The translations under genes were made by a program, and so were the position numbers. DNA of 64,000 bases from Phytopseudomonas punonensis. GTDB lineage: Bacteria > Pseudomonadota > Gammaproteobacteria > Pseudomonadales > Pseudomonadaceae. Below the pieces are notes generated by a model. That model made no database searches, was not told the DNA's origin, and worked only from the letters and a program-made list of their open reading frames with translations. The stretch is from NCBI RefSeq assembly GCF_900142655.1, contig NZ_FRBQ01000005.1, positions 124,001 to 188,000 of the forward strand, given 5' to 3'. Shown here in pieces: positions 1 through 64,000 of the stretch (position 1 is the stretch's first letter; every line of letters begins with the position of its first letter).

Positions 1-20
1 AAATCGAGAAGGACGGTTAA
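1..20 (+). CDS. clpS: ClpS adaptor, C-terminal end only (partial)
   Basis: Only the last five codons (I-E-K-D-G) and a TAA stop are in the window; the rest lies to the left. The ending fits Pseudomonas ClpS, the adaptor that hands N-degron substrates to ClpAP, and clpS directly precedes clpA in this genus. The call rests on the short tail plus position. Confidence 0.75.
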
Positions 21-48
21 CGCCGGCCCTTGGGCATGAGGTGAAGCT

Positions 49-2319
49 ATGTTAAATCGAGAGCTCGAAGTCACCCTCAATCTTGCCTTCAAGGAGGCAC
101 GCGCAAAGCGTCATGAATTCATGACGGTAGAGCACCTCCTGCTGGCTCTTCTGGACAATGAGGCAGCTGCCAGCGTGCTGCGCGCCTGTGGCGCCAGTCT
201 GGACAAGCTGCGCAGCGATCTGCAGGAGTTCATCGACTCCACCACGCCGCTTATCCCCCAGCATGACGAAGATCGCGAAACTCAGCCGACGCTGGGCTTC
301 CAGCGTGTGCTGCAGCGTGCGGTATTCCACGTGCAAAGCTCCGGCAAGCGTGAAGTGACCGGCGCTAACGTGCTGGTGGCGATTTTCAGCGAGCAGGAAA
401 GCCAGGCCGTGTTTCTGCTCAAGCAGCAGAGCGTCGCGCGCATCGACGTGGTCAACTTCATCGCGCATGGCATTTCCAAGGTGCCAGGACAGGGCGCGTC
501 ACCAGATTCCGAGCAGGAAATGCCGGATGAAGAGGGTGGTGAGTCGTCTTCGTCCAGTAATCCGCTGGATGCCTATGCCAGCAATCTCAACGAACTGGCT
601 CGCCAGGGTCGTATCGATCCGTTGGTTGGCCGCGAACACGAAGTCGAGCGTGTCGCACAGATTCTTGCGCGTCGTCGCAAGAACAATCCACTGCTGGTCG
701 GTGAGGCCGGTGTCGGCAAGACCGCAATCGCCGAGGGCCTGGCCAAGCGCATCGTCGACAATCAGGTACCTGATCTGCTCGCCGAAGCCGTGGTTTATTC
801 CCTGGATCTGGGCGCACTGCTCGCAGGCACCAAGTACCGTGGCGACTTCGAAAAGCGCCTCAAGGCGCTGTTGACCGAGCTGCGCAAACGCCCACACGCG
901 ATCCTGTTCATCGATGAGATTCACACCATCATCGGTGCAGGTGCAGCGTCAGGCGGCGTAATGGATGCCTCCAACCTGCTCAAGCCGGCACTGTCGTCGG
1001 GTGAGATCCGTTGCATTGGCTCCACCACGTTCCAGGAATTTCGCGGCATCTTCGAGAAGGATCGTGCGTTGGCGAGACGCTTCCAGAAGGTCGATGTGGT
1101 CGAGCCGTCCGTAGAAGACACCATTGGCATCCTCAAGGGCCTCAAAGGGCGCTTCGAGCAGCACCATGACATCGAATACAGCGATGAAGCGCTACGCGCC
1201 GCTGCAGAACTGGCCTCGCGCTACATCAATGATCGACACATGCCGGACAAAGCCATTGATGTGATCGACGAGGCGGGTGCCTTCCAGCGCCTGCAGCCGC
1301 AGGACAAGCGCCTCAAGCGCATCGACGTTCCGCAGGTCGAAGACATCGTCGCCAAGATCGCGCGCATTCCGCCAAAGCACGTCAGCAGCTCCGACAAGGA
1401 ATTGCTGCGTAATCTGGAGCGTGACCTCAAGTTGACTGTGTTCGGCCAGGACGCTGCCATCGACTCGCTGGCCACCGCCATCAAACTGTCGCGCGCAGGC
1501 CTCAAGGCGCCGGACAAGCCGGTTGGCTCGTTCCTGTTCGCCGGCCCGACCGGTGTCGGCAAGACCGAGGCGGCGCGTCAGCTGTCCAAGGCGCTGGGTG
1601 TTGAGTTGGTGCGTTTCGATATGTCCGAGTACATGGAGCGTCATACCGTTTCGCGTCTGATCGGTGCGCCGCCCGGCTATGTCGGTTTCGACCAGGGTGG
1701 CTTGCTGACCGAGGCGATCACTAAACAGCCGCATTGCGTGCTCCTGCTCGATGAAATCGAGAAGGCGCATCCGGAAGTCTTCAACCTGCTGCTGCAGGTC
1801 ATGGATCACGGCACGCTCACCGATAACAACGGGCGTAAGGCGGATTTCCGCAACGTCATCCTGATCATGACCACCAACGCCGGCGCCGAAACTGCGTCGC
1901 GGGCATCGATCGGCTTCACGTATCAGGATCACTCGTCCGATGCCATGGAAGTCATCAAAAAGAGCTTTACCCCGGAGTTCCGCAACCGTCTGGACACAAT
2001 CATCCAGTTCGGCCGACTCAGTCACGAAACGATCAAGAGCATCGTCGACAAGTTTCTCATCGAGCTGCAGGCGCAGCTCGAAGATAAACGCGTCATGCTC
2101 GAGGTCAGCAATGCTGCGCGTGACTGGCTGGCAGAACAGGGCTATGACGTACAAATGGGGGCTCGGCCAATGGCTCGCCTCATTCAGGATCGCATCAAGC
2201 GACCACTAGCGGAGGAGATCCTCTTTGGCGAACTCTCCGAGCACGGCGGCACGGTGCATGTGAATCTCGAGAATGGCGAGCTGACGTTCGACTTCGAGAC
2301 AACAGCGGAAATGGCCTGA
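49..2319 (+). CDS. clpA: ATP-dependent Clp protease ATP-binding subunit ClpA
   Basis: Hexameric AAA+ unfoldase that feeds proteins into ClpP in the cytoplasm and works with the ClpS adaptor on N-degron substrates. The 756-residue length is normal. The N-terminal Clp repeat domain covers roughly residues 1-140. The first AAA domain has Walker A GEAGVGKT near residue 218 and Walker B LFIDEIH. The second has Walker A GPTGVGKT near residue 499 and the C-terminal D2-small domain. The ATG at 49 has a GAGGTG Shine-Dalgarno at 39-44. It follows clpS by 28 bp and is probably cotranscribed. The aminoacyl-transferase genes bpt and aat of the same N-degron pathway lie just to the right on the other strand. 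Confidence 0.98.
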
Positions 2320-2323
2320 AACT

Positions 2324-2352
2324 GACAAAGGGCGCTTGATGCGCCCTTTGTC
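2324..2352 (+). terminator. 12-bp perfect stem-loop behind clpA
   Basis: GACAAAGGGCGC (2324-2335), a 5-nt TTGAT loop, then the exact complement (2341-2352), starting 5 bp after the clpA stop. There is no T-run directly after it, so it is either a 3'-end stabiliser or a first, weak stop ahead of the stronger terminator at 2371-2400. Confidence 0.55.
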
Positions 2353-2370
2353 ATTACAGTTCTAAAGCAC

Positions 2371-2400
2371 AAAAAAGCCCGGCAATCGCCGGGCTTTTTT
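2371..2400. terminator. Bidirectional Rho-independent terminator between clpA and infA
   Basis: A6, stem GCCCGGC, 4-nt loop, complementary GCCGGGC, T6. With A6 on one side and T6 on the other it can stop both clpA transcripts (plus) and infA transcripts (minus), which converge here. Confidence 0.9.
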
Positions 2401-2440
2401 GTACCACTGAAACAGAGCTGGGAGCTGAGCTCTTTCTCTG

Positions 2441-2659
2441 TTAGCGGGCGCGATAGGTGATGCGACCCTTGCTCAGGTCGTACGGGGTCAGCTCTACGCG
2501 GACCTTGTCACCAGTCAGAATGCGGATGTAATTCTTGCGCATCTTTCCGGAGATGTGCGCGGTAACGACGTGCCCATTTTCCAACTCCACGCGAAACATG
2601 GTGTTGGGCAGGGTGTCGACGACAGTGCCTTCCATTTCGAAGCTGTCTTCTTTCGACAT
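2441..2659 (-). CDS. infA: Translation initiation factor IF-1
   Basis: A 72-residue single S1/OB-fold protein, [13 protein letters not shown]...GRITYRAR, the standard IF-1 length and sequence. It binds the 30S A site and works with IF-2 and IF-3 in start-codon selection. The reading frame is open for 21 more codons upstream, but the conserved family start is the ATG at 2659, so the extension is rejected. Between clpA (convergent) and bpt (same strand, 142 bp upstream), as in other pseudomonads. Confidence 0.97.
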
Positions 2660-2801
2660 GCAGTAAAGCCCTCGGTATCCAGAGAATGGCCCGGCGCAAC
2701 TGGCCCCAGGCAAAAGCGGCAAGCATTGTGCCCGAAAAACAGGGTTGACGCCAAGGGGCTGTCTCTGTTTCGCAACCGAAAGACGGTGATAACCGACGAA
2801 G

Positions 2802-3509
2802 TCAGGTCAGGACGACCCAGCGCTGGTTGACGAAAAGCTCGATTGGCCGGTATTGAGTCTTGTAGTTCATCTTCCGGCAATTCTTGATCCAGTACCCGAG
2901 ATACACGGCTTGCAGATCCCTGCGCACGGCTTCATCGATCTGCCAGAGAATTGCAAAGCGCCCCAGGCTCCGGCGCTCTTCATCTGGCTCGTAGAAGGTG
3001 TAAACCGCCGATAAACCGTTGGGCAGAACATCGGTCACGGCGATGGCCAGCAACTGGCCTTTATCGCGAAACTCGAAAAAGCATGAGAAGGGCAGGTCAC
3101 GAACCAGGAAGGTCGAGAACTGCTCTCGGCTGGGTGGGTACATGTCGCCATCGGCGTGACGCTGCTCGATGTAGCGTGCGTAGAGCTGGTAATACTCTTC
3201 GTTGAATGAAGGCCTTACCGCGCGAACCTCAAGCGATGCATTGCGTTTGAAAATGCGCCGCTGTTGTCGGTTTGGAGCGAACCGGGCGACCGGAATCCGC
3301 GCTGGGATACATGCTGTACAGCGTTGACAATGCGGGCGGTAGAGGTGATCACCACTGCGACGAAAGCCGAGTTCGGAAAGCTCGGCATAGACGCCGACGT
3401 CCATGGGCTGACTGGGGTCGAGAAACAGCGTGGTAGCCTGTTCTTCGAGCAGATAGCTGCAGGGGTGCGGTTGTGTGGCGTAAAACTTCAGGCGAGCCAG
3501 CTCAGTCAT
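2802..3509 (-). CDS. bpt: Aspartate/glutamate leucyltransferase (arginyl-transferase family)
   Basis: Transfers leucine from Leu-tRNA to proteins with N-terminal Asp or Glu, creating a primary N-degron read by ClpS-ClpAP. The 235-residue protein has the family N-terminus with F-Y-A-T-x-x-H-x-C-S-Y-L and the cysteine cluster CQRCTAC near residue 65, followed by the GNAT-like C-terminal domain (E-F-R-D-K-G-x-L-x-A-I-A-V-T-D). It lies 68 bp downstream of aat, the second N-end-rule transferase, in the same direction, so the two are likely cotranscribed. Older annotation calls it ate. The leucyl specificity is inferred from characterised bacterial relatives. Confidence 0.95.
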
Positions 3510-3577
3510 GATGACTCCCTAGGGTTAGCCTCGAATGAGTGTATGCCATGCCATAAGGCTCTACCAGAAGTGGCCGA

Positions 3578-4279
3578 TCAGCCATCTGCGGGTTGCAGCG
3601 TGCTCAACCAGTCAGCGTCACTGGGCTGATCGAGATAACGTTGCAGGTAGTCGGCAAACTGCGCACGACTGATGGCTCGGGCGCCGAGGCTGTGCAGATG
3701 TTGAGTCGGCATTTGGCAATCGATCAGCTCGAAGCCCCAGGCTTTTAGGTGCTCGACCAGCGTCACGAAGCCAACTTTTGAAGCATTATCGGCACGACTG
3801 AACATCGACTCGCCGAAAAACAGCTTGCCCATGGCCAGGCCGTAAAGACCACCGACCAATTGCTCGTCCTGCCAGACCTCCACGCTATGCGCCACGCCCT
3901 TTGCATGCAGCTCGATATAGGCTTGCTGCATGGGTGTGGTGATCCAGGTGCCATCGGCATAGGGGCGAGGCGCGGCGCAGGCGCGGATGACCTCGGCGAA
4001 AGCTTGGTCGAACGTCACCCGAAAATGACCCTGGCGGATGACCTTGCGTAGGCTGCGGGACATGTGCACTTCGCCAGGAAGCAGCACGGTGCGCGGGTCG
4101 GGCGACCACCAGAGGATTGGCTGACCATCCTGGAACCACGGAAAGCAACCGTGACGGTAAGCCGCTATCAGGCGCTCGGCGCGCAAATCACCGCCAGCCG
4201 CAAGCAGGCCATTAGGCTCGCGCAGGGCCTTGTCGAGTGGCGGGAAGGTCAGTGAGTCGCGTTGCAACCAGGTGAGCAT
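3578..4279 (-). CDS. aat: Leucyl/phenylalanyl-tRNA--protein transferase
   Basis: Attaches Leu or Phe from aminoacyl-tRNA to proteins starting with Arg or Lys, the other branch of the bacterial N-degron pathway. The 233-residue protein carries the family signatures [11 protein letters not shown] (about 23-33), Y-R-H-G-C-F-P-W-F (about 41-49) and W-W-S-P-D-P-R near residue 57, plus the later G[10 protein letters not shown] motif. It is 48 bp downstream of trxB on the same strand and upstream of bpt. Confidence 0.97.
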
Positions 4280-4300
4280 TGGCGAGACCGCAGCGGGGGA

Positions 4301-4320
4301 GGGCGGGTTTTACCCCGCCC
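4301..4320. other. Small G+C stem-loop between aat and trxB
   Basis: GGGCGGG (4301-4307), six-base loop, CCCGCCC (4314-4320). It lies 8 bp beyond the trxB stop. No T-run follows it on the minus strand, so I do not call it a terminator; it may attenuate trxB readthrough into aat. Confidence 0.35.
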
Positions 4321-4327
4321 TGAACCA

Positions 4328-5287
<960 letters not shown>

Positions 5288-5493
5288 TCATAAGCCTTTG
5301 TCACGAAAGAGAATGCATGCTCAAATTGAGCCGCACGGACGAATAGTGGCAGCTATGCTACACCGAAGCACGGGACGAGCGGGAGCCAGCCAGGCGATAG
5401 CTTCCCCAACGCCCAGCCGGCATGCCGTACAATATCGGCGTTTCGTCCTCCACCGATCATTCGGCGCGCTAGCAGCGCAGGAACAGATGCGTT

Positions 5494-7902
5494 TTGAAGA
5501 ATTCTAGCTCTACAGCACCGGCGCCAGCCTGGCGTCAGCAATTGCCATATCGCCTTAAAGAAGGCGCACTCATCGCCTTGGGTGCGCTGTGTCTCTATGT
5601 GTGGATGGCGCTTCTCACTTACGACCCGGCAGATCCGGGTTGGACCCATACCAGCAATGTGGAGCAGGTTCACAACGCTGCTGGGCGCGCCGGTGCCTGG
5701 TTCGCCGATGTGCTGTTCATGGCACTGGGCTATTTCGCCTATCTGTTCCCGTTGCTGCTGGGCATCAAGGCGCTGCAGGTATTCCGTGCGCGCCACGAGC
5801 CCTGGCACTGGAGCGGCTGGCTGTTCTCCTGGCGCCTGATTGGCCTGGTTTTCCTGGTGCTGTCTGGTGCGGCGCTAGCCTATATCCATTTTCAGACTGG
5901 TGCCAGCATGCCAGCCTCGGCGGGCGGCGCACTCGGCGAGAGCCTGGGGCAACTGACTGTTGCGGCTCTCAACGTGCAGGGCAGCACACTGTTGTTTATC
6001 GCACTGTTCCTGTTCGGTCTGACCGTATTCACCGACCTGTCCTGGTTCAAGGTAATGGATCTGACCGGCAAGATCACCCTGGATCTGCTGGAGCTGGTGC
6101 AAAGCGTCATCAATCGCTGGTGGAGTTCGCGTCAGGAGCGTAAACAACTGGTCGCGCAGCTGCGTGAAGTGGACGAGCGTGTCCATGACGTCGCAGCGCC
6201 AGTAGTCAAGGATCGTCGCGAGCAGGCCAAGGTCAAAGAGCGCCTGATCGAGCGCGAAGAGTCGCTCAACAAACACATGATCGAGCGTGAAAGCCGTCCG
6301 GCTCCGGTTATCTCCGCACCGATCGCACCCAAGGCCCCTGAGCCGAGCAAGCGTGTGCAGAAAGAGAAGCAGGCGCCGCTGTTCGTCGACAGCGCCGTGG
6401 AAGGCACACTGCCACCTATCTCGCTGCTCGACCCAGCCGAAGCGAAAAAGATCGAATACTCGCCCGAATCCCTGGCAGGCGTTGGGCATCTGCTGGAAAT
6501 CAAACTCAAGGAGTTCGGCGTCGAAGTCTCGGTGGACTCGATCCATCCCGGCCCGGTGATTACCCGCTACGAAATTCAACCTGCAGCGGGCGTCAAAGTC
6601 AGCCGTATCGCCAACCTGGCCAAAGACCTTGCTCGTTCGCTGGCCGTGACCAGCGTGCGCGTCGTGGAAGTCATTCCTGGCAAGACCACGGTCGGTATTG
6701 AAATCCCCAACGAGAACCGCCAGATCGTGCGGTTCTCAGAAGTGCTGTCGACCCCTGAATACGATGACGCCAAATCGCCGGTTACCCTGGCCCTGGGTCA
6801 TGACATCGGCGGCAAGCCGGTGATTACCGACCTGGCGAAGATGCCTCACTTGCTGGTCGCCGGTACCACCGGTTCCGGTAAGTCGGTGGGTGTGAACGCG
6901 ATGATTCTGTCGATCCTGTTCAAGTCAGGGCCAGAAGACGCCAAGATGATCATGATCGACCCGAAAATGCTCGAGTTGTCGATCTACGAAGGCATTCCGC
7001 ACTTGCTCTGCCCGGTCGTTACCGACATGAAGGAGGCGGCCAACGCACTGCGTTGGAGCGTTGCCGAGATGGAGCGCCGCTACAAGCTGATGTCGAAGAT
7101 GGGCGTGCGTAACCTGGCAGGCTTCAATCGCAAGGTGAAGGACGCCATCGAAGCAGGCGAGCCGCTGTCGGATCCGCTGTATCGCCGCGAAAGCATGGAA
7201 GACGAAGCGCCGCTGCTGAAAACGTTGCCAACCATCGTCGTGGTCGTCGACGAATTCGCCGATATGATGATGATCGTCGGCAAGAAGGTCGAAGAGCTGA
7301 TTGCCCGTATCGCCCAGAAGGCGCGTGCGGCCGGTATTCACCTGATTCTCGCCACGCAGCGCCCGTCGGTGGACGTGATCACCGGTCTGATCAAGGCCAA
7401 CATTCCGACCCGTATGGCGTTCCAGGTATCGAGCAAGATCGACTCGCGTACCATCATCGACCAGGGCGGCGCCGAACAGCTGCTTGGCCACGGTGACATG
7501 CTCTACATGCCACCAGGCACCAGCCTGCCGATCCGCGTTCACGGCGCGTTCGTGTCCGACGATGAAGTGCATCGCGTGGTCGAAGCCTGGAAACTACGTG
7601 GCGCACCGGATTACAACGAAGACATCCTCGCCGGCTCCGAAGAGGGCGGCGGTGGCTTCGATGGCGGTGGCGGCAGCTCTGAAGGTGGCGACGACAGCGA
7701 GTCGGATCCGCTGTACGACGAAGCGGTTAACTTCGTACTGGAAAGCCGCCGAGCGTCCATCTCCTCGGTGCAGCGCAAACTGAAGATCGGCTACAACCGC
7801 GCTGCGCGGATGATCGAAGCCATGGAAATGGCCGGCGTCGTCACCCCAATGAATACCAACGGTTCGCGCGAGGTGATTGCACCTGGTTCGAGCCGCGATT
7901 AA
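5494..7902 (+). CDS. ftsK: DNA translocase FtsK
   Basis: Septum-anchored ATPase that pumps chromosomal DNA toward dif and activates XerCD to resolve chromosome dimers. The 802 residues comprise an N-terminal part with four membrane spans (about 20-170), a linker with a charged coiled segment (about 210-270), and the RecA-like motor with Walker A GTTGSGKS near residue 457 and Walker [10 protein letters not shown]. After a Gly/Ser-rich spacer comes the winged-helix gamma domain (about 730-790), which reads KOPS. The start is TTG at 5494, with an AGGA-like site about 10 bp upstream; the N-terminus MKNSSS...[12 protein letters not shown] fits Pseudomonas FtsK. Its target, dif, is only 22.7 kb beyond the end of the gene. 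Confidence 0.97.
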
Positions 7903-7920
7903 CCCAGACAGAGGATTCAC

Positions 7921-8547
7921 ATGCGCCTGATTCGCCTGATGCTGCTCGCCGTCCTCACCACCGCGAGCCTGTTCGCCCATGCTGACGATGAGGCCGCCGT
8001 AAAGCGTCTGACCGAGTTGCTCAACCAGGCACAGACCATCACCGCCCGCTTTTCCCAGCTGTCGCTCGATGGCAGCGGCACCCAGCTGCAGGAAACCGCC
8101 GGTGAGTTGGCGCTCAAACGCCCAGGCCTGTTCCGCTGGCACACCGACGAGCCAATGGAGCAGTTGCTGGTTTCCGATGGCAAGCAGGTTTGGCTATATG
8201 ACCCGGATCTGGAGCAGGTAACCATTCAGTCCCTCGATCAGCGCCTGACCCACACCCCGGCACTGCTGCTTTCCGGTGATGTGTCGCAGATTCGCGAGAA
8301 CTTCGAGATCACCTTCAAGGAAGGTGGCAGCGTGGTCGACTTCATCCTCAAGCCAAAGGCCAAGGACACCTTGTTCGACAGCCTGCGTCTGTCCTTCCGC
8401 AATGGCGTGTTGAACGACATGCAGTTGATCGACAGCATCGGCCAGCGCACCAATATCCTGTTCATGAGCGTAAAGATGAATCAGCCCCTGGATGACAAGC
8501 AGTTCAGCTTCGAAATTCCTGCGGGTGCGGACGTTATCAAAGAGTAG
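7921..8547 (+). CDS. lolA: Outer-membrane lipoprotein carrier protein LolA
   Basis: Periplasmic chaperone that takes mature lipoproteins from LolCDE and carries them to LolB at the outer membrane. The 208 residues start with a signal peptide ending near residue 21 (LFAHA, then DDEAAV). The mature domain shows the LolA features A-R-F-S-Q, R-P-x-L-F-R-W and [11 protein letters not shown]. It starts 18 bp after ftsK with an AGAGGA site and ends 6 bp before rarA, so it sits inside an operon. Confidence 0.96.
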
Positions 8548-8553
8548 GTAGTC

Positions 8554-9879
8554 GTGGATCTGTTTCGCAGCGCGCCCGTCGCCCAGCCGCTGGCCGCCCG
8601 TTTAAGGGCGACCACGCTGGACGAATACGTCGGCCAAGAGCATCTGCTGGCCCGCGGCAAGCCGCTGCGCGAAGCGCTGGAGCAGGGCGCTCTGCACTCG
8701 ATGATCTTCTGGGGGCCGCCCGGGGTCGGCAAGACCACCCTGGCGCGCTTGCTGGCTCAGGTCACTGATGCACACTTCGAGACCATTTCGGCGGTGCTTT
8801 CCGGGGTCAAGGAAATCCGCCAGGCCGTCGAAGTCGCCCAGCAACATGCCGCCCAGTACGGCCGCCGGACCATCCTGTTCGTTGATGAAGTGCATCGCTT
8901 CAACAAGTCACAGCAGGATGCTTTCCTGCCTTATGTGGAAGATGGCACGCTGATCTTCATCGGCGCGACCACCGAGAATCCTTCGTTCGAACTCAACAAC
9001 GCCTTGCTGTCCCGCGCGCGCGTCTACGTGCTGAAAAGCCTGGACGATGCGGCCCTGCGTAAGCTGGTAGGCCGCGCGCTTAACGAAACCAAAGGGTTGG
9101 GCGAGCGCCGCCTGACTGTGCCGGATGAGAGCTTCGAGATTCTCAAGAGCGCGGCAGACGGTGATGGCCGGCGCTTTCTCAACTTTCTGGAGAACGCTGC
9201 CGACCTGGCCGATGACGGTGGCGAGATCAGCACCGAACTGCTACTCGACCTCCTCGGCGATACTCGCCGGCGCTTCGACAAAGGCGGCGAGGCCTTCTAC
9301 GACCAGATTTCCGCACTGCATAAGTCGGTGCGCGGTTCCAGCCCGGATGGCGCGCTGTACTGGTTCGCGCGCATGCTCGATGGCGGCTGCGACCCGTTAT
9401 ATATCGCCCGGCGCGTGGTGCGCATGGCCAGCGAGGACATCGGCAACGCCGACCCACGCGCATTGACACTGTGCCTCAATGCCTGGGACGTTCAAGAGCG
9501 CCTGGGCAGCCCGGAAGGTGAGCTGGCGGTGGCCCAGGCCATCGTCTATCTGGCCTGCGCGCCAAAGAGCAACGCCGTCTACAACGCGTTCAAGGCCGCC
9601 AAACGTGATGTGGCAGAGAACGGCTCGCGTGAGGTGCCGCTGCACCTGCGCAATGCGCCGACCAAGCTGATGAAAGAGCTCGGTTACGGCGACGAATACC
9701 GTTACGCCCATGACGAGCCCGACGCCTATGCGGCCGGCGAAGATTACTTTCCGGAAGACATTCAGCCTCGTCGGTACTACGACCCGGTGCCGCGTGGCCT
9801 GGAGCTGAAAATTCGCGATAAGCTGGCCCATCTGGCCAACCAAGATGCCAACAGCCCCACGCAGCGGAGAAAACCATGA
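8554..9879 (+). CDS. rarA: Replication-associated recombination protein A (MgsA/WRNIP1 family AAA+ ATPase)
   Basis: Tetrameric clamp-loader-like ATPase acting at stalled replication forks. Of its 441 residues, the AAA core holds Walker [10 protein letters not shown] at 54-62, Walker [20 protein letters not shown] and the sensor [12 protein letters not shown]. The C-terminal RarA domain contains the family stretches G-x-D-P-x-Y-I-A-R-R and D-x-G-N-A-D-P-R-A. Start is GTG at 8554, 6 bp after lolA. The stop overlaps the crcB start by four bases (ATGA), indicating coupled translation. Confidence 0.96.
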
Positions 9880-10250
9880 TTTTCACGGTATTGGCGGTAG
9901 CGCTGGGCGGTGCGTTTGGCACGCTGGCGCGGTTTTTCATCGGTAATTGGATAAGCGCCAACTGGCCGCAGCATTTTTACGGCGCGACCCTGATCGTCAA
10001 CCTCGTCGGCTGCCTGCTGATCGGGGTACTCTATGGCCTGTTTTTGCTACGTCCCGAAGTGCCGCTGCCGGTAAGAGCAGGGTTGATCGTGGGCGTGCTG
10101 GGTGGCTTTACCACCTTTTCTTCATTTTCCCTCGACACCCTGCGCCTTCTCGATAGCGGCCAGGCGCCAATGGCCATTGGTTATTTGGCGGTAAGTGTTG
10201 TGGGTGGTCTGCTTGCAACCTGGGCTGGCCTCCTGTTAACCAAATTCTGA
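9876..10250 (+). CDS. crcB: Fluoride ion channel CrcB/Fluc
   Basis: A 124-residue four-helix membrane protein that forms dual-topology dimers exporting fluoride. Visible signatures are G-G-x-F-G-T-L-A-R-F, the N-L-V-G-C pore helix and the G-F[14 protein letters not shown] stretch (here [17 protein letters not shown] near residues 72-88), which carries the phenylalanines lining the pore. No crcB (fluoride) riboswitch is expected or seen, since the start overlaps rarA by ATGA. The serS start follows 16 bp later. Confidence 0.95.
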
Positions 10251-10257
10251 TCGATGA

Positions 10258-11544
<1,287 letters not shown>

Positions 11545-11591
11545 TCGATTGCGCTGCCTGGCAGCGCATCTCATGCCAGCGGGTCGCCACC

Positions 11592-11659
11592 CTTTGCTAT
11601 TTTCGCAAAGCGACTGCCGCCTGAGGCAGTGATCAGCAGTTGCACCGACCACGGTGCAG
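11592..11659 (+). other. Three consecutive stem-loops between serS and cysG
   Basis: Three compact hairpins occur in line. They are CTTTGC/GCAAAG (11592-11610), ACTGCC/GGCAGT (11613-11630) and TGCACCG/CGGTGCA (11642-11659). They precede the serS terminator hairpin at 11675. They may be the structured 3' end of the serS mRNA or a small RNA processed from it. I do not recognise a known riboswitch. Confidence 0.45.
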
Positions 11660-11674
11660 CCAAGTGATAAATCA

Positions 11675-11707
11675 GGCCCTGAGTCATACTCGGGGCCTTT
11701 ATTTTCA
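11675..11707 (+). terminator. Rho-independent terminator of serS
   Basis: An 11-bp stem AGGCCCTGAGT / ACTCGGGGCCT (one G-U pair) with a CAT loop, followed by TTATTTT. It lies between serS and the conserved cysG start. It also overlaps the in-frame upstream extension of cysG, which argues that the extension is not translated. Confidence 0.85.
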
Positions 11708-11746
11708 TCACGTCGCCGCCCCCGGCGACTTGAAGCAGGCACCGTT

Positions 11747-13144
11747 ATGGACTTCCTTCCCCTGTTCCACAAATTGCAGAACCGCCGCGTGCTGGTGGTA
11801 GGCGGTGGCGAAATCGCCTTGCGCAAAGCGCGGCTGTTGGCCGATGCCGGCGCGACCTTGCGGGTGGTATCGCCTGATGTGGGCAGCGAGCTGTGCGAAC
11901 TGGTCGGGCACGGAGCAGGGGAGCTGGTACTGCGTGGCTATCAGGCTGACGACCTCAACGGCGTGTCGCTGGTCATCGCCGCCACGGATGACGTGCCGCT
12001 CAATGCGCAGATTTCCGAGCATGCCCAAGCCATCGGCATTCCCGTCAATGTGGTCGATGCGCCTGCGCTGTGCAGCGTGATCTTCCCCGCCATCGTCGAC
12101 CGCTCGCCACTTATCGTTGCGGTCAGCAGTGGCGGTGATGCGCCGGTACTGGCACGTCTGATTCGCGCCAAGATCGAAACCTGGATTCCGGCTACCTACG
12201 GGCAACTGGCCGGGCTGGCGAAGATTTTCCGTGCCCAGGTAAAAAGCCTGTTTCCCGACGTTCAGCAGCGCCGCGTGTTCTGGGAAGACGTGTTTCAGGG
12301 GCAGATTGCCGAAAGCGCGTTCGCCGGCAAGCTCGGTGAAGCCCGCCGGTTGCTGGAAGACAAGATCAACGGCGCAGCGCCTCAAGCTCTGGGTGAGGTG
12401 TACCTGGTCGGCGCCGGCCCGGGTGATCCCGATCTGCTGACCTTCCGCGCCCTGCGTCTGATGCAGCAGGCCGATGTGGTGCTTTACGACCGTCTGGTCG
12501 CCCCGGCCATCGTCGAGCTGTGCCGCCGCGATGCCGAGCGCATCTATGTCGGCAAGCGCCGCGCCGACCATGCTGTGCCGCAGGAGCAGATCAATCAGCG
12601 CCTGATCGACCTGGCCAAGTCCGGTAAGCGGGTGCTGCGCCTCAAAGGTGGTGATCCGTTCATCTTTGGCCGCGGCGGTGAAGAGATCGAACAGCTCGCA
12701 GCCCATGGCATTCCCTTCCAGGTGGTGCCGGGCATCACCGCGGCGAGCGGTTGTTCCGCTTATGCCGGGATTCCACTCACGCACCGTGACCACGCGCAGT
12801 CAGTGCGCTTCGTCACCGGGCATCTGAAGGATGGCAGCGCCGATCTGCCTTGGTCGGAGCTGGTCGCTTCGAGTCAGACGTTGGTGTTCTACATGGGGCT
12901 GGTCGGCCTACCTACCATCTGCCAACAGTTGGTCGCCCATGGCCGCGCCGCCAGCACACCAGCGGCACTGATCCAGCAGGGCACTACGGAGAATCAGCGG
13001 GTATTCACCGGCACGCTGGCCAACCTGCCTGACCTCGTGGCAAGGCATGAGGTGCATGCACCGACACTGGTGATCGTGGGGGAAGTGGTGCTATTGCGCG
13101 AGAAGCTGGCGTGGTTCGAAGGGGCTCAGCACGCGCCCCAATAG
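11747..13144 (+). CDS. cysG: Siroheme synthase CysG (dehydrogenase/ferrochelatase plus uroporphyrinogen-III methyltransferase)
   Basis: Makes siroheme, the cofactor of sulfite and nitrite reductases, from uroporphyrinogen III. From the ATG at 11747 the protein is 465 residues, normal for the family. The N-terminal part is an NAD-binding precorrin-2 dehydrogenase/ferrochelatase (Rossmann [14 protein letters not shown] near 14-27). The C-terminal half is the SAM-dependent methyltransferase ([15 protein letters not shown] near 218, [21 protein letters not shown]). The frame is open for 31 more codons, but that stretch contains the serS terminator. Confidence 0.96.
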
Positions 13145-13235
13145 TCGAGTTCTACTAACCCGGCGTTGGGCGCAGCGATACCTGGGAGCGGCTACTATGG
13201 ATTCGCTTCAAACGGCCACGGACTAAAAGCGACCA

Positions 13236-13273
13236 AAACGAAAGAGGCCCGCGTTATGCGGGCCTCTTCGTTT
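13236..13273. terminator. Bidirectional terminator between cysG and the TRAP binding-protein gene
   Basis: A 16-bp stem with one bulged A: AAACGAA-A-GAGGCCCGC pairs with GCGGGCCTCTTCGTTT across a GTTAT loop. A- and T-rich ends allow use on both strands by the converging genes cysG (+) and the binding-protein gene (-). Confidence 0.85.
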
Positions 13274-13280
13274 GCAGCGA

Positions 13281-14372
<1,092 letters not shown>

Positions 14373-14453
14373 CTACTGCAATCATGGCGCCATATATGTG
14401 ACGGCCGTCCTAGCTGCGCCAGGATATCCGGCAAAATGCCACCTCGGCACTGT

Positions 14454-15740
14454 TCAGTTGTCGCGGGCGTTCTTGGCGGCGATCCACTGGGACATGTATT
14501 GGGTGCTCTTGTGCTGGTGATGCCGCAGCATGGCGCCCACGAAGTTCAGTTGCCGGTGCTGCTCGCGGCTGGCCAGCAACCGCTCCAGTCGGTTGACCAA
14601 TTCGCTGGCCAGCCGCGGGCGATCGAAACGTTGCTGCAGCAGCGGTGCAGCATTGGCGTGGGCTTGCGACCAGGCCGCTGAGTCCTCATGCAGCGTCACT
14701 GCAGCATCGGCGAACGCCTGAGCATCATCGACGACGGCGCCTGGCCAGGGATGCGCACCGTGCATACCCTCGCTGCCAATCGTCGTGGTCACGCTAGGCG
14801 TACCGCAGGCCATGGCGTCGGCGAGCTTGCCCTTGATCCCTGCGCCGAAACGCAGCGGCGCCAGGCAGACGCGAGCCTGGGCCATCACCCGATGCGCATC
14901 GTCGACCCAGCCCAGCACATGAAAGCCTTGCTTGGGGTTATGCAGCGCCGTGGCCTTGGGTGGCGGATAGGCGCCGTAGACGTGCAACTGGGCTTGCGGC
15001 AAGCGGGCACGAATCAGCGGCCACAAGGCATGCTTGAGCCACAGCACGGCGTCCCAATTGGGCGCATGGCGAAAATTGCCAATGCTCAGGAAGTGTTGGC
15101 GGTCAGAGAAGGGCACTTCACTCAGGGTTGGCGGAATCAGCATCAGCGCGCAGTCATGCAGTAGGGCTGCCGGCACGCCGAATTGCTCCTGCAACAGCTG
15201 CATCTCGAACTCGGAGATCATCAGCGTCAGGTCGCAGCGGTAGATCGACGCCACCTCACGCTGGGCCATGTCAGCGCCCGCCATGGCTGCGTAGAGTTCA
15301 TCACGCGTGGCGAGCGCCGGGCCAACCTGGTGGCGTTGTGCTTCGCTGCTGCGGGACTGTTGGTTGGCCTTGTGCAAGGCATGGCGGGCATCGCGCAGGC
15401 AGTGCAGGTCGCTGGTGTCGAGCACCCGCAGGGCTGCCGGCCAGGCGCGCTCGACCCGCCAACCGAATTGTTCTTCGGTGAAAAAACGGTCGAACAACAC
15501 CAGATCCGGCTGCTGCCCCGCCACGTAGGCATCGAAGCTGTCGCAGTTCAGCGCGACAGCCACTTCCTCGATTTCAAGATCGGTGAGGTCAGCACGATGG
15601 CTGGAAAGCGCTGCGGCGCTGGCAAATGTCACCTGCCAGCCCTGGCTGCGAAACACCCCGAGCAGCTCGAGCATACGGCTGCCCGCCGCGGACGAGCGTG
15701 GCTCCGGCCACACGTAGCCGATTACCAGTACCTTGCGCAT
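14454..15740 (-). CDS. Glycosyltransferase, GT-B fold (group 1/family 4-like)
   Basis: A 428-residue probable cytoplasmic or membrane-associated glycosyltransferase. The N-terminal domain starts K-V-L-V-I-G-Y-V-W-P-E. The C-terminal nucleotide-sugar domain has F-L-S-I-G-N-F-R-H-A-P-N, then L-H-V-Y-G-A-Y, V-L-G-W-V-D and the group-1 signature P-L-R-F-G-A-G-I-K-G-K-L-A-D-A-M-A-C-G-T-P. Its start is 6 bp from the dsbB stop, so the two share a transcript. The sugar and acceptor are unknown. Confidence 0.85.
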   Translation of the reverse strand: MRKVLVIGYVWPEPRSSAAGSRMLELLGVFRSQGWQVTFASAAALSSHRADLTDLEIEEVAVALNCDSFDAYVAGQQPDLVLFDRFFTEEQFGWRVERAWPAALRVLDTSDLHCLRDARHALHKANQQSRSSEAQRHQVGPALATRDELYAAMAGADMAQREVASIYRCDLTLMISEFEMQLLQEQFGVPAALLHDCALMLIPPTLSEVPFSDRQHFLSIGNFRHAPNWDAVLWLKHALWPLIRARLPQAQLHVYGAYPPPKATALHNPKQGFHVLGWVDDAHRVMAQARVCLAPLRFGAGIKGKLADAMACGTPSVTTTIGSEGMHGAHPWPGAVVDDAQAFADAAVTLHEDSAAWSQAHANAAPLLQQRFDRPRLASELVNRLERLLASREQHRQLNFVGAMLRHHQHKSTQYMSQWIAAKNARDN

Positions 15741-15746
15741 ACGGGT

Positions 15747-16244
15747 TCAGCGTTTGCCGCGAATGCTGCGCCACAGGGTGAACAGCACCAGCGCGAACAA
15801 CCCGGCGATGCTCGCCAGCGTCCAGACAGTAAAAGGCAGGCCGAGAATTTTGTAGTCGTTCATCCCGCACACGCCACCGCTCATGAACACGCCAGGCCAG
15901 TACTCGTGCAATGGCAGCACCTGGTAATAGAACGGGAAGGGCGAGCAGCTGAAGCTTTCCATCACGCCCACTTCGATCAGCGTGACATGGGCGTTGTCGA
16001 TCAGTGCCATGCCGCTGGCGGCCAGCAACAGGGGCCACAAAAGCACGGCCAGCCAGGTCTGCCGGGCCGCCGATGCGGCGCTGAGCAGCAGGGCGATGAC
16101 GGCAGTCAGGCACAGCCACAGACGGATCTGCACGCACAGGGTGCACGGCTCCCAGCCGAATACATGCTGGGCGATCAACGCGCCGGCAAGCATCAAGGCG
16201 CTGGCCAGGGCGATCAGCAGCAACAGCGGAGCGGGGCGGGACAT
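15747..16244 (-). CDS. dsbB: Disulfide bond formation protein B
   Basis: Inner-membrane quinone reductase that reoxidises DsbA. From the ATG at 16244 it has 165 residues and four membrane spans. The first periplasmic cysteine pair is in W-E-P-C-T-L-C (C34, C37). The second pair is the Cys of F-S-C-S-P-F-P and the Cys of G-G-V-C-G-M-N. GGAG lies 6-7 bp upstream of this ATG; the frame extends 42 codons further but the extension is Pro/His-rich and non-membrane. Pseudomonads often carry two DsbB paralogues, and I cannot tell which this is. Confidence 0.92.
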   Translation of the reverse strand: MSRPAPLLLLIALASALMLAGALIAQHVFGWEPCTLCVQIRLWLCLTAVIALLLSAASAARQTWLAVLLWPLLLAASGMALIDNAHVTLIEVGVMESFSCSPFPFYYQVLPLHEYWPGVFMSGGVCGMNDYKILGLPFTVWTLASIAGLFALVLFTLWRSIRGKR

Positions 16245-16440
16245 GGAGTTCTCCAAAAGGGGCGGTGACGACAAGGTGCCGTTTGTACCGGAAGGCGGCG
16301 TGTCGGGCAATCGAGGATTCCGATGCAATCCATCATTTTTGCGGTGGTGAGGCTGGCCGTGCTTGACCACCCTCGGTGAGAGCGTGTCATGGACGCGACA
16401 TCACGCGCATGGCCCTTTCCAACAACACCAGCATGCAGCC

Positions 16441-16473
16441 AAAAAAACCCACGCAGAGGGGTGTCTGCGTGGG
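16441..16473 (-). terminator. Rho-independent terminator of mexEF-oprN
   Basis: On the minus strand a 10-bp stem CCCACGCAGA / TCTGCGTGGG with a 6-nt loop is followed by seven T. It sits 43 bp after the oprN stop. Confidence 0.92.
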
Positions 16474-16515
16474 GCGGCAAGGGCCGACGAAGCGGCCGGG
16501 AGGGAAAAAGGAAAC

Positions 16516-17928
16516 TCAGGAGGTTGGGCTCCAGCCGCCACCCAGCGCCTTGTAGATGGCGACGATGCCCTGATACAGCTCGACCTCGGCCAGGGCCTGG
16601 CTGTCTTCGGCGGCCAGGCGTTCACGCTCGGCATCGAGCAGCACCAGAAAGTCCGCGCTGCCTTCGCGGTATTGCAGGGCGGCTTGAGCGGCGGCGGCGC
16701 GGCTGGCCTCCGACTGGCGCACCAGAGAAAGCAGGCGCTGCTGGCGTTTGCCGTAATCGCTGAAAGCGTTTTCCGACTCTTCCAACGCCAGCAATACCTG
16801 CTGTTCGTAGCCGGCCAGAGCGCCATCGGCATCTGCCTCGGCGCCGCGCAAACGGGCTTTTACGCTGCCCAAGTCGAACGCGGCCCAGCTGATGGTCGGC
16901 GCCACGCCCCAGGCTCGCGCCGCCGATGAGCCGAGCTGCGAGCCGCGCCCGGCAGTAAAGCCGAGGAAGCCGGACAGGCTGACCCGCGGGAACAGGTCTG
17001 CGGTGGCCACGCCAACCTGGGCAGTGGCCGCCGCCAGCTCACGCTCGGCGGCGCGGATATCAGGGCGACGCCGCAGCAACTCGGTTGGGTCGCCAATCGG
17101 TAGCGCCTTGGCAATCGCCGGCAACGGGCGCGGCGCCAGGTCCACGCTGAGCTGCTCCGGTCGCTGGCCGAGCAGGGTGGCGATGCGGTTGCGCGCCCGT
17201 ACCTGCTGCGCCTGCAGTTGCGGCAGGGTCGCCTCGGTAGCGGCCAGGCGAGCATCGGAGCGCAGCACATCGAGCTCGCTGCCCATGCCCACTTCGCGGC
17301 GACGCTCGATGATGTCCCGCGACGACTGCTGATTTTTCAAATCGGAACGAGCGATGCTTTCGCGCAGCTGGGCACCACGCAAGGTGCCGTAGGCATCGAC
17401 CAGCTCTGCTATGAGGCTGACCTGCAGTTGCTGATAGTCGGCCTGGGCCACTTCGATCTGCGCTTCGCTGGCCTCCAGCTGCCGCTGAATGCGCCCGAAC
17501 AGGTCGAGCTCCCAGGCCATGTCCAGGCCCAGGTCATAGCGTTCGCTATTGACCCGCTGCTCGGTCACACCGGGCTGCTGGCCCTTGCCGATCTCGCTGC
17601 TGGCCCGGCTGGTGACGGTGGGCAGGCGGTCGTTGGCCACGTCATCACGAATCGAGCGGGCGGCACGCAGGCGGGCATAGGCCACGCGCAGCTCGCGGTT
17701 GTCCTGTAAGGACTGTTCGACCAGCTGATTCAAGGTCGGGTCGTCGAACTGCTGCCACCACTGTGCTTCGAAGCGGGCGGTGTCGTAGCTGTTTTGGGTC
17801 GCTTGCGCGGACACCACGTTGGCGTCCTGCGGCGCCTGGTAGTCCGGGCCGACGGCGCAGGCGCTGATGGCCAGCGCCAGAGCCGAGACCACCAGGGTGC
17901 GGGGCAAAAGGTTGATCAGCGGATTCAT
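16516..17928 (-). CDS. oprN: Outer-membrane efflux channel lipoprotein OprN
   Basis: TolC-like exit duct of the MexEF pump. From the ATG at 17928 it has 470 residues. The lipoprotein signal has the lipobox I-S-A-C with Cys24, then A-V-G-P-D-Y typical of the OprM/OprN family. Two outer-membrane-factor repeats follow, with long alpha-helical barrel segments. The start overlaps the mexF stop by four bases (ATGA). The open frame continues 110 codons upstream inside mexF in another frame and is not used. Confidence 0.93.
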   Translation of the reverse strand: MNPLINLLPRTLVVSALALAISACAVGPDYQAPQDANVVSAQATQNSYDTARFEAQWWQQFDDPTLNQLVEQSLQDNRELRVAYARLRAARSIRDDVANDRLPTVTSRASSEIGKGQQPGVTEQRVNSERYDLGLDMAWELDLFGRIQRQLEASEAQIEVAQADYQQLQVSLIAELVDAYGTLRGAQLRESIARSDLKNQQSSRDIIERRREVGMGSELDVLRSDARLAATEATLPQLQAQQVRARNRIATLLGQRPEQLSVDLAPRPLPAIAKALPIGDPTELLRRRPDIRAAERELAAATAQVGVATADLFPRVSLSGFLGFTAGRGSQLGSSAARAWGVAPTISWAAFDLGSVKARLRGAEADADGALAGYEQQVLLALEESENAFSDYGKRQQRLLSLVRQSEASRAAAAQAALQYREGSADFLVLLDAERERLAAEDSQALAEVELYQGIVAIYKALGGGWSPTS

Positions 17929-20900
17929 GCCTGTACCTCCTGCAGACGAGCCTGTTTGCGCGCCTGGCGTTTTTCCACGAAGGCGCGGATCAGCACGTAG
18001 AACACCGGGGTGAGCAGCAGACCGAAGAAGGTCACGCCGAGCATGCCGCTGAATACCGCAACGCCCATGGCATGGCGCATTTCCGCACCAGCACCGCTGG
18101 ACAGCACCAGCGGCACCACCCCCATGATGAAGGCGAAGCTGGTCATCAGGATCGGCCGCAGGCGCAGGCGGCAGGCTTCCAGCACCGCGGCGACGCGATC
18201 CAGGCCGTGCTCCTGCTGCTCCTTGGCGAACTCGACGATCAGGATCGCGTTCTTGCACGCCAGCCCCACCAGTACGATCAAGCCGATCTGGGTGAAGATG
18301 TTGTTGTCACCGCCTGCCAGGATTACCCCGGCGATGGCCGACAGCAGGGTCATCGGCACGATCAGGATCACCGCCAGCGGCAGGCTCCAGCTTTCGTACT
18401 GGGCAGCCAGCACCAGGAAGGCCAGCAGCACGCAGAGCGGAAACACGAACAGCGCGGTATTGCCGGCAAGGATCTGCTGATAGGTCAGCTCGGTCCACTC
18501 GAAGCTCATGCCGTTGGGCAGCTCTTCCTTCAACAACTTGGCCATTGCCGCTTCGGCCTGGCCGGAGCTGTAGCCGGGGGCTGCCGCGCCGTTGATCTCG
18601 GCGGTGATGAAGCCGTTGTAGTGCATCACCCGGTCCGGGCCCGAGGTGTCGCTGACCTTGACGAAGGTCGACAGCGGGATCATCTCGCCGCGGTTGTTGC
18701 GTACCTTCAGCTGACCAATCTGCTCGGCCTCCAGGCGGAACTGCTGATCGGCCTGTACGTTGACCTGGTAGGTGCGGCCAAAGCGGTTGAAGTCGTTGGC
18801 ATACAGCGAACCGAGGTAGACCTGCATGGTGTCGAAGATCTCATCGATGGCCACGCCGTGGGTCTTGGCCTTTTCACGGTCGATATTGGCTTCGACCTGC
18901 GGCACGTTGACCTGATAGCTGGTGAACAACCCGGCCAGTTCCGGCACCTGGCGGCTCTTGGCGATGATGTTCTGGGTTTCCTTGTACAGCTCGTCATAAC
19001 CCAGGTTGGCGCGATCCTGAATCTGCACACGGAAGCCGCCGATGGTGCCCAGGCCCATCACCGGTGGTGGCGGGAAGATGGCGATATAGGCTTCCTGAAT
19101 CCCGGCGAACTGGCCGTTGAGCTCCGCGGCGATGGCGTTGGCGCTCAGCGACGGGTCCTTGCGCTGGTCGAAGTCCTTCAGGGTGACGAACACGATGCCG
19201 CTGTTCGGGCTATTGGTGAAACCGTTGATCGACAATCCGGGGAAGGCCACGGTGTTGGCCACGCCGGGGTGCTTGGCGGCGATATCGGACATGCGCTTGA
19301 TCACCGCTTCGCTGCGATCCAGGCTGGCGGCATCCGGCAGCTGGGCGAAGGCGACCAGGTACTGTTTATCCTGCGGTGGCACGAAGCCGGTCGGGGTGCT
19401 GGCGAAGCCCAGGTAGGTCAGCCCCATCAGGCCGGCATAGACGATCAGGGCAATGCCGCTACCGCGCAATACGCGGCGCACGGTGCCGACGTAACCATTG
19501 CTGGCCCGCTCGAACACACGGTTGAACGGTGCGAACAGCCAGCCGCCGAACAGCCGGTCCAGGCCACGGGAGAAGCGATCCTTGGGCTCATGGTGGCCCT
19601 TGAGCAGCACCGCGGCCAGCGCCGGCGACAGGGTCAGCGAGTTGAACGCCGAGATCACCGTGGAGATGGCGATGGTCAGCGCGAACTGCTGATAGAACTG
19701 CCCGGTAAGCCCGGAGATGAATGCGGTAGGGATGAACACCGCACAGAGCACCAGCGCCGTGGCGACGATGGGGCCGGTAACTTCCTTCATCGCCTGCTTG
19801 GTGGCTTCCACGGGCGTCTTGCCGAGGCCGATGTTGCGCTCGACGTTCTCCACCACCACGATGGCGTCATCCACCACGATGCCGATGGCCAGTACCAGGC
19901 CGAACAACGACAGGGCGTTGAGCGAGAAGCCGAACATGTGCATCACTGCGAAGGTGCCGATCAACGAAACCGGTACCGCGGCCAGGGGAATGATCGAGGC
20001 GCGCCAGGTCTGCAGGAACAGGATCACCACCAGCACCACCAGCACGATGGCCTCGAGCAGGGTATGCACCACCGCCTCGATGGAGCCGCGCACGAAGATG
20101 GTCGGGTCGTAGACGATTTCGTAGTCCACACCCTGGGGGAAGCTCTGCTTCAGCTCGGCCATGCGCTCACGCACCGCATCGGAAATGGCGATGGCGTTGG
20201 AGCCCGGGCGCTGGAAGATCGGCATGGCCACGGCGGGCTGGTTGTTGAGCAGCGAGCGCAGGGCGTACTGCTCGGAGCCCAGTTCGATTCGGGCGATGTC
20301 CTTGAGGCGGGTGATTTCACCGTTTTCGCCGGCACGGATGACGATGTTCTCGAACTCTTCCTCGCTGACCAGGCGGCCCTGGGTGTTGATCGACAGCTGG
20401 AAGCTGGTGTCACTGGCAGCGGGTGGCGCGCCCAGGGAGCCGGCGGCGACCTGACGGTTCTGCTCGCGAATGGCGTTGACCACGTCGGTCGCCGTCAGCC
20501 CGCGCGAGGCGACCTTGTCCGGGTCCAGCCACACGCGCATCGAGTAATCGCCGAGGCCGAACAGGCGCACGTCACCGACGCCATCCAGACGCGACAGCTC
20601 GTCCTTGATGTTGAGGGCGGCGTAGTTGGACAGGTAGAGCATGTCGTAGCTGTTATCCGGCGACGTCAGGTGGACCACCATGGTCATGTCCGGTGAGGCC
20701 TTGTCGACCGTCACGCCGAGGCGCTGCACCTCGGTGGGCAGGGTCGGCATGGTGCGCGTCACGCGGTTCTGCACCTGCACCTGGGCGGTGTCCAGATTGG
20801 TGCCCAGGGCGAAGGTGATGGTCAGCGTCATGCGCCCGTCGTTGTTGGCCTGGGAGGACATGTACAGCATGCCCTCGACACCGACGATGGCCTGCTCCAG

Positions 20901-21098
20901 CGGCGAGGCAACGGTTTCGCCGATGACCTTGGGGTTGGCGCCGGGGAAGTTGGCGGTGACCACCACGGTGGGTGGTACCACTTCCGGGTATTCGCTGATC
21001 GGCAGCTGGAACAGCGAGATGGCGCCGCCGATCAGGATGATCAGCGACAGCACGGCGGCAAAGATCGGCCGCTGGATGAAGAACTGCGAGAAGTTCAT
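17925..21098 (-). CDS. mexF: RND multidrug efflux transporter MexF
   Basis: Inner-membrane proton-drug antiporter of 1057 residues. The first transmembrane helix is at residues 9-29 (IFAAVLSLIILIGGA). It has large periplasmic loops, the twelve-helix RND plan and the proton-relay motif G-I-V-V-D-D-A-I-V-V-V-E-N-V-E-R in TM4. From memory of the P. aeruginosa protein the match is very close along the full length. The start is the ATG at 21098 (AGGAC upstream). The known family exports chloramphenicol, fluoroquinolones, trimethoprim and quinolone-signal precursors. Confidence 0.95.
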   Translation of the reverse strand: MNFSQFFIQRPIFAAVLSLIILIGGAISLFQLPISEYPEVVPPTVVVTANFPGANPKVIGETVASPLEQAIVGVEGMLYMSSQANNDGRMTLTITFALGTNLDTAQVQVQNRVTRTMPTLPTEVQRLGVTVDKASPDMTMVVHLTSPDNSYDMLYLSNYAALNIKDELSRLDGVGDVRLFGLGDYSMRVWLDPDKVASRGLTATDVVNAIREQNRQVAAGSLGAPPAASDTSFQLSINTQGRLVSEEEFENIVIRAGENGEITRLKDIARIELGSEQYALRSLLNNQPAVAMPIFQRPGSNAIAISDAVRERMAELKQSFPQGVDYEIVYDPTIFVRGSIEAVVHTLLEAIVLVVLVVILFLQTWRASIIPLAAVPVSLIGTFAVMHMFGFSLNALSLFGLVLAIGIVVDDAIVVVENVERNIGLGKTPVEATKQAMKEVTGPIVATALVLCAVFIPTAFISGLTGQFYQQFALTIAISTVISAFNSLTLSPALAAVLLKGHHEPKDRFSRGLDRLFGGWLFAPFNRVFERASNGYVGTVRRVLRGSGIALIVYAGLMGLTYLGFASTPTGFVPPQDKQYLVAFAQLPDAASLDRSEAVIKRMSDIAAKHPGVANTVAFPGLSINGFTNSPNSGIVFVTLKDFDQRKDPSLSANAIAAELNGQFAGIQEAYIAIFPPPPVMGLGTIGGFRVQIQDRANLGYDELYKETQNIIAKSRQVPELAGLFTSYQVNVPQVEANIDREKAKTHGVAIDEIFDTMQVYLGSLYANDFNRFGRTYQVNVQADQQFRLEAEQIGQLKVRNNRGEMIPLSTFVKVSDTSGPDRVMHYNGFITAEINGAAAPGYSSGQAEAAMAKLLKEELPNGMSFEWTELTYQQILAGNTALFVFPLCVLLAFLVLAAQYESWSLPLAVILIVPMTLLSAIAGVILAGGDNNIFTQIGLIVLVGLACKNAILIVEFAKEQQEHGLDRVAAVLEACRLRLRPILMTSFAFIMGVVPLVLSSGAGAEMRHAMGVAVFSGMLGVTFFGLLLTPVFYVLIRAFVEKRQARKQARLQEVQA

Positions 21099-21196
21099 CG
21101 TTAATGTCCTTGTGATGCGGGCACAGCCCAGCCTGCCCACGCCACAGGTGGTGCGAGCAGGTTCTCGGGTAGGAAGGTGGAGGGCTAGGCCCGGTG

Positions 21197-22417
21197 TTAC
21201 TTGATGCTGACCTTCAGGGGTTCGTCATTGCGCGCCGAGGCCACTGCCTTGCGCTGCTTTTCCAGGGTCGCCAGAGTCTTCTCGTCGGCCATCGGCACGG
21301 CTTGCGGGTCCACGGTGCTGCCTGGAATCGCGCGCTGCAGGCCGTTGACCACTACGCGATCACCCTTGGCCAGGCCGCTGCGCACGATGCGCAAGCCTTC
21401 GAGCTTCGGTCCCAGCTCGACGGAACGGTAGGCGACCTTGTTGTCGGCACCGAGCACCAGCACGAATTTCTTGCCCAGGTCGGTGCCGACGGCGACGTCC
21501 TGGATGAGCATGGCATCGTAGGTGTCGCTGCCAACCAGCTTCAGACGGGCATACAGGCCCGGGGTGAACTGGCCGTCACGGTTGTCGAACACGGCGCGAC
21601 CGCGGATGGTGCCGGTGCGCGGGTTGACCTGGTTGTCGAGGAAGTCCAGCTGGCCCAGGTGCGGGTTGCCGGTTTCATTAGACAGGCCCAGGTACACCGG
21701 GCTCTTGCCGCGGCTGTCATGGCCTGCGCGGCGAGCCAGCTCGGTGTACTTGAGGAAGGCTCGCTCGTCGGCATCGAAGTAGGCATACACCTTGTCGGTC
21801 GAGACCAGCGAGGTGAGCAGCGATTCGCTGGCGGTGACCAGGTTGCCAGCGGTCACTTCGGCCCGGCTGACGCGACCATCGATGGGCGCCGTCACCCGGG
21901 TGAAGCTGAGGTTCAGGCGGGCATTGTCGAGCTCGGCCTGAATGCCGGCCACTGCCGCCTGCGCTTCCTGGGCGGCGCTCTTGCGGGCATCGGCAAGCTC
22001 GGTGGAAATCGCGTTGCCTTCACGCAGGCGCTCGCCACGCTGGGCTTCGCTGCTGGCCCGTATCTGGTTGGAGCGGGCTTGCTGCAGTTGGGCTTCGAGG
22101 CGTTTGACTTCAGCCTGGAATGGGCGCGGGTCGATCTGGAACAGCAGGTCGCCTTTCTTCACCAGCGATCCTTCGCTGAAGCTCACCTTGTCGATGAAGC
22201 CGGAGACCCGCGGGCGGATCTGCACCGACTCCGGAGCTTCGAGGCGGCCGGTGAATTCGTCCCACTCGTTGAGGGGCTGCTGGATGACTTCGGCCACGCT
22301 GACCTTGGGGACAGGCATCTGCTGTGCACTTTCCTCGGTCTTGCCACAGGCCGCCAGCACCAATGCTGCGGTGAGGGCCAAAGGAAATTGCCAGAGCCTT
22401 GTGTTGGGCTGTTCCAT
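21197..22417 (-). CDS. mexE: RND periplasmic adaptor lipoprotein MexE
   Basis: Membrane-fusion protein that links MexF to OprN. It has 406 residues and a lipoprotein signal with lipobox L-A-A-C (Cys24). The lipoyl/hairpin halves surround S-G-F-I-D-K-V-S-F-x-E-G and a coiled-coil at about 105-165. The R-V-T-A-P-I-D-G-R-V-S motif re-enters the lipoyl domain and is followed by the beta-barrel domain. It is the first gene of mexE-mexF-oprN, 98 bp ahead of mexF. A MexT-box-like site lies 85-108 bp upstream of its ATG. Confidence 0.95.
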   Translation of the reverse strand: MEQPNTRLWQFPLALTAALVLAACGKTEESAQQMPVPKVSVAEVIQQPLNEWDEFTGRLEAPESVQIRPRVSGFIDKVSFSEGSLVKKGDLLFQIDPRPFQAEVKRLEAQLQQARSNQIRASSEAQRGERLREGNAISTELADARKSAAQEAQAAVAGIQAELDNARLNLSFTRVTAPIDGRVSRAEVTAGNLVTASESLLTSLVSTDKVYAYFDADERAFLKYTELARRAGHDSRGKSPVYLGLSNETGNPHLGQLDFLDNQVNPRTGTIRGRAVFDNRDGQFTPGLYARLKLVGSDTYDAMLIQDVAVGTDLGKKFVLVLGADNKVAYRSVELGPKLEGLRIVRSGLAKGDRVVVNGLQRAIPGSTVDPQAVPMADEKTLATLEKQRKAVASARNDEPLKVSIK

Positions 22418-22501
22418 GATTACGATCCGCCAGGGTGTCAGTAGTGATGGAGGCGGAGTCTGGTCTCAGCAACATCCAGGAACGAATCGAACGCCGCGAA
22501 G

Positions 22502-22525
22502 ATATATATCATCGAGAATGATGAT
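22502..22525 (-). promoter_or_regulatory. MexT-box-like site in the mexE promoter
   Basis: Read on the minus strand: ATCA, five bases, CTCGAT, four bases, TATAT. The published MexT consensus, as I recall it, is ATCA-N5-GTCGAT-N4-ACYAT. Spacing is exact and only the first base of the middle block and two bases of the last differ. It lies in a short A+T-rich segment between mexT and mexE. Confidence 0.65.
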
Positions 22526-22595
22526 ATTACCCATCGGAATATAAATAGAGAGCTACCTATCTATTTGGTCTAGGCCTGGATGCAAGTTCCAAGCG

Positions 22596-23513
22596 CTATT
22601 CCAGGCTGTCGGGATCACCAAAGAACATCTGGATGCGCGAGCGCAGCCAGCGCTCGGCGGGATCGTTGTCCTGGGCGCCGCGCCAAGCCATGGACATCTC
22701 GAAGCTGTCGCTCTCGAAGGGCAGGTCTTCGGCGCGTAGACCTCCAACAGCGGTCAGTGCGGCTGCAGTGTAGTCGGGCACTACGGCAATTAGGTCGGTG
22801 CCGGCCAGCAGGGTGCCCAGGCCGTTGAACTGGGGCACGGCGAGCACCACCTTGCGGGTGCGCTCGAAACGCGCCAGCTGGTCATCGATAAAGCCGTTGA
22901 GGTCGCCTGCAAACGACACCATGGCGTGGGGCCGGGCGCAGTACTCATCGAGGCTCAGCTTGCCGGGAATCGCATCGGCGCGCAGTAGCTTCGGCTTGCT
23001 GCGTCGCAGCGTCTTGCGCTTGGCGTTGGCGGGCAGTTCTTCGGTATAGCTGACACCGACCGAGATTTCGCCCGAGGCGAGCAGATTGGGCATCAGCAGG
23101 TAATTGGCGCGGCGGACCACCAGCACCACGTTGGGCGCTTCGGAGCGCAGGCGACGGAGCAGGGCAGGGAGCAGGGCGAACTCGACGTCGTCCGAGAGAC
23201 CAACGCGAAACACCGCGGTACTGGTGGCCGGGTCGAACTCCGATGCACGGCTGACGGCGGTGGAGATCGAATCCAGCGCGGGTGAGAGCAGGGCGAAGAT
23301 TTCCTGGGCCCGGGCAGTCGGCTCCATGCTGCGGCCGGTACGCACGAACAACGGATCGTCGAACAGGTTGCGCAGGCGCGACAACGCCGCGCTGATCGCC
23401 GGCTGGCCGAGAAACAGCTTCTCTGCCGCACGGGTCACGCTGCGTTCGTGCATCAGTGTTTCGAAGACGATCAGCAGGTTGAGATCGAGACGGCGCAGGT
23501 CGTTGCGGTTCAT
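22596..23513 (-). CDS. mexT: LysR-type activator MexT
   Basis: Transcriptional activator of mexEF-oprN and mexS. From the ATG at 23513 it has 305 residues. The N-terminal helix-turn-helix (about 7-65) reads L-N-L-L-I-V-F-E-T-L-M-H-E-R-S-V-T-R-A-A-E-K-L. The C-terminal substrate-binding-like domain contains the stretch D-D-V-E-F-A-L-L-P-A-L-L-R-R-L. The gene lies directly upstream of mexE in the same direction and is divergent from mexS, as in P. aeruginosa. No frameshift or in-frame stop is seen, so it looks intact. The frame extends 24 codons upstream of the chosen start. Confidence 0.92.
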   Translation of the reverse strand: MNRNDLRRLDLNLLIVFETLMHERSVTRAAEKLFLGQPAISAALSRLRNLFDDPLFVRTGRSMEPTARAQEIFALLSPALDSISTAVSRASEFDPATSTAVFRVGLSDDVEFALLPALLRRLRSEAPNVVLVVRRANYLLMPNLLASGEISVGVSYTEELPANAKRKTLRRSKPKLLRADAIPGKLSLDEYCARPHAMVSFAGDLNGFIDDQLARFERTRKVVLAVPQFNGLGTLLAGTDLIAVVPDYTAAALTAVGGLRAEDLPFESDSFEMSMAWRGAQDNDPAERWLRSRIQMFFGDPDSLE

Positions 23514-23645
23514 CCGGGTTCCAAATGTGCGGGCTTGCCAGAGCGGGACGCTAGTGAGAGCCTTGTGCGCTAATAGTACGAGCACTTGAGCGCATTGGGA
23601 AAGACACCGGTATCATTGGCATATCCACACGTTCCGCCGGCCTAT

Positions 23646-23669
23646 ATCACTGCCAGGCATGACGACTAT
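23646..23669 (+). promoter_or_regulatory. MexT-box-like site upstream of mexS
   Basis: ATCA, five bases, AGGCAT, four bases, ACTAT. Both outer half-sites match the recalled MexT consensus exactly at the correct spacing, while the middle block keeps only AT. It ends 86 bp before the mexS ATG. Confidence 0.55.
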
Positions 23670-23755
23670 TACTCGTGTCGGGTGGTGTGCACCCTGGTCT
23701 GCAGATAAAGTCCAATCCAGTGAATGACCCAATCCGCGATCAGTTGAGGTTGACG

Positions 23756-24772
23756 ATGTCCCGCATGATCCGTTTCCACAAGTTCGGCGACGCCAGCGTA
23801 TTGCAGTGCGAAGAAGTGCCGACACCCACTCCGAATGCCGGTGAGGTGCTGGTACGTGTCCAGGCGCTCGGCGTCAGCTGGGGCGATGTGCTGTGGCGCC
23901 AGAACCTGGCGTCCGAAGAAGCCACGCTACCCTCCGGGGTCGGCTCCGAGCTGGCCGGTATCGTAGAAGCCGTGGGCGAGGGCGTTGACGACCTCGCGGT
24001 CGGCACGCCGGTGGCCGCATTCCCGGCCAACACGCCTAACCGTTACCCGACCTGGGGTGACGTGGTGGTGGTGCCACGCTATGCGCTGACCCGCTACCCG
24101 GACGTGCTCAGCCCGGTCGAAGCGAGCATCCATTACACCGGCCTGCTGTTCGCCTATTTCGCCATGGTCGACCTGGCCAAGCTCAAGGCTGGTCAGCACG
24201 TGCTGATCACCGAAGCCTGCCACTGCCTGGCGCCACAGTCGGTGCAACTGGCCAAGGCACTGGGTGCCAATGTGATCGTTTCGACCAGTGTTTCGGGCAG
24301 CCGCGAGTTCCTGCGTGAACTGGGCGCCGACAAGATCATCTTCACCGAAGAGCAGGATCTGGTGCTTGAGGTCGAGCGCTACACCGAAGGCAAGGGTGCC
24401 GAGGTGATTCTCGACCACTGCGCCGGCCAGCAGCTCAAGTTGCTTGGTGATGTGGCAGCGACCCGCGGCAAGTTGATCCTCTATGGGCTGAACGGCGGTA
24501 ACGACACCGCTTTCCCGGCCTGCGCCGCGTTCAAGAAGCACCTGCAGTTCTTCCGTCATTGCGTGCTGGACTTCACCGGGCACTCGGAGCTGGGGATCGA
24601 GCAGGATCACGCCGCCGTACAGCGCGCGCTGGACCACATCAACATGCTCACCGCCGATGGCCTGCTCAAGCCGCGTATCGACAAGACGTTCCCCTTCGAG
24701 GAGTTCGCCGAGTCGCATCGCTACATGGAAGCCTGCCCAGATCGTGGCCGCGTCGCTCTGACGCTCGAATGA
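23756..24772 (+). CDS. mexS: MexS-like zinc-independent alcohol dehydrogenase/quinone oxidoreductase
   Basis: A 339-residue MDR-superfamily NAD(P)H oxidoreductase. It has the GroES-like N-terminal domain (F-G-D-A-S-V-L, G-E-V-L-V-R-V-Q-A-L-G-V-S-W-G-D-V-L) and a Rossmann domain around V-L-I-T-E-A-C-H-C-L-A and L-A-K-A-L-G-A-N-V-I-V. In P. aeruginosa the neighbour MexS restrains MexT activity, probably by removing an electrophilic metabolite, and mexS loss switches on MexEF-OprN. The ATG at 23756 has GAGGT upstream; the frame extends 27 codons further. The gene appears intact. Confidence 0.88.
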   Translation: MSRMIRFHKFGDASVLQCEEVPTPTPNAGEVLVRVQALGVSWGDVLWRQNLASEEATLPSGVGSELAGIVEAVGEGVDDLAVGTPVAAFPANTPNRYPTWGDVVVVPRYALTRYPDVLSPVEASIHYTGLLFAYFAMVDLAKLKAGQHVLITEACHCLAPQSVQLAKALGANVIVSTSVSGSREFLRELGADKIIFTEEQDLVLEVERYTEGKGAEVILDHCAGQQLKLLGDVAATRGKLILYGLNGGNDTAFPACAAFKKHLQFFRHCVLDFTGHSELGIEQDHAAVQRALDHINMLTADGLLKPRIDKTFPFEEFAESHRYMEACPDRGRVALTLE

Positions 24773-24796
24773 TCGAATGATCGAACCCTGAACGAG

Positions 24797-24823
24797 AAAA
24801 GCCCGGCATCGACCGGGCTTTTT
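24797..24823. terminator. Terminator after mexS, shared with gntR
   Basis: AAAAGCCCGG / CCGGGCTTTT stem with a CATCGA loop and a following T-rich tract (TTTTTCTT counting the stem end). The A4 at the 5' side allows use for converging gntR transcripts also. Confidence 0.88.
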
Positions 24824-24896
24824 CTTGGGGCGACACTTCCCTGTGTCATGCCTTCAGCATCGCGCCCATGCATTGCGGTTTGATGAACGACGGCGC

Positions 24897-25937
24897 CTAA
24901 CTGCTTTCGCGCACCCGCAGCTCGAATCCCAGGTCGATACTGGGTGCAGCGGGGCGGCCATCGAGCATCTTCAGCAGCAGGTTGGCGGCCTCGCGGCCCA
25001 CTTCCGTGCGCGGCGTGTGGATCGACGACAGCCGCGGCACGGTATGCGCCGAGGCTGGCAGATCATTGAAGCCGACCATTGCCACGCGGCCCGGCACTGC
25101 CAGGTCGGCGCGCTGCGCCTCGAAAAGCGCGCCCTGGGCCAAGTCGTCGTTACAGAAGAAGATGCCGTCGACATCCGGATGGCGCTGCATCAGCTCGCGG
25201 AACAGCTGGCAACCCAGGCCGATGGACGAGGGCAGGGGGTGCAGCAGCTCCAGGGCCGGGTCATAGACGCCCGCTGCCTGCAAGGCGCGGCGAAACCCTT
25301 CGCCACGTTGCATCACCCGTGGGTCCAGCTGGGCAGCCACATAAGCGAGCCGCTTGCGCCCTTGCTGCAGCAGGTGTGCGGCGGCAGCTTCACCGGCAGC
25401 CTGCTGGGAAAAACCAACGCTGGCGATACCCGGGGCATCGCTCAGCTCCATCATGTGCACGCAGGGAATACGGCTGGCACTGAGCAGGTGTCGTGTGCCT
25501 TCGGTGCGGTCGAAGCCGGTAAGCAGCATGCCCATCGGCCGGTACGGCAGGTAGTTGCGTACCAGTCGTTCCTCCTCGTCGCGGCAATAGTGGTAATCGC
25601 CGATCAATACCTCGATGCCGCGTGGCCGCATCACTTCATGGATGGCTTCCAGCGGCTCGATGAACAACTGGTTGGACAGCGACGGAATCAACACCACCAC
25701 CGAGGTGCTACGCGCCGAAGCCAGCATGCGGGCGGCGGGGTTTGCCACGTAGCCCAGCTCATCAGCGGCCTTGCGCACGCGCTCGACCAGCTCCGCGCCC
25801 ACCGTGGTTACACCGCGTAAAGCTCGAGATGCCGTAATGGTCGACACGCCGGCGCGCTCGGCGACCTGCGCCAGGGTTGGCATGCCAAGGGTACGGGAAC
25901 TGCTGTGCGTCGGAGATTTCATCGCCAGGGTTGTCAT
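24897..25937 (-). CDS. gntR: LacI-family gluconate repressor GntR
   Basis: Represses gluconate uptake and phosphorylation genes until gluconate (or a phosphorylated derivative) binds. The protein is 346 residues from the ATG at 25937. The LacI helix-turn-helix is at about 18-45 (T-L-A-Q-V-A-E-R-A-G-V-S-T-I-T-A-S-R-A-L-R-G). The periplasmic-binding-protein-like effector domain follows (I-P-S-L-S-N-Q-L-F...E-P-L, G-F-N-D-L). It is divergent from gntK. The start is uncertain: neither ATG 25937 nor ATG 25922 has a clear Shine-Dalgarno. One of two operator-like repeats lies just upstream of its start, suggesting autorepression. Confidence 0.88.
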   Translation of the reverse strand: MTTLAMKSPTHSSSRTLGMPTLAQVAERAGVSTITASRALRGVTTVGAELVERVRKAADELGYVANPAARMLASARSTSVVVLIPSLSNQLFIEPLEAIHEVMRPRGIEVLIGDYHYCRDEEERLVRNYLPYRPMGMLLTGFDRTEGTRHLLSASRIPCVHMMELSDAPGIASVGFSQQAAGEAAAAHLLQQGRKRLAYVAAQLDPRVMQRGEGFRRALQAAGVYDPALELLHPLPSSIGLGCQLFRELMQRHPDVDGIFFCNDDLAQGALFEAQRADLAVPGRVAMVGFNDLPASAHTVPRLSSIHTPRTEVGREAANLLLKMLDGRPAAPSIDLGFELRVRESS

Positions 25938-25955
25938 CGGCCAGAATTGATGGTT

Positions 25956-25970
25956 AAGGTAGCGCTGTCT
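25956..25970 (+). promoter_or_regulatory. GntR operator-like repeat 1 (gntR side)
   Basis: AAGGTAGCGCTGTCT at 25956-25970 shares the 11-mer TAGCGCTGTCT exactly with the copy near gntK, and contains the palindromic core AGCGCT. It fits AAG-N-TAGCGCT, the core of the GntR operator described in P. aeruginosa (as I recall it). It lies 19 bp upstream of the gntR start, a position suited to autorepression. Confidence 0.6.
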
Positions 25971-26078
25971 CAAGTGCCTGGCAATCGGCGTAATTCGTTT
26001 GCCGCCTGGAGCAGAAGTAACCGGCAAAATAATAGGTACAACATTGAAGCAGCCGTCATGCGGATATCTTTATCCGCG

Positions 26079-26094
26079 AAAGATAGCGCTGTCT
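26079..26094 (+). promoter_or_regulatory. GntR operator-like repeat 2 (gntK side)
   Basis: AAAGATAGCGCTGTCT carries the same 11-mer as repeat 1 in the same orientation, 124 bp away. AGA-N-AGCGCT-N-TCT is an inverted repeat, as expected for a LacI-family dimer. It is 17 bp upstream of the gntK start. Confidence 0.62.
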
Positions 26095-26111
26095 TCTGCT
26101 GGAGTTGCGAT

Positions 26112-26633
26112 ATGAACACACCAATCACCGCGTTGGTCGTCATGGGCGTATCCGGGTGTGGCAAGAGCTGCGTCGGGGAATCAATCGCCAAGCATGTCGG
26201 CGGTTACCTAATCGAAGGTGACCAATTTCACCCGCCCGCCAACATCAAGAAGATGAGCGCCGGCATTCCCCTCAACGACGATGACCGTGCCGATTGGCTG
26301 GTCCGGCTGGGTCAGGAACTGGTTAGCGCACTGGAAACCCACGCCCACCCCGTACTGACCTGCTCGTCACTCAAACGCAAGTACCGCGACCGGCTGCGCG
26401 AAGCCGTGCCCGGTTTGGGCTTCGTGTTTCTCGAACTGTCCCGTGAAGAGGCTGCGCAACGCGTCGGCAACCGCCCGGGTCACTTCATGCCGGCCAGCCT
26501 TATCGACAGCCAATTCGCCACCCTGGAACCGCCCTATGGCGAGCCCTCCACGTTGGTCCTGGATGCCGGCGAATCCATCGATACCCTGGGCCGCAAGGCC
26601 GCTGATTGGTGGCGGGCCGCTAACGACCGCTAA
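26112..26633 (+). CDS. gntK: Gluconokinase
   Basis: Phosphorylates D-gluconate to 6-phosphogluconate, feeding the Entner-Doudoroff pathway. From the ATG at 26112 (GGAG 7 bp upstream) it has 173 residues, normal for GntK. It has the P-loop G-V-S-G-C-G-K-S at 12-19, E-G-D-x-F-H-P near 35-41, K-M-x-x-G-x-P-L-x-D-D-D-R and the lid segment R-x-G-H-F-M-P. The gene is divergent from gntR and upstream of the permease. Confidence 0.95.
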   Translation: MNTPITALVVMGVSGCGKSCVGESIAKHVGGYLIEGDQFHPPANIKKMSAGIPLNDDDRADWLVRLGQELVSALETHAHPVLTCSSLKRKYRDRLREAVPGLGFVFLELSREEAAQRVGNRPGHFMPASLIDSQFATLEPPYGEPSTLVLDAGESIDTLGRKAADWWRAANDR

Positions 26634-26680
26634 CCGTGCAACCCCATGCTTCTCCCATAACAAACACAAGTGGAGGCGAC

Positions 26681-26770
26681 ATGAAAGAGATTCATCAGGC
26701 TGACCGTTACACCGCAGCGCACAATCACCAGGCGGCGACAAGCCGAGAGGAGGGCGCTCATCATGAATGA
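26681..26770 (+). CDS. Possible 29-codon leader ORF between gntK and gntP
   Basis: ATG at 26681 is preceded by a strong GTGGAGG ribosome site. The frame runs 29 codons (M-K-E-I-H-Q-A-D-R-Y...) and stops at 26768-26770, eight bases inside the permease gene, whose own GAGGAGG site lies within the leader. An A-rich stretch AACAAACACAAG (26659-26670), resembling a Crc/Hfq target, lies just before the ribosome site. It could act as a translational coupling leader. No homologue is known to me; it may be coincidental. Confidence 0.4.
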   Translation: MKEIHQADRYTAAHNHQAATSREEGAHHE

Positions 26771-28136
26771 GGCGACCACCATGGGTGCCGGGGCACTGCT
26801 ATCCATCGCCGCCGGCGCGGTTCTGCTGCTGCTCCTGCTAATCATCCGCTTCCGCCTACATGCCTTTCTCGGTCTATTGCTGGTGAGCATCTTCACCGCA
26901 CTGGCTACGCAGATTCCCTTCGACAAGATAGTGCCGACACTGCTCGGCGGCTTCGGTACTACGCTGGCTGCCGTTGCGTTGCTGGTCGGCCTGGGTGCGA
27001 TGATCGGGCGTTTACTGGAGATCACCGGCGGCGCCCAGGTGCTGGCAGACACCTTGATTAACAAGTTCGGCGAACACCGTGCGCCATTCGCGCTGGGTGT
27101 TGCTTCCCTGCTGTTCGGCTTTCCGATCTTCTTCGATGCCGGTCTGATCGTGATGCTGCCGATCATCTTCAGCGTGGCCAAGCGCTTTGGTGGCTCAACG
27201 CTCAAGTACGCGCTACCAGCCGCCGGTGCCTTCGCCGCGATGCACGCTCTGGTGCCGCCGCATCCAGGGCCCGTAGCTGCAGCAGAACTGCTGGGCGCGA
27301 ACATCGGCCTGTTGGTTATCGTCGGTACCGTCATTGCGCTGCCAACCTGGTATTTCGGCGCCTATCTGTTCGGTCTGTGGGCTGGCAAACGTTACGACCT
27401 GAAATTGCCGGCCAGCTTTCTGACCGATGTGCCGCGCGATATCAACGTTACACCGCCGGCATTTTCGCTGGTGCTGACCATTCTGCTAATGCCATTGGTG
27501 CTGATCTTCCTGGATACCGGCCTAAATACCCTCACGGTCATGGGCGCCGTGGATGGCGGCAGCAGCTGGGTGCAGTTCCTGCGCATGCTCGGTAAAACGC
27601 CGGTGGCGCTGTTGATCACCGTGCTGTTTGCCTTGATCGCCTTCAGCGGCCGCCATAGCCGTCAGCACCTGGAAAAGGTCTGTGAAGGTGCGCTGGGGCC
27701 GATCTGCTCGATCATTCTTGTCACTGGGGCAGGGGGCATGTTTGGCGGTGTGCTGCGCACCAGCGGTATTGGTGATGCACTAGCCGCTACGCTGTCAGAC
27801 ACCGGCATGCCGGTGATCCTCGCTGCCTTCGTAATCTCTGCAGCGCTGCGCGTTGCTCAAGGTTCGGCCACCGTGGCACTGACCACCACAGCCGCGCTGG
27901 TGGCGCCGATGGTTGCCGCAACACCGGGGCTCAGCGAGTTCGACTTGTGCTTTATCGTGGTGGCCATAGCTGGTGGCGCGACGGTGCTGTCTCACGTTAA
28001 TGACTCCGGGTTCTGGCTGGTCAGCCGCTTCCTGGAAATGGACGAGAAGACCACACTAAAAACCTGGACGGTGATGGAAACGCTGCTGGGTAGCATCGCG
28101 TTCCTTCTGGCTGTCATCGGCAGCCTGATTCTCTAG
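26763..28136 (+). CDS. gntP: Gluconate permease, GntP family
   Basis: A 457-residue inner-membrane proton symporter for gluconate with 12-14 hydrophobic helices. Family features seen are the N-terminal L-L-L-L-L-I-I-R-F, the G-x-G-x-T-L-A...G-L-G-A-M-I-G-x-L-L-E stretch, G-F-P-I-F-F-D-A-G, and the conserved H-A-L-V-P-P-H-P-G-P loop. The C-terminal half has R-V-A-Q-G-S-A-T-V-A and H-V-N-D-S-G-F-W. It follows gntK by 129 bp and completes the gluconate module. Confidence 0.93.
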   Translation: MNEATTMGAGALLSIAAGAVLLLLLLIIRFRLHAFLGLLLVSIFTALATQIPFDKIVPTLLGGFGTTLAAVALLVGLGAMIGRLLEITGGAQVLADTLINKFGEHRAPFALGVASLLFGFPIFFDAGLIVMLPIIFSVAKRFGGSTLKYALPAAGAFAAMHALVPPHPGPVAAAELLGANIGLLVIVGTVIALPTWYFGAYLFGLWAGKRYDLKLPASFLTDVPRDINVTPPAFSLVLTILLMPLVLIFLDTGLNTLTVMGAVDGGSSWVQFLRMLGKTPVALLITVLFALIAFSGRHSRQHLEKVCEGALGPICSIILVTGAGGMFGGVLRTSGIGDALAATLSDTGMPVILAAFVISAALRVAQGSATVALTTTAALVAPMVAATPGLSEFDLCFIVVAIAGGATVLSHVNDSGFWLVSRFLEMDEKTTLKTWTVMETLLGSIAFLLAVIGSLIL

Positions 28137-28144
28137 CCAACCTG

Positions 28145-28190
28145 TACGAGGCCTTCACCGCGAGCAGCCGCTTGCGGTGAAGGCCTCGTA
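28145..28190. terminator. 17-bp perfect stem-loop behind gntP
   Basis: TACGAGGCCTTCACCGC (28145-28161) and its exact complement (28174-28190) with a 12-nt loop, starting 8 bp after the gntP stop. No T-run follows, so it may be a transcription-end stabiliser. It also lies downstream of the converging hydrolase gene. Confidence 0.6.
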
Positions 28191-28224
28191 TAACAACGGC
28201 TCGCTCATCGGTTACAGCCTTGAA

Positions 28225-28998
28225 TCACTGCGCAGCAACCTTATGCACGGCCTTGAGAATCACCTGGGCGACATCGGCAGGCTGGGATTGCTGCGGAACG
28301 TGGCTGGTGTTCAGCTCGCTCAAGGTTGCACCGATTCGCTTGGCGGCAGCGCGCTGAACGTCCGGGTGAATCATCCGATCCTGGGTTGCGAGCAGGTACC
28401 AGGACGGCTTGGTTTTCCACGCGGCAGCCGTAACCTTGTCTTCGAATGCGGACGCTTTGATCGGCCCCTGGGTTGCGGTCATTACGGCAGTCTGTGCTGC
28501 CGGCAGATCCTGAGCGAAGTCCTTGGCCATGCCTTCGGCCGTCAGGTAGATATAGCCATTGCTATCGACCTTCAGCTGGCTGATGCCAGGAGGCGTCGGC
28601 GCTCCTTTACCTTGTTCGCCGCTGGTTTGCCCGGCTTGCGGTGCAAACGCAGCCACGTAAACCAACGCGCTGACCTTCTTGTCGTTACCGGCTTCGGTGA
28701 TGACCGTGCCGCCCCAGGAGTGGCCGACCAGTACGACCTTGCCATCCTGATTGTTCAGCACTCGCTGGGTTGCAGCCACGTCGTCAGCCAGGGAGGTAAG
28801 GGGGTTCTGCACCACGGTGACGGTAACGCCTTCGGCCTGCAGCAGCGGCACCACCTTGGCCCAGTCGGAACCATCGGCGAACGCACCGTGTACGATCACT
28901 ACCGAAGGTGAGGTGTCGGCAGCGTGGCTGGTGCCAAGGGTCAGACTGGTAACGATGGCCAGTGCGATTGCAGCGATTTGAGATTTGACGGTTTTCAT
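28225..28998 (-). CDS. Secreted alpha/beta hydrolase
   Basis: A 257-residue protein from the ATG at 28998 (AGGAG upstream), with a signal peptide cleaved near S-H-A-A (about 27), so periplasmic or exported. The domain has the oxyanion region V-I-V-H-G-A-F-A-D-G-S-D-W (about 34-46) and the nucleophile elbow G-H-S-W-G-G (Ser94). It also has an acidic residue in A-T-Q-D-R-M-I-H-P and a catalytic-His candidate in T-S-H-V-P-Q-Q-S. It resembles the EstC/salicylate-esterase-like group of small alpha/beta hydrolases. The substrate is unknown. It is divergent from the HD-GYP/LuxR gene, 91 bp away. Confidence 0.88.
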   Translation of the reverse strand: MKTVKSQIAAIALAIVTSLTLGTSHAADTSPSVVIVHGAFADGSDWAKVVPLLQAEGVTVTVVQNPLTSLADDVAATQRVLNNQDGKVVLVGHSWGGTVITEAGNDKKVSALVYVAAFAPQAGQTSGEQGKGAPTPPGISQLKVDSNGYIYLTAEGMAKDFAQDLPAAQTAVMTATQGPIKASAFEDKVTAAAWKTKPSWYLLATQDRMIHPDVQRAAAKRIGATLSELNTSHVPQQSQPADVAQVILKAVHKVAAQ

Positions 28999-29089
28999 TG
29001 CGTAAACTCCTGTGTGGGTGTGATTCAAATTCTGCTGCCCGAGCCGACTGGCCGGTATCGGTCATTTATCCGATCCAAGGACTTTTCTG

Positions 29090-30529
29090 GTGAACGACGC
29101 TCCGTCACTTCTCGTTTCTCCGGGCGCAGCGTTGGCTGCCATTTCCCAAGTGGGCGACCTGAGCATGGGCCAGCCGCTGGGGCATTCCATGCGGGTTGCC
29201 AGGCTGGCCAGGCAGTTGGCGCAAGCCGGTGCAGGGCAGGGTGGTCACCTGGCTGTTGCCGAGCATGTCGCGTTATTGCGCTGGTCTGGCTGTACCGCCA
29301 ACGCCGAAGGCTTCACACATTTGCTGGGCAACGATGTCGACGGGCGCCGCGCGATGCTCGACCACACGCTGGGCGCCGATGACATGCGCGCAGTCCACAA
29401 GGCGAGCTCCCTGGCCGTGGTGCACTGCGAAGTATCGGAGCAGGTGGCCAGCACGCTCGGGCTCGGCGCGGACGTAGAAGGAGCGCTGTATCGGGTCTTC
29501 GAAACCTATGACGGCTTCGGCCGGCCCGCTGGGCTGACCCACGGACAAATCCCTGAAGTCGTCTATCAGGTGGTGCTGGCCGGTGACCTGGAAATTCTCA
29601 GCCGCACCCACGGCCTTGATTCAGCACTCGACTGGATCGGCGCCCAGTGCAACAGGCGTTATCCGGCAGCGCTTGCCGAATTGCTCATGCAAAACGCCGC
29701 AGACTGGTTGGCGCGACTGGAAATCGTGGCCGAATCAGCAGCCGTGGAAACGCCGCAAAACGCGGTACCACTGAGCCTGGTGGGCGATGTAATCGATTTG
29801 AAATTGCCCTGGCTGGCGGGTCATTCGCGCCAGGTCGCGCACATAGCCGTCGAAGCTGCGCGCTTGTGGGGGCTGAGCGAAGCGATGCTCACGGAGATCG
29901 GTAAAGCCGCGTTGATTCACGGCCTTGGCCGCGCAGCAGTCTCCAACCATATCTGGAACAGCCCGGGCCCGTTGCCGTATGGCGCAACGGAGCGGCTGCA
30001 CTTGGTACCGTACTGGACGCAGAAAGCCTGCAAGCGCATTCCCGAACTCGCACGGCCAGGTGATATAGCCGCCCATGCATACGAACGGCTCGATGGCAGC
30101 GGGTACTACCGTGGATTATCAGGTGACACGTTGAATGCCGAGCACCGGCTGTTGGCGACCGCTAATGCCTGGGTTGCGCTGCAAAACGACAGACCCTGGC
30201 GACCAGCCCATAGCGACCAGGAAGCGCAAAACGTCCTCAGACAAGATGCCAACCGAGGTGCATTCGATAACGAGATTTGCGAAGCGGTGATCGCTGCCGC
30301 AAATGGCAGGCAACGACTCGCACAGCCACGGAGCTCGTTGCTTACCGTTCGTGAGTGCGATGTTCTCGGTGAGATCAGCCGTGGTGCCAGCAACAAAGAA
30401 GTAGCACGAACGCTGTCGATCAGCCCAAGCACCGTGCGCACGCACATGGAAAGCATCTTTCGCAAACTGGAGTGCTCGACGCGAGCTGCAGCCACATTGA
30501 AGGGGCTGACGCTGGGATTGATCCAGTGA
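29090..30529 (+). CDS. Tandem degenerate HD-GYP protein with C-terminal LuxR helix-turn-helix
   Basis: A 479-residue likely transcription regulator. Two HD-GYP-like units are visible. The first spans about 20-190 (G-H-S-M-R-V-A-R-L-A, then F-E-T-Y-D-G-F-G-R-P-A-G-L). The second spans about 235-390 (A-G-H-S-R-Q-V-A-H-I-A, L-I-H-G-L-G-R where L-H-D-I-G-K is usual, and Y-E-R-L-D-G-S-G-Y-Y-R-G-L where H-E-R-x-D-G-x-G-Y-P is usual). Metal-binding HD and HHE residues are replaced, so cyclic-di-GMP hydrolysis is unlikely. The last 60 residues form a LuxR/FixJ DNA-binding domain (L-T-V-R-E-C-D-V-L, S-N-K-E-V-A-R-T-L-S-I-S-P-S-T-V-R-T-H). GTG start with AAGGAC upstream. dif lies 46 bp after the stop. 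Confidence 0.85.
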   Translation: MNDAPSLLVSPGAALAAISQVGDLSMGQPLGHSMRVARLARQLAQAGAGQGGHLAVAEHVALLRWSGCTANAEGFTHLLGNDVDGRRAMLDHTLGADDMRAVHKASSLAVVHCEVSEQVASTLGLGADVEGALYRVFETYDGFGRPAGLTHGQIPEVVYQVVLAGDLEILSRTHGLDSALDWIGAQCNRRYPAALAELLMQNAADWLARLEIVAESAAVETPQNAVPLSLVGDVIDLKLPWLAGHSRQVAHIAVEAARLWGLSEAMLTEIGKAALIHGLGRAAVSNHIWNSPGPLPYGATERLHLVPYWTQKACKRIPELARPGDIAAHAYERLDGSGYYRGLSGDTLNAEHRLLATANAWVALQNDRPWRPAHSDQEAQNVLRQDANRGAFDNEICEAVIAAANGRQRLAQPRSSLLTVRECDVLGEISRGASNKEVARTLSISPSTVRTHMESIFRKLECSTRAAATLKGLTLGLIQ

Positions 30530-30575
30530 GTTACGAGAATTGCACTGTGGAATGGCGCAGGATCGCAAAGCCATA

Positions 30576-30603
30576 ACTTCGCATAATGTATATTATGTTA
30601 AAT
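30576..30603 (+). other. dif: Chromosome dimer resolution site dif (XerCD site)
   Basis: The 28-bp site reads as XerC arm ACTTCGCATAA (30576-30586), spacer TGTATA (30587-30592) and XerD arm TTATGTTAAAT (30593-30603). Spacer and XerD arm are identical to E. coli dif as I know it, and the XerC arm differs only in its outer bases. Arms show the expected imperfect inverted symmetry. It lies in a 247-bp gene-free gap. The presence of dif marks the replication terminus, where FtsK-activated XerCD resolves chromosome dimers. Confidence 0.95.
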
Positions 30604-30742
30604 TAAATATCACGAGCTAGAACCGAATTTAGAGACGAGTCATGATTTCTAGACGTCGCGGATCAAACTGCCTGGGCGCTCGAGAAGTCACCACAGAGGT
30701 ATGCACCTCTAGCACCGGGCACATGTTCCACTGTTCGCCTTT

Positions 30743-30765
30743 CACAAGAAGCGCCTTACGGCGCT
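30743..30765 (-). terminator. Short terminator-like hairpin after the lipoprotein gene
   Basis: On the minus strand AGCGCC, a GTAA loop and GGCGCT form a 6-bp G+C stem followed by TTCTTGT. It starts 11 bp beyond the stop of the 609-residue lipoprotein gene, between it and dif. Confidence 0.6.
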
Positions 30766-30776
30766 CCACTACCACC

Positions 30777-32606
30777 TTACTTTCCGCCGACCGAAAACTT
30801 CGCGCCGTTGTAACTTCCCTGGAATATCTGCAGATCCTTGCCCGTCTGAGCCATCACTGCTTGGCGCAAGCGAGCAAAACTTGGGCTAGATCTATCATAG
30901 GCATGTCCTGCGTTCATCACTACAGTGCGTGTATCCCCTGAACCTTCGACAGTTGACGGGTAGTAGCTGCTTAGCAGGATCAGTTTGATATTCTCCCTGC
31001 CCTGCGTGATTCTCCACGTGACCGCCTCATAAGAGCTCAGCACCAATATGACCGGCTTGCTAACTGGGCGCACGGCAATGTCGACTATGCCTGGGCGGTT
31101 TCCTGACCCCTTACCCTTCGGTAAAGGATTCGTTGACTCATAGACCCCGACCCCTTCAAGCACTGCATCCTTTGCGATGGTAGCGAAGGGCGGCGGCGGT
31201 GACGTTTCGTAAACTGACGCTGAACTGGAACCCATTTGGGGGCTCATGCTGTTGAGCTTTTGCATCTGCTCTTCAAGGTTTCGGCTATCCAAGAACGCTT
31301 GAAGACTCTCTTCCTTCCCTTGTTCAACCTTGAGCCCAAACCAGATTCCACCCCCACCCCGCCTAATAAAGCCAGGTCGTCCATCCAGCCCGCTAATCGT
31401 GCCGACGCCCTCGGACGGTAGCATTGCAGGAGCGATAGTTTTGGCTTCGAGATTCAGAACCCATGATTGCGTTCCGGAACTGCGGAAGAGCGAATCAACC
31501 AGAATTTGGTTCTCGCTGAGCTTGGCGTAGCGACTGCTTAACAATGATCCGGTCTTCCAGGCACTCTCCTCCCCTGACTGCAGATCAACCGCTAAAAGCT
31601 CCTTATTACCTACGAAAAGCAACGCACGACCTGAGAAGATGGGGGTTGGTTTTGACGGGCTGACTCCGTAGCCGCTTTTCAATGCGTAGCTTTTTACAAC
31701 GCGAGCTTGAATGACATTGTCACTTCGCTCGTAGGCTACCGATGAGAAGGATCGCCCAGCTCCAATAGCAACTGACCCATCACTGAGTTCAAAGCCCCAC
31801 TGCGGGCTCTCCGCCGGAGATGAGTCGGCGGAGAACGTTCCATTCAACAAGTCGACAACCACTGTTTTACCATTGGCGTCGGTCGCTAAAGCTGCAGAGA
31901 TCCTGGGCAGCCAGACCAGCAATCTGCGCAGCGTATTATCCTGCCACAGAAGCTCTGCAGTCTCAGTGTCGTAAAAGCTGAGACCTTCTCTGGAACCGCT
32001 TGAAATCGCAAGAACTCTACCATTAGGCGAAAGCAAAGCTTCACTGAAGCTGTAACGTCCATTTGTTGCCAATTTAGCGATCAGTTTCCCGCCTGGAATT
32101 TCTATCGAGTGAATCCCGCCACGGCCGTCCTGGAGAACTGCGACACCTGCTGCTGCCGCTGAAATAGCGGACATTGCGGAGCCGCCAGAAGGTATGAGCA
32201 CTGGAGCACCGAGCTCTATCATTGGCCGCAATGCAGGCATGCTGAGTCGTCTTTCGATCTGTTTCACCTGCAGATAACGCAGCAAGATTTCATCCTGAGC
32301 GTTCAGGCACTCACGGCTCACTGGACGCGTCTTGATCTTCTCGACCGAGTCAAAACGGGAAATCTCCATGCCTTGGCTACAGGTCAGGCCGCGAATCTCA
32401 CGCAGCACCTTATAGCGAACAGCAAAGGAATCGTTCGCGCTCAGTAAGTCCTGTAGCGTTTCCTCTGCTACGCGAACCTGCGGACTGGGTGGGAATGCCC
32501 GATTTAGCTTTTCACCTGCCGACAGGAATGCTTCCTCGACAAATGAACAGCCGGACAGACTTAGAACAAGCGCAATGCTGGTAACTAATCGCAAGCGGAA
32601 CTCCAT
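30777..32606 (-). CDS. Large lipoprotein of unknown function, probable beta-propeller
   Basis: A 609-residue protein with a lipoprotein signal: lipobox L-S-G-C, Cys20, followed by Ser, so outer-membrane sorting is plausible. Residues about 130-430 contain repeated short beta-strand blocks (for example G-R-Y-S-F-S-E-A-L-L-S-P-N-G-R-V-L-A-I-S-S-G and F-Y-D-T-E-T-A-E-L-L-W-Q-D), the look of a WD40- or PQQ-type propeller. A predicted helical/low-complexity linker (about 440-480) leads to a C-terminal domain around V-I-L-V-L-S-S-Y-E-A-V-T-W-R-I-T. The gene is clearly richer in A+T than its neighbours and lies next to dif, suggesting acquisition by transfer. I do not recognise the family. Confidence 0.75.
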   Translation of the reverse strand: MEFRLRLVTSIALVLSLSGCSFVEEAFLSAGEKLNRAFPPSPQVRVAEETLQDLLSANDSFAVRYKVLREIRGLTCSQGMEISRFDSVEKIKTRPVSRECLNAQDEILLRYLQVKQIERRLSMPALRPMIELGAPVLIPSGGSAMSAISAAAAGVAVLQDGRGGIHSIEIPGGKLIAKLATNGRYSFSEALLSPNGRVLAISSGSREGLSFYDTETAELLWQDNTLRRLLVWLPRISAALATDANGKTVVVDLLNGTFSADSSPAESPQWGFELSDGSVAIGAGRSFSSVAYERSDNVIQARVVKSYALKSGYGVSPSKPTPIFSGRALLFVGNKELLAVDLQSGEESAWKTGSLLSSRYAKLSENQILVDSLFRSSGTQSWVLNLEAKTIAPAMLPSEGVGTISGLDGRPGFIRRGGGGIWFGLKVEQGKEESLQAFLDSRNLEEQMQKLNSMSPQMGSSSASVYETSPPPPFATIAKDAVLEGVGVYESTNPLPKGKGSGNRPGIVDIAVRPVSKPVILVLSSYEAVTWRITQGRENIKLILLSSYYPSTVEGSGDTRTVVMNAGHAYDRSSPSFARLRQAVMAQTGKDLQIFQGSYNGAKFSVGGK

Positions 32607-32920
32607 TTCCAGAAGGCCTGTTCAGCGGGAGCTAAAGCAATTTAGATCTAGCGCTGCGGATGCTAATGACAGAAGTGGTGAGAGGCAAGACGCATGCCCC
32701 TACTAATCGACCAGCCATATGCTTGATCAGCTCGGTCTAGCAGTGAGGAACAGTGCCCCAGCCGTCACCTGCTGCATCTATCATGCTAGTCAAAGCATCG
32801 GCCCACCTAACCAGCCCAGAACGCCTTTCCAACCGCGATCAGTCCAACCTGGCACTAGAGGCGCAGCCCATCCTTGGGAGATTCCGCGCTTGTTCAACGA
32901 GCTTCGCCGTGTACACGCCA
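32607..32920. other. Gene-free stretch, 314 bp
   Basis: No convincing gene, repeat or RNA seen. A plus-strand frame of 83 codons starting at 32719 has no recognisable domain and runs into the opposite-strand GNAT-Rnk gene. The segment presumably holds the promoter of the lipoprotein gene at its left end. Confidence 0.5.
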
Positions 32921-33829
32921 CTAAAGATGATAATCCCCCGCCGCCTCCGGCTGATAAAGCACCTTCCTGATCTCGATCTGCCGAGTACGACCAGCGATTC
33001 GCCAGTCGATGGCGTCGCCTTCCTGATAGCCCAGAATGGCGGCGCCGAGGTCGGAACAGACTGAATGTTTGCCGGCGCTGCTGTTGGCGTCTTCGGGGTA
33101 AACCACGGCCACTTCGATCTCTTCGTCGTCCAGTTGCACCAAGGCTCTGGAATTCATCGTGATGACAGTGCCTGGCACCTGATCCGGCTCGACGACAACG
33201 GCGCGTTCGAGCTCGTGTTCGAGTTGGACGACTGGGCCGTCCTCCAGCGCGATCAGGTTGTCGAGTTTGGCCTTGTCCATTTCGGTGATGTAGATCCCGG
33301 GTGCATCATGGAAGGCATCTTCACGTAGCAGCTGCAGATAACGTCCCGCCGTCATGGCCCACGACGTCATGGTCGGCGTTTCGCTCTCCAGCTCGAAGCC
33401 GCTGCGTTCAAAGGCTTTCTGCGAGCGCAGGTTTTCGGGATGAATGTTGGCGATGAGCTTATCGGCACGCATATCGAGAAAGGCGAGTTTCATACCTTCG
33501 CGGATGGTGCGGGTGCCGAGGTTGCGTCCCCACTTTTCGCTGTCGCCGATGGCCAAGACGATCTCGCACTCCCTGTCGGTCTTGATCAGACGGACGAAGC
33601 CCACCGGCTCGTCGTGCCGGTCATAGGCCATGAAGAAGCGGCCGCCCCGGTTAAAGAGATGGGTCAGGATCGGCAGTTGAGTCCGCTCGATGGTGTGTTC
33701 GATGGTGCGGGAAACATCACGCGAATCGCTCAGGTAGCAGGTAACGCGATCATCTTCCAACCAGTCCATCAGCTTCAGCGCATGTGCCCGAGTAATTTCA
33801 GGGCACAGCGAAATGAAAGGCTTGTTCAT
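32921..33829 (-). CDS. Fusion of GNAT N-acetyltransferase and Rnk-type nucleoside diphosphate kinase regulator
   Basis: 302 residues from the ATG at 33829 (a GTG three codons upstream is the alternative). Residues about 1-165 are a GNAT domain (F-M-A-Y-D-R-H-D-E-P-V-G-F-V-R-L, then W-G-R-N-L-G-T-R-T-I-R-E-G near the acetyl-CoA loop, N-I-H-P-E-N-L-R-S-Q-K-A-F-E-R-S-G-F). Residues about 175-302 match Rnk and the GreA/GreB C-terminal domain: V-I-T-M-N-S-R, A-V-V-Y-P-E-D, L-G-A-A-I-L-G-Y-Q-E-G-D, and the ending Y-Q-P-E-A-A-G-D-Y. Rnk-type domains bind RNA polymerase near the secondary channel. What the acetyltransferase half modifies is unknown. Confidence 0.88.
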   Translation of the reverse strand: MNKPFISLCPEITRAHALKLMDWLEDDRVTCYLSDSRDVSRTIEHTIERTQLPILTHLFNRGGRFFMAYDRHDEPVGFVRLIKTDRECEIVLAIGDSEKWGRNLGTRTIREGMKLAFLDMRADKLIANIHPENLRSQKAFERSGFELESETPTMTSWAMTAGRYLQLLREDAFHDAPGIYITEMDKAKLDNLIALEDGPVVQLEHELERAVVVEPDQVPGTVITMNSRALVQLDDEEIEVAVVYPEDANSSAGKHSVCSDLGAAILGYQEGDAIDWRIAGRTRQIEIRKVLYQPEAAGDYHL

Positions 33830-34032
33830 CTTCACCACACATATTTGAAGGATTTAAAGCCCTTCATGGCTATGGCCATGACGGTTCTTTCGGCAACCGG
33901 CAAGTTTAAAGCATAGGGCGAGTAATTCCGACCCAACTGCCGGCTTTTCCTCCAAAGATGTCTGGGGTTGGTCGATCACAGGTGCGCAACAGGGGGCGCC
34001 CCCGTGACGAGCATCCTTCCCCCTAAAGTGAA

Positions 34033-34788
34033 TTACTTCGAATCGGAGCTGATCTTTACCGTTTCGGTGGTCACATCCGGCAATCCCGCACGCGCGGGAA
34101 CGAAGGTTTTTATGATGCGGCCCCTATAAGGCCCCTCGGAGGCGAACCAGCTCTCGATGACAGCCAGATTTTTCCCACCCTCGCTGGATGCGCCCCCTGA
34201 GGAAATCTCGTTGGTGAACTTGCACGTATCGAAAGTGCCCAGCGAGGTCGTGATGGTCTCTCGACCAATGTAGGTATGTTTCTCGGTGATTTCGGTCTCT
34301 GCGCCCGGTCCGGCAGTGACGGTCTTGCTGAGGTAACTGACCGTGACTGTCTGTCCCGGCTGGAAATCGACCGGTACAGCCGGTGGCGGGATATTGTACG
34401 TGGTGACCAGTGCGGCACCGCTGCCGTGTTGGTTGCCATATCTGATGATCTTGCCATCCACCAGATCAACGAAGGAGTAACCCGTGAAGATCGGTGCATT
34501 ATCGATCAGTGTCGTTTGCGCCTGAACCAAAGGGTTGGCATCCGCAAATGACCGACGAGCCAGGGTTTCGGTTTTGGTGTGGCCTACAATGTCCGGCGCA
34601 TTGCTGGCTCGCGCCTGGGTTTCGACTGTACTGCCCTGACGGAAGTCGGTCTCGGCAATGCAGTCCCCCGATGAAGTGTCACTTGCAGCCGATGAACCCG
34701 CAAATGCCCCGCTCCACGCAACGACCATTGCGGTCGTAACGCGCGTCATTGTCTTGAGGTAACGACGCTGCAAATTGATTTCACCCAT
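34033..34788 (-). CDS. Secreted protein of unknown function
   Basis: 251 residues from the ATG at 34788, which has AGAGG upstream. An N-terminal charged stretch followed by a hydrophobic segment (about 18-33, T-T-A-M-V-V-A-W-S-G-A-F-A-G) ends in S-S-A-A-S-D, a plausible signal peptide; an alternative ATG 13 codons in gives a tighter signal. The mature part is polar, rich in Thr and beta-strand-like blocks (Y-I-G-R-E-T-I-T-T-S-L-G-T-F-D-T-C-K-F), with two cysteines (D-C-I-A and T-C-K-F) that could pair. No domain recognised. A large palindrome lies about 115 bp upstream. Confidence 0.65.
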   Translation of the reverse strand: MGEINLQRRYLKTMTRVTTAMVVAWSGAFAGSSAASDTSSGDCIAETDFRQGSTVETQARASNAPDIVGHTKTETLARRSFADANPLVQAQTTLIDNAPIFTGYSFVDLVDGKIIRYGNQHGSGAALVTTYNIPPPAVPVDFQPGQTVTVSYLSKTVTAGPGAETEITEKHTYIGRETITTSLGTFDTCKFTNEISSGGASSEGGKNLAVIESWFASEGPYRGRIIKTFVPARAGLPDVTTETVKISSDSK

Positions 34789-34902
34789 TAGGCGCCTCTT
34801 AATCTGATAGCAATGAACGCCCTCCGCCTGGTACTCGCGGCGCAAATCAATTGGCTGCGGCGGCGTAGAGACAAACCGAAAAAGCTATCAGCAGCCTAAA
34901 CG

Positions 34903-34934
34903 GTGCTCAATAGCACATATGTGCTGCTGAGCAC
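34903..34934. promoter_or_regulatory. 32-bp near-perfect palindrome upstream of the secreted-protein gene
   Basis: GTGCTCA, AT, AGCACATATGTGCT, GC, TGAGCAC: symmetric about the central CATATG except for the AT/GC pair. It lies between the secreted-protein gene (start 34788) and the ABC ATPase gene (stop 35075), both on the minus strand. No T-run follows, so a protein-binding site is as likely as a terminator. Confidence 0.5.
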
Positions 34935-35074
34935 GTTCCAGCGCCTTTTGATTATCGTGTCCCGCCCCTTCGCGCACTGGCTGGACACGATCACTGGAGA
35001 GGGCTACTTCTCCCCTCTCCCTCCGATATGTCCAATACCCTAATGGACAAGCAGACTCTCCGGCAGTCAGCGCC

Positions 35075-35836
35075 TCACAACACGCTGGCCAGGAACTCGC
35101 GCAGCCGTGGATGCTGCGGGTTGTCCAGCAAAGCCCGTGCATCGCCCGCCTCCACCACCTTGCCGTTGTCCATGAACACGATGTTGTCCGCCACCTCGCG
35201 GGCAAAGCCGATTTCATGGGTGACCACCAGCATGGTGATGCCCGAGTGCGCCAACTGCTTCATGACCTGCAGCACTTCACCGACCAGCTCGGGGTCCAGC
35301 GCCGAGGTCGGCTCGTCGAACAGCATCACCTCGGGCTGCATGGCCAGTGCCCGGGCGATCGCCACGCGCTGCTGTTGCCCGCCGGACAGCTCGCGCGGCC
35401 AGGCTTGTGCACGGTGCGCCAGGCCGACCTGGTCGAGCAGCTGCATGGCCTGAGTTTCCACCTCAGCGCGTTTCTGGCCGAGGATGCGGATAGGTGCGTC
35501 GGCGATGTTCTGCAGCACCGTGCGGTGCGGGAACAGGTTGAACTGCTGGAACACCATACCGATGCGCTGACGCTGCCGGGCGACGGCCTTCTCCGGCAGT
35601 TCGTAGAGCGCCTGGCCCTTGCGGCAGTAACCGATCAGGGTGTCGCCGACGTGGATGGTGCCGCCGTCGAGCTTTTCCAGGTGGTTGATGCAGCGCAGCA
35701 AGGTCGACTTGCCCGAACCGGACGGCCCGAGAATCACCGTTACCGAGCCGGCCGCGATATCCAGATCGATGCCGTGCAGCACCGTGTTGCCGGAAAACTG
35801 CTTATGTACGCCACGCAGGCGGACTGACTCGCTCAT
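35075..35836 (-). CDS. ABC transporter ATP-binding protein, polar amino acid type
   Basis: 253 residues from the ATG at 35836, which overlaps the permease stop by ATGA. Walker A G-P-S-G-S-G-K-S-T (about 38-46), Q-loop V-F-Q-Q-F-N-L-F-P-H, signature L-S-G-G-Q-Q-Q-R-V-A-I-A-R-A-L-A, Walker B V-M-L-F-D-E-P-T-S-A-L-D-P-E-L and switch His in V-V-T-H-E. These are the hallmarks of the GlnQ/HisP/TcyN group. Last gene of the five-gene operon beginning with the MmgE/PrpD gene. Confidence 0.93.
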   Translation of the reverse strand: MSESVRLRGVHKQFSGNTVLHGIDLDIAAGSVTVILGPSGSGKSTLLRCINHLEKLDGGTIHVGDTLIGYCRKGQALYELPEKAVARQRQRIGMVFQQFNLFPHRTVLQNIADAPIRILGQKRAEVETQAMQLLDQVGLAHRAQAWPRELSGGQQQRVAIARALAMQPEVMLFDEPTSALDPELVGEVLQVMKQLAHSGITMLVVTHEIGFAREVADNIVFMDNGKVVEAGDARALLDNPQHPRLREFLASVL

Positions 35837-36735
35837 GATTCGGCCTCCTGCGTGCCTTTGTTGCGGCGCAGCCAACTGCCGCGCGCCGGAGCATTGCCGC
35901 GGCTGAACCACACTTCGATGTAATGCTGGAGCACCGACAGCACCGAGGTCATCACCAAGTACCAGAGGGTGGCGACCAGCAGCAGCGGGATCACCTCATA
36001 GGTGCGCTGATAGATGATCTGCGCCGAATAGAGCACGTCCTGCAGGGCGATCACCGACACTACCGCAGTGGTTTTCAGCTGGCCGATCACCTCGTTGCCG
36101 GCCGGCGGCAGGATGGTGCGCATGGCCTGGGGCAGTACGGTCTGGCGAAATATCTGCCCGGGCCGGTAGCCGAGCGCCTTGGCGGCTTCGAGCTGGCCCT
36201 GGCCGACGCTCTGGATGCCGGCGCGGATGATTTCCGCCGCGTACGCGGACTGGTGAATCACCAGGGCCAGCACCGCCGCGCTGAACGGGCTGATGATCTC
36301 GTTGGTTTCCGCACTCCACACCTCGCCCACCAGCGGCAGGCTCAGCGACAGCTGCGGATATAACGCCGCAATGTTGTACCAGAGAAACAGCTGCACCAGC
36401 ATCGGCACGGCGCGGAAGAACCAGGTGTAGGCCCAGCTGACGCTGACCAGCACCGGGTTGGATGACAGCCGCATGAGGGCCAGCAGCGTGCCACCGGCGA
36501 AGCCGAACACTACCGAGATGACCGTCAGTTCGATGGTCATCAGCACGCCGGCGAGGATCGACTCTTCCGTCAGGTTCTGCGCCACCACGTCCCATTCGAA
36601 ACGCGGGTTGTTGACCATCGAAGTGGCCACCAGCGACAGCAGCAACAGCACGATCAGGGCGCTGAACCAGCGTCCCCAGTGACGGTGCTTGACGATGCGC
36701 AGCCCGGCGATGTCGTCGTCAGGCCGTTGGCTCAT
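35833..36735 (-). CDS. ABC transporter permease, polar amino acid (HisM/GlnP) type
   Basis: 300 residues from the ATG at 36735, overlapping the binding-protein stop by ATGA. A hydrophobic helix near residues 25-45, then the HisMQ core with about five more helices. The ATPase-coupling EAA loop is E-A-A-K-A-L-G-Y-R-P-G-Q-I-F-R-Q-T-V-L-P-Q-A. The sequence F-R-A-V-P-M-L-V-Q-L-F-L-W-Y is typical of amino acid importers. A single permease suggests a homodimer. Confidence 0.92.
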   Translation of the reverse strand: MSQRPDDDIAGLRIVKHRHWGRWFSALIVLLLLSLVATSMVNNPRFEWDVVAQNLTEESILAGVLMTIELTVISVVFGFAGGTLLALMRLSSNPVLVSVSWAYTWFFRAVPMLVQLFLWYNIAALYPQLSLSLPLVGEVWSAETNEIISPFSAAVLALVIHQSAYAAEIIRAGIQSVGQGQLEAAKALGYRPGQIFRQTVLPQAMRTILPPAGNEVIGQLKTTAVVSVIALQDVLYSAQIIYQRTYEVIPLLLVATLWYLVMTSVLSVLQHYIEVWFSRGNAPARGSWLRRNKGTQEAES

Positions 36736-37628
36736 TTGAGGTTTTCTGCGTTGAGGCCGGCGGACTCGACGGCGCCGAAGCCGATTTCCCATTTGTCGAG
36801 GATCTGCTGGTAGGTGCCGTCCTTGATCAGCGAGTTCAGCGCTGCCTGGATCGGCTTGCCCAGCGGAGAATCCTTGGCCAGGGCGATAGAGACGATGGTG
36901 TCCTCGATGGTGATCTCACCGGCCAGTTTCAGCGCCTTCACCTGGCTGGCCTGGTAGCGCAGGCCTTCGTATGGGCCGAAGAACATCGGCACGCGGCCGC
37001 TGATCACCGCCTGAACACCGGCCGGGCGATCCGGGAAGATCGGCACATTGATGGCTGGCTTGCCATCGGCCACGCAGGCCTCGCTGGCCTGCTGCAGGCG
37101 GGTCACCTGGGAGGTGCCGGCGCCGGCGCCGACGGTCTGGCCGCACAGCTCGGCAAAGCTGTTGAACGGCCCCTTGTCGGAATCCGCGCGGCCGACCAGG
37201 GCCAGCTTGGAGGCGTTGTAGTAGCCGACGAAGTCGACCTGCTCCAGGCGCTTGGCATTGGCGTCGATGTTGGAGATCGCCGCGTCGTAACGCCCGGACT
37301 TCAGGCCCGGAATGATGTTGTCGAAGCCGCCGGTGTCACGCAGGTCCAGCTTCACGCCCAGGCGATCGGCAACCGCGCTGATGATGTCGATCTCGCGCCC
37401 GGCCAGGGTCTTGTTGTCGGCCTGGTAGAAGGTGGTCGGCGGCGTGTTCGGGTTGGTACCGGCGATGATGCTGCCACGCTTCTTGATCGCTTCCGGCAGG
37501 CTGTCATGCAGCGCGGCATCGGCCTCGGGCTTGGCGGTGGCGTTGAAGGGCACGCCCTTGTCGGCGGCGAAAGCGCCGGTCAGAGGCAACAGCGCGAAGG
37601 CGGCAGCGGTCAGTGCAGAACGTTTCAT
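36732..37628 (-). CDS. Periplasmic binding protein, amino-acid type (family 3)
   Basis: 298 residues from the ATG at 37628 with a signal peptide cleaved after A-F-A (about 21). The mature protein begins A-D-K-G-V-P-F and shows the family-3 pattern: L-A-G-R-E-I-D-I-I-S-A-V-A-D-R-L-G-V, G-G-F-D-N-I-I-P-G-L-K-S-G-R-Y-D-A-A-I-S-N-I and Q-Q-I-L-D-K-W. Two cysteines (L-C-G-Q and A-C-V-A) probably form a disulfide. It starts 5 bp after the monooxygenase stop. Its ligand is unknown; context suggests a small sulfur- or carboxylate-bearing compound. Confidence 0.9.
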   Translation of the reverse strand: MKRSALTAAAFALLPLTGAFAADKGVPFNATAKPEADAALHDSLPEAIKKRGSIIAGTNPNTPPTTFYQADNKTLAGREIDIISAVADRLGVKLDLRDTGGFDNIIPGLKSGRYDAAISNIDANAKRLEQVDFVGYYNASKLALVGRADSDKGPFNSFAELCGQTVGAGAGTSQVTRLQQASEACVADGKPAINVPIFPDRPAGVQAVISGRVPMFFGPYEGLRYQASQVKALKLAGEITIEDTIVSIALAKDSPLGKPIQAALNSLIKDGTYQQILDKWEIGFGAVESAGLNAENLK

Positions 37629-37632
37629 GGGC

Positions 37633-38982
37633 TTATTCCTTCTCGGTTGCCAGCGGGGCAACGGCGGCAAAGTTTTCATCAACAGACGGCAGGCCGAGGT
37701 TTTCCCGCAGCGTGCTGTATTGGTAATCGGTGCGGAACAGGCCGCGGCGCTGCAGCTCTGGAATCACCAGCTCGACGAACAGCTCGAGCTGGTCGGGCAG
37801 CACCGCCGGCATGATGTTGAAACCATCGGCGCCGCCCTGCTCCAGCCAGTGCTGGAAGTCATCGGCGATATCCTCGGCGGTGCCGACCACCACGCGGTGA
37901 CCGCGTGAGCCGGCAGCCACTGCTGCCAGTTGGCGCAGGGTCAGGTTCTCGCGGGCGGCCAGCTCGGTAAGCAGCTTGACGCGGCTCTGGCTGCCTTCGG
38001 TAGCGGGGATTTCCGGCACCGGGCCGTCGAGCGGATAGGCGGTCATGTCCACGCCGAAACGCGCCGACAGTTGCTCGATGCCGTTGTCGATGTCCACCAG
38101 CTCGTTGAGCTGGTTCCAGACTGCCTGGGCCTCTTCACGGGTGCGACCGACGATGGGCATCACCCCCGGCAGAATCAGCAGGTGGTCGGGCTGGCGACCG
38201 GCGTCGCGCACGAACTGCTTCTGGCTCTGGTAGAAGGCCTGGCCCTCTTCCAGCGACGACGCTGCGGTGAACACCACTTCGGCAGTTTGCGCGGCCAACT
38301 GTTGGCCAGCAGGCGACGAGCCGGCCTCGATGATCACCGGACGGCCCTGGGGCGAACGGGCGATGTTCAGCGGCCCCTGCACCTGGAAGTGCTTGCCCTT
38401 GTGGTTGGCCGCGTGGATCTTGCTTTCGTCCGAGTAACGGCCGGTGTTCTTTTCACGGACGATGGCGCCCTCTTCCCAGCCATCCCACAGCTTGAAGGCC
38501 ACATCGAGGAACTCGCGGGCCATTTCGTAGCGGTCGGCGTGGGACGGCAGGTCTTCACGGCTGAAGTTGCGCGCCGCGTCGAGGGAGAACGAGGTGACCA
38601 CGTTCCAGGCGCCACGGCCACGGCTGATGTGGTCCACCGAACACAGCGCGCGCGCCAGGTGGAACGGCTCGTCAAAGGTGGTGGACGCGGTGGCGGCCAG
38701 GCCGATGTGTTTGGTCTGCACGGCCAGGGCCGAGAGCAGCGTCAGCGGTTCCAGGCGCGACATGGTCGACGGCAGGCGGTGCACGCTGGTGGCCAGGGCG
38801 TCGCCAACGAAGAACATGTCGAACTTGCCCTCTTCCGCCTTCTTGGCGATCCAGGTGAACCAGTCGATGTCGGTGGGCGAGCCTTTCGCGCCCTCGGCAC
38901 GCCAGCCGCCCACGTGGTGCCCCAGCGCCTGCACGAACAGGCCGAGGCGTAATTGACGGGTTGAAGCGGGTTGCACGGACAT
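37633..38982 (-). CDS. FMN-dependent monooxygenase, NtaA/SnaA/DszA type (bacterial luciferase superfamily)
   Basis: 449 residues, normal for this group. Features: L-G-L-F-V-Q-A-L-G-H-H-V-G-G-W-R at the N-terminus, F-D-M-F-F-V-G-D, A-A-T-A-S-T-T-F-D-E-P-F-H-L-A-R, S-R-G-R-G-A-W-N-V-V-T-S and R-P-V-I-I-E-A-G-S-S-P-A-G. These enzymes use reduced flavin from a separate reductase to oxidise carbon-nitrogen or carbon-sulfur compounds. It sits 9 bp downstream of the MmgE/PrpD gene and 4 bp upstream of the binding-protein gene, so it probably acts on the imported compound. No flavin reductase is adjacent. Confidence 0.92.
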   Translation of the reverse strand: MSVQPASTRQLRLGLFVQALGHHVGGWRAEGAKGSPTDIDWFTWIAKKAEEGKFDMFFVGDALATSVHRLPSTMSRLEPLTLLSALAVQTKHIGLAATASTTFDEPFHLARALCSVDHISRGRGAWNVVTSFSLDAARNFSREDLPSHADRYEMAREFLDVAFKLWDGWEEGAIVREKNTGRYSDESKIHAANHKGKHFQVQGPLNIARSPQGRPVIIEAGSSPAGQQLAAQTAEVVFTAASSLEEGQAFYQSQKQFVRDAGRQPDHLLILPGVMPIVGRTREEAQAVWNQLNELVDIDNGIEQLSARFGVDMTAYPLDGPVPEIPATEGSQSRVKLLTELAARENLTLRQLAAVAAGSRGHRVVVGTAEDIADDFQHWLEQGGADGFNIMPAVLPDQLELFVELVIPELQRRGLFRTDYQYSTLRENLGLPSVDENFAAVAPLATEKE

Positions 38983-38991
38983 AACGAATCC

Positions 38992-40302
38992 TTACTGACA
39001 GCTAATGAGTGAAGCCAGGCGATGCAAGGCGGCATCGTCAGCGAGTTGCAGATCCGCGCTGATCGCGGCCAAGCGCGCCTCGGGCAGGGATCGAAGGTTG
39101 GTGCGCAGCTTGGCCAGCACATCGGTGGGCGCGGCGGCGGTTTCCAGGCGGGTCACGCAGTGGCTGTGGGACGTGCCATCGACCATGAACAGGGTGACGC
39201 GGTGAAAGCGGCGTTCCGGGTCGAGCTCGTCGGCCGGCGCAGTCGGGTCCGGTACCCGCCGCACCCTGGCGGCCAGCGCGGCGATCTGAGTATCGACCGG
39301 TTCTTCGCCGTAACGCTGGAGGGAAATGGCGCCGTTGAGCAGCGCATCGGCGATCACGTATTCAAGGCTGAAGCGCGCTTGCACACCATTGACCGGGGCG
39401 GTGATATTGGCCGCGGTGTCGGCGCCCGGCGGAAAGCTCACCTCGATATGCTGCAGCGCATCCAGGTCCGCGCCGAGCCGCTCGCGCAGTACGAAGGCCG
39501 CCTCCGCCGCGCTGTGGGTACCGCCGCAGGTGGGGTAGCGCTTGAACTCCAGGCCGGGTGCGATGATCCGCCAGGGTGCGCCCCACCCGGCCAAGAGATC
39601 GCCGGGGCGTTCGACGCCATAACCCAGGGTGGCCAGGAATGCCTCCAGCACGCCGTGGCGCTGCGCGGCGAAACCGGCACGGGCCAACTCGACGCTGTTG
39701 ACGGCACCTCGTGCGGCCAGGCCGGCGTGCAGGGCCTTGGCCGCGGAGCCGAACTGGGCGCGCAGGCCCGAGGCCTGGGTAGCAGCCAGGCCAAGGGCGA
39801 TTTCAGTTTGTTCGTGCGTCAGGCGCAGCAGCCGGCATGCGGCGCCAGTCGCCGCGATCACACCCAGCGTTGCGGTGCTGTGCAGCCCGGCTGCGTAATG
39901 GCGCGTACCGATGGCCTTGCCCAGGCGGCCGGCCAGTTCGACACCGACGATATAGGCGTCGAGAAAGTCTTCGGCTGCCGAGCCCGGCTGATCCCCGAGC
40001 AAGGCCAACAGCGTCGACAGCACCACGGTGGTCGGGTGGCCGCGAAAGGTCGCATGGTAATCGTCGAAATCCAGCGCGTGGCTCATGTAACCCAGCTGCA
40101 GGGCATGATTTTCCGTGCTGCGCGCAGCCGGAAACACCGCGCACAGCGGCGCCAGGCCCGAGTCCTGGATCAGGCCGAGCTGCACGGGCAGCAGGCAGGC
40201 GAAGTAATCGATCAGGCCCTCGCGGGCACGGTCGCGCTCGTCAGACCCAGGCTGGCTGTCGGCGAGCGTTCTGGCCAGTTGACCGCTGAGGGATATGTTC
40301 AA
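38992..40302 (-). CDS. MmgE/PrpD family protein
   Basis: 436 residues in the 2-methylcitrate dehydratase / cis-aconitate decarboxylase / iminodisuccinate epimerase fold family. Typical blocks: H-A-L-D-F-D-D-Y-H near residue 74, H-P-T-T-V-V-L-S-T-L-L-A-L, G-R-L-G-K-A-I-G, the G-L-H-S-T-A-T-L-G-V-I-A-A-T-G-A-A region, K-A-L-H-A-G-L-A-A-R-G, and K-R-Y-P-T-C-G-G-T-H. No prpB or prpC is nearby, so a propionate role is unlikely. It is the first gene of the monooxygenase/ABC operon, where it may isomerise or dehydrate a polycarboxylate intermediate. Confidence 0.9.
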   Translation of the reverse strand: MNISLSGQLARTLADSQPGSDERDRAREGLIDYFACLLPVQLGLIQDSGLAPLCAVFPAARSTENHALQLGYMSHALDFDDYHATFRGHPTTVVLSTLLALLGDQPGSAAEDFLDAYIVGVELAGRLGKAIGTRHYAAGLHSTATLGVIAATGAACRLLRLTHEQTEIALGLAATQASGLRAQFGSAAKALHAGLAARGAVNSVELARAGFAAQRHGVLEAFLATLGYGVERPGDLLAGWGAPWRIIAPGLEFKRYPTCGGTHSAAEAAFVLRERLGADLDALQHIEVSFPPGADTAANITAPVNGVQARFSLEYVIADALLNGAISLQRYGEEPVDTQIAALAARVRRVPDPTAPADELDPERRFHRVTLFMVDGTSHSHCVTRLETAAAPTDVLAKLRTNLRSLPEARLAAISADLQLADDAALHRLASLISCQ

Positions 40303-40697
40303 AAAGGCACCTTCAAAGTAAGGCCTTGACCTGTATCAAAAAATTACGCAATCGAGCATTTTCCTTGTCACCAGACGAGGCTGCAACTTTGAAAAAAGTC
40401 TTTGCTTATTACCAAATGAAATAACGACTTCCCCTCATCTATAAGGGTTCAGCGTGGCGTCGTGTGCTTCGCCGTTTGCGGCTGCCGAGCTGGATCCAGG
40501 CTGGCGCATTGTCACTGGGGTGCGCCTCGCCGCGTACTTAAGTGCAGGCACACCACATCTGGGCTCTCGAGCTCCAGTCAGCTCAGCAGGTTGGGCAGTC
40601 GAGCGGTGATGCCATTGATATTGAAGGTGGCGACGCGCAGGCGCTTCATCAGCGGCTCCGTGAACGGTCATGTCCAGGTTATGACCGGCTCAAAGGG
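40303..40697. other. Gene-free stretch, 395 bp, probable promoter of the MmgE/PrpD operon
   Basis: No gene is seen. The left half is A+T-rich (around 40320-40430) compared with flanking genes. It includes TTATT (40406-40410) and AATAA (40420-40424) arranged as an inverted repeat, which could be a LysR-type regulator site. The right half looks like decayed coding DNA next to the AraC fragment. Confidence 0.4.
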
Positions 40698-41045
40698 CTA
40701 TCGATGCTGGCGGGTGATGGATGGCGGTGCTTGCTCAGGCCCGGCGACACCCGCAATGGCGGCGCGCGCGGTCTGCGACGGCAGTTCGGCAAACAGCTCG
40801 TAGTACTCTGCAGCGAAATGGCTGAGGTGCTGGAAGCCCCATTGCTCCGCCGCGTCGATCGACAGCTGCGCTGCCCTTGTCGTCATCAAGGTGCGGCGCA
40901 CGCCATTGAGGGGCACTGAGCGCAGGTAATTGAGCGGCGTGGTCTCGGCGGCTGCGTGAAAGCTGTTTTGCAGGGTGCGCCGGCTGATCTGCAGCCGCTC
41001 GCAAAGATCGATTACTCTCGGCGCGTGGGTCATTTCTGCGGCCAA
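40698..41045 (-). pseudogene. AraC-family regulator fragment (DNA-binding domain only)
   Basis: 115 residues matching the C-terminal double helix-turn-helix domain of AraC/EutR-like regulators: V-I-D-L-C-E-R-L-Q-I-S-R-R-T-L-Q-N-S-F, then P-L-N-Y-L-R-S-V-P-L-N-G-V-R-R and W-G-F-Q-H-L-S-H-F-A-A-E-Y-Y-E-L-F-A-E-L-P-S-Q-T. The same frame continues open upstream to a TAA near 41182-41184 without a good start codon, and still looks AraC-like at F-I-V-E-K-C-H-R-L-L. The sensory N-terminal domain is missing, so this is most likely a remnant. Confidence 0.75.
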
Positions 41046-41271
41046 CAGACGATGGCATTTCTCGACGATAAAGCTGCGCGTCGAGCTCGGCGAACGCTGC
41101 TGCTTATCAGAGGCAGGTTTGAGAAACGAACGCCTCCTTCCCAGGTGGCGTTCGTGCTTGTGCAGAAGACAGATTTTTTAGACGGCCAGCGAGAAACGGC
41201 GAGACTTACATAACGACACGCTCTGAAATAATATAACATATAAAATCTCGCCACTTCGGAAGCGTAGCATC

Positions 41272-42488
41272 ATGCACAGGCGTCACCTCCTGCACCTGGC
41301 TCTGGCAGGTATCACCCTGCCCTGGGCTGTCGCCGCTTCCGCTACGCAGAAAATCGTGCATGCCCGCGCCTGGGATGACGGCGACAAGCTGAGGCTGGTG
41401 TTCGAATTGAGCGGCCCGGCGAAATACCAGATTTTCACGTTGAAAGCGCCCGACCGGCTGGTCGTCGATCTGGCGGACACCGGCACCTTTGCAGGCTTGA
41501 ACGAATTGCCGGCTGGCAACCGCCTCCTTGGCGCCGTGCGCAGCGGCCCTCGGGCTGGGGGTACGCGTATCGTACTCGATCTCAAGCAACCAGCCCGAGT
41601 GGAAAGCTTTCTGCTCGGCCCTTCTGGCAGCGAGGGGCATCGCCTGGTGGTCGATCTGCACAGCGCTGCAATAGCGGCGCCGCAGATTGCCAAGGCGCAG
41701 CCGGCAGCCGCTGTTACTGCTGCTGCCACTGCAGGGCAGCGCGATGTGGTCGTGGTGATTGATGCCGGGCACGGCGGCAAGGACCCTGGTGCGGTGGGTG
41801 GCAACGGCGAGCAGGAAAAGATCGTGGCCCTGGCCATCGCCCGACTGCTGGCCGATAAGCTCAATCGCCAGCGTGGTTTCAAGGCGCAGCTGGTGCGCAG
41901 CTGGTGCGCAATCAGGACGTTTTCATACCGCTGCGCAAACGCGTGGAAGTTGCCCGCCGCTACAACGCCGACCTGTTCATCTCCGTGCATGCCGACGCCG
42001 CGCCGCGGCGCAACGCCTCGGGCGCTTCGGTGTTCGCCCTCTCGGAAAGCGGCGCCACCTCGACCACCGCCCGCTGGATGGCCGAACGGGAGAACAGCGC
42101 CGATATCCTCGGCGCCCGCGAGCTGCTGTCGCTGAAGAACAAGGATCCGGTGCTCGCCGGGGTGCTGCTGGACATGTCGCTGAACGCCACCATCAGCACC
42201 AGTCTGGGGTTGGGCAAGACGGTTCTCGACAATGTCGGCAAGGTGGCTGGCGTGCATCAGAAGCGCGTCGAGCAGGCCGGCTTTGCGGTGCTGAAATCAC
42301 CGGATATCCCGTCGATTCTGGTGGAGACCGGTTTCATCTCCAACTCCGGCGATTGCCGCAAACTCTGCGACCCGCTGCACCAGAAACGCGTGGCCCAGGC
42401 GATTTTAGATGGGTTGCAGAAGCATTTCACGGCCAGCCCGCCGGCGGGTACTTATCTGGCGAGTCGGAAGGCTGAAGCGCTTACCTAA
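41272..42488 (+). pseudogene. amiC: N-acetylmuramoyl-L-alanine amidase (AmiC-like), frameshifted
   Basis: The gene reads in one frame from 41272 through the signal peptide (twin Arg in M-H-R-R-H-L-L, Tat-like), the AMIN domain (about 27-130) and the start of the Amidase_3 domain (V-I-D-A-G-H-G-G-K-D-P-G-A, zinc His). At 41887-41908 an 11-bp unit is doubled and the frame shifts. The rest (N-Q-D-V-F-I-P-L-R-K-R-V-E-V-A-R to the stop at 42488) continues in another frame, with I-S-V-H-A-D-A and I-L-V-E-T-G-F-I-S-N intact. Removing one copy restores a full-length amidase. As read, the product lacks most of the catalytic domain and should be inactive. Functional relatives cleave septal peptidoglycan during cell separation. 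Confidence 0.9.
41887..41908 (+). repeat. 11-bp tandem duplication inside the amidase gene
   Basis: CAGCTGGTGCG occurs twice head-to-tail (41887-41897 and 41898-41908). Single-copy reading gives K-A-Q-L-V-R-N-Q-D-V-F, as expected for the family. The extra copy adds 11 bases, which is not a multiple of three. Confidence 0.95.
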
Positions 42489-42602
42489 ATAGCGGCAGTC
42501 AAAGACAGTGGGAACGGGCGGGGACGTCGCATCACAGGATGCATTGGTGGGCTGTCGCAGACCGCCGCCCAGCCCAAAGTCTTCGATAAACACCACATAC
42601 CT

Positions 42603-42650
42603 GTGGGAACGGGCCATGCCCGTGATTTCGCGCGCATGGCGCGCTCCCAC
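42603..42650. repeat. REP/BIME-type palindromic repeat
   Basis: GTGGGAACGGGCCATGCCCG followed, after a short gap, by a partly complementary half ending GCGCGCTCCCAC. This is the look of paired Pseudomonas REP units (GTGGGAGC...GCTCCCAC) in an intergenic space. A partial second unit (GTGGGAACGGGCGGGG) begins near 42509. It lies between the amidase pseudogene and the end of the siderophore operon. Confidence 0.75.
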
Positions 42651-42698
42651 ATAGGTTAGGCGTTAGCCGTCAATGGGGCTGTTGTCGTAGGGTGGACG

Positions 42699-43307
42699 CT
42701 AGCCCACCAACTGGTCCAGCCGAGCCTGCAACTCAGCACGCCGTGCCGCATCGGCCACTTCCTTGTTCTGCAGCCGCTCCAGCAATTCGCCGGCCTGTTC
42801 GGGCGACAGCACATAAATCCCATCGTCATCGGCGACCAGCAGATCACCCGGCTGCACCCGCACGCCGCGTATCGTCACCGGAACGTTGACCGCACCTTGC
42901 TCGCCAAGCGGGCGTGTGGTGTAGGCGCTGACGCCGCTGCAGAAGATAGGCAGTCCCAGCGTTCGTAGCGCGCGCACGTCGGTCACCGGCCCGTCGATCA
43001 CCACTCCGGCCAGGCCCTTGATGCGCGCTGCGAGGGTGCGCAGCTCGCCCCAGCAGGCGCAGGTCGCCTCGCCGCTGTTGGCGACCACCAGCACGTCGCC
43101 CGGTTGGCTGGCGATCAGCGCATCGCGCAGCACGCTGCCATCCGGCGCGTGGATCTGCGCGGTGGTAACTCGGCCGACGATGTGCACATCGGCCACCAGC
43201 GGCGGCAGGCCGTGGATGTGTCCTTCCTGCAACACGTGACCGATGGTTGACGCGGCGATGCCGCGATAGGCGTCGATCAATGTAGCGGGAACGGATTCGG
43301 TAGTCAT
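42699..43307 (-). CDS. RraA-like family protein (possible HMG/CHA-type aldolase)
   Basis: 202 residues from the ATG at 43307, which overlaps the reductase stop by ATGA. RraA-fold features: G-D-V-L-V-V-A-N-S-G-E-A-T-C-A-C-W-G-E-L, G-L-A-G-V-V-I-D-G-P-V-T-D-V and P-G-D-L-L-V-A-D-D-D-G-I-Y-V-L. The D-G-x-V-x-D stretch and the G-E-L pocket are those of the class II 4-hydroxy-4-methyl-2-oxoglutarate aldolase subgroup rather than the RNase E inhibitor. It is the last gene of the achromobactin operon; a role in making or recycling a 2-oxo acid building block is inference. Confidence 0.82.
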   Translation of the reverse strand: MTTESVPATLIDAYRGIAASTIGHVLQEGHIHGLPPLVADVHIVGRVTTAQIHAPDGSVLRDALIASQPGDVLVVANSGEATCACWGELRTLAARIKGLAGVVIDGPVTDVRALRTLGLPIFCSGVSAYTTRPLGEQGAVNVPVTIRGVRVQPGDLLVADDDGIYVLSPEQAGELLERLQNKEVADAARRAELQARLDQLVG

Positions 43308-44074
43308 CGCGGGGCCTTGGGTCGGATCAGTGGGCAGGTGGAGCAATATTCCACCGGGTCGCTGGCCTGGTAGTAGAAGCAGCAGGTGCGGCGGAACCGT
43401 ACGGCGCGCGCGCCGTCATCGAGCAGCGTCAATGGTCGGTTGAAATGCTGCAGCGGGTTGTAGTCGAGGCCGAAAAGGCTGCCGGGAGCCTGCTCGGTCA
43501 GCCAGCGAAAGTCTTCGGCGCAGCGCTGGCGCGTCTCGGCGCAGTCGAGCTTGGCCAGGCGGCGCTCGTACAGCGAGTAGACGCGCACCGCGGTGTTCTC
43601 CCAGAGGATGCGTCGCGACACGCCGGTGAGCCGGTAGAAGCTCTCCCATAACGGCTGCAGCAAGCCGGCGAACAGCTCACCGGCCACCGCCTCGCGCCAG
43701 GCATCGCGCGCGCCGGGTTCGGGCCGGGAGATGGCCAGGCTGCGCAGCGGCAGCGACGAGGTCCACAGGCCGTCATCGTGGCCGTATTCGATGAAGGTGT
43801 TGTCCAGCGACAGCTCAAGTCCCTTGTCATAGGCGGACATGGCGTACAGGCAGGCGCCGGTGAGCAGAAACGACTGACGCTTGCCCAGCAGCGAGGCGGT
43901 AATGCGCCGTGACGACGAGAGAATCACCGGGCCTAGCCTGTCCAGCAGCGCTGTGCAGGTGTTTGTGTCGAGCAGCTCGGCGGCCGGTAGGCTGCGCTCA
44001 ATATCCCGTTCGCTTTCACGGCGCAGCCGCAGCGCGCCGGAAAGGCTGGCCCATTCGGCGTCGCTGAAGCTCAT
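43304..44074 (-). CDS. FhuF-type siderophore-iron reductase
   Basis: 256 residues from the ATG at 44074, overlapping the upstream ATPase stop by ATGA. The C-terminal 2Fe-2S signature of FhuF is present: R-R-T-C-C-F-Y-Y-Q, ten residues after the second Cys, then C-S-T-C-P-L (Cys-Cys-x10-Cys-x2-Cys). This cytoplasmic group reduces ferric iron in imported hydroxamate or carboxylate siderophores to release Fe(II). Its place after cbrD fits iron release from ferric achromobactin. Confidence 0.9.
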
Positions 44075-44862
44075 CGTGGAATGTCCCGGCCGAAGGGAAT
44101 GCACAGCGGTGTGTGGAAGAACGGGTCGGGGATGATCCGGCAGTCGAGGTCGAACACGGTCTTGACCAGTTCTTCGCTGAGGATGTCCGCCGGCTTGCCC
44201 TGGGCGTAGGCGGTGCGCTGGTGCACGGCGACCATGTGGTCGGCGTAGCGACAGGCCAGGTTGAGGTCGTGCAGCACCATGACGATGGTCTTGCCCTCCT
44301 GGCGATTGAGCTCGCGCAGCAGGTCCAGCACCTCGATCTGGTGGGCCAGGTCGAGAAAGGTGGTCGGCTCGTCGAGCAGCACCAACTCGGTTTCCTGGGC
44401 CAGAGTCATGGCGATCCAGGCGCGCTGCCGTTGGCCGCCGGAGAGCGCGTCGACCGGGCGGTCGGCGAGCTCATCGAGGCCGGTACGGGTCAGCGCGCGG
44501 GCCACCACGGCCTCATCTTCGGCCGACCACTGCTGCATCCAGCTCTGGTACGGGTAACGTCCCAGGGCGACCAGCTGACGGACGCTGATGCCCTCGGGCG
44601 CTACCGGCATCTGCGGCAGGATCGCCAGCTCCCGCGCTACGGCGGCGGTTGGTTTGCGCTGGATGTCGGCGCCGTTGAGGATCACCGTGCCGGACTGGGG
44701 CTTGAGCAGCCGCGCGAAGGCTTTCAGCAGCGTGCTCTTGCCGCAGCCGTTGCTGCCGATCAGCACCGAGACCTGGCCGCGGGGCAATTCCAGATCGAGG
44801 TTGTCGATGATGGTCTGGCGCTGGTAGGCCAGGGTCAGGTTGCGGCTGGCGATGGCGGTCAT
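44071..44862 (-). CDS. cbrD: Ferric achromobactin ABC transporter ATP-binding protein
   Basis: 263 residues from the ATG at 44862. FecE/FepC-type ATPase: Walker [10 protein letters not shown] (36-44), signature L-S-G-G-Q-R-Q-R, Walker [13 protein letters not shown], and switch His in M-V-L-H-D-L-N. It powers import through CbrB-CbrC. A spurious 102-codon upstream extension overlaps cbrC in another frame. The assignment to achromobactin rests on the cluster. Confidence 0.93.
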
Positions 44863-44873
44863 TTCAGGAGTCC

Positions 44874-45905
44874 TCACTGCCGCTGCTTGATCAGCAGATA
44901 AAGAAAATACGGGGTGCCGAACACGGCAACGAAGATGCCGGCAGGCAAATCCAGCGGCAGGAACAGGGTGCGCCCGGCCAGGTCGGCGAGCATCACCAGG
45001 TTGGCACCGACCAGCGCCGCCATGCAGGCCTGGGCGGCGAAACCGATGGGGATCAGTTGGCGAGCGATATGCGGCGCGATCAAGCCGACGAAGGCCATGG
45101 CGCCGCCCCAGGCGATGGCCGAGCCGGCCAGGGCCACGCTGACGGCAAGAAGTGCGGCGCGCAGCCACTGCACGCGCACGCCGATGCCGCGGGCCAGCCC
45201 CTCATCCAGCTGCTGAACCACCACATGGCGCGACAGCAATACCAGAACCGGCAGCAGGCACAGCAGCACACCCGCCAGCGCCTTGACCTCTCGCCAGCCC
45301 GCGCCGTACACGCTGCCGGTCAGCCACACGTAGGCCGACAAGGTGGTGCTAAGCGGGCTGAACACCAGCATGAAGGTGGTGGCCGCAGCCAGCATGGCCG
45401 ATACACCCACGCCGATCAGCACCAGGCGCAGCGGTGACGTGCCCTGCTTCCAGGCCAGGCCGTAGACCGCTAGCGCGGCGCTACCGGCGCCGAGCATCGC
45501 CGCCAGCGGCAGGCCGCCCATGCCCCAGGTCGCCGCGAAGGCCGACAGGTACAGCACCGCCGCAGCACTGGCGCCGCTGGACAGCCCAAGCAAATCCGGC
45601 GAGGCAAGCGGGTTGCGCACGATGGCCTGCAGGATCAAACCGGACACCGCCAGGGCACCGCCGATCAGCGCGCCGAGCAGCAGGCGCGGCAGGCGCAGTT
45701 GCTCGACGATGAAGCTCAGTCCGGCACCGCCCTCACCCGCCAGCACGGCAGCGACCCGCTGCGGCGAGAGCATGACTTTGCCCAGACACAAGCCGAGAAC
45801 CAGCACGAAAAGGCTGAACAGCACAGCCAGTAGCAGGCGCAGCGCGCCGGTGCCCTCGATACGCCGAGAGAAACCGTGCCAGCGCAGGATGCGAGGTCTA
45901 GGCAT
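44874..45905 (-). CDS. cbrC: Ferric achromobactin ABC transporter permease (FecCD family)
   Basis: 343 residues from the ATG at 45905 (GGAGG 7 bp upstream; a GTG four codons earlier is less likely). About ten helices. Family motifs include [36 protein letters not shown] and [11 protein letters not shown]. It overlaps the cbrB stop by 8 bp and pairs with CbrB as heterodimer. Confidence 0.93.
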
Positions 45906-46887
45906 TGCGACCTCCACGGCGCGCCAGAGCGATAAAGAACGGCGCGCCGAACAATGCGGTCATCACCCCGACCGGCACTTCCTGGGGCAGGATCACCACC
46001 CGGGCGAGCATGTCGGCGACCAGCAGCAGCGTGGCGCCGAGCAACGCGCAGCCAGGCAACATCACCCGATGGTCGATGCCGACCAGGCGACGCACCATGT
46101 GCGGCACGATCAGACCGATGAAACCGATGCTGCCCGCCAGGGCCACCGCGCTGCCGGCCAACATCACCACCAGCACGCCGAGTTGCAGGCGGATCAGGCC
46201 GGTGCGCTGACCAAGGCCGATGGCGATCTGTACGCCGGCATTAAGCACGTTGACCTGGGCGCCGAGCAGGCAGGCCACCAGCAGCGCTACCAGCGCGCAG
46301 ATCAGCAGCGGCACGGCGGTGGCCAGGCTGCGCTCGCTGAGCGAACCAGCCAGCCAGAACAACACGGTATCCAAACCTTGTTGGTCAATGACCAGCAGCG
46401 CCTGGCTGAATGCCGTGAACAGCGCGGTGATCGCCGCCCCCGCGAGTACCATGCGCAGCGGGTTGAGCGCGCCCTGCCCGCTATTGCCCACCGTCCAGAC
46501 CAGCGCACCGGCCACGGCGGCGCCGAAGAAGGAGCTCCACAGCCACTGCTCTGGCGAGTCGAGGGAGAACAGCGACAGGCTGACGATCAGCGCGAAGGTC
46601 GCCCCGGCGTTGATACCGAACAACCCCGGCGACGCCAGCGGGTTGCGGGTCATGGCCTGCATCAGCGCGCCGGCCACCGCCAGGCTGGCGCCGACCACCA
46701 CTGCCATCAGCGTGCGCGGCAGCCGGGTGGTGTTGACCAGCAGGTGATCGACGTTCAGCGGGTCGGCATGCAGCAAGGCGTTGAACACGGTGTGCGGGGC
46801 GATCCAGTTGGAGCCGGTGGACAAGCTCAGCACGCAGCAAGCCAGCAGCACGATCGAGGCGATGATCAGTTTGCTCCACGCCGTCAT
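45898..46887 (-). CDS. cbrB: Ferric achromobactin ABC transporter permease (FecCD family)
   Basis: 329 residues with the same ten-helix plan: [35 protein letters not shown] and [12 protein letters not shown]. The ATG overlaps the cbrA stop by four bases. The two permeases are diverged paralogues in tandem, normal for siderophore importers. Confidence 0.93.
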
Positions 46888-47795
46888 GCCGCGGCGTCCT
46901 GCAGCAGGGTGCGTTCGATGTCATCGAGGATGCGGTTGGCGCCGAGGATGCCGCCGGAAAATATCCAGGCCACACCATCCACCCACCACACTTGGCCAGC
47001 TTTGGGTGCAGCCATGCGTTGCCATAACGGGTGATGGGTAATCGCCTGGTAATTGCGCTGCACTGCCGGGCTGTCGGCACGGCCGAACACGAAGAACACG
47101 TCGGCGTCGGCCACCGGCAGGCTTTCGCGGCTGCGCAGCTTGATGGAAACACCGGTGGCATCGCGGCTCTGGCGGTTCCACACGAAGCCCAGTTCGGCCA
47201 GCACGCTGCCGGCGAAGCTGTCGGGCAGGTAGCTGCGCACGTGGTCTTCACGGACGTCCAGCACCGATACGCTGAGTGGCCAGCGCGCGCCGAACTTGGT
47301 GGCCAGGCGCGTGCGCACGGCGCTGATACGTGCATCCCAACGCGCTTGCAAAGCCTGCGCTTCGACGTCGCGCGCTGTGGCGGCGCCCATCACGCGCAGG
47401 GTGTGGCGGAATTCGAATACCTCGTCGAGCATCACCACCGGGCACAGCTGTTCGAGCAGCCCCTTGACCCGCTCGTGGCGAAAGCGCGAGGCGACGATCA
47501 GGTCCGGGGTGAGCAAGGCAATGTCCTCCAGGCTCGGCTGGGTTTCCAGGCCAACATGGGGCACACCTGCCAGCGCCGGGCGCAGGTAGCGATACATGGG
47601 CTTCTCGCTCCACGAATCGACCACGCCGGCCGGCCGAATGCCAAGCGCCACCGCAGTGTCGGTGGCGCCTTGAAACAAGGTGATGATGCGCTGCGGTGCA
47701 GGCCCGGCCTTGACCAAAGGCACTGCACCGGCGGCGATAACGGCCAGGGAAAGGCGCATCAACGTGCGCCTGGACAACGATCCACTAGGTTGCAA
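46884..47795 (-). CDS. cbrA: Ferric achromobactin periplasmic binding protein
   Basis: 303 residues of the class III (FecB/BtuF-like) binding fold. The N-terminus [17 protein letters not shown] has a twin-Arg-like start, so Tat export is possible; cleavage is likely after V-K-A (about 30). The mature part begins [24 protein letters not shown] and has [14 protein letters not shown]. It overlaps acsA by 11 bp and cbrB by 4 bp. Confidence 0.92.
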
Positions 47796-49656
47796 ACTCG
47801 ATCCTTTGTAATGGATTGACGACTAGCCCCTTGCCGAACGGCATGCTGCCCGGCCCACCGGCCCGTTCGATCATCGGGCGCAGCAGGAGTTTCTGCGGCC
47901 AGGTCTCGGACTCGAACAACTGGCCACGCAGCACGGCGCGCACATCGTCATCGAACGGTACAGCGGCAATCCGCTCGCTCAGGGCATCACGCAACACCCG
48001 CCAGGCCTGCACAGCCGGTACGTCGTAAACGCGCTCCAGGGTATCGATGATACCGCGCAGGTTGACCTGGATGCCCAGGGTCTGCAGCCAGAACAGCAAG
48101 TCTTCGGGGCGCTCATGGTACAGCGTCTGGGCATGACCTTTCTTGATCCGGTACTGCGGGTCGAGCATGCCGTTGCGCTCCAGCCAGGGCACGTACAGGC
48201 GCAGCGAGTCGTGATCACGCAGCAGCAGCCCACTGACCGTGCCGGCGTCGTACACCAGCACGGCGTTCTGGCCGTGCACCTCGCCGAGCATGCCGAGGCG
48301 GAACATGCGCAGGTTGACGTCGAAGAACAAGGTGCACAGTTCACCGAACAGTTGCAGTACCGACGTCGGGCCGGCAGGCAGACCACGCTGGCGGATGCAA
48401 TCGTCGAAGAAATGCTGGTCGCTGTCGGGCAATGGCGTACCCAGCGCGGCCATGGGCAGCAGGCGCTTGGCGGGGTCTGCGAGCAGCGCTGGCGGATAGC
48501 CGCGGACCATGGCCGAGAGATGGCGCGGCGCCTCATCGAACAAGGTGCCGCCGTCGGGCATGTAGCCCCACCATTTGCTTTCGTCGCAGATGTGCAGCGC
48601 CTCGCGCAGCACCTCGTCGCGCTCGCGGCCCTGGCGCAGCAGCGCCTCGCTCAATCCGCCGTTGATCATTTTCACCGCTGGCAGGTAACGCGACGCACCG
48701 AGGGAATACACCGCCATCGGCAGCTTGATGTGATCGGCCGGCGCCGCGGCGCAGGCCAGCGAACGCAGCGACGAGGTGGGATTGAAGCGACCCTCCTGGA
48801 AGCTCAGGCGCCGGCACTCGCCCCGCTCGAAGGCCGCGCCGAGCTGTGCAGGCAGTACCTGCTCCAGCTGCCAGGGGTGCACGGGCAAAGCGACGTGACT
48901 CTCGGCGATGCCCAGGGCGCGCAGCTCGGCGTCGAGCTGTGCCCGTTGCTCGGGCTCAAGGATGAACTGGGCCGGCTGACAGCTCTCCAGAGCATCGATA
49001 CCGGCACCAAAGGTCAGGCAGCTTTTGGCCACCGCGACCCAGTTGAGGGCCAGGGGCTGGTCGAACTCGGCCTGGTACTGGCGGTATTGCTCGTCATCCA
49101 GGCCCTGCTTGGCCTTGGCCAGGGGATGGAACGGCCGGTCGCGCAACGAGCCCCACTGTTCCATGGCCAGGAAGAACGCGGCGCCGTCCTTTTCCAGCAG
49201 GCCTTCGGTCGGTACCTGGTGGTCGAGGGACAGCGCAGTCTGCCCGACGCTGGTGCGCAGCACGTCCATGAACAGCTCGATGCCCTTGTCGTTGTCGACT
49301 GCATCGACTTTCACGCCTTTCAGGGCCAGGGCCATGAAGGCATCCGGGGTGAGTTGCCGGGTGCTCTGCCCCTGCACGTCCAGCACCGGCGTGCCGGGCA
49401 CCTTTTCCCAGGCCTGGGTGATGCCCGCGCGCAGGGCGACCGCCAGACCGCGTTGTTCGGCGGCGTCGTAGTGCCAGTGCCAGATCTTGTGCGGTACCTG
49501 CAGATCGGCCAACTGCGAATCCGGGTGCGCGGCACGCCAGGCGATGGGCTCGATCAGGTGGGCGTCGAGGGCGCCGAAGAAATCTTCGGCCAGCAGGCAG
49601 TCGACCAGGTCCTGCATCACCAGGTCAGCGGCAATCGAGTGGTTGGTATGAGTCAT
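47785..49656 (-). CDS. acsA: Achromobactin NIS synthetase AcsA (IucA/IucC family)
   Basis: 623 residues from the ATG at 49656. NRPS-independent siderophore synthetase that adenylates a citrate-derived carboxylate and joins it to an amine, in this pathway 2,4-diaminobutyrate according to published work as I recall it. Motifs: A-L-P-V-H-P-W-Q-L-E-Q, F-N-P-T-S-S-L-R-S-L (ATP phosphate contacts), K-L-P-M-A-V-Y-S-L-G-A-S-R, the C-terminal H-G-Q-N-A-V-L-V-Y and L-L-R-D-H-D (metal/ATP). It is 4 bp downstream of acsB. The open frame upstream of 49656 runs through acsB in another frame. Confidence 0.93.
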   Translation of the reverse strand: MTHTNHSIAADLVMQDLVDCLLAEDFFGALDAHLIEPIAWRAAHPDSQLADLQVPHKIWHWHYDAAEQRGLAVALRAGITQAWEKVPGTPVLDVQGQSTRQLTPDAFMALALKGVKVDAVDNDKGIELFMDVLRTSVGQTALSLDHQVPTEGLLEKDGAAFFLAMEQWGSLRDRPFHPLAKAKQGLDDEQYRQYQAEFDQPLALNWVAVAKSCLTFGAGIDALESCQPAQFILEPEQRAQLDAELRALGIAESHVALPVHPWQLEQVLPAQLGAAFERGECRRLSFQEGRFNPTSSLRSLACAAAPADHIKLPMAVYSLGASRYLPAVKMINGGLSEALLRQGRERDEVLREALHICDESKWWGYMPDGGTLFDEAPRHLSAMVRGYPPALLADPAKRLLPMAALGTPLPDSDQHFFDDCIRQRGLPAGPTSVLQLFGELCTLFFDVNLRMFRLGMLGEVHGQNAVLVYDAGTVSGLLLRDHDSLRLYVPWLERNGMLDPQYRIKKGHAQTLYHERPEDLLFWLQTLGIQVNLRGIIDTLERVYDVPAVQAWRVLRDALSERIAAVPFDDDVRAVLRGQLFESETWPQKLLLRPMIERAGGPGSMPFGKGLVVNPLQRIEFAT

Positions 49657-49660
49657 GGAA

Positions 49661-50434
49661 TCAGTTTCCTCGCGTCGAGGTGGCGGCCAGCTTGGCCTGG
49701 AGGGCGCGAAACGCGATGCCGCGTTCGTCACCCAGCACGAAAGTGTTGACGCCGCGTTCGAGCCACCGCAGGTGGTCGTCGGGCTGGCGTGGAATGGCGC
49801 AGTACGGGATGCCGGCTGCCTGGGCGGCGCGCCAGGTATCGAGCAGCGCTTGCTGCACCGTCGGCTGTTCGATCCGCCAGGGCGTGCCGAACGACTGGGA
49901 CAGGTCGGCAGCACCTTCGAGAATCATGTCCAGCCCCGGCACGGCGGCCAGCTCCGCGGCGCGGCGCACGCCCTCGACGCTCTCGACCATGGCCACGACC
50001 ATGATCTGCGCGTTGGCCTCGGTGACGTACTCGGCCAGGCTGGCCTTGCCGAAGGCGCCGGGGCGCCCGGCATTCAGGCTGCGCTCACCCAGCGGGTGAT
50101 ACTTGCAGGCGCGGATCGCCGCACTCAGCTCCTCGGGGCGCTCGACCTGCGGCAGAACGATGCCCTGAGCGCCGCCGTCGAGCAGGCGCAGCATGCGCTT
50201 GGGCGCGAAGTCTGGCACCCGCACCAGGGGCGTGAGCGCATAGCTCTCGGCCGTGCGGATCATGTGCTCGACGGTTTCCGGGTTGATCAGCACGTGTTCC
50301 ATGTCGATGATCACGAAGTCGTAGCCGGCCTCGGCGATCAGCTCGATGGACGCCGCCGATGGAATCGAGGCGATCAAGCCGCGCACCGCCTCGCCGGCAG
50401 CCAGCTGCCCCTTGAGTCGGTTGGTTCTCAGCAT
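49661..50434 (-). CDS. acsB: Achromobactin cluster aldolase AcsB (HpcH/HpaI family)
   Basis: 257 residues, TIM-barrel class II aldolase/citrate-lyase-like. Motifs: G-Y-D-F-V-I-I-D-M-E-H near residue 40, V-R-V-P-D-F-A-P-K-R (substrate Arg), D-G-G-A-Q-G-I-V-L-P-Q-V-E and M-V-E-S-V-E-G-V-R-R (metal-binding Glu), then the second metal site E-G-A-A-D-L-S-Q-S. Its chemistry in achromobactin assembly is unproven; supply of citrate-type or 2-oxo acid units is often assumed. Overlaps acsC by 7 bp. Confidence 0.9.
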   Translation of the reverse strand: MLRTNRLKGQLAAGEAVRGLIASIPSAASIELIAEAGYDFVIIDMEHVLINPETVEHMIRTAESYALTPLVRVPDFAPKRMLRLLDGGAQGIVLPQVERPEELSAAIRACKYHPLGERSLNAGRPGAFGKASLAEYVTEANAQIMVVAMVESVEGVRRAAELAAVPGLDMILEGAADLSQSFGTPWRIEQPTVQQALLDTWRAAQAAGIPYCAIPRQPDDHLRWLERGVNTFVLGDERGIAFRALQAKLAATSTRGN

Positions 50435-52293
50435 GTGCGTGGCCCATGGATATGCAAGGGATTTGGCACGCGCTTGAAGCGCCGCTCGCCATCGCCGAGC
50501 AGCCGGCGCTTGGTCAGCTCCTCCACCTCGTATTCGGCGGCGAACACGTCGAATGCATCGAAGCGTGCGGCGTGCTGCGGGTGCTCGCGCTGGTAGTCGA
50601 GCACCACGTCTGCGGTCATGCGCCAGAACTCGCCCTCGTCCAGGCCATAGTGCTGACGCAGGAAGATCGCCATCTCGGCCAGGCAGATGAAGAAGAACGC
50701 GTCGCAGGAAAAATCGCGCACCGCGTTCAGGTCGTCGGTGAGGATGAACGAATTGCGGTTCAGCTTGGCGTGGCTCGCCGGCAGCGGCACCAGCTCGGGC
50801 GCCAGTTCCGGGCGAGCCAGGTGCGCCGGCGAATAACGCACGCCGTCGTGGAAATCCTTCAGGGCGATACGCTCGGGCCAGCCGTCGCGGTGGATCAGTA
50901 CGATGTTCTGGCCGTGGGATTCCATGCCGATGCCCTCGGCATACAACATGTGCACGATGGGCGCCACGCTGACGCGCAGCAGTTGCTGCACCCAGGCGTG
51001 CAGGCCGTACCCGGCGATCCAGGCATCGATGAACGGGCGCTGCTCGCCCTCGCCATAGCGGTTCTCGACATGGCTCAGGCCATTGAACGGCACGCCCTGC
51101 TCGCCCGCCTTCAGGTAACGGTTGAGGTTTTCCCGCCAGATAGCGCCCAGGGTGCCGTAGGTCTGGCTCTGGCGGATGGCGGGCAACGTGGCGTAATCGA
51201 AACTGACCCCGGCCACTTCGCCGAGAACTACGAAACCCAGTTTCTGGGCGGTGGCGTCACTGGCGATCAGCCGTTGCAGCCAGTCATTGATGATCGGCCC
51301 GTTGAGCACCGTGTGCCGCGCCAGGATGCGCGTGCTTGAGGTGTTGGTCATGCTCAGGGCGAGCTTCACGTAGGGCCGCATGGGCTGCTCGACGTTGGCC
51401 AGGGTGCGGATCGACTGCTGGGGGCGGTAATCCGGGCCGGACGTACCCAGGTACAGCAACTCGCCACGGGCCAACTCGGCCTGGAAGTTCGGCACGATGA
51501 CCTGCTCCCACTGCCAGGGGTGCACGGGAATCGGCCAGTAGTCGGCGAGCGCGCGGCCCTGCTCGGCCAGTGCCCGGTCGATCTCGGCCCAGCGCCCGGC
51601 GCCGAATTCATCCTCAAGAAAGCGCTGCAGGTCGATGCCTTGCGACTGGTTCACCGAACCCAGCCTGCGGGCGATGCCCAGCCAGACCACCGCTAGCGGC
51701 TGCCCGAACTCCGGGCCATAACGGCGGTTGTCATCCAGGGAAAAGCCGATGCGCGACTTGTAGCACGGGTGGTAGCTGTGGGCATCCATGAAGTGCCGCT
51801 CCAGGCTGTCGGCATCCAGGGTGTGTGGCGCCGCAGCGGGCCGGTAGTCCTGGCTGCGCGACTGCAGGTCCTTGAGCAGTGTCTGCTCCAGTTCCTGGAT
51901 GAAGCGCGGCATGTGCGGGCCGTCGGCCAGCTCGCCGAGCAGCTCGGCGATGGCCTGGTGCAGATCAGGCTGGCTGGCCTGGCCCCTGGCGTCGATACGC
52001 TGCAGGGTGGCCGAGTCGAGGCGGATGATGGCGAAGCTGTCGCTGAGCAAGCCCTGGCAACGGTACTCGACCGCAGCGCCCTGCTCATCTTTGCCGTCGA
52101 CGATGAAGCACTGCTGGCCATCACCCAGGGGCTCTTGGCGATAGCTCAGCATGTCCTCGTAAAGCAGGGTTTGCAGCAGTTGCCCAACCACCCGCTGCGA
52201 TACCTGGCGGTAACGCTGCGGGTCGGCTGGGGTCAGCCACGCGTGGGCATGGGCGATCAGTTCGGGCGAACGAAGGGGAGAAAACGAAGACAT
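50428..52293 (-). CDS. acsC: Achromobactin NIS synthetase AcsC (IucA/IucC family)
   Basis: 621 residues from the ATG at 52293 (GAGGTG 7 bp upstream); an ATG at 52308, inside the yhcA stop overlap, is the alternative. Motifs: M-D-A-H-S-Y-H-P-C-Y-K-S-R-I-G-F, P-I-P-V-H-P-W-Q-W-E-Q, P-Q-Q-S-I-R-T-L, K-L-A-L-S-M-T-N-T-S-S-T-R, and M-E-S-H-G-Q-N-I-V-L-I near the C-terminal nucleotide pocket. It carries out one of the later condensations of the pathway. Confidence 0.93.
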   Translation of the reverse strand: MSSFSPLRSPELIAHAHAWLTPADPQRYRQVSQRVVGQLLQTLLYEDMLSYRQEPLGDGQQCFIVDGKDEQGAAVEYRCQGLLSDSFAIIRLDSATLQRIDARGQASQPDLHQAIAELLGELADGPHMPRFIQELEQTLLKDLQSRSQDYRPAAAPHTLDADSLERHFMDAHSYHPCYKSRIGFSLDDNRRYGPEFGQPLAVVWLGIARRLGSVNQSQGIDLQRFLEDEFGAGRWAEIDRALAEQGRALADYWPIPVHPWQWEQVIVPNFQAELARGELLYLGTSGPDYRPQQSIRTLANVEQPMRPYVKLALSMTNTSSTRILARHTVLNGPIINDWLQRLIASDATAQKLGFVVLGEVAGVSFDYATLPAIRQSQTYGTLGAIWRENLNRYLKAGEQGVPFNGLSHVENRYGEGEQRPFIDAWIAGYGLHAWVQQLLRVSVAPIVHMLYAEGIGMESHGQNIVLIHRDGWPERIALKDFHDGVRYSPAHLARPELAPELVPLPASHAKLNRNSFILTDDLNAVRDFSCDAFFFICLAEMAIFLRQHYGLDEGEFWRMTADVVLDYQREHPQHAARFDAFDVFAAEYEVEELTKRRLLGDGERRFKRVPNPLHIHGPRTC

Positions 52294-52304
52294 TGATAGA
52301 CACC

Positions 52305-53717
52305 TCATGAACGGTGTTCGGACAGGGCCGAGCCGGGCTCGGCGCCGTCACTGGAAAGGGGAAAACGCCAGGCGAATGGCAGGGCGAGGAGGATCAGCAC
52401 GGCGGTCGCGATAAACACTTCACCGACGGCGCTGGCGGTACCGGCATGCGCCGACCCCCAGTCATTCCCAAGGCGAACCTGGAGCCACAACGACGCCAGC
52501 ACGATGGCCAGGGACGACAGCAGGCGCCGGGAGATGTTGTTCATCGCCGCGCCCTGGGTGATCAGCGCCTCTGGCAGCACGTCCAGCCCGGCAGTGGTCA
52601 CCGGCATGTAGGACAGCCCCAAGCCGACGCCGCGCACCACCATCAGCAGGCAGATGGCGAGCATGCCGACATCGTGGTCGATGGTGCCCAAGGCGAAGGT
52701 CGCCAGGCCGGTCAGCAGCAAACCGGCGCAGACGATGCCGCGCGGCCCGTGACGATCCAGCGCTTTGCCGCCGAAGTGGCCGAACAGACTGGCCGACAAG
52801 GCGGTACAGAGCAGCGCGATACCGGTCCAGATGGCGCTGTGCCCCATCACCATCTGCACCAGCAGCGGCACCAGCACCAGGCACTCGAACATGCCGATGG
52901 ATTGCACCACAGCGATCACCACGCTGGAGCGGTAGCCCTTCAAGGCGAAGACGCGCAGCTCCAGCAAGGGCGCCGGGTGGCGCAACTGGTGCCGCACGAA
53001 CGCCACCAGGCAGAACGCCGCCAGCAGCAGGCCGAGCAGGTTGAACGGATCCTGCAGCGCCTGCAGGTCGTGCAACCGCCCCACGGTAATCATCAGCACG
53101 CCGATACCGATCGCGACCAGCAGGTAGCCGCTCAGGTCGAACGCCTTGGCGGCGCCCGCCTCGCTTTTCGGCAGCACGTTGACGGCCAGGCCCAAGGCCA
53201 ACAGGCCGATGGGCACGTTGACCAGGAACAGCGCGCGCCAGTCGTACCACTGCAGCACCAGGCTGCCGCACAATGGCCCGACCGCCGGGGCGAGCATTAC
53301 TGCCGCGCCCCACAGGCCGGTTACCGTGCCGCGCTCACCTTTCGGGTAAACCGAAAAGATGATCGCCAGCGACAGGGGAATCATCAGCCCGCTGGCGATG
53401 CCCTGCACCACACGCGCAGCAATCACCCAGGCGATCGAGCCGGCCATGGCGCCCAGCAGCGAGCCACCGATAAACAGCGCAAGACCGCCCAGGTACATTG
53501 GCTTGCGACCTACGCGCTGGGCCAGGTACCCCGTCAGCGGCATGGTCATGCCCATGCTCACCATGAACGCTGCGACGATCCACGTGGCCATGACCGGGCC
53601 CAGCGCGAACGCCTCGATGAAGGCCGGCAATGCCGGATTCAACGAGGTGTTGTTGAGGCTCACGGTGGTGGTGCCGAGAATCACCGCCACGACCACCAGG
53701 CGACGTGACGCCAGCAT
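52305..53717 (-). CDS. yhcA: MFS exporter of the DHA2 (EmrB/QacA) type, probable siderophore exporter
   Basis: 470 residues with 14 predicted helices. Signatures: T-T-V-S-L-N-N-T-S-L-N-P-A-L-P (motif D1-like), G-Y-L-A-Q-R-V-G-R-K-P-M-Y (motif A), R-V-V-Q-G-I-A-S-G-L-M-I-P (motif B) and G-P-L-C-G-S-L-V (motif C). Embedded between acsE and acsC, so it most likely secretes achromobactin. It shares one base with the acsE stop region. Confidence 0.9.
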   Translation of the reverse strand: MLASRRLVVVAVILGTTTVSLNNTSLNPALPAFIEAFALGPVMATWIVAAFMVSMGMTMPLTGYLAQRVGRKPMYLGGLALFIGGSLLGAMAGSIAWVIAARVVQGIASGLMIPLSLAIIFSVYPKGERGTVTGLWGAAVMLAPAVGPLCGSLVLQWYDWRALFLVNVPIGLLALGLAVNVLPKSEAGAAKAFDLSGYLLVAIGIGVLMITVGRLHDLQALQDPFNLLGLLLAAFCLVAFVRHQLRHPAPLLELRVFALKGYRSSVVIAVVQSIGMFECLVLVPLLVQMVMGHSAIWTGIALLCTALSASLFGHFGGKALDRHGPRGIVCAGLLLTGLATFALGTIDHDVGMLAICLLMVVRGVGLGLSYMPVTTAGLDVLPEALITQGAAMNNISRRLLSSLAIVLASLWLQVRLGNDWGSAHAGTASAVGEVFIATAVLILLALPFAWRFPLSSDGAEPGSALSEHRS

Positions 53718-54916
53718 CAGCCATCACCTCGGCCGACGAACACCTGCTCCGGGCGCGGATGACAGAGAAAGTCGGCGTGGGAGATGTTGTAGCCGTACGC
53801 GCCGGCCATGGGCAGCACCAGCAGGTCGCCAACGGCCGGATCGACCAGTTGCCGACCACGGCTGAGCACGTCCTTGGGCGTGCACAGCTGGCCGACCACG
53901 CTGTAAGGCCGCGACACGCCGCTTGATTCGCGCCCTGCCGCCGGTAGATGGATCACCGGATGATCGTGGCCCTGGGCGGCCGGCAGGCGGAACTGGTGGG
54001 TACCGCCGCGACAGATCAGAAAGTGCTGGCCGTGGCTGGATTTGCTGTCCAGCACCTCGATGGCGTAATAGCCGCAGTACGCACTGATGAAACGCCCCGG
54101 CTCGAAACGCACTACTGGCGCATCCGTCAACGCCCCGAGCCGGCTCTGCAGGTGACGACATAGGCGTGGCCAGTCGAAGCGCTCGCCGCTCAGGTAGTCC
54201 ACGCCAATGCCGCCGCCGACGTTCAAGTGAGTAACGGTCTCGGGCCGAGTAGCCAGGGCCTTCCACTGCGCCCAGCGCCCCAGGTACAGGTCGAGCAGCT
54301 GCTCATGGCGTTCGACTTGCTGCTGGTGGGACATCGCATGCACATGGAAACCCTGCAGACGCAGGTGGCTGCTGGCCTCCACCCGCTTGACCGCCTCTGG
54401 CACCTCTGCCTCGTCCAGGCCGAACGGCGTCGCCGTGCCGGCCATGGCCAGGCGGCTGGACAGCGTGGCCGGCAGCTCCGGGTTGATGCGGATGAACACC
54501 GCCTGCACCTTGCCCAGCTCGGCGGCGATGCGTTGCAGGCGCTCGATTTCGCCCAGGCTCTCGACATGAATGGCCGCCACGCCCTGGCTCAGTGCGGCGC
54601 GGAAGTCGGAGTCCAGCTTGCCGGGCCCGGAAAACACGAAGGGCCGGTCGCTGGACGTCGCCTGCAGCCGTTCGATCTCGCCACCGGAGGAAATCTCGAA
54701 GCCATCCACCAGTGGTGCCAGGGTACGCAGGATCGGCGCTTCGCTGTTGGCCTTGATCGCGTAGAACAGCTCGACACCGGCCGGCAGCGCGGCCATCACC
54801 TCGCGCACGTGCTGCGCCAAGGCGTCGAGGTCGTAGACGAATACCGCCAGCGGATCGGCCGCGCGGCTGCGGGCCTGTCCGATGGCATCCAGTACGTTGG
54901 CGGGCAGCTTATCCAT
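53717..54916 (-). CDS. acsE: PLP-dependent decarboxylase AcsE (alanine racemase fold, fold type III)
   Basis: 399 residues with N-terminal PLP barrel and C-terminal beta domain. PLP lysine is K55 in F-Y-A-I-K-A-N; also H-V-H-A-M-S-H, N-V-G-G-G-I-G-V-D-Y (PLP phosphate), E-P-G-R-F-I and the C-terminal Y-G-Y-N-I-S. Close to SbnH-type enzymes that decarboxylate citryl-serine, which would supply the ethanolamine part of achromobactin; older naming as a diaminobutyrate decarboxylase is possible. Overlaps acsD by 8 bp. Confidence 0.92.
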   Translation of the reverse strand: MDKLPANVLDAIGQARSRAADPLAVFVYDLDALAQHVREVMAALPAGVELFYAIKANSEAPILRTLAPLVDGFEISSGGEIERLQATSSDRPFVFSGPGKLDSDFRAALSQGVAAIHVESLGEIERLQRIAAELGKVQAVFIRINPELPATLSSRLAMAGTATPFGLDEAEVPEAVKRVEASSHLRLQGFHVHAMSHQQQVERHEQLLDLYLGRWAQWKALATRPETVTHLNVGGGIGVDYLSGERFDWPRLCRHLQSRLGALTDAPVVRFEPGRFISAYCGYYAIEVLDSKSSHGQHFLICRGGTHQFRLPAAQGHDHPVIHLPAAGRESSGVSRPYSVVGQLCTPKDVLSRGRQLVDPAVGDLLVLPMAGAYGYNISHADFLCHPRPEQVFVGRGDG

Positions 54917-56762
54917 GGCTCACCTCCTCTGCCCACGGGCACGCCAGCCTGACGTAACCGGCATGCCGGTCGGCCTGGGCCGACAGGCGCACCTTGAGGT
55001 TGGTCTTGCAGGCGATCGGCTCGCCGGCCAGCAAGGCCTCCAGCTCGGGCGCCGGGCGCACCAGCTCGCTGCGTATTGCCTGCAACTGCCGTTCGACCCG
55101 CTGCCACATGGCGGCGGCCAGGTGCGGTCGCTCCCAGCTCAGCGCCAGAATGGCCTCGGACAGGTTATTGACGAAAAGGCAGTAGCTGATGCGCTTCCAG
55201 CCCTGCTCGCGGGTGTAGGTCAGTGACTGGCGAACCCGCTCGGCGATGCCTGCTTCCAGATGATTCATACCCAGGTCGTCGGTGAGCTTCACCCCTTCGA
55301 AGTCGCGCAGCAGCAGTTGCGCCGGCCAGCGGTTGTCGTGCACCAGCACGGCGTTCTGCAGGTGCGGCTCGAGCACCACGCCATGGTTGAAGAACAGCGC
55401 CAGCACCGGGCGCAGCAACAACGCCTGGTAGGCCTCGAACCAGGCCAGCAGGTAGTCGTCACTCGGCTTGCGAGCGCCCGGTTGTTGCAGGAAGCCGTGA
55501 ATCAGCGGGCGCAGCTGCAGGTTGCGGGCGAACAGCGTGCCGGCCATCAGGCAGGACTGCGGCGAGGCGTGGCGGCAGAAGTTCTCGCGCAGGATGGCGC
55601 CGGTCTGCTCGCGGAACCAGTGCGTGTCATCAAAGCTGCTGCCGGCCGGCGCCCAGCTCAGCGCGCCCGGCTCGCTGACCAGGGTGGCACCACCGATGGT
55701 CGCCCCGTGCTCGCGTTGCAAGCGGCTGAACAGGCGGTCGATGAACAGCGCGCTGTCCAGCTCGTACCAGGCGTTCTTGCGCACGCAGTTGGTGATGCGC
55801 ACGTTCAGCGAACCCTTGAGGAAGTAATCGCGGCCTTCGCCGTACCAGGTGCGCATCGACGCGGTCGGGCTGGCCAGCGGGCCTTTCTGGCCGAGGTCGA
55901 CGATCTCGCCGCTAGCGACCAGTGCCTTGACCCGCGGATCGGCCAGGAACAACTCGGCCTGTACCGGGTGCAGGCCGATCACCGCCCGCCCACTGCGGGC
56001 CAGGCGCTGGTCGGCGAAACCGGCCAGCACCTGCTCGTCGCTCAGACCATTGCCGCGCAGCAGCAAGCCGTCACGCGGGACTTCGAGCACATGCAGCGGT
56101 ACCCGTGCGCGGAACTCCGGCGCGTAGGTCTGCTGGCCCAGGTGCTCGGGCCATAGCCGGGCCTTGGGCGCCGGGTGGTTGGGGTGACCGAACCACAGGC
56201 CCTGCTCGCTGGCTAGGTAGTCGCGCAGCGGGTCGTTGCCCTCGCTCTGCAGGGCGTGATCGACGATGGCGGCGGTCACGCCCTGGCTCTGCATCACCTG
56301 TTCGAGCAATTCGTCATTACGCGAGCCGGTCAGCTGCTGGCAGGCCTCGAGCAGATGCGCGGCGAACTCGGCGAACGGCGGGCAATGCCAGTCGCCATCT
56401 CCCTCGCGCTTGTACAGGTCACTGAGGTAACGCTGGCTGCCGAGCGGGTCACGGCGATCCACCAGCACCAGAAACTGGCAATTACCCGGCAGATCGATCA
56501 GCAGAGGCAAGCCCTTGCCCTGCATCGCGCGCAGGTAATTGGCCGGCGCGATGCCGCGCACATGGGACGGCCAGGCATAGCGGGCGCGGTTTTCCGGCAG
56601 CGCGAATTCCTTGATCAGGCAATTGAGCAAGGCGTGGGTGGCGGCCATTTCGCTGATCACCCGGGCCATGCTGCCGCGCACCGAATCGATGCGGGTGACG
56701 CTGGCCGCTTCCTCGAAGGCGGCCGGGTAGGTACGGGTTGCGCGTGCGGATTGCTCAGCCAC
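54909..56762 (-). CDS. acsD: Achromobactin NIS synthetase AcsD (IucA/IucC family)
   Basis: 617 residues from a GTG at 56762 preceded by GGAGGT; the frame extends 23 codons upstream inside acsF. Motifs: [12 protein letters not shown] (nucleotide contacts), the R-V-P-L-H-V and G-L-H-P-V-Q-A-E region, S-P-T-A-S-M-R-T and [13 protein letters not shown], and H-L-Q-N-A-V-L-V-H. Structural work on the Dickeya enzyme showed stereoselective attachment of serine to citrate, the first committed step; this orthologue is inferred to do the same. Confidence 0.93.
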
Positions 56763-58140
56763 GGGCACCTCCCAAAGCGGCGACCAGCGCGCGTTCGAAG
56801 CGGGCGACCACCTCGGCGCACTGCGCCTCATCGATGATCAACGGTGGCAGCAGGCGAATCACGCTGCCATGGCGCCCGCCGCGTTCGAGCAGCAGGCCCT
56901 GCTTGAAGCACTCGCTCTGGATGGCTGCAGACAGCGCGGCGTCCATGGGGCGGGCGCCCAGGGCGTCAGGGCTCTGGCGCTCGTCGACGATTTCCAGGCC
57001 CAGCATCAGCCCGCGGCCGCGCACCTGGCCGATGGCCGGATAACGCTCGCGTAATGCATTCAGGCGCGCCCTCAGCCAGTCGCCGCGCACACGGGCCTGC
57101 TCGGCCAATTCGTCGCGCTGGATGATCTGCAGGGTGGTCATGCCGCTGGCCATGGCCATCTGGTTGCCACGGAAGGTGCCGGTGTGGGCACCGGGTTGCC
57201 AGGCGTCGAACTCGCGCTTGATGGCCAGCACCGCCAGCGGCAGGCCGCCGCCGACCGCTTTGGACATGACGATGATGTCTGGCTCGATACCGGCGTGCTC
57301 GAAGGCGAACATCCGCCCGGTGCGGCCGAAGCCGGCCTGTACTTCATCGACGATCAACAGGATGCCGTGGCGTTGGGTCACCTCACGCAAGGTGCGCAGC
57401 CACTCATTGGGCGCTGGGTTGGCACCGCCCTCGCCCTGCACCGCCTCGACGATCACCGCCGCCGGCAGGCTGACGCCGCTTTCGACGTCTTCGATGAACT
57501 GGGTGAAGTAATGGGACAGCGCCTGCACACCCGCCTCGCCGCCGATGCCCAGCGGGCAACGGTATTCGTGGGGGTACGGCATGAACTGCACGCCGGGCAT
57601 CAGCGAGGCCACGGCATCCTTCGGGCCGGTATTACCGGTCACCGCCAGGGCGCCATGGGTCATGCCATGGTAACCACCGGAAAAGGCGATCACATTGCTG
57701 CGCCGGGTCACGGTCTTGGCCAGCTTGAGCGCGGCCTCCACCGCATCGGCGCCGGATGGCCCGCAGAACTGCAGGCAATAGCCGTTGGCCGGCAGCACGC
57801 CCAGTAGGGTTTCGCTGAAGGCGTCCTTCAACGGTGTGGTCAGGTCCAGGGTATGCATCGGCACCCCGGAGGCCAGAAAGCTCGACAAGCTGTCGACGAT
57901 GGCCGGATGGTTGTGGCCCAGCGCCAGGGTTCCGGCCCCGGCCAGGCAATCGAGGTAGCGGCGCCCCTCGACATCGGTCACCCACACGCCCTGCGCCTTG
58001 GCGATGGCCAGGGGCAGCTTGCGCGGGTAGCTGCGCACATTGGATTCGAAGCGGTCCTGGCGTGCCAGGTAATCCGCGTTGTTGCTTTGCGCCGTATCGC
58101 GATTGAATCGCTCCAGCGGCAGGGTACGTTCACTAAGCAT
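56755..58140 (-). CDS. acsF: Diaminobutyrate--2-oxoglutarate aminotransferase AcsF
   Basis: Class III PLP aminotransferase that makes 2,4-diaminobutyrate for achromobactin. From the ATG at 58140 (GAGG 9 bp upstream) it has 461 residues. Alternatives at 58206 or 58218 add 22-26 residues but lack a ribosome site and fall in a 14-bp tandem repeat. Motifs: [45 protein letters not shown] and the PLP lysine in [10 protein letters not shown]. It is the first gene of the biosynthetic block. Confidence 0.92.
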
Positions 58141-58204
58141 GGTGCTCGCCTCTATCTGTTCGAGGCTCCGGATGGAGCCGTTGAAAGTCGTCAGCACTGC
58201 ACTC

Positions 58205-58231
58205 ATCAGTAACGGCATATCAGTAACGGCA
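58205..58231. repeat. 14-bp tandem repeat at the acsF 5' end
   Basis: ATCAGTAACGGCAT is followed directly by ATCAGTAACGGCA. On the minus strand each copy contains ATG-CCG-TTA-CTG-AT, so the repeat duplicates the potential upstream start codon of acsF. Confidence 0.85.
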
Positions 58232-58303
58232 GGTCACGCCGAATGCGGGCTGCCTTCTACGAGGCGTCCCGCTTCATCCCTGAATGGTTGGTTTTATTGT
58301 GTT

Positions 58304-58333
58304 CAGCGAACGCCCGTTACCAGGCGTTCGCTG
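58304..58333. terminator. 11-bp inverted repeat between the receptor gene and acsF
   Basis: CAGCGAACGCC, 8-nt loop, GGCGTTCGCTG, located 20 bp beyond the receptor stop on the minus strand. No T-run follows, so it may only partly terminate receptor transcripts or stabilise their 3' end, setting different receptor and biosynthesis levels. Confidence 0.5.
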
Positions 58334-58352
58334 TGGAGGTGCAACGGATAAA

Positions 58353-60797
58353 TCAGAAACCGAGGGTGGCCGACAGCACGAAGGTGCGTGGGGTCGAGAG
58401 CGTAAGGCCCGGCTCGCTGTCGTCGGAGGCGCCAGCGGAGATCCAGTCCCGGGAATTGGCCACGTTCTCGACGGTGCCGCGCAGGGTCACGTCAGTCTCG
58501 TTGACCTTGAAGGCATATCGCGCGCCCACGTCATAGCGCGTCCAGGAATCGATTTCCTTGGTGTTGGCCTGATCCAGATATTGTGAGCTGCTGTACATGC
58601 TGCGGGCGGTCAGGGTTAAGCCCTTGACCGTCGGTACGTCCCACTCGGCGCCGAGGTTGGCGTTGTACTTGGGCGTTGCAGGGGCGCGGTTACCGTCGGT
58701 GGCGCCGCCGTTATTGGTGTCTTTCAGGTTGCTGTCGATGTACATCACACCTCCGAGCAGACGGAAGCCATCGATGGGCTCGCCGAACACGTTCAACTCG
58801 ATACCATCGTTCACACGCTTACCACTGGGGCCGAAGGTGCCCAAGGTCTGACCAGGCTGTGGTGCAGCGGTTTCGTAAGCGGGTTGCTTTATGCGAAACA
58901 CTGCAGCGGTCAGCGCGAACTTGCCCATATCGTACTTGGCGCCGGCTTCGAGCTGGCGACTGATGAAGGGCGCAAAGATTTCGTCTTCGTTGTTGGAGGT
59001 CGACGGTGCGATCTTGCCTTGGCTCAAGCCTTCCATGTAATTGGCATAAAGCGACAGCTGGTCGGTGGCTTTGAATAGCACGCCAACCGACGGCGAGAAT
59101 TTTTCCTCGTCGTAAGACGTTTCACCCTTGATGCCATTTTCCCAGTCGTCGACCTTCACTCGCTGCCAGCGCGCCCCAAGAGTCAGCAGCATCCGATCCT
59201 CAAAAAAACCCATGGTGTCGGACAAGGCGACGCCGCTGAAGCGGTTCTCGGTGTAGATCTTCGAGTCAGTCCGAGTTCGTACGGTCGGTTCGGGCGTAGT
59301 GACCGGGTTGTAGAGGTTGCCCGGGCGGTTCGCGTAACGCCCACCGCCGTTCTCGAAGTCCATCGAGAAGTAATCGGCAGCCAAATTGACCTCGTGGCTT
59401 ACCGGGCCGGTCTGGAACCACTTGCGCACACCGGCGTTGACAGTGCGTACGTCTTCGTCGCGGGTGAAGTCGCGGGGCTGGATGGTGAAATCACCGGCGG
59501 CATTGGTGATCGACACGTTGTGACGCAGGAAATCGTGATTACTCTTACGCGCACCAACGGCGCCATAAACCATCAGTGAGTCATCGATATCGTACTCGCC
59601 GCGCAGTGCACCGAAGGTGTCGCTAGTCTCGGCCTTGGTCCAGGCTTGCGCGTAGTTATGACGCACGTCGTCGGCCCTCGGTACCGGGGCATTGGCGCCA
59701 ACCAGCACCCGCTCCTGCGGCGCATCGGTATCGCGCTCGGTATGCCCGACATCCATGGAAAGACGCAGGCGCTCGTCGCGGAAGTCGAGGCCAACCACGG
59801 CCATCTCGCGGTTGACCTTCTGGTGATCCCACTCGGTATCGCCGGATTGCTTGACACCGTTGAAGCGGATGCCGAAGCGGTTGTCCTCACCGAAGCGGCG
59901 ACCTACGTCCACCGCGCCACCGACCTGGCTGTCCGAAGCATAGGTGCCGGTGAACTCAGTGATCGGCTTGTCGGTGGCGCGCTTGGGCACGATGTTGATG
60001 CCGCCGCCAACGCTGCCGCGTGGCGAGATGCCGTTGACCAGTTGGGTCGGGCCGCGAAGGATGTCGACGCGGTCGGCCATTTCCATGTCAATGGAGTACG
60101 TCGGCATGATGCCGTACAGGCCGCCGTAGGACACGTCGCTGTTGAACAGGCTGAAGCCGCGGATGGTGAACTGCTCGAAGCGCCCACCGGCCGGGTTGGT
60201 GGAGCGTACCGCCGGGTCGCTGGCGGTGAGGTCGGCCAGGGTGCGCGACTGGGTGTTCTTCACCGCTTCGCTGGTATAGGTGGTCATGCTCAGCGGCGAC
60301 TCCATGAAGTCCCGCGAGCCCAAAAGCCCCTGGGAGCTGCGGCGTGCGACTTGGCCGCCGGCGTAGCGCTCGCCTTCCAGGCTTTCCGAGGGGATGGTTA
60401 CGCCGGTGATCGCCGTCGGGGCAATTTCCAACGTATCAGCGCTGTCGGCTGTTGGCGCAAGGGTGTAGGCCGAGTCGCCCACTGGCTGCAGACGCAGGCC
60501 GCTGCCCTGCAACAGGCGAGTGAACCCCTCATCAACGCTGTAGCTGCCGGAAAGGCCCGGGCTGCTGCGGCCGCTGACCAGCGCTGGATCTACCGACAGG
60601 CTTACCCCAGCCTGGCTGGCGAAGCGGCTCAGGGCCTCGCCAAGACTGCTGCTCGGCACGCTGTAGCTGCGTTCAGCGGTTTGTGCCTCGGCGCTCAGCG
60701 GCGCGATGCTGCCCAGACCAAGCATCAGGCTCAGGCAGAAGGTGGAGTAGGAAATCGAAGACACCAGACGAGGCCGATGACGTGTCAGGGATGGCAT
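58353..60797 (-). CDS. TonB-dependent siderophore receptor with N-terminal signalling domain
   Basis: 814 residues: signal peptide to about 38 (L-S-A-E-A), secretin/TonB short N-terminal (STN) domain at about 44-113 (Y-S-V-P-S-S-S-L-G-E-A-L-S-R-F-A), plug at about 150-270 (F-T-I-R-G-F, R-V-D-I-L-R-G-P-T-Q-L, G-G-G-I-N-I-V-P-K), then the 22-strand barrel ending in a terminal Phe. The STN domain marks a transducer that talks to the FecR-like protein encoded just upstream. Position suggests ferric achromobactin as ligand, like Acr of other clusters. Confidence 0.94.
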   Translation of the reverse strand: MPSLTRHRPRLVSSISYSTFCLSLMLGLGSIAPLSAEAQTAERSYSVPSSSLGEALSRFASQAGVSLSVDPALVSGRSSPGLSGSYSVDEGFTRLLQGSGLRLQPVGDSAYTLAPTADSADTLEIAPTAITGVTIPSESLEGERYAGGQVARRSSQGLLGSRDFMESPLSMTTYTSEAVKNTQSRTLADLTASDPAVRSTNPAGGRFEQFTIRGFSLFNSDVSYGGLYGIMPTYSIDMEMADRVDILRGPTQLVNGISPRGSVGGGINIVPKRATDKPITEFTGTYASDSQVGGAVDVGRRFGEDNRFGIRFNGVKQSGDTEWDHQKVNREMAVVGLDFRDERLRLSMDVGHTERDTDAPQERVLVGANAPVPRADDVRHNYAQAWTKAETSDTFGALRGEYDIDDSLMVYGAVGARKSNHDFLRHNVSITNAAGDFTIQPRDFTRDEDVRTVNAGVRKWFQTGPVSHEVNLAADYFSMDFENGGGRYANRPGNLYNPVTTPEPTVRTRTDSKIYTENRFSGVALSDTMGFFEDRMLLTLGARWQRVKVDDWENGIKGETSYDEEKFSPSVGVLFKATDQLSLYANYMEGLSQGKIAPSTSNNEDEIFAPFISRQLEAGAKYDMGKFALTAAVFRIKQPAYETAAPQPGQTLGTFGPSGKRVNDGIELNVFGEPIDGFRLLGGVMYIDSNLKDTNNGGATDGNRAPATPKYNANLGAEWDVPTVKGLTLTARSMYSSSQYLDQANTKEIDSWTRYDVGARYAFKVNETDVTLRGTVENVANSRDWISAGASDDSEPGLTLSTPRTFVLSATLGF

Positions 60798-60862
60798 GGC
60801 AGACGCTCTCTTTTTAATTCACTACTTCCCATGACAGGCGAGCGAGAAAAAAGGGACAGCCC

Positions 60863-61813
60863 TCAGGCAATTTTTTCGCGCGGCACCAGGGTGACCCAGT
60901 AACGGGTGCGCTTGTGCACGTCGACTGGCAGGCTGGCGGCCAGCAGATCGAGGATCTGATCGGTATCGGCAAGGCGGAAACTGCCGGTGACGCGCAGCGA
61001 CTCGAGCGCTGGCGACCAGCGCAGGAGTCCTGGTCGGTAACGGTCGAGCTCGCGCAGGAAGTCGCCAAGCGGCTGGTCGTTAGCCATCAGCACGCCGTCA
61101 CGCCAGCCAAGTGCCTTGGTGTCGAAAGTCCGGGTGGACTGGATGCGCCCAGCGCGTAACGTGACCCGCTGCCCTGGCTGAAGAGCCTGCGTCTCGTAAG
61201 CACTTGTTTGCAATTGCACCGAACCAGCCAACACCGAGAACTCGCAGCTATCGCTTTGCTGATGTACGCAGATTTCACCCGCGCTGAGCGTCGCCCTGCC
61301 CTGGCTTGTCTCGATAACGAATGGGGAGCTGCCAGCGACACGCAGGGCCACCTCACCCCGTATCAGGCTGAGGCGACGCGCGCCGGCATCGAGATTCAGC
61401 GCAGAATCGGTATTGATATCCAGCACGCTGCCATCTGCCAGTGTCAGCCGCTGCCGCTCACCCACGCGGGTTGCCACATCGGCACGCCAGGTATCGATAG
61501 GCAATTCGCGGCTGACCAGCCAGGCAGCAGGCGCCAACGCGGCAAACCCCAGCATGCCTTTGAGCATGCGTCGTCGGCCTTGATCAGGGCGGTCGAGGCT
61601 GGCCATCGCCAATTCTGGCGGCAGCCCACCAAAGCGCGAACGCAAAGCCTGGATCTTCTGCCAGGCATGTTCGTGGCTGGCATGCACATCGCGCCAACGC
61701 TGCAGGGCCTGGTGATCGCGCTCGCTGGCCTCGCCAGACTCGATCAACGCCAACCAGCGCGCCGCCGAACGTGCGACCTGGCGGGTTTCGTCGCTGATTT
61801 CGCGGCTCAGCAC
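60863..61813 (-). CDS. fecR: FecR-type transmembrane anti-sigma factor/sensor
   Basis: 316 residues. N-terminal cytoplasmic region binding the sigma factor (about 10-55, A-R-S-A-A-R-W-L-A-L-I-E-S-G-E and W-R-D-V-H-A-S-H-E-H-A-W), a single membrane helix at about 83-101 (M-L-G-F-A-A-L-A-P-A-A-W), then the periplasmic FecR domain (G-E-R-Q-R-L-T-L-A-D-G-S-V-L-D-I-N-T-D-S-A-L). GTG start at 61813 overlaps the sigma stop by 7 bp. It relays receptor occupancy across the inner membrane. Confidence 0.93.
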   Translation of the reverse strand: MLSREISDETRQVARSAARWLALIESGEASERDHQALQRWRDVHASHEHAWQKIQALRSRFGGLPPELAMASLDRPDQGRRRMLKGMLGFAALAPAAWLVSRELPIDTWRADVATRVGERQRLTLADGSVLDINTDSALNLDAGARRLSLIRGEVALRVAGSSPFVIETSQGRATLSAGEICVHQQSDSCEFSVLAGSVQLQTSAYETQALQPGQRVTLRAGRIQSTRTFDTKALGWRDGVLMANDQPLGDFLRELDRYRPGLLRWSPALESLRVTGSFRLADTDQILDLLAASLPVDVHKRTRYWVTLVPREKIA

Positions 61814-62319
61814 AACTCGACCAGAAGGCAGTGCTCGTACGCCTGAACCATATAGCGTTTGACGCTACGTTCGGAGACCTCAAGGCGCTCGGCGATATCG
61901 CGGTAACCGAGCCCTTCGAGCTGGCTGAGCAGAAACGCCCGGCGTACCACGTGGGGCAACCCGTCGAGCAGTTCATCCAGTGCCTGCAGGGTTTCCAGTA
62001 CCAGCCAGCGTTCTTCCGGTGACGGTGCGCAGGCTTCCGGCAGTTGCGCGAGCGCATCCACATACGCCTGCTCCAGGCTGCGGCGCTTATAAAGGTTGAT
62101 CAGCAGGCGCTTGCCGATGGTTTTCAGGTAGGCACGGGGTTCTTGCAGCTCACTGATCGATTGGGAACCAGCCAGCACGCGCATGAAGGCATCCTGGCTC
62201 AGGTCGGCAGCATCCCAACCGTTACCCATGCGCCGACTCAACCATTGCTCAAGCCAGCTGCGATGTTCTCGGTAGAGATTATGGAAAGCCCGCTCACTCG
62301 ATACAGCCAAACCGACCAT
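61807..62319 (-). CDS. fecI: ECF sigma factor, FecI (iron starvation) type
   Basis: 170 residues from the ATG at 62319 (a GTG three codons upstream is also possible). Region 2: A-F-H-N-L-Y-R-E-H-R-S-W-L, D-A-A-D-L-S-Q-D-A-F-M-R-V. Region 4: L-P-H-V-V-R-R-A-F-L-L-S-Q-L-E-G-L-G-Y-R-D-I-A-E-R-L-E-V-S-E-R-S-V-K-R-Y. It should direct RNA polymerase to the receptor and possibly the acs genes. It leads the minus-strand set sigma-FecR-receptor, and a Fur-box-like site lies upstream. Confidence 0.94.
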   Translation of the reverse strand: MVGLAVSSERAFHNLYREHRSWLEQWLSRRMGNGWDAADLSQDAFMRVLAGSQSISELQEPRAYLKTIGKRLLINLYKRRSLEQAYVDALAQLPEACAPSPEERWLVLETLQALDELLDGLPHVVRRAFLLSQLEGLGYRDIAERLEVSERSVKRYMVQAYEHCLLVELC

Positions 62320-62354
62320 GCCAAACACCCGTTATGAGGATCAATAACGAGATC

Positions 62355-62373
62355 GATTCTAATTAACAATTAT
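62355..62373 (-). promoter_or_regulatory. Possible Fur box upstream of the ECF sigma gene
   Basis: An A+T-rich 19-mer (GATTCTAATTAACAATTAT on the plus strand) lies 36-54 bp upstream of the sigma start. It matches about 11 of 19 positions of the Fur consensus by eye. It is the only A+T-rich island in this region, and iron control of fecI-type genes is usual. Confidence 0.4.
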
Positions 62374-62522
62374 GCCGAAAGGTAGCCTCCCCCATCTGAT
62401 TTGCGTCGCCCGAGCAAAACAGCCGCGTTGTTGAGCCTCAGCACTAGGGGAACGCAAAAAATTTGGCAAGCACGGCCGCTGCGCTCTATTGTGCTGCCAA
62501 TTTTCCGACAGAGCGGCCCACC

Positions 62523-62987
62523 ATGAAGCGTCTTTGCATCCTGCTGTTCAGTGTTGTCTGTTCATCTGCATGGGCAGGCGGCGATGCTCCAGTGCCGACG
62601 CGCTGGACACTGCTCGATCAATTCGAGAAGGCTTACACCCTGGATGACAGCGCCCGGGTGGTGCTGGTGGCGCGCAGCATGTCCACCGCCCGCCTAGTCA
62701 ATGGCGCGCTGGAAGAAAAGCCGGAAGGTTTCCTGGATGGTCGCCATGTGGTCTATGTGGCGGATATCGAGAAGATGCCGTCGCTAGCGAAGATGGTTGC
62801 AGTACCGGCCATGCGTTCGGCCAAGTACCGCATCATGCTCGACCAGACTGGCCGGGTCGCCAGTCGTTATGACGGTGATCGGGAAACCGTGCAGTGGCTG
62901 GAGCTGGAGGATGGCAAGGTGATTCGCGAGCAGCGCTTCAGCGATGCCGCCGCGCTGCAGAGCGCCCTCGATGCGCTGCCGCAGTAA
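62523..62987 (+). CDS. Small secreted protein of unknown function, possible thioredoxin-like fold
   Basis: 154 residues from the ATG at 62523. Signal peptide of about 18 residues (L-C-I-L-L-F-S-V-V-C-S-S-A-W-A). The mature part starts W-T-L-L-D-Q-F-E-K-A-Y-T-L-D-D, then V-V-L-V-A-R-S-M and Y-R-I-M-L-D-Q-T-G-R-V-A-S-R-Y: a beta-alpha order reminiscent of thioredoxin-like domains, but without any CXXC. No function is assigned. Its stop codon abuts that of the converging prenyl synthase gene. Confidence 0.75.
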   Translation: MKRLCILLFSVVCSSAWAGGDAPVPTRWTLLDQFEKAYTLDDSARVVLVARSMSTARLVNGALEEKPEGFLDGRHVVYVADIEKMPSLAKMVAVPAMRSAKYRIMLDQTGRVASRYDGDRETVQWLELEDGKVIREQRFSDAAALQSALDALPQ

Positions 62988-63875
62988 TCAGGCGAACAAC
63001 ATGCTCAAGAAGCGGCCGATGTACACATCGCCGCCATAGGCTTCATCCAGACAGACCTGCGCGCGCGCCAGGTGCTCATCAAGGCGCTCGCGCACCTTCT
63101 GCTCGCCATACAGAGCCAGCAAGGTCGACTTGCCGTCATCCTTGCCCTGATCCTTGTCGCTATTGGGGTTGATGTCCTGCAGGTCATCATAGAGCTGCAC
63201 GGCATGTCCCAGTTCGATGGCGAAGCGCTGCAGCACGCTGCGCACCGGTTTGGGTGCATCGCTGATCAGGTAGGCCATGTCCATGATCGCGCTGAACAGC
63301 ACACCGGTCTTGAGGTTGTTGGTGGCGGCGATCTCTTCTTCGCTGCGCGCATGCTTGCCATCACGCAAGTCCTGCAACTGCCCCTGCACCAGCCCCTGCG
63401 AACCCACGGTGTTGGCGAGGATTTCCACCAGTTGCGTGCGCACCAGCGGGCGCAGCCCTTCGATCGATGCGACGACCCCGAATGCTCGCGACAGCAACGC
63501 CACGGCGGCAAGGATGGCGATGTCCTCGCCGAACGTCAGGTGCACGGTCGGCTTGCCACGGCGCAACTGAGCGTTGTCCATGCAGGGCATGTCATCGAGG
63601 ATCAGCGAGGCGGCGTGCACCATCTCGATGGCGCACGCCATATCCAGCGCATGACGCTGGCTGGCGCACAGGCCATTGGCGGCCAGCAGTAGCAACAGCG
63701 GACGCATGCGTTTGCCCGGCGCCAGCGCGCCATCGCGAACGGCAGCGGCAACCAGATCGCGCTCATTGCTGGCGGCTGGCAGCAGCTCATCGAGCCGGCC
63801 GTCAATGGCCGCCCGCAGCTGCATCAGGTGTTCGGTAAATCCGCTGTCGATCGTCGCAGTCGCATAGGCCGTCAT
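62988..63875 (-). CDS. crtE: Geranylgeranyl diphosphate synthase, CrtE-like
   Basis: 295-residue E-isoprenyl diphosphate synthase. First aspartate motif D-D-M-P-C-M-D at 94-100, second D-D-L-Q-D at 230-234, plus A-L-A-P-G-K-R-M-R-P-L-L near 50-61. The stretches V-H-A-A-S-L-I-L-D-D-M-P-C-M-D and A-I-L-A-A-V-A-L-L-S-R-A-F-G-V match enterobacterial carotenoid-cluster CrtE better than the housekeeping IspA of pseudomonads. Residues just before the first motif are small, compatible with a C20 product. It would feed carotenoid synthesis if the other crt genes lie to the right; none is in the window. Confidence 0.8.
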   Translation of the reverse strand: MTAYATATIDSGFTEHLMQLRAAIDGRLDELLPAASNERDLVAAAVRDGALAPGKRMRPLLLLLAANGLCASQRHALDMACAIEMVHAASLILDDMPCMDNAQLRRGKPTVHLTFGEDIAILAAVALLSRAFGVVASIEGLRPLVRTQLVEILANTVGSQGLVQGQLQDLRDGKHARSEEEIAATNNLKTGVLFSAIMDMAYLISDAPKPVRSVLQRFAIELGHAVQLYDDLQDINPNSDKDQGKDDGKSTLLALYGEQKVRERLDEHLARAQVCLDEAYGGDVYIGRFLSMLFA

Positions 63876-64000
63876 CGTTCACTCTCTTCTTTTGTATTCC
63901 TGCAGCACCCGAACATACCTTCAAGCACTGCAAGGTCACGGCGGTGTACGATCCTGACACTGAAATGACCGTAACCAAAGCCGATTTGTAATGTTGGAAC

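Follow-up and report, generated by a model that had tools for sequence, protein, structure and literature searches.

Is the 28-bp sequence ACTTCGCATAATGTATATTATGTTAAAT at positions 30576..30603 (+) the chromosomal dif site, and does it mark the terminus of replication? The sequence lies in a 64-kb window (the whole stretch of DNA that was analysed, contig C13:124001-188000) of a 4,809,638-bp draft genome in 20 contigs. Positions below are those of the window unless a contig is named, and distances are counted from dif, with positive values to the right.

As the reference for the 28-mer we used a sequence that we take to be E. coli dif, and the limits of the two arms and the central hexanucleotide were set from the same presumed sequence. 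Against it, the 28-mer showed mismatches at 3 of the 28 positions (1, 2 and 4), all at the outer edge of the XerC-side arm (ACTTCGCATAA, 30576..30586, +; arm positions 1, 2 and 4). The central hexanucleotide TGTATA (30587..30592, +) and the XerD-side arm (TTATGTTAAAT, 30593..30603, +) were the same as in E. coli K-12, with which 25/28 positions are shared; the initial annotation had described the likeness in just this way. The runner-up place in the 64-kb window had 12 mismatches to E. coli dif, on either strand, and the own reverse complement of the 28-mer had 10. Compared to the dif sequence of P. aeruginosa PAO1, as given in PMC2731167, only positions 1 and 2 differed (2/28), which are the two outermost bases of the XerC arm. 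The 28-mer has a G+C content of 21% and is intergenic. It was also confirmed to stand alone in a gene-free gap between a LuxR-type and a lipoprotein gene; this gap is 247 bp long (30530..30776), has 48.6% G+C vs 62.7% in the window, and is flanked by convergent genes.

The pattern used to search the draft genome spanned 26 positions, 24 of which had a defined letter, and as many as 3 mismatches were tolerated. Exactly one match was found in the 4.81 Mb, as had been predicted from the window, and this match was 30576..30603 itself at 0 mismatches; the reversed control gave 0. A match was present in 133 of 149 genomes of the genus (an even sample of a larger group, with the own genome among the 149), exactly one each, and the reversed control gave 0 in 149/149. 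A looser pattern applied to the 16 genomes without a match produced a hit at 0-1 mismatch in 12 of them; with this pattern the mismatch counts are informative but the number of hits is not, because the reversed control gave 19 hits vs 18 real ones. Variants with CGTGTAATG accounted for 9 of the 12. Under the looser pattern G081 was ambiguous (2 mismatches), and with both patterns no dif candidate was seen in 3 of the 149 genomes (G069, G072 and G075, the last being 87% complete). In part of the genus, CGTGTAATG is found in the XerC arm, and the nine genomes of this kind were missed by the 3-mismatch search.

With the own genome being in 20 contigs, the distance between oriC and dif was taken from relatives. 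In all nine relatives chosen for their few contigs, dnaA and dif were separated by about 47-53% of the genome length, as calculated by hand with genome sizes rounded except that of G012.

KOPS polarity and the recombination machinery

Contig C13 was scanned over its whole length for the KOPS octamer GGGNAGGG. Left of dif there were 21 forward and 1 reverse copies, and right of dif 1 forward and 21 reverse copies (Fisher p 4.6e-10). The nearest copies on the two sides, at 29234..29241 (+) and 30995..31002 (-), both point toward dif. The best interval for the switch in polarity was -1.4 to +0.4 kb, tied with +8.5 to +10.7 kb. Stretches of 320 kb each from G012, G001 and G008 were compared with this contig; the best switch interval bracketed dif in 4/4 genomes and was the single best one in the three relatives. 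Pooled over the four genomes, 163/173 copies were oriented toward dif, which placed KOPS first in a set of 56 composition-matched octamers that includes KOPS itself (some of them carry N at an edge and collapse to the same 7-mer). The other 55 had a mean polarity of 76%, and the runner-up reached 92% of 39 copies. The KOPS bias exceeds the plain G-richness of the leading strand, since its polarity was the highest among these same-composition octamers.

The single copy, the convergence of KOPS and the position of the counterparts in relatives, about opposite dnaA, uphold the original reading of the 28-mer: it is almost certainly the chromosomal dif site of a Pseudomonas species. As a dif site it is canonical, of an ordinary and already catalogued kind, with nothing new in the site itself. 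This system and the XerCD-FtsK-KOPS system described for P. aeruginosa PAO1 share 26/28 positions of dif, its single copy, its intergenic location and the bias of GGGNAGGG toward it.

In the own genome, XerD (391 bits, contig C16) and XerC (354 bits, contig C10) were both identified above the cut-off, along with several weaker tyrosine-recombinase hits. ftsK, encoding the DNA translocase (5494..7902, +), lies within the same window, about 23 kb from dif. Its FtsK gamma domain (7699-7881, C13:131699-131881) is the one such domain in the genome. The score with the FtsK model was 793 bits, below the cut-off of 1566, probably because the model represents the E. coli protein, which is longer.

By analogy with E. 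coli and P. aeruginosa, FtsK at the division septum would read the polar KOPS octamers, which point to dif from either side, and would pump DNA until the two dif copies of a dimeric chromosome come together at the septum. FtsK would then activate XerD, and XerC and XerD, presumably bound at dif, would swap strands at the 28-bp core, so that the dimer is resolved. Each of these steps, from translocation and XerC/XerD binding to XerD activation, strand exchange and dimer resolution, is transferred here from the system in those two species.

GC skew and the position of the terminus

By convention, as stated in PMC2731167 and PMC6199493, cumulative GC skew has its maximum at the terminus; the "GC-skew minimum" expected there in the initial annotation should therefore read maximum. 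The raw cumulative maximum was at +54.2 kb, which is beyond the window. When 1-kb bins within 120 kb were fitted with a two-level model, the changepoint fell at +55 kb (support 54-56), 18.5 logL ahead of a changepoint at dif. In G012 the cumulative maximum was at +22.8 kb, with support for the changepoint from -1 to +31; it was at -6.8 kb in G001 and at -2.4 kb in G008. For PAO1, PMC2731167 lists an offset of 14,962 bp vs the 54 kb found here, and for 161 proteobacterial chromosomes it gives dif-to-skew distances with a median of 7,277 bp, a third quartile of 21,446 bp and a maximum of 199,612 bp. The 54-kb offset is large yet not unprecedented, because it is above that third quartile and below that maximum.

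One explanation of this offset is that the switch 54 kb to the right is a separate and real replication terminus, from which dif has been displaced. The tight support for the raw changepoint is in its favour, and so is the third-position skew, balanced for strand, between 0 and +55 kb. Right of dif the skew is expected to be negative; here it was neutral over this range (0.001, vs -0.014 in G001, -0.025 in G012 and -0.095 in G008) and turned negative only beyond. However, the switch in KOPS polarity is found at dif, or no more than 11 kb from it, and not at +54 kb; 54 kb amounts to 1.1% of the genome, inside the range of 0.00-1.39% that corresponds to 1 sigma in PMC3025954. Gene strand, which shifts skew, also argues against a separate terminus: from 0 to +20 kb, coding is 8% plus-strand and 92% minus-strand here, vs 53% and 47% in G001 and 32% and 68% in both G012 and G008. 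A gene-strand model with one switch placed this switch at -18 kb, with a support range of -23 to +1 kb and dif 0.86 logL under the best position. Such a model, based on a crude ORF caller, is a coarse locator and supporting evidence only: it disfavoured dif in G012 (4.26 logL), G001 (5.10) and G008 (2.13), so that dif was within the 2-logL support in the own genome only, with G008 narrowly outside. A skew switch near the site had been anticipated in the initial annotation; the raw switch at +54 kb goes against this, whereas the range of the gene-strand model spans dif, if coarsely.

The replication end itself need not be at dif; in P. aeruginosa PAO1-UW it is far from it. In that strain, according to PMC6199493, segregation ends at dif and replication opposite oriC, and GC skew follows dif rather than the replication terminus. 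The first point lends some weight to a displaced terminus and the last speaks against reading the skew switch as one; on balance we consider a separate replication terminus at +54 kb improbable. Because replication in PAO1-UW ends away from dif (same source), the accurate label for the site is segregation terminus and dimer-resolution site. Of the original designation "replication terminus", the placement of the window in the terminus region holds, and the dif site correctly anchors it there; an end of replication at dif itself goes beyond the evidence, as PAO1-UW illustrates (PMC6199493).

With dif kept as the segregation terminus, the main cause of the 54-kb skew offset is likely gene orientation, namely a run of minus-strand genes, since the strand of a gene influences its third-position skew. 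Orientation alone may not account for all of the offset: between 0 and +55 kb the strand-balanced skew is neutral in this genome, and the gene-strand model disfavours dif in the three relatives. DNA gained recently may contribute as well. From 0 to +40 kb right of dif there was almost no blastn cover in G008 and G012 (hits over 300 bp), and the collinear stretch of G001 lacks about 10.5 kb (+17.2 to +27.8). An inversion was also considered as the source of the offset and rejected; KOPS copies from 0 to +55 kb mostly had right-arm polarity (8 reverse, 1 forward). The raw GC-skew peak can thus stand 54 kb from dif, and even in such a case KOPS polarity pins dif closely.

Elsewhere on C13, the segment from -36 to -17 kb is inverted and located on the opposite side of dif in both G008 and G012. 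This placement is what terminus-spanning inversions would leave.

Variable genes beside dif

Upstream of the gap, a gene for a 479-aa regulator with HD-domain (HD_5) and LuxR-type (GerE) matches is located at 29090..30529 (+). On the other side, a gene at 30777..32606 (-) encodes a lipoprotein-like protein of 609 aa, with LSLSGC in its N-terminal region and a weak PQQ_2/BamB-like match (28.6 bits, cut-off 27.6). Both neighbours look accessory. Relatives of the LuxR-type gene were compared in 53 named loci, mostly of Pseudomonas (the closest from Pseudomonas sp. G34, 90%), and adjoined dif in two of them only (L016 and L042). For the lipoprotein, tblastn at 1e-15 found no relative in the other loci compared (L016-L110 and four contig stretches). 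The variable region is anchored on the left by a GntP permease gene (26763..28136, +), found near dif also in L016, L042 and G001, and on the right by a gene whose product combines a GNAT acetyltransferase with a GreA/GreB C-terminal domain (32921..33838, -), found near dif also in L016, L042, G001 and G012. The two anchor genes match those of Pseudomonas sp. G34 (L016) and Pseudomonas sp. PA27(2017) (L042) at 85-97%. The assignment of the own genome to Pseudomonas is based on these relatives of the LuxR-type and anchor genes. The product of the fusion gene has a Rnk N-terminal match as well.

Between these anchors, the genes flanking dif vary between relatives, and similarity among the compared loci ends just beyond the dif core. 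In the collinear stretch of G001, no blastn hit over 300 bp was obtained in the 2.4 kb left and the 2.3 kb right of dif. Dif and the right anchor lie close together in G012 (about 0.13 kb apart) and L016 (about 0.15 kb), but they are separated by 2.3 kb in the own genome, by 5.4 kb in L042 and by 7.2 kb in G001. The mixed gene orientation and accessory content of the window had been attributed to its position at the terminus; such a relation is conceivable, and ftsK, a core gene, lies in the window too.

Genes that vary on either side of dif, and an interval to the right anchor that ranges from about 0.13 to 7.2 kb, might be expected if the 28-mer were an attL/attR remnant of a dif-integrated phage or another Xer-hijacking element instead of a functional chromosomal dif. 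We regard this origin as very unlikely. The genome has a single dif-like site at <=3 mismatches, the 133 matching genomes of the genus have one each, and an intact dif is found beside an empty interval in L016 and G012 (right side only). Comparison of 28150-32950 with the phage collection ('distant' blastn) gave no match, and PHROGs revealed no phage structural or integrase family among the five neighbouring proteins. An element flanked by two dif-like sites (IMEX) was not found in the genome, the window or the aligned far ends, and the distal end of the lipoprotein insert showed no dif-like site either. The candidate examined there, at 32630 (-), was rejected; it had 12 mismatches, which is chance level, and four other places in the window were equal to it. 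Since neither a second dif-like site nor a phage match was found, Xer-mediated integration beside dif is not supported. The same 'distant' search of 28150-32950 against plasmids returned 234 records, all with less than 80% cover of the query; the best 20 of the 234, with 8-18% cover at 64-72% identity and mostly under alpha/beta hydrolase genes, are not informative.

On the XerD side of dif, the slot bounded by the GNAT-GreA/GreB gene is empty in two relatives (L016 and G012) and filled with unrelated cargo in three genomes (own, L042 and G001). In L042 the cargo consists of RraA-like, 2-hydroxyacid dehydrogenase and MFS genes; in G001 a peptidase-M48 gene adjoins dif and is followed by a gene for an 1818-aa helicase/nuclease protein. 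From these five genomes we offer only as a speculation, with a rather small chance of being right, that within this Pseudomonas clade the slot acts as a minor hotspot where genes are gained and lost, with varied cargo and no second dif; breaks and their repair at dif during division could drive the turnover, as opposed to integration by XerCD. The 1818-aa protein of G001 (L134:13027-18483, -), encoded by the second gene from dif, has DUF4011, helicase, MTES_1575 and WGR matches, with PADLOC matches to the candidate system PDC-S37 (687 bits) and to Hhe (340 bits), and is a candidate anti-phage protein.

Likeness to loxP

The site had also been said to resemble half of loxP, and it does: compared with what we take to be the loxP sequence of phage P1, the region of the 28-mer matched at 26/34 positions ungapped and at 18 of the first 19, and matched the right half poorly. 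Despite the 26/34 match, the idea that the 28-mer resembles dif by chance, or is a lox-like site of another recombinase, has a negligible probability in view of the poor right half, the convergence of KOPS on the 28-mer and a chance of about 0.002, estimated by hand for equal base frequencies, that 4.8 Mb would contain any hit to the search pattern with <=3 mismatches, the actual hit having 0. In context and conservation the site is of the dif type, unlike loxP of phage P1. Judged from the flanks of relatives, the resemblance looks coincidental, because ATAAC, the upstream bases that give rise to it, is present directly left of the core in just 2 of the 30 genus loci compared (L077 and L097, counted by eye).
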